The position numbers and the translations under genes were made by a program. From Arthrobacter sp. (GTDB taxonomy: Bacteria; Actinomycetota; Actinomycetes; Actinomycetales; Micrococcaceae), in assembly GCA_018260285.1 (NCBI GenBank), contig JAGLBH010000021.1:1-16771 (forward strand): a stretch of 16,771 bases of DNA, read 5' to 3'. Below the pieces are notes generated by a model. That model saw only the letters and a program-made list of their open reading frames with translations. It ran no database searches and had not been told where the DNA came from. Shown piece after piece: positions 1 through 16,771 of this stretch (its first letter is position 1; every line of letters starts with the position of its first letter).

Positions 1-368
1 GCAGGGCCCCACGCCCAGCCCGCGCCGGTGAGGAGCACGCCGAGGATGGCCGCGAGCGCCACGCCGTCGCGCCCGGCCTCGAGCGCCTCGCGGGGTCGGC
101 CGGCGCCCATGAGGCGGGAGACGGCCGGCGTCGTCCCGTACGCCAGGAAGATGAGGAGGCCGAGGGCGGTCTGGATGACCGTGCCCGCGATGCCGAGGCC
201 GCCCAGCTGGTCCGTGCCGAGGTGGCCGACCATGGCCGAGTCCGCGAGCACGAAGAGCGGCTCGGCGATGAGCGCCCCCAGAGCAGGGAGGGCCAGGGCG
301 GTGAGCTCGCGGGAGGTGCTGCGCCGGGCGGAGGCCGGGGGTTTCAGCGCAGCCGGGGCCGGGGTCAT
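1..368 (-). CDS. MATE-family efflux transporter (partial, N-terminal part only)
   Basis: A cation-coupled multidrug/toxin exporter of the inner membrane, cut by the left edge so that only about 122 N-terminal residues are visible. The reverse-strand frame reads without stop from ATG at 368 to position 1. After a basic Pro/Ala-rich start it shows the first MATE helix region: ALPALGALIAEPLF, then LADSAMVGHLG, then QLGGLGIAG, followed by a hydrophobic stretch (LGLLIFLAYG) and SRLMGAGRP. The LADSAMVGHLG and RLMGAG segments are typical of the DinF-like branch. The start codon overlaps the stop of the upstream CPBP gene as ATGA, so translation is probably coupled and the two share a transcript. The substrate cannot be inferred. 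Confidence 0.88.
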   Translation of the reverse strand, partial: MTPAPAALKPPASARRSTSRELTALALPALGALIAEPLFVLADSAMVGHLGTDQLGGLGIAGTVIQTALGLLIFLAYGTTPAVSRLMGAGRPREALEAGRDGVALAAILGVLLTGAGWAWGP

Positions 369-1207
369 ACCGGAACGCTGGGAATCAGGTAGAGGAAGCT
401 GAGCGCCATGAGGTTGTGCAGGGCGTGGATCACCGAGGAGTAGAGGAAGCTCTTGCCGGAGAGGATGTAGATGGTGCCGAACGTCAGGCCCATGACGAAG
501 TACGGCACGAGCGTCAGCGGGTTCTCCGGCCAGCCGGCCACTGCGTGGATGAGCGCGAAGACCAGGGAGGAGAGGACCAGGCAGACCCACTGGTTCACCC
601 GGGCGGAGAGCTTGCCGATGAGGAGGTTCCGGAAGAAGTACTCCTCGGCGATCGGGGCGCAGACCACCGTGGCGATCGCCATGAGGGGGAACGACGCCGA
701 CTTGGCCATCTCCTGCAGCCCCTCCTGGTTGGCGGAGTTGGAGACCCCTCCGGAGATGAGGTCGATGATCGCCCCCGCCCCGGCCAGGATCACGAGGTTG
801 GCGATGAACGCCACGGGGATCAGACCCCAGGCCTTGGCGGGGTGCGTTCGGAAGGGGCCGAGGGCGCGTTTGAAATCCGGCCTGAGGATGAGCAGCAGGC
901 TGACGAGCAGCACCGTGTAGGTGACGGTCTGGGCCATCGCCTGCGTGTTGCCGTCCTTCAGGCTGAACTCCTGCCCCTGTGCGGCCATGACGACCATGAG
1001 GAGAAGCACGGGCAGCCCCAGGAACATGCAGGCGACATAGACCAGAACGGCCGCGGCGTCCCGCCATGAGGCGGGCAGGGTCCAGGGCGGGCGGCCCTCA
1101 GGAGGCAGCGGGCGCGCGGCGGGCGGCTGATAGTAGTTCCCGTCCGGCAGGAAGTACCCGGAGGGCTGAGAAACACTGACCGCAGAAGGGCCCTGGGGTG
1201 AAGACAT
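365..1207 (-). CDS. CPBP-family (CAAX-like) intramembrane glutamic protease
   Basis: A 280-residue multi-pass membrane protein of the CPBP / Abi (RCE1-like) family. After a cytoplasmic Pro-rich N-terminus (residues 1-50) there are about seven hydrophobic segments (near 51-75, 94-108, 127-150, 172-187, 205-222, 232-250 and 255-275). The catalytic signature is intact: EEYFFR at 188-193 (EExxxR), FALIH at 217-221 (FxxxH) and HALHN at 261-265. In other bacteria the family is linked to bacteriocin self-immunity, protein processing or regulation; its role here is unknown. I chose ATG 1207 (MSSPQG). The open frame extends further upstream, but those residues look non-coding and cross the divergent promoter region. 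ATG 1216 (MNC) is an alternative. It is divergent to the SRPBCC gene and coupled to the MATE gene by ATGA. Confidence 0.88.
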   Translation of the reverse strand: MSSPQGPSAVSVSQPSGYFLPDGNYYQPPAARPLPPEGRPPWTLPASWRDAAAVLVYVACMFLGLPVLLLMVVMAAQGQEFSLKDGNTQAMAQTVTYTVLLVSLLLILRPDFKRALGPFRTHPAKAWGLIPVAFIANLVILAGAGAIIDLISGGVSNSANQEGLQEMAKSASFPLMAIATVVCAPIAEEYFFRNLLIGKLSARVNQWVCLVLSSLVFALIHAVAGWPENPLTLVPYFVMGLTFGTIYILSGKSFLYSSVIHALHNLMALSFLYLIPSVPV

Positions 1208-1214
1208 GCAGTTC

Positions 1215-1220
1215 ATTTTA
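1215..1220 (-). promoter_or_regulatory. Possible -10 box of a leaderless CPBP-MATE transcript
   Basis: Read on the minus strand this is TAAAAT, 7 nt before ATG 1207, which would place the transcription start at or beside the start codon. No Shine-Dalgarno sequence is visible ahead of that ATG, which fits a leaderless mRNA, a common class in actinobacteria. No convincing -35 box is present 17 bp upstream, so this is inference. Confidence 0.3.
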
Positions 1221-1280
1221 CGGGTGCGGGCATGGCTTAGGCTGGCCATGCGCCATCCATCTTGTGAAAGAGAGATCCCC

Positions 1281-1799
1281 ATGTCTGAATACCCTGAGGG
1301 CTTCGGCCTCTTCGTCGTCGAGCACACCACGAGCGCCTCCGCGGAGGACGTCTACGCGGCGTTCCTCGAGCCGGAGAAGATCGCCGCCTGGTTCGGCCCC
1401 GTCGGCTGGCACGTTCCTCTCGACACCATCTCGAGTGACCCCCGCGTGGGCGGCCACTACGAGTTCACGATGGTCAAGGACGACGACGAGACCCAGACCT
1501 CCCCCGCCGTCGCCACCCTCGAAGAGCTGCGCGAGCCCTTCTACATCCGCTCCACGGAGCGCGCCCACCGCGAGCTGGGCTTCCCGGAGGACCTCACGAT
1601 GGAGGTCCGCATCGAGCGGCTCTCGGCCGAGGACGGCGCCGGGGAAGGCGCCGGGGAGGGCGCCAGGGAGGGCCGCGGGGCCGACGCCGCAACCCGCCTC
1701 ACCGTGAAGCAGTGGCCCCTCCCGGAGGTCGTCTTCGAGCCGGCCACCGAGGGATGGCGCTCCTCCTTCACCAAGCTGGACGCGGCCTTCGGGGCGTAG
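1281..1799 (+). CDS. SRPBCC / AHSA1-type domain protein
   Basis: A 172-residue soluble protein of the START-like SRPBCC superfamily (AHSA1 / activator of Hsp90 ATPase C-terminal-like branch), whose members form a helix-grip cavity for hydrophobic ligands. Visible signature: TTSASAEDVYAAFLEPEKIAAWF (about 16-38; known pattern: polar start, helix, then a W-F turn), followed by DPRVGGHYEF (53-62), and WRSSFTKLDAAF at the C-terminus where the family ends in a W..f..L helix. ATG 1281 is preceded by GAAAGAGAG about 7-10 nt upstream, a usable ribosome-binding site; upstream in-frame ATG 1206 lies in the divergent promoter and is disfavoured. An odd insert of GAGE-like repeats lies at residues 119-134. 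The ligand is unknown; such proteins in actinobacteria are often labelled only as ATPase or polyketide cyclase-like. Confidence 0.82.
   Translation: MSEYPEGFGLFVVEHTTSASAEDVYAAFLEPEKIAAWFGPVGWHVPLDTISSDPRVGGHYEFTMVKDDDETQTSPAVATLEELREPFYIRSTERAHRELGFPEDLTMEVRIERLSAEDGAGEGAGEGAREGRGADAATRLTVKQWPLPEVVFEPATEGWRSSFTKLDAAFGA
1635..1682 (+). repeat. In-frame 12-bp tandem repeat within the SRPBCC gene
   Basis: Three 12-bp units (GGCGCCGGGGAA, GGCGCCGGGGAG, GGCGCCAGGGAG) and a degenerate fourth encode GAGE-GAGE-GARE-GRGA. Unit-length changes would stay in frame, so the protein could vary in length by multiples of four residues at a likely surface loop. Confidence 0.85.
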
Positions 1800-1879
1800 C
1801 CGCTGCTGGGGAGGTGGCGTTGCGGGGGCGAGGCGGCGGCGGGCTGCTGGGGCCGCTGGGGCGCTGCTGTGGCGCTGCA

Positions 1880-2087
1880 CCCCCGGTTTCTCGGGGGCCT
1901 CACCGCTCCGCCCCCGGTTTCTCGGGGGCGCCTCCCGTAGACCCCCGATTTCTGGGGGGGCCTCACCGCTCCGCCCCCGGTTTCTCGGGGGCGCCTCCCG
2001 TAGACCCCTGATTTCTTGGGGGGCCAGTTACCTCCACCCCCGCTTTCACGGGGGTGTCTGGCAGTCCACCCCCGGCTACTTGGGGGT
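1880..2087. repeat. Array of seven short hairpins at 31-32 bp period
   Basis: Seven palindromes of the form CCCCCG, 6-8 nt loop, CGGGGG start at about 1880, 1911, 1942, 1974, 2005, 2037 and 2069, i.e. spaced 31, 31, 32, 31, 32 and 32 bp. Copies 1, 2 and 4 share the loop GTTTCT; copies 3 and 5 have GATTTCT; copies 6 and 7 have diverged loops. Copies 2, 4 and 6 have stems lengthened to 8 bp (CGCCCCCG/CGGGGGCG, or CACCCCCG/CGGGGGTG in copy 6). Copy 5 carries a T:T mismatch in the stem. The about 13-bp spacers between copies 1-5 alternate between two sequences, one containing CCTCACCGCTCCG and one containing CCTCCCGTAGA. Confidence 0.9.
1893..2022. repeat. 63-bp direct duplication inside the hairpin array
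   Basis: The segment from 1893 recurs at 1956, an offset of exactly 63 bp, with only two differences that I can see across the second hairpin pair (C1946 versus T2009, G1954 versus T2017). It therefore doubles a two-hairpin unit. The two changes sit opposite each other in the same stem and turn a C:G pair into T:T. Confidence 0.88.
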
Positions 2088-2095
2088 CCAGGCCA

Positions 2096-2160
2096 TGCAC
2101 CCCTGGATATTCCATACACCCCCGGAATTTCAAGGGGTCTATGGAATAGGTGGGGGTGCA
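2096..2160. repeat. Compound 65-nt hairpin upstream of tag
   Basis: Three nested perfect stems pair across this interval: TGCACCCC (2096-2103) with GGGGTGCA (2153-2160); TATTCCATA (2108-2116) with TATGGAATA (2140-2148); ACCCC (2118-2122) with GGGGT (2134-2138). They are separated by a 4x4 internal loop and a single C:C mismatch, giving 22 paired bases around an 11-nt loop. The middle stem is AT-rich, unlike the rest of the array. Confidence 0.85.
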
Positions 2161-2188
2161 TCCGACTGCACCCCCGAGAAGTCGGGGG
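2152..2188 (+). promoter_or_regulatory. Mutually exclusive leader hairpins before tag (possible attenuator)
   Basis: GGGGGTGCA (2152-2160) can pair with the upstream arm at 2096-2103, or with TGCACCCCC (2167-2175) over a 6-nt loop. The latter pairing consumes bases 2171-2175, which otherwise form CCCCCGA/TCGGGGG (2171-2177 with 2182-2188, loop GAAG). These alternatives cannot all form at once, the geometry of an RNA switch. No T-run follows the last stem, so a classic intrinsic terminator is not supported, and function is inference. Confidence 0.4.
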
Positions 2189-2229
2189 CGGAGCGCAGAG
2201 GCCCCCGCAGAGAGGTCCAGAATGGACAC

Positions 2230-2976
2230 ATGAACGACCCTCACGCCTCTGCCCCCGCCACTCCGGACGCCGTCCTAGCCACAGCTCCCCCACACGACCC
2301 CCACGCAGCCGCAGCGCCCGCCGCTTCCCCGCTCGTCCAAGGGGCCGACGGGCTCATGCGCCCCACGTGGGCCGAGGGGTCGGATCTCATGCGTGAGTAC
2401 TACGACACGGAGTGGGGCATGCCCGTCACGGGCGAGGCGGCCGTCTTCGAGCGTCTGGCCCTCGAGGGTTTCCAAGCCGGCCTCTCCTGGGCCACCGTCC
2501 TCAAGAAGCGCCCCGCCTTCCGGCGTGAGTTCAGCGGCTTTGACCCGGAGCAGGTGGCCGCCTTCACCGATGCAGACCGGGAGCGGCTCATGAACTGCCC
2601 CGAGATCATCCGAAACCGCCTGAAGATCGACGCGACGATCTCCAACGCGACCGCCGTCATCCGCCTGAGAGAGAAGGGCGGCCTAGAAGCGTTCCTGTGG
2701 TCGTTCCAGCCGGACCAGGGCTATGCCCCGCGCAGCTTCGCGGAGATCCCCACGGAGTCTGCCGAGTCCAAGGCCCTCTCCAAGGCGCTCAAGAAAGAGG
2801 GCTTCCGGTTCGTGGGGCCCACCACGATGTTCGCCCTCATGGAAGCGCTCGGCATCATCGACACCCACCTCGTGGGCTCACACCGCCGAGGCTCCTCAGG
2901 AGTCTGGGCCACGGGGGAGGACGGCGCAGCCCGCCTGGCCCCCGGCGTCGCTCCCAAAACACCGCCCCGTCATTAG
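2230..2976 (+). CDS. tag: DNA-3-methyladenine glycosylase I (Tag-like), zinc ligands mostly absent
   Basis: A 248-residue helix-hairpin-helix-type base excision repair enzyme that removes 3-methyladenine from alkylated DNA. A Pro/Ala-rich extension (1-42) precedes the domain. Family motifs are clear: EYYDTEWG (56-63), then FERLALEGFQAGLSW with the conserved Glu, Gln and Trp of the base pocket, then RFVGPTTMFALMEALGIIDTHLVGS. The E. coli protein binds zinc through Cys and His near the N-terminus and His and Cys near the C-terminus; here the first Cys is Pro (RPTW at 44-47), the His of HDxEWG is Tyr and the last Cys is Ser, leaving one His. ATG 2230 has only a distant AGAGAGG (2209-2215); ATG 2356 (MRPTW), which would remove the extension, is a real alternative. 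Hairpins lie directly upstream. Confidence 0.9.
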   Translation: MNDPHASAPATPDAVLATAPPHDPHAAAAPAASPLVQGADGLMRPTWAEGSDLMREYYDTEWGMPVTGEAAVFERLALEGFQAGLSWATVLKKRPAFRREFSGFDPEQVAAFTDADRERLMNCPEIIRNRLKIDATISNATAVIRLREKGGLEAFLWSFQPDQGYAPRSFAEIPTESAESKALSKALKKEGFRFVGPTTMFALMEALGIIDTHLVGSHRRGSSGVWATGEDGAARLAPGVAPKTPPRH

Positions 2977-2988
2977 TTCAATCTTGAA
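2977..2988. promoter_or_regulatory. Perfect inverted repeat, possible operator of the LLM gene
   Basis: TTCAA-TC-TTGAA begins at the base after the tag stop codon, in a short AT-rich island 33 bp before the LLM start. Size and symmetry suit a dimeric winged-helix repressor (MarR-like), but no such regulator is in the window. TTGAAA at 2984-2989 could also act as a -35 box, although the hexamer 17 bp further (GTGTTG) is a poor -10. Confidence 0.4.
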
Positions 2989-3020
2989 ATAAATGAAGGA
3001 AAGCCCGTGTTGAAGCAGTC

Positions 3021-4124
3021 ATGACACACCCCGACGCACTCGCCCCCGCCTCCTCCGCCCCCGTCAAGCGCCTGGAGCCCAGCCCCACGGCAGACTTCGG
3101 CCCCGTCCAGTTCGGTCTGGACACCTTCGGGGACTTGACCGTTGACCTGGAGGGCCGCCCCGTCAGCTCCGCGCAGGTCATCCGCAACGTCGTGGCCGAG
3201 GGCGTGGAGGCTGAGCGAGTGGGCCTGGACTTCTTCGGGGTCGGCGAGCACCATCGTGACGACTTCGCCATTTCCGCCCCCGAGATGGTCCTGGCGGCAC
3301 TGGCCTCCGTGACACAGCGCATCCGGCTCGGCACGGCCGTCACGGTCCTCTCGAGCGACGACCCCCTGCGCGCCTTCGAGCGCTTCTCCACGCTCGACGC
3401 CCTCAGCAGCGGCCGCGCCGAGGCGGTCATCGGTCGCGGCTCCTTCACGGAGTCCTTCCCCCTCTTCGGGCTGGACCTCGCGGACTACGAGACGCTCTTC
3501 TCGGAGAAGCTCGCCCTCTTCGCCCAGGCCCTCAAGGAGAAGCCGATCCACTGGGAGGGCACGCACCGCCCGCCCGTCGCAGGGGCGCAGCTCATGCCGC
3601 GATCCGAAGGCGGGATTCCCGCGTGGATCGGCGTCGGCGGATCCCCGCAGTCGGTGGTGAGGGCCGTGGAGAACGAGATCCCCATGACCCTGGCGATCAT
3701 CGGCGGCGATTCCACCCGCTTCAAGCCCTACGTGGACCTGTACCACCGGGCCCAGGACCAGACGGGCGGGCCGCGCCTCCCGCTGGGCGTGCATTCCCCG
3801 GGGTTCATCGCAGAGAGCGACGACGACGCCGTTGACCTCGCTCGGGACGCATGGCTGGCCTTCCGCAACCGCCTGGGCCGCGAGCGCGGCTGGGGGCCGG
3901 CCGGCGTGGACGAGATGCTGCAGGAGATGCGCCACGGCTCCCTCTACCTGGGCAGCCCGGAGACGGTGGCGCCCCGCATCGCCCGGACGATCAAGGCGCT
4001 GGGGGCCAACCGGTTCGACCTCAAGTACTCCAACGGCACGCTGGCCCACGAGCACCTGATGACCTCGATCCGCCTCTACGGGGAAGAGGTCGTCCCCCGG
4101 GTGCGCCGCCTCCTGGAGGACTGA
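3021..4124 (+). CDS. LLM-class flavin-dependent oxidoreductase
   Basis: A 367-residue bacterial luciferase-like (F420/FMN-type) TIM-barrel oxidoreductase. After an Ala/Pro-rich N-terminal extension (1-25) the barrel begins at FGPVQFGLDTFGDLT. Diagnostic stretches: DFFGVGEHHRDDFAIS (70-85), RIRLGTAVTVLSSDDPLR (100-117), LDALSSGRAEAVIGRGSF (125-142) and WIGVGGSPQSVVRA. From memory these closely match the small subgroup typified by the Agrobacterium protein Atu2307 (LLM_2I7G type), whose substrate is unsettled; FMN is the likelier cofactor. ATG 3021 is the only good start. GGAAAG lies about 17 nt upstream, so ribosome binding looks weak. The gene is in the same direction as the aromatic hydroxylase but is separated from it by a promoter, so joint function is only suggested. 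Confidence 0.9.
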   Translation: MTHPDALAPASSAPVKRLEPSPTADFGPVQFGLDTFGDLTVDLEGRPVSSAQVIRNVVAEGVEAERVGLDFFGVGEHHRDDFAISAPEMVLAALASVTQRIRLGTAVTVLSSDDPLRAFERFSTLDALSSGRAEAVIGRGSFTESFPLFGLDLADYETLFSEKLALFAQALKEKPIHWEGTHRPPVAGAQLMPRSEGGIPAWIGVGGSPQSVVRAVENEIPMTLAIIGGDSTRFKPYVDLYHRAQDQTGGPRLPLGVHSPGFIAESDDDAVDLARDAWLAFRNRLGRERGWGPAGVDEMLQEMRHGSLYLGSPETVAPRIARTIKALGANRFDLKYSNGTLAHEHLMTSIRLYGEEVVPRVRRLLED

Positions 4125-4139
4125 CCTGCCGCCTCTCCC

Positions 4140-4168
4140 TTGTTCGCCCACGCCGGGGCCACTATGAT
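4140..4168 (+). promoter_or_regulatory. Promoter of the aromatic hydroxylase gene
   Basis: TTGTTC (4140-4145) and TATGAT (4163-4168) are separated by 17 bp, a near-consensus housekeeping-sigma promoter and one of the best in the window. Transcription would start near 4175, leaving a leader of about 90 nt before ATG 4266. Confidence 0.65.
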
Positions 4169-4201
4169 CTAGAACACAATCCATACTCGGGGCACTGTGT
4201 C

Positions 4202-4229
4202 CAGACCTGCACACGGTTCAGACCTGCAC
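4202..4229 (+). repeat. 11-bp direct repeat in the hydroxylase leader
   Basis: CAGACCTGCAC occurs at 4202-4212 and again at 4219-4229, a 17-bp offset. It lies downstream of the predicted transcription start and upstream of the ribosome-binding site, where a bound regulator or RNA-level control could act. No regulator gene is adjacent, so function is inference. Confidence 0.6.
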
Positions 4230-4265
4230 GCGCGGCCCCGCCCGGCGATGAAGCACGAGGATTCC

Positions 4266-6164
4266 ATGCAGTTTCACCAGCACGGCTATATCTCTCACGA
4301 TCCCCTCATCCAGCCTGCCGCAGGCTATGGCGTGGACCGCTCGGAGGATCTGCCGGACGAGCTGGATGTGCTCATCGTCGGGACGGGCCCCGCAGGCATG
4401 ATCGCCGCGGCTCAGCTCGCGATGTTCCCCGAGGTCAACACCCGGATCATCGAGAAGCGGCCCGGACGCCTGGAGGTGGGCCAGGCGGACGGCATTCAGG
4501 CCCGCAGCGTGGAGACCTTCCAGGCGTTCGGCTTCGCCAACCGCATCATCGACGAGGCCTATCACATCACCGAGATGGCCTTCTGGAAGCCGGACCCCGA
4601 GAACCCGGAGAACATCATCCCGGGCGCCCGCCCCCAGGACGATCCCCATGGGATCTCCGAGTTCCCGCACCTCATCGTGAACCAGGCCCGCATCCTGGAT
4701 CACTTCGCCGAGTTCATGGCCCATTCGCCGAGCAGGCTCGCCCCGGATTTCGGCATCGAGTTCCTCGGGCTCACGGTGGGCGACGGCGACTACCCCGTGG
4801 CCGTTGACCTCCGCTACACCGCCGGACCCCGCGAGGGCGAGGAGCGCACCGTCCGCGCCAAGTACGTGGTGGGCTGCGACGGCGCCCGCTCTGGGGTGCG
4901 TGCGGCCATCGGCCGGAAGCTCGAGGGCCTCTCCGCGAACCACGCGTGGGGCGTCATGGACGTCCTCGCGAACTCGGACTTCCCGGACATCCGCCTCAAA
5001 TGCGCCATCCAGTCCACCAAGGGCTCCATTCTCCACATCCCGCGCGAGGGCGGCCACCTCTTCCGCATGTACGTGGACCTGGGCGAGGTCCACCCGGAGA
5101 GCAAGGGGGAGATCCGCAAGACGTCCCTCGAGGAGATCATCCGCAAGGCCAACGAGATCATCCACCCGTACTCCGTGGACGTGAAGCACGTCGCCTGGAA
5201 CAGCGTCTACGAGGTGGGGCACCGCCTCACGGACAAGTTCGACGACGTCCCCCTCGAGAAGGAGGGCGAGCAGATGCCGCGTGTCTTCATCACAGGGGAC
5301 GCCTGCCACACCCACTCCGCCAAGGCGGGCCAGGGCATGAACGTCTCCATGCAGGACGGGTGGAACATCGCCTGGAAGCTGGGCCACGTGCTCACGGGAC
5401 TGGCCCCGGAGGAGCTGCTCTGCACGTACTCGGGCGAGCGCCAGGAGATCGCAAAGAACCTCATCGACTTCGACAAAGAGTGGTCCACCCTCATGGCCAC
5501 CCCCGCGGACCAGCTCCCGGACCCGGCCTACCTCGAGGACTTCTACGTCAAGACGGCCGAATTCCCGGCCGGGTTCATGACGCAGTACAAGCCCTCCATG
5601 ATCACCGCCCCCGCCGACCGCCAGGATCTGGCCGCGGGCTTCCCCGTCGGCAAGCGCTTCCGCTCCGCGCCGGTCCTGCGGGTCTGCGACGCCTACGAGC
5701 GAGGCCTCGGCCACGAGGCGACGGCGGACGGCCGCTACCGCGTCTACGTCTTCGCAGGCCAGAACGCCGCCTCCGGCACCGGCCCCGCAGCCACCGCGCT
5801 CTCCGAGTGGGCCGAGTGGATGGAGACCGCCGAAGACTCCCCCGTGCGGGCCCACACCCCGGAATCCGCGGATCTTGACGCTGTTTTTGACGTTCGGGTT
5901 ATATTCCAGGAAGAGCATCTTCAGGTGAAGCTCATGGAGACGCCCACCCTCTTCCGCCCGGAGGTCGGCCCGTTCCGGCTGCGCTACCTGGAGAAGGTGT
6001 ATGCGGCGATGCCCGACGAGGACATCTTCGAGGAGCGGGGCATCAGCCGAGCCGGCTGCGTCGTCGTCGTCCGCCCGGACCAGTACGTGGGCGGGGTGTT
6101 CCCGCTCGAGGACCGGGACGGCCTTGCCGCGTACTTCGCGGGAGCGCTGCGCAGGCAGCACTAG
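4266..6164 (+). CDS. FAD-dependent aromatic hydroxylase (phenol 2-monooxygenase / 3-hydroxybenzoate 4-monooxygenase type)
   Basis: A 632-residue single-component flavoprotein that would hydroxylate a phenolic ring using NAD(P)H and O2. Class A monooxygenase motifs are all present: GTGPAG (39-44) for the ADP moiety of FAD, VVGCDGARS (201-209, DG motif) and FITGDACHTHSAKAGQGMN (341-359, GD motif). The C-terminal part (about 440-630) matches the thioredoxin-like Phe_hydrox_dim domain, and the length is normal for the phenol hydroxylase/MobA group. HGYISHDPLIQPAA and VGQADGIQARSVETFQAFGF resemble 3-hydroxybenzoate 4-hydroxylase most closely in memory; the substrate is not certain. ATG 4266 is chosen because GAGG sits 5 nt upstream; GTG 4197 and ATG 4248 would add residues lying in the leader. 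A short AT-rich, rare-codon patch occurs at 5871-5910. Confidence 0.9.
   Translation: MQFHQHGYISHDPLIQPAAGYGVDRSEDLPDELDVLIVGTGPAGMIAAAQLAMFPEVNTRIIEKRPGRLEVGQADGIQARSVETFQAFGFANRIIDEAYHITEMAFWKPDPENPENIIPGARPQDDPHGISEFPHLIVNQARILDHFAEFMAHSPSRLAPDFGIEFLGLTVGDGDYPVAVDLRYTAGPREGEERTVRAKYVVGCDGARSGVRAAIGRKLEGLSANHAWGVMDVLANSDFPDIRLKCAIQSTKGSILHIPREGGHLFRMYVDLGEVHPESKGEIRKTSLEEIIRKANEIIHPYSVDVKHVAWNSVYEVGHRLTDKFDDVPLEKEGEQMPRVFITGDACHTHSAKAGQGMNVSMQDGWNIAWKLGHVLTGLAPEELLCTYSGERQEIAKNLIDFDKEWSTLMATPADQLPDPAYLEDFYVKTAEFPAGFMTQYKPSMITAPADRQDLAAGFPVGKRFRSAPVLRVCDAYERGLGHEATADGRYRVYVFAGQNAASGTGPAATALSEWAEWMETAEDSPVRAHTPESADLDAVFDVRVIFQEEHLQVKLMETPTLFRPEVGPFRLRYLEKVYAAMPDEDIFEERGISRAGCVVVVRPDQYVGGVFPLEDRDGLAAYFAGALRRQH
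5875..5905 (+). promoter_or_regulatory. Promoter-like AT-rich patch inside the hydroxylase gene
   Basis: TTGACG (5875-5880) and TATATT (5900-5905) lie 19 bp apart in an otherwise GC-rich gene, about 330 bp before the aldehyde dehydrogenase. The codons here (GTT, TTT, GTT, GTT and ATA) are unlike those around them. It may be an internal promoter for the dehydrogenase-DUF779 pair; the long spacing makes this tentative. Confidence 0.3.
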
Positions 6165-6188
6165 AGCGTTGGCCGCTCAGGCCACGGC

Positions 6189-6212
6189 GCTGGCCCCACT
6201 CACGAGGCCAGC
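6189..6212 (+). promoter_or_regulatory. Hairpin in the hydroxylase-dehydrogenase intergenic gap
   Basis: GCTGGCC (6189-6195) pairs with GGCCAGC (6206-6212) over a 10-nt loop in the 71-bp gap. No T-run follows, so it is not a standard terminator; it could stabilise or separate the two messages. A strong AGGAGG (6224-6229) follows, 6 nt before ATG 6236. Confidence 0.35.
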
Positions 6213-6235
6213 CAAGCACCACCAGGAGGTAAGCC

Positions 6236-7733
<1,498 letters not shown>

Positions 7734-7762
<29 letters not shown>

Positions 7763-8228
7763 GCCGCGCTCCCCTGCCGGGGCCGGAAACCTCACCACGG
7801 TTCCCGGCCCCGGCCTCTCCGCACCTCAGGTGGACTTCACGCCCGCTGCGGTTGAGCTCCTCCTGCGCCTGCGCGAGCGCCACGGGGACCTCATGTTCCA
7901 TCAGTCCGGCGGGTGCTGCGACGGCTCCTCCCCCATGTGCTATCCCGTGGGAGACCTCCTCCTGAGCGACGCCGACGTGCTACTCGGCACCCTCCGGCTG
8001 CCTGAGGACGACGACGACGCCGGGGCCGCCCTGGACGGGAAGGCCGCAGCCGAGGGACCCGCCGCCGAGGCCCCTTCGGTCGAATTCTGGATGACCCGCG
8101 AGCAGTTCGCCTATTGGCGGCACACGTTCCTCACGGTGGACGTCGTCGACGGCCGGGGCGCGGGCTTCAGCGTCGAGGCTCCGGAAGGCAAGCGGTTCCT
8201 CATCCGGTCCCAGCTGATGGATGGCTGA
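7734..8228 (+). CDS. DUF779-family protein, partner of aldehyde dehydrogenase
   Basis: A 164-residue small protein of the DUF779 family, which in many actinobacteria and proteobacteria is encoded directly after an aldehyde dehydrogenase; its biochemical role is not established. Signature residues are present: [19 protein letters not shown] (53-71, three Cys that suggest metal binding or redox chemistry) and [14 protein letters not shown] (118-131), followed by [20 protein letters not shown]. Between them lies an acidic/Ala-rich insert (about 91-114) not usual for the family. ATG 7734 overlaps the dehydrogenase by 29 bp with no clear ribosome-binding site, implying translational coupling; the first 32 residues are low complexity and GTG 7831 is a possible alternative start. 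Confidence 0.85.
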
Positions 8229-8259
8229 TCTGCCACGATCTGAGCAAACGGGGCAAACC

Positions 8260-8291
8260 TTGTCAGAGAGGATGGGGGTCTCATCTGACAA
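8260..8291. repeat. 32-bp palindrome, copy 1
   Basis: Arms TTGTCAGA (8260-8267) and TCTGACAA (8284-8291) are perfect inverted repeats, with further imperfect GAGA/TCTC pairing inside and GGGGG at the centre. It is preceded by CC, as is copy 2. It lies 32 bp after the DUF779 stop, so it might also act as a weak terminator for that operon, though only AAAG follows. Confidence 0.8.
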
Positions 8292-8313
8292 AAGTCCGTC
8301 ACATGACGAATCC

Positions 8314-8345
8314 TTGTTAGATTAGAGGGGGGTCTAATCTGACAA
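8314..8345. repeat. 32-bp palindrome, copy 2
   Basis: Arms TTGTTAGATTAGA (8314-8326) and TCTAATCTGACAA (8333-8345) form a 13-bp stem with one G:T wobble around a GGGGGG loop. It matches copy 1 at 26 of 32 positions and begins exactly 54 bp after it. A related half-site, CCTTGGCAGATT, begins at 8367 (its TTG at 8369, 55 bp further), close to the ribosome-binding site of the next gene. Confidence 0.85.
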
Positions 8346-8396
8346 TGATTGCCTCTTTACCCGCAGCCTTGGCAGATTGACACTGGAGGACCGCCC

Positions 8397-10136
8397 ATGA
8401 CCGCCCACTCGCTGAGCACCCGCCGAGCCGAGCTGGAAGAGCAGGTGGCGCAGATCCTCGCGTCCTACTCAGAGGGTGCCCTCCAACGGACCCACGAGTC
8501 CCAGGCCATTGACTTCAAAGAGGAGGCCGGGCGCCGGGGACCCGGGGGCCTGATCGAACCGGGCAGCCCTGAAAACCCTGAGGCAGCCACCAAGCTCGCC
8601 GACGAAGTCGCCTGCTTCGCCAACTCCCCGGGCGGCGGGGCGCTCATCGTCGGCGTCGAGGACCGGACGGGGCGGGTGATCGGCACCGAGCTCGGGGTGG
8701 ACTGGCTTCGTCAGAGGATCAACGCGGCTGTCAGCGTGGCCCCGGACATCGTTGACACTGAGGTTGGCGGCCTCCGGGTGCTGGTCATCTACGTGGCAGA
8801 AAGCCGTGATCCCGTGCTGAATACGGGCGGACGTCTTCGATGGCGCGTGGGGGACTCCTGCAGGGAGGTCGACCGGTCAGAGTGGTGGCTCCACCGGGAC
8901 GCCCGCACAGAGCACGACCCCTTCGCCCGCCCCTCTCAGCGCGACATCTCAGACGTGCGGCGTGACGCCCTCCAGAAAATCAGGGACCTCCTCCCCTCTC
9001 ACGAGTTCAGCACGGATGAACAGATTCTGCGCTCCATCGGCGCCCTGCGCAGCGACAACAAGCTTTCCGAGGCAGCGGCGCTCCTTCTCACAGAGCCAGG
9101 CCGCACCTTCCTTGAGCTCACGATTCTCGACGTTCCGGGCGGGTCCGTCCTCAACGTCACCCGGCCACACGGCAGCCTGTCCCTCCTGGAGCAGATCTTC
9201 TTCCTTGAAGAGGCCCTCCGCCTCCGCAACTCTCAAGTCACCCTGGCACGCGGCCTCAGCCACAGCTCGGTCCGCCGGGTCCCAGAGGGTGCGGTTCGGG
9301 AGGCCATCCTCAACGGGGTGATTCACCGAGACTGGGGACGCCTCACCGAGCCCACGGAGCTGCGATGGGTCGACGCCGACTCCGCCTTCACGGTGCGCAG
9401 CCCAGGAGGATTTCCTCGCGGTGTGAACGCCTCCAACATTCTGAGCAATCGGGATGCCCGCTACCCCGCGCTGGCTGACCTCTTCCGCGCACTGACCCTC
9501 GTGGAAAAACAGGGCTTGGGGGTGGATCGGATGTACCAGTCGATGATCGTCCTCGGCCACCGGCCTCCCTCGATCACGGAGGCCGGAGGGCCGTTCGTTG
9601 AGTGCACCCTGACCGGAGGCGATCCTGTGGCCCCCGTGATGGACATGGTCCGGGCGATCACCCCCGCAGAGCGGCAGAAAGACGTGAACATTGCACTGAT
9701 TCTCTACCGTCTTCTCCATCGCCCCTTCCTCTCGCTGGCAGGGCTGAGTGAGCTCATGCAGAGCACCGAGGAGGCGGCGCGGGTGGCTTTGCGCGCTGCT
9801 CAGCAGACGAGCATCGACGGAACCCGTCTGATCCGGGCCTACAAGAATGCCTGGATTCTGGGGGAAGGCGGCCGTGCGCGCCTCGCCTCTCTCACTGAGG
9901 AGGATTCGGCTTTCCCTCTCATGGCCTTCGGGTCCACGGACAGCACTCATCTCGCGTCTGTCGCCCTGGAATGGGCCGCGTTCGATGGGGCCGTCACCAC
10001 AGGGGATCTCATGGAGCTCAGCGGCGTGTCCCGCGGGACCGCCAGACGAGCGCTTGAGGACTTAGCCGAGAGAGGCAAGCTGGAGCTCACAGGGGCGGGA
10101 CGAAGCACTCGGTATGAGGCGCGGAAGGTCGGCTAG
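8397..10136 (+). CDS. Schlafen/AlbA_2-type ATP-binding protein with C-terminal winged helix
   Basis: A 579-residue protein with three parts. The N-terminus (about 25-165) is an AlbA_2/Schlafen-like domain: ESQAIDFKEE (34-43), EVACFANSPGGGALIVGVED (70-89) and RWRVGDS (148-154). The middle (about 290-395) matches HATPase_c_4: REAILNGVIHRDW (301-313, N-box-like), RSPGGFP (334-340) and LVEKQGLGVDRMYQSM (368-383). Near the end TTGDLMELSGVSRGTARRAL (534-552) is a helix-turn-helix. Proteins of this build are called ATP-dependent helicases or transcriptional regulators without firm proof; AlbA_2 domains are related to Schlafen RNases. ATG 8397 has GGAGG 7 nt upstream; an in-frame upstream ATG at 8349 has none. 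It lies between DUF779 and abiEi and is preceded by two palindromes it may bind. Cellular role unknown. Confidence 0.85.
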   Translation: MTAHSLSTRRAELEEQVAQILASYSEGALQRTHESQAIDFKEEAGRRGPGGLIEPGSPENPEAATKLADEVACFANSPGGGALIVGVEDRTGRVIGTELGVDWLRQRINAAVSVAPDIVDTEVGGLRVLVIYVAESRDPVLNTGGRLRWRVGDSCREVDRSEWWLHRDARTEHDPFARPSQRDISDVRRDALQKIRDLLPSHEFSTDEQILRSIGALRSDNKLSEAAALLLTEPGRTFLELTILDVPGGSVLNVTRPHGSLSLLEQIFFLEEALRLRNSQVTLARGLSHSSVRRVPEGAVREAILNGVIHRDWGRLTEPTELRWVDADSAFTVRSPGGFPRGVNASNILSNRDARYPALADLFRALTLVEKQGLGVDRMYQSMIVLGHRPPSITEAGGPFVECTLTGGDPVAPVMDMVRAITPAERQKDVNIALILYRLLHRPFLSLAGLSELMQSTEEAARVALRAAQQTSIDGTRLIRAYKNAWILGEGGRARLASLTEEDSAFPLMAFGSTDSTHLASVALEWAAFDGAVTTGDLMELSGVSRGTARRALEDLAERGKLELTGAGRSTRYEARKVG

Positions 10137-10137
10137 C

Positions 10138-10188
10138 GTTCAGAATTTCGCGATGTTCATTTATAATGAACGCAGAGAAATAATGAAC
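10138..10188. promoter_or_regulatory. Four-half-site symmetric operator of abiE
   Basis: GTTCAGA (10138-10144), GTTCATT (10155-10161), AATGAAC (10165-10171) and AATGAAC (10182-10188) are arranged symmetrically about 10163. The inner pair forms the perfect palindrome GTTCATT-TAT-AATGAAC, and each outer half-site lies exactly 17 bp from its inner partner. In characterised AbiE systems AbiEi represses its own operon by binding inverted repeats in the promoter, so this is the expected AbiEi operator, with an unusually regular layout. Confidence 0.7.
10139..10167 (+). promoter_or_regulatory. abiE promoter
   Basis: TATAAT (10162-10167) is a consensus -10 lying inside the central palindrome. TTCAGA (10139-10144), 17 bp upstream, matches four of six -35 positions and overlaps the outer half-site. 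The repressor would therefore cover both elements. Transcription should begin near 10174, giving a leader of about 25 nt. Confidence 0.65.
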
Positions 10189-10198
10189 GGAGGATGCC

Positions 10199-11209
10199 AT
10201 GGATCCAGCACTTGCTGAGGCCGTCGTGAACCACTTGAGAGAGCATGGGCTTTCATTGCGAGGAGGCTGGGAACCGGATGGACTCGCCCCAGGAGTTCCA
10301 GGCCGGCTGGTCAGCCTCCAAGGCCATTCCGCTTCCATCTCTGTCCGACCTGTCTATGTTCCCCGGGGAGGGATCTCTCTCGTTTCCCCAGCCGACCTCC
10401 GAGCTCACAGAAACTCGCTGTTTCTTCTTGCTCCGTATGTCAACCCTCGCTCCGCAGCGATGCTCCGTGAGCTGGGGGTTCCTTTCCTCGACGCGGCAGG
10501 CAATGCCTTCATCACGTTCGAGGGCGTGTACATCGACATCCAAGGACGAAAGTCCCTGCCCGACAAAACGATGCCCGGGCGCCGAACCTCCCCCAGGGTC
10601 ACCTCCACGGCACCCTTAACTCTTTTCACCCCCAAACGCTCTCAGGTGATCTTCGCCCTGCTCACTTGGCCGGAGCTCGCTCAAGCAAGTATCCGGTCTC
10701 TTGCCCATCACTCTGGAACATCAGTGGGATTGGCTCAATCCACAGTGAACGCACTGAAAGAGGCCGAGCTCTTTCCCCGCCCAGAAGGGACTCCCAGCCA
10801 GTCGCCTCTTCGCGAGCTATGGCTCGCCTCGTACCCCTCAGGGCTGGGGAAGACGCTAGCCCTGGGCTCATTTCGGGGTGCTGTCCATGGTGGAGGATGG
10901 GATCCAGCGCGTACTCATATCGGTGGCGAATCAGCCGTGCCCACTTTGCTGAGCGACCCTGAGACCCTCACCCTCTACACGGACGAGGAGCCTCGAGCCC
11001 TGGCGAGACAGGGACGATGGACGGCCAGACCGGGTGAAGAACCGAACATCTTCATCCGCAGAAAATTCTGGCGGGATCCTGAAAACAAGGGCCAAGGCGG
11101 CGACTCACCAGCAAACACAGTCCCACCGCTGCTGATCGAGGCAGATCTCATAGCCTCTCAAGACCCCCGCCAGCTGGAAGCGGCACGCCTCCTGAAGAAC
11201 AGCGCATGA
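10199..11209 (+). CDS. abiEi: AbiEi-family antitoxin and autorepressor (type IV toxin-antitoxin)
   Basis: A 336-residue protein of the AbiEi antitoxin family (AbiEi_2-like). AbiEi proteins counter the AbiEii toxin and repress the operon. Family stretches: FLLAPYVNPRSAAMLRELG (75-93), FLDAAGNAFI (96-105), a predicted helix-turn-helix at about 162-190 (ASIRSLAHHSG ... AQSTVNAL), GGESAVPTLL (242-251) and PPLLIEADLIASQDPRQLEAA (309-329), the usual C-terminal signature. The DNA-binding element lies centrally rather than at the N-terminus as in AbiEi of streptococci. ATG 10199 has GGAGG 5 nt upstream (10189-10193); the near ATG 10194 is out of frame. The last codon and stop overlap the toxin start as ATGA, coupling the pair. 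Confidence 0.87.
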   Translation: MDPALAEAVVNHLREHGLSLRGGWEPDGLAPGVPGRLVSLQGHSASISVRPVYVPRGGISLVSPADLRAHRNSLFLLAPYVNPRSAAMLRELGVPFLDAAGNAFITFEGVYIDIQGRKSLPDKTMPGRRTSPRVTSTAPLTLFTPKRSQVIFALLTWPELAQASIRSLAHHSGTSVGLAQSTVNALKEAELFPRPEGTPSQSPLRELWLASYPSGLGKTLALGSFRGAVHGGGWDPARTHIGGESAVPTLLSDPETLTLYTDEEPRALARQGRWTARPGEEPNIFIRRKFWRDPENKGQGGDSPANTVPPLLIEADLIASQDPRQLEAARLLKNSA

Positions 11210-12087
11210 TTGACCTCACCCAGCTTGACGGGCAGGACCTGATCCTGGTGGATACGGTCGTCTCCGAGCTGATCCGCACCACAGGCTTTCCAGACAAGCA
11301 GATCATGCTGATCGGAGCGCAGGCCAGAAACATCCTGAGCAAGGCCCTCGGCCATACGATCACCATGCGCCGCACTCACGATGTGGACCTAGCACTGGCC
11401 TTGAGCGAATTTGAACCCTACGAAGATGCTCTCTCTGCCTTCAAATCACTGGGCAGTAACGGAATCTGCCGTTCCGTGGCCGGGATACCCGTGGATTTCA
11501 TTCCTTTCGGCGCCATTGAGGACCCGCCGGGAGAGGCCACCCCGCCGCTCAGGAAGAAGAACCTCAGCGTCTTCGGACACCAGTCAGTGTTCAATGCAGG
11601 CATCTCTCTGAAACTTCCCTCCGGGCACAGCATCACCCTCCCGACACCTGCGGGGTACACCGCCCTGAAAATGCGCGCGTGGATTGACCGCTCCTCCAAC
11701 GGTCAGTACAAAGACGCCCCGGACCTCGCTCTGGCATGTTTTTGGCAGAGCGCCCAGTGTGAGGATCCATTCATCGCGGAGAGCCTCTGGGACGACTCTC
11801 ATGGGCCCTCGCTCATGGAGATCTATGACTTCGATCCAGACAGCGCGAGCATCGCCCTTCTCTCACGAGATGTGGCTGCTCTCTTGAGCGAAGCGGAATA
11901 TCACGATCTCAAAGATCGATGGTCACGAACGAACACCGCTCATCTGATCAGGTACTTCACTCCGCCGCAGGGGATTCCTGAGCCTTCAGACCCACAGGCG
12001 AGATCTCGGTTTGTGGCAGCGCTTGGGAGTCTGCCTGCCCCAGTTGCCGGACCCCAAGTCCCGCGAACCGCTCGTAGAGCGCCGTGA
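11206..12087 (+). CDS. abiEii: AbiEii/AbiGii-family nucleotidyltransferase toxin
   Basis: A 293-residue toxin of the AbiEii/MenT-like DNA polymerase beta-fold nucleotidyltransferases; relatives halt growth by transferring nucleotides, in MenT cases to tRNA 3' ends. Motifs: LIGAQARNIL (35-44, the G-[GA]xxA region), RTHDVDLALAL (56-66, catalytic Asp pair DxD), VDFIPF (96-101), LKMRAWIDR (154-162) and QYKDAPDLALA (167-177, the KDxxDL region). ATG 11206 overlaps the antitoxin stop (ATGA). The conserved core ends at about HLIRYF (251). The last 43 residues are antisense to the end of hsdR and look non-conserved, so the native stop may have been lost at this junction. The protein appears intact and active, which fits retention of its antitoxin. 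Confidence 0.87.
   Translation: MIDLTQLDGQDLILVDTVVSELIRTTGFPDKQIMLIGAQARNILSKALGHTITMRRTHDVDLALALSEFEPYEDALSAFKSLGSNGICRSVAGIPVDFIPFGAIEDPPGEATPPLRKKNLSVFGHQSVFNAGISLKLPSGHSITLPTPAGYTALKMRAWIDRSSNGQYKDAPDLALACFWQSAQCEDPFIAESLWDDSHGPSLMEIYDFDPDSASIALLSRDVAALLSEAEYHDLKDRWSRTNTAHLIRYFTPPQGIPEPSDPQARSRFVAALGSLPAPVAGPQVPRTARRAP
11957..12087. other. Tail-to-tail coding overlap of abiEii and hsdR
   Basis: The final 131 bp of both genes, including both stops, occupy the same DNA on opposite strands. Transcription therefore converges with no room for an intrinsic terminator. Confidence 0.85.
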
Positions 12088-15046
12088 TCTTCTCGACGAC
12101 CCGCCGCTTCTTCTCCCCGTAGCCGTCTGAGGGCGAGAAGCGGGAGGCCCGCGGCATGATCTCCGTGATGGCGGTGCCGGCCGTCTGCACGCCGCCCTCT
12201 TCAAAGGCCCTCGCCAGGAAGGCCCGGGTCTCCTGGGGCTTGAGGCGCTCCTCGGCGATGAGGGCCTCGAGCTCCTTGGCCTGCTCTGCCGCCATGTGGC
12301 TCTGCCAGACGTCCGCCGTGGAGTCTGTGCTGACGGTCATCTCCTGCAGGAAGCCCCGAACCAGGTCGTCTCGCTCGCGCAGCGTGGGGCTCGCCGCCAC
12401 GTTCCGCATGATGCTGGCCGTCACCTCATGGTCCCCGCAGGCCACGGCGTCCCGGTTCCTGTCCACGAGCATGAGGATGTAGTCCACGTTGACTTCCACC
12501 TGCTTGATGAGCTCGATCTCGAAGACGAGGTCCTCGTCGATCGCCTCCTTCTCCCCCTCCGCGTTCGCCCGGAATTCGGAGTGCAGGTCCAGGTACACGC
12601 TCTTGTAGTCCTGCACGGCCCGCGGGGTGAGGAGCTCCTGCCCGGCGAAGTCGTCGAAGGACCTCAGGATGTTCTCCAGCTGGAGAATCTGGCCGAAGAG
12701 CTTGATGAACTCCTTCTGCGCCGCCTCGCCCTCAATCGGCTCCCCCGCGGGGAAGCGGGTCTGGAGCTCGTCCACTCGGTCTGAGTAGTCGGCGTAGTAC
12801 TCGCGGTAGGGCTTGAGGATGACGACGCCGCCGCCGTCCTTGTTCCCGAAGAGCTCTAGGGCCTCGTTCGTCGCATCCTCCAGATTCCGGAAGCTGACGA
12901 TGTTGCCGTACCGCTTGACCGAGTTGAGAATGCGGTTGGTCCGGGAGAACGCCTGGATGAGGCCGTGGGCCTTGAGGTTCTTGTCCACGAAGAGGGTGTT
13001 GAGCGTCGTCGCGTCGAAGCCCGTGAGGAACATGTTGACCACGATGACCAGGTCCAGCTCGCGGTTCTTGAGCCGCAGGGAGAGGTCTTTGTAGTAGTTC
13101 TGGAACCGGTCGGCGCTCGTGTCGAAGCTGGTGCCGAAGAGGTCGTTGTAGTCCTGGATGGCCTCGTCGAGGAAGGTGCGCGCATCGCCGGAGAGGGCGT
13201 TCGTGTCAAAGGCCTCGTCGTCGAGAATGCCGTCGCTGCTGGCCTCGTTGGCGCCGTAGGAGTAGATGAGGCCGATATTCAGCCGCTTCTCTGCGGGGAG
13301 CGCTGCCTGCTGGAGGGCGAAGGCGTTGTAGTAGCGGCGGGCGGCATCGATCGACTGGACCGCGAAGAGCGCGTTGAAGCCCCTGCTCGAATGGCCCTGG
13401 CGGAGGGTCTTCTGGTCGAAGTGCTCCAGGGTGTACTTCACGATGTTGGCGATCCGCTCGGGGTGGAGCAGGGCGGAGTCGGTGTCGATCGCGGGGACCT
13501 CGCCCGGCCGGATCTCGCCGGCCTGCATCGTGTTGATGTAGTCGATGCGGAAGGGCAGCACGTTCTTGTCCGTGATCGCGTCCACAATCGTGTACGTGTG
13601 GAGCTTCTCCCCGAACGCCTGCGCGGTGGTCTTGAGCTGCGGGTTGCCGCCGCCTGTGGAGTTCTCCGCGAAGATCGGCGTGCCGGTGAATCCGAAGAGG
13701 TTGTACCTCTTGAACGCCCTCGTGATGTCCGTGTGCATGTCCCCGAACTGGGAGCGGTGGCATTCGTCGAAGATGATGACGGCGTGCTTGCCGTAGATCT
13801 CGTGGCCCTTGTTGGCCTTGATGAAGGTGGAGAGCTTCTGGATCGTGGTGATGATGATCCGGGCGGCCGGGTCTTCGAGCTGGCTCTTGAGCACGGCGGT
13901 GGAGGTGTTGGAGTTCGCGGCGCCCCTCTGGAACCGGTCATACTCCTTCATCGTCTGGTAATCGAGGTCTTTGCGGTCGACGACGAAGAGCACCTTGTCC
14001 ACGCTCTCCAGCGTGCTGGCGAGCTGCGCGGTCTTGAAGCTCGTAAGCGTTTTGCCGGAGCCGGTGGTGTGCCACACATACCCGCCGGCCTCAACCGTGC
14101 CGAGCTTCTTGTAATTCGTGGAGATCTCGATGCGCTGCAGAATGCGCTCGGTGGCCACGATTTGGTAGGGCCGCATCACGAGCAGCATGTTGTCTGAGGT
14201 GAGCACGCAGTAACGGGTGAGGATGTTCAGGAGCGCGTGCTTGGCGAAGAACGTCTTGGCGAAATACCGCAGGTCCTGGATGGGCTTGTTGTTCGCGTCC
14301 GCCCACCAGGAGGTGAATTCGTAGCTGTTGGACGTCTTCTTGCGGTTGCGGGGCCCCTCCTCAGCTTCTTTGATGTGCTGGTTCCGCGTGGTGTTGGAGT
14401 AGTACTTGGTCTGAGTCCCGTTGGAGATGACGAAGAGCTGCACGTACTGGAACAGGCCGGAGTCCGCCCAGAAGCTGTCCCGCTGGTAGCGGTTGATCTG
14501 GTTGAAAGCCTCCCGAATGTTCACGCCGCGGCGCTTGAGCTCCACGTGGACAAGGGGCAGCCCGTTGACGAGAATCGTCACGTCATACCGGTTGGCGTAG
14601 GTCCCCTCGGCTTCGTACTGGTTGATGACCTGAAGGCGGTTGTTGTGAATGTCCGCCTTGTCGAGGAGCTGAATGTTCTTGGTGGTCCCGTCGTCCCGCT
14701 TGAGCAGCTGGACGTGGTCCTCCTGAATGCGGAGGGTCTTCTCTTGAATGCCTTCGTTGGCCCCGGCGATGCACGTGGTGAAGAACCGCGCCCATTCCTC
14801 GTCCGAGAACACGACGTCGTTGAGCAGCTCCAGCTGCCGGCGCAGGTTGGGAATGAGGTCCGCTTCATTGCGGATCGTGAGGCGCTCGTAGGCCTGCTCG
14901 CCCAGAATGCGGATCAGCTCACGCTCGAGGTCCGCCTCGGACTGGTAGGCCGTCTCCGCGCTGCCGTCAGGGATGAATTCGGCGACGACGGTGCTGAGGG
15001 GTGACTCGGCGACGGGCGCATACGCGCGTGGCTGATCCTTGCTCAT
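11957..15046 (-). CDS. hsdR: Type I restriction endonuclease subunit R (HsdR)
   Basis: A 1029-residue motor/nuclease subunit of the type I complex; it cleaves unmodified DNA after ATP-driven translocation. The nuclease core matches the EcoR124I type: RYDVTI with Asp155 and VELKRR with Glu169 and Lys171. Helicase motifs follow: HTTGSGKT (326-333, Walker A), FDECH (426-430, motif II), GFTGTP (452-457), FLTGFDATTLNTL and QAFSRTNRI (motif VI). No frameshift is visible in this length. ATG 15046 overlaps the hsdS stop by ATGA. The C-terminus beyond LYERFAGLG (about 31 residues) is non-core and is antisense to the end of abiEii. A full HsdM-S-R set predicts active restriction. Confidence 0.95.
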   Translation of the reverse strand: MSKDQPRAYAPVAESPLSTVVAEFIPDGSAETAYQSEADLERELIRILGEQAYERLTIRNEADLIPNLRRQLELLNDVVFSDEEWARFFTTCIAGANEGIQEKTLRIQEDHVQLLKRDDGTTKNIQLLDKADIHNNRLQVINQYEAEGTYANRYDVTILVNGLPLVHVELKRRGVNIREAFNQINRYQRDSFWADSGLFQYVQLFVISNGTQTKYYSNTTRNQHIKEAEEGPRNRKKTSNSYEFTSWWADANNKPIQDLRYFAKTFFAKHALLNILTRYCVLTSDNMLLVMRPYQIVATERILQRIEISTNYKKLGTVEAGGYVWHTTGSGKTLTSFKTAQLASTLESVDKVLFVVDRKDLDYQTMKEYDRFQRGAANSNTSTAVLKSQLEDPAARIIITTIQKLSTFIKANKGHEIYGKHAVIIFDECHRSQFGDMHTDITRAFKRYNLFGFTGTPIFAENSTGGGNPQLKTTAQAFGEKLHTYTIVDAITDKNVLPFRIDYINTMQAGEIRPGEVPAIDTDSALLHPERIANIVKYTLEHFDQKTLRQGHSSRGFNALFAVQSIDAARRYYNAFALQQAALPAEKRLNIGLIYSYGANEASSDGILDDEAFDTNALSGDARTFLDEAIQDYNDLFGTSFDTSADRFQNYYKDLSLRLKNRELDLVIVVNMFLTGFDATTLNTLFVDKNLKAHGLIQAFSRTNRILNSVKRYGNIVSFRNLEDATNEALELFGNKDGGGVVILKPYREYYADYSDRVDELQTRFPAGEPIEGEAAQKEFIKLFGQILQLENILRSFDDFAGQELLTPRAVQDYKSVYLDLHSEFRANAEGEKEAIDEDLVFEIELIKQVEVNVDYILMLVDRNRDAVACGDHEVTASIMRNVAASPTLRERDDLVRGFLQEMTVSTDSTADVWQSHMAAEQAKELEALIAEERLKPQETRAFLARAFEEGGVQTAGTAITEIMPRASRFSPSDGYGEKKRRVVEKITALYERFAGLGVRQLGQADSQALPQTEISPVGLKAQESPAAE

Positions 15047-16185
15047 GCGGAAAGCTCCTTAAAAGTGAGCAGCTTGTCACGGTAGTACTCGTATTGCTTG
15101 CGACGGGCGGCGAGCTCGGCAGACAGGCCGACACTGAGGTCATTGACGAGGGCGTCGAATTTATCAAGCTGAGAAGCGATTCGTAGTTGGTCTTCAAGTG
15201 GCAACAATGGAAACTTCAAACCGGTGACTTGACCCTTACTCAGATGGGTCTGGTCCGACCCATTGTCGTATCGAATGAGATCTGGAGATCGATCCAAGTA
15301 ATGGAACATGAATCGCGAATTCACTTGTCTTTCATTCTTGACTCGCAATCTAGCCACACGCTGATTTATTGCGTATGCATCACTTCGATCCACATAAAAT
15401 GTTCGAGCCAGCGCGCGACCATTCGGGAGATCACTAAGAACAAGCGCAACATCCCCTTCATTCGCCCCGGTCTGCACATCTTCGGAGCGAACGAATCGAT
15501 TCGCTTCACCATTGCGAGAGATAAATCTTGCTGTCACCATAGGAATATCGCCCTCAGGATCGGAATAACGCTCATGTGCGCGCCCATTCACATAGTCCGC
15601 AATATCACCCAAGCTGACCCACTCAATTTCTCTACCAAAAGAGAGGACAGATCTCCGATATTCGTTCGACTGGCGCTTCCTGAGCCCCAGCTCTGCTGCC
15701 AGTTCCGTTTCCAGCTCCGATTCCAGCTGAGAGAAATTATCTAATATTAGTACAATTTCACACTGGATTTCCAATGGAGGCACTGGCAATTTCAAACGAT
15801 TCAGAACAGACTGTGTCTGACTGGGAACTCCACCCGCCTGATTCATCTCCCCGAGGCGCATTGTTTTTAACTGATGATATAGAAACTTTGGAATCATCTG
15901 CGATGAATCGATTTCTGTTCGAAAAATTGTGTCAACTACCCAGAAGGGTCCTTCTGTATAGAAAACATTCCCCAAGGAACCTTTTCTGGGGATAAGCACC
16001 GACGGCCCCTCAGCATCAGCCTGGTCGACATAACGCATAATTCCGCCGCTACCATATACAGGAATCTCGCCGTCACCAAGTTTCTTATGGTCTCTACCGT
16101 TTTTAATTTTGGCAATGTCACCCAAGGGTTTGAATGGCACCCCATCCGGACACAGCTCGGCAATCAGGTCGTCGATCCGGCTCAT
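15043..16185 (-). CDS. hsdS: Type I restriction-modification specificity subunit (HsdS)
   Basis: A 380-residue DNA-recognition subunit with two target-recognition domains: TRD1 about 1-135 (opening LIAELCPDGVPFKPLGDI) and TRD2 about 187-325 (opening WVSLGDIADYVNGR). Each is followed by a conserved helix: PVPPLEIQCEIVLILDNF (134-151) and PLLPLEDQLRIASQLDKF (326-343), then coiled coils ending NEYRRSVLSF and YEYYRDKLLTF. The first coiled coil contains the tetrapeptide repeats LESE, LETE, LAAE (154-165). Both TRDs are visibly AT-richer and use more A/T-ending codons than hsdM or hsdR, as expected of TRDs exchanged between strains. Start ATG 16185 and stop 15043 overlap hsdM and hsdR as ATGA. The recognised sequence cannot be deduced. 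Confidence 0.93.
   Translation of the reverse strand: MSRIDDLIAELCPDGVPFKPLGDIAKIKNGRDHKKLGDGEIPVYGSGGIMRYVDQADAEGPSVLIPRKGSLGNVFYTEGPFWVVDTIFRTEIDSSQMIPKFLYHQLKTMRLGEMNQAGGVPSQTQSVLNRLKLPVPPLEIQCEIVLILDNFSQLESELETELAAELGLRKRQSNEYRRSVLSFGREIEWVSLGDIADYVNGRAHERYSDPEGDIPMVTARFISRNGEANRFVRSEDVQTGANEGDVALVLSDLPNGRALARTFYVDRSDAYAINQRVARLRVKNERQVNSRFMFHYLDRSPDLIRYDNGSDQTHLSKGQVTGLKFPLLPLEDQLRIASQLDKFDALVNDLSVGLSAELAARRKQYEYYRDKLLTFKELSA
15691..15726 (-). repeat. Three 12-bp tandem units in hsdS (spacer-length repeat)
   Basis: On the coding strand the units are CTGGAATCGGAG, CTGGAAACGGAA and CTGGCAGCAGAG, encoding LESE, LETE and LAAE in the central coiled coil. In EcoR124I versus EcoR124II two or three copies of a TAEL tetrapeptide at the equivalent place set the length of the non-specific spacer in the recognised DNA. 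Confidence 0.75.
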
Positions 16186-16771
16186 TTCTGCCCCTCGAGG
16201 TCGGCCACGATAGCGTCGATCGCGGTGCGCAGCTCGGCCTGCCGGGCCACGATCTGGGCGATCTCGGCATTGAGGGCCTCGATATCCACGACCTCGCGTG
16301 TGTCCTCCTGCTGCACATAGCTGGAGACCGCAATGTTGTAGTCGTTCGCAGCGATGTCCGCGTTGGAGACCATTGCGGCCACATGCTCCACGTCCTCGCG
16401 GGCGGTGAACCGCTCGAGGATGTGGTCCTGGTTCGCAGGGAGCAGCTTGTTCTTGTTGCCCACGCGGGTGAATTCGGCTGACGCATCGATGAAGAGCACC
16501 GAATTATCCGACTTGGACTTCTTGAGAACGATGATGCACGTGGCAATCGTCGTCCCGAAGAACATGTCTCCGGGAAGCTGGATCACGGCGTCGACATAAT
16601 TGTTGTCCACCAGATACTTGCGGATCTTGCGCTCCGCTCCCCCGCGATAGAGGACCCCCGGGAACTCGACGATCGCCGCGGTGCCGTTGACGGCCAGCCA
16701 CGACAGGATGTGCATCGTGAAGGCGAGGTCCGCCTTGGACTTCGGGGCCAGGACACCCGCTGGGGAGAAGC
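16182..16771 (-). CDS. hsdM: Type I restriction-modification methyltransferase subunit (HsdM), C-terminal part
   Basis: About 196 C-terminal residues of the N6-adenine methyltransferase subunit; the gene continues beyond the right edge, which hides the SAM-binding and NPPY motifs. The visible part begins SPAGVLAPKSKADLAFTMH and continues through GTAAIVEFPGVLYRGGAERKIR, then VIQLPGDMFFGTTIATCII and LFIDAS, all typical of HsdM after the catalytic motif. It ends with a helical C-terminus (IEALNAEIAQIVARQAELRTAIDAI), which contacts HsdS. The frame is open to the window edge, so the internal Met at 16715 is not the start. Stop overlaps the hsdS start (ATGA), giving the order M-S-R on one message. 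Confidence 0.95.
   Translation of the reverse strand, partial: FSPAGVLAPKSKADLAFTMHILSWLAVNGTAAIVEFPGVLYRGGAERKIRKYLVDNNYVDAVIQLPGDMFFGTTIATCIIVLKKSKSDNSVLFIDASAEFTRVGNKNKLLPANQDHILERFTAREDVEHVAAMVSNADIAANDYNIAVSSYVQQEDTREVVDIEALNAEIAQIVARQAELRTAIDAIVADLEGQK

What the first reader, a model, noticed from the sequence alone, without database searches (positions are those of the whole stretch)
10138..10188. Four half-sites in strict symmetry around a TATAAT box
GTTCA-type half-sites at 10138, 10155, 10165 and 10182 are mirror-arranged about 10163, each pair 17 bp apart, with the -10 in the central palindrome and the -35 under the outer site. Such a layout allows graded, cooperative repression by a dimeric or tetrameric AbiEi, and differs from the two-inverted-repeat pattern recalled for streptococcal AbiE.
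Basis: partly seen in the sequence, partly recalled or inferred. Interest (0 to 1): 0.7.

Follow-up and report, generated by a model that had tools for sequence, protein, structure and literature searches.

The report
Four-part DNA switch controlling abortive-infection genes
A short, mirror-symmetric stretch of DNA wraps the promoter of a bacterial toxin-antitoxin gene pair; the same four-part layout recurs in front of related gene pairs in many bacteria, so it is very probably the antitoxin's own off-switch, and matching copies without the genes unexpectedly turn up in phage DNA.

Summary
It directly precedes an AbiEi_2 (PF09952) antitoxin gene and a MenT/AbiEii-like nucleotidyltransferase gene. 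The 51-bp layout GTTCA-N12-GTTCA-N7-TGAAC-N12-TGAAC is conserved: of 13 sites with at most 1 mismatch in 197 genomes of the family, 12 precede an AbiEi_2 gene. More distant AbiEi_2 genes often keep a four-part mirror with other letters, changed together in all four copies. Best reading: the AbiEi autorepression operator, one AbiEi winged helix per half-site. The gross plan equals the S. agalactiae abiE operator (two 23-25-bp arms, 3-bp gap, promoter inside); the repeat inside each arm is the difference. Binding, cooperativity and graded repression are untested. Unexplained: 119 of 120 viral stretches and 37 of 119 bacterial loci with the exact pattern (both lists capped) have no AbiEi_2 gene beside them, yet match abiE operators at unspecified positions too (r 0.85 and 0.81).

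The parts
10138..10142 (+). outer left half-site GTTCA
   Evidence: sequence; conserved layout
10155..10159 (+). inner left half-site GTTCA
   Evidence: sequence; conserved layout
10167..10171 (-). inner right half-site (TGAAC on +)
   Evidence: sequence; conserved layout
10184..10188 (-). outer right half-site (TGAAC on +)
   Evidence: sequence; conserved layout
10137..10189 (.). operator as two mirrored arms 10137-10161 and 10165-10189 with a 3-nt gap
   Evidence: the repeat finder I1, 25-nt arms, 76% complementary
10139..10144 (+). -35 TTCAGA inside the outer left half-site
   Evidence: promoter scan, spacer 17
10162..10167 (+). -10 TATAAT; its last T is the first base of the inner right half-site
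   Evidence: promoter scan; register kept in relatives
10189..10194 (+). ribosome-binding-like GGAGGA
   Evidence: sequence
10199..11209 (+). antitoxin and autorepressor AbiEi, Pfam AbiEi_2, 336 aa
   Evidence: 67.1 bits against cut-off 21; relatives named AbiEi family antitoxin by NCBI
10616..10834 (+). winged helix of AbiEi, residues about 140-212
11206..12087 (+). nucleotidyltransferase toxin candidate, 293 aa, start overlaps the abiEi stop by 4 nt

Best explanation
The 51-bp element is the autorepression operator of an AbiE-like toxin-antitoxin operon. AbiEi, whose model has one winged helix per chain, reads the same 5-6-bp half-site four times, two copies in each of two mirror-image arms. 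The promoter is woven into the site: the outer left half-site holds the -35 and the -10 ends in the first base of the inner right half-site, so bound AbiEi excludes RNA polymerase and keeps antitoxin and toxin low. Shown: layout, conservation, linkage to AbiEi_2 genes, half-site letters changing together, promoter register. Inferred: that AbiEi is the binder, four reading heads (most simply four chains), repression. Not shown: cooperativity or a graded response.
For: 11 of 13 family homologues found by protein similarity (own included) have 19-20 of 20 half-site letters just upstream. By pattern, 13 sites with 0-1 mismatch in 197 genomes, 12 followed by an AbiEi_2-like ORF; the reversed control pattern hit in 3 of the 197 genomes, the real one in 25 at up to 3 mismatches. 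6 of 7 class relatives have 19-20 of 20; the seventh, L050, has GGTCA in all four places. A scan free in letters and spacing found the mirror at 22-24 of 24 with 0 of 20 resamples equal in 34 of 45 uncut loci. Toxin-like ORF downstream in 35 of 46 similarity-found and 62 of 68 pattern-found loci. The upstream neighbour is not conserved. 16 of 17 actinobacterial operators have TAnnnT ending in the T of a TGAAC half-site.
Against: No binding data. In 11 of 45 uncut loci the scan did not reach the threshold; L047 and L050 have the site by other counts, L015 has lost one base, L061, L062, L065 and L066 score 21, and L017, L063, L075 and L078 show none. The same element stands without an AbiEi_2 gene in 119 of 120 viral stretches and 37 of 119 bacterial loci, so something else might read it. 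Recognition-helix residues do vary with half-site letters, but so does the whole protein, so this is no proof of contact.
Confidence: 0.75

Rival explanations
1. Two-unit operator: as in S. agalactiae, one AbiEi chain covers each arm, and inner and outer half-sites are two contacts of one chain, so only two chains bind.
For: Arm length and 3-bp gap equal the streptococcal operator, where two shifts were seen and replacing one repeat left one (PMC3985639 section 27).
Against: Inner and outer half-sites carry the same letters and change together, while the model has only one winged helix per chain.
Confidence: 0.3
2. The site belongs to another, more widespread DNA-binding protein that uses abiE promoters as one of its targets.
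For: 119 of 120 viral stretches and 37 of 119 bacterial loci with the exact pattern lack an adjoining AbiEi_2 gene; 31 of 38 such genomes searched have no PF09952 at all; unspecified positions match those of abiE operators, r 0.85 and 0.81.
Against: Within 197 family genomes 12 of 13 close matches are at AbiEi_2 genes; half-site letters differ between AbiEi_2 subfamilies while the four-part mirror stays; no shared neighbour gene was found for the viral copies.
Confidence: 0.15
3. The upstream DIP2311-like AlbA_2 regulator (8349-10136), which has its own helix-turn-helix, binds the site.
For: It ends two bases before the site and has a C-terminal regulator domain.
Against: No relative of it was found in any of the other AbiEi_2 loci tested, which reach about 1.5 kb (genome-search loci) or more upstream where the contig allows, though the site is there.
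Confidence: 0.03
4. Chance symmetry.
For: Plain palindrome content is matched once elsewhere in the window.
Against: No exact four-copy mirror in 12 resampled windows with 80 spacings allowed; conservation.
Confidence: 0.01

Closest known systems
S. agalactiae abiE operator (Dy et al. 2014, PMC3985639; passages and section 27 seen)
   Same: Two inverted arms (23 bp there, 25 nt here) 3 bp apart; -35 in the left arm; -10 in the middle (my placement of their TAAAAT on the printed letters); 17-bp spacer; antitoxin gene then toxin gene.
   Different: There each arm has no internal repeat at 17-18 bp (my reading of the printed letters); letters TGTTGC against GTTCA; there the winged helix is N-terminal.
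M. tuberculosis Rv2827c operator (Beck et al. 2020, PMC7319586; abstract and sections 14, 15, 18 seen)
   Same: Antitoxin binds four repeats that overlap the promoter.
   Different: Four separate 23-bp repeats within positions -1 to -131, gaps 13 and 4 bp, unequal affinities, negative cooperativity; here four 5-bp half-sites in 51 bp.
BrxR R-box (PMC9122601; passages seen)
   Same: Autorepressor of defence genes acting on an inverted repeat near a -10 box.
   Different: One pair of 11-bp repeats with a 5-bp spacer; BrxR is a WYL-domain protein; the text holds no GTTCA or TGAAC string.

Membership tests
AbiEi_2 (PF09952) antitoxin family | Pfam profile match above the curated cut-off | tested here: met
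   67.1 bits against 21
AbiE-type toxin-antitoxin operon | antitoxin gene directly followed by a nucleotidyltransferase toxin gene | tested here: met
   10199-11209 then 11206-12087; downstream toxin-like ORF also in 35 of 46 similarity-found loci
AbiE-type toxin-antitoxin operon | toxin of the AbiEii family PF08843 (DUF1814) | tested here: inconclusive
   own protein has only a sub-cut-off match to PF12281; 4 of the 20 listed proteins (own included) carry PF08843; fold like MenT1 and MenT3
AbiE-type toxin-antitoxin operon | inverted repeats overlapping the promoter | tested here: met
AbiE-type toxin-antitoxin operon | antitoxin binds the repeats and represses; toxin neutralised without a complex (type IV) | not testable with these tools
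   needs purified proteins and expression tests
S. agalactiae-type AbiEi (N-terminal winged helix, C-terminal antitoxin domain) | DNA-binding domain at the N-terminus | tested here: not met
   the model has an N-domain of about 120 residues before the winged helix; hence filed under AbiEi_2, working like AbiE

The most novel reading that the evidence does not exclude
Phages and some chromosomes carry free-standing copies of AbiEi_2 operators, so AbiEi has targets in trans. Replicating phage copies could draw AbiEi off its own promoter or off its antitoxin duty, making the operon respond to infection; or the phage uses the copy to exploit or disarm AbiEi. AbiE would then have a DNA-borne link to phage infection.
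Probability: 0.22. Interest if true: 0.85.

Novelty: new variant of a known kind. Interest (0 to 1): 0.6.

Why it matters
It gives a searchable 20-letter operator signature for AbiEi_2 toxin-antitoxin loci across bacteria, and a concrete model (four equal half-sites, promoter locked to their spacing) of how this branch of antitoxins regulates itself. If the gene-less phage copies prove to be AbiEi targets, what links AbiE to phage infection becomes directly testable.

Tried and rejected
Upstream DIP2311-like gene as owner of the site: rejected, not conserved. Recognition helix against half-site letters as proof of contact: not usable, because the operator classes follow protein subfamilies as a whole. 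The search for related loci on genome contigs with the single protein: 166 pattern matches, none confirmed. PDB sequence search: no credible relative of either protein. Foldseek against PDB: no match at E <= 0.001 for either model. VIA-align for the AbiEi model covered mainly the winged helix, so folds of the N- and C-domains stay untested; AbiEi and Rv2827c did not appear among its 50 rows, which shows nothing. PADLOC and NCBIfam returned no model for the two proteins.

Gene-less copies. Viral: no shared neighbour gene among 120; 25 of 120 lie inside an ORF of at least 60 aa, 95 of 120 between ORFs; 14 of 120 have a tRNA within 500 bases; one ATPase/terminase-like cluster occurs in 20 of 120 loci. 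The AbiEi_2 HMM was run on 80 of the 120 viral loci; for all 120 only ORFs starting near the site were clustered by BLASTP. Controls: reversed letters 0; N13 spacers 11 stretches, of which two (L326, L328) do have AbiEi_2 genes. Other operator classes in viral contigs: GTTTCC 3, GGTCA 4 (three look like local repeats), TTTCA 6. Two huge-phage records about 70-72% identical over the gene next to one viral copy (L223) lack the pattern at up to 3 mismatches; so does a Riemerella phage only weakly related to L230. Bacterial: some copies stand near Fic, HipB-like, HsdR-like or DUF6088-like ORFs; these names are by eye, not tested, and no pattern was established. Two further nucleotide searches gave no match.

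Rows dropped or not tested: two of 32 places (G776:C20, G760:C11) gave no locus and were not examined; four of 49 loci were set aside as cut off or fragments (L057, L060, L071, L074); one search took 38 of the 39 bacterial loci without an HMM hit (L187, cut by its edge, left out); one search left out L272.

Literature: searches listed no paper on AbiEi_2 operators or on phage-borne AbiE operators (listings only, apart from the papers named). Hampton et al. 2018 (J Mol Biol) was not opened; it was seen only as cited in other papers. Dy 2014 says that similar inverted repeats occur upstream of other abiE loci; its supplement was not seen. In PMC8436566 (passages) loss of AbiEi changed 116 genes, no binding sites were given.

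Full report
WHAT IS THERE. Between the stop of an AlbA_2/DIP2311-like gene (8349-10136) and the ATG at 10199 lie 62 bases, 51 of which form a mirror: GTTCA 10138-10142, GTTCA 10155-10159, TGAAC 10167-10171, TGAAC 10184-10188, centre 10163. TATAAT (10162-10167) spans the centre; TTCAGA (10139-10144) lies 17 bases before it; GGAGGA (10189-10194) follows at once. No other place in the window scores above 17 of 20 in this layout. With 80 spacings allowed one other exact case exists (C-rich, at 2099), and none arose in 12 resampled windows.

CONSERVATION IN THE FAMILY. A protein search of 197 genomes found 13 with the gene, the window's own included. 11 of 13 have 19 or 20 of 20 half-site letters just upstream; L015 has one base fewer between the two left half-sites, and L017 (a partial match) has no site. 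The reverse search, by pattern with up to 3 mismatches in the same 197 genomes, matched in 25 genomes against 3 for the reversed control. It gave 13 places with 0-1 mismatch; 12 are followed by an AbiEi_2-like ORF, one of them broken (L038), and one (L029) is not.

CONSERVATION BEYOND. In the class 8 of 394 genomes, own included, have the gene. Of the 7 others 6 show 19-20 of 20 letters; L050 shows GGTCA in all four places. In the phylum 29 of 396 genomes, own included, have PF09952. A scan that presumes neither letters nor spacing, on 49 loci of which 45 are not cut off, found the four-part mirror at 22-24 of 24 with 0 of 20 resamples equal in 34 of 45. Half-site classes by consensus: GTTCA (spacing 17, inner palindrome 17 bp); GTTTCC and TTTTCC (18; 18 bp); GTTTCA-like (18; 20-21 bp); TGTTGC-like (18; 20 bp, two loci, less exact). 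Inner and outer copies share their consensus. The four-fold change of letters is the strongest evidence that one kind of reading head uses all four, and the linkage says that it belongs to the AbiEi_2 protein. Eleven of 45 fell short; see evidence against.

PROMOTER REGISTER. Among 17 actinobacterial GTTCA operators 10 have TA at -10 only at the centre, 5 only one 17-bp step to the right, 1 (L008) at both and 1 (L013) at neither. In the five right-hand cases ATG or GTG follows 2 bases after the operator, so transcripts should be leaderless (inference). In these 16 the -10 ends in the T of a TGAAC half-site, with TTCAnn 17 bases upstream: operator and promoter are one object.

MECHANISM. Inferred: AbiEi binds the four half-sites and shuts out RNA polymerase. 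One winged helix per chain and four equal half-sites suggest four chains. Half-sites on one arm are 17 bp (1.6 turns) apart, the inner pair 12 bp, so neighbours on an arm face nearly opposite sides. Whether binding is cooperative, graded or changed by the toxin is not shown.

COMPARISON. The printed S. agalactiae operator has 23-bp arms 3 bp apart and -35 TTGCTT, -10 TAAAAT separated by 17 bp; its start site lies 26 bp before the ATG (PMC3985639, passages and section 27). On the printed letters its -35 falls in the left arm and its -10 at the centre, as in the window; the internal repeat is what differs. Rv2827c has four 23-bp repeats within -1 to -131 and negative cooperativity (PMC7319586).

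GENE-LESS COPIES. 76 of 119 have an AbiEi_2 ORF opening within 150 bases of the site, 80 of 119 an HMM hit in the locus; L081 is an 81st and L187 looks like another by eye, which leaves 37. Of 38 loci searched genome-wide (the 37 and L081) 7 genomes have PF09952. In G970 the extra site has the same centre and the same extended outer letters as the abiE operator; in G975 and G961 the centres are alike, less so in G950. A scan of viral contigs stopped at its limit with 120 stretches; 1 of 120 (L272) adjoins an AbiEi_2 gene, and 1 of 39 long viral records searched whole has the protein. Reversed letters gave 0 stretches and a spacer one base longer 11. At 25 positions not fixed by the pattern, log-odds of 119 viral sites and 91 abiE-linked sites correlate at 0.85, 37 other bacterial sites and abiE-linked ones at 0.81; 0 of 2000 column permutations reached either. 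So these look like the same element. What they do is unknown. In the one huge-phage lineage checked, two relatives lack it.

LIMITS. No binding data. Both collection scans were capped, so densities cannot be compared and phage hosts are unknown. Loci found by the exact pattern say nothing about how often AbiEi_2 genes have it; only the similarity-found set does. Viral contigs are predictions and may be fragments.

Noticed in passing
L199-L318 (viral contigs): 120 viral stretches hold the exact 51-bp pattern; 119 have no AbiEi_2 gene beside it and no shared neighbour was found, yet unspecified positions match abiE operators.
   Followed up: partly
G970, G975, G961, G950 (loci L154, L173, L124, L097): Genomes with an AbiEi_2 gene and one or more further copies of the element elsewhere; in G970 the copies share centre and extended outer letters: possible second or trans sites.
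   Followed up: partly
L029:1501-1551: Orphan one-mismatch site between a transporter-like and a permease-like gene, with no AbiEi_2 ORF in the locus: relic or trans site.
   Followed up: no
L038:1501-1551 and 1678 onward: Perfect operator in front of an AbiEi_2 gene that appears broken (two overlapping ORF pieces).
   Followed up: no
L046-L049 and L014: The -10 sits one 17-bp step further right, with the start codon 2 bases after the operator: probably leaderless transcripts.
   Followed up: partly
L013, L014: An extra GTTCA makes two abutting 17-bp palindromes within the operator.
   Followed up: no
L326, L328 (viral contigs): Operators with 13-base instead of 12-base spacers in contigs with an AbiEi_2 gene: spacing can vary by one.
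   Followed up: no
window 11957-16715, - strand: Type I restriction genes hsdR, hsdS and the end of hsdM converge on the toxin gene, whose 3' end overlaps the hsdR ORF: a small defence cluster.
   Followed up: no
window 8349-10136, + strand: AlbA_2 / DIP2311-like regulator ends 2 bases before the operator; not conserved beside other AbiEi_2 genes.
   Followed up: partly
window about 1850-2290: ORF translations show repeated peptides, which suggests an array of repeats between genes; not examined.
   Followed up: no
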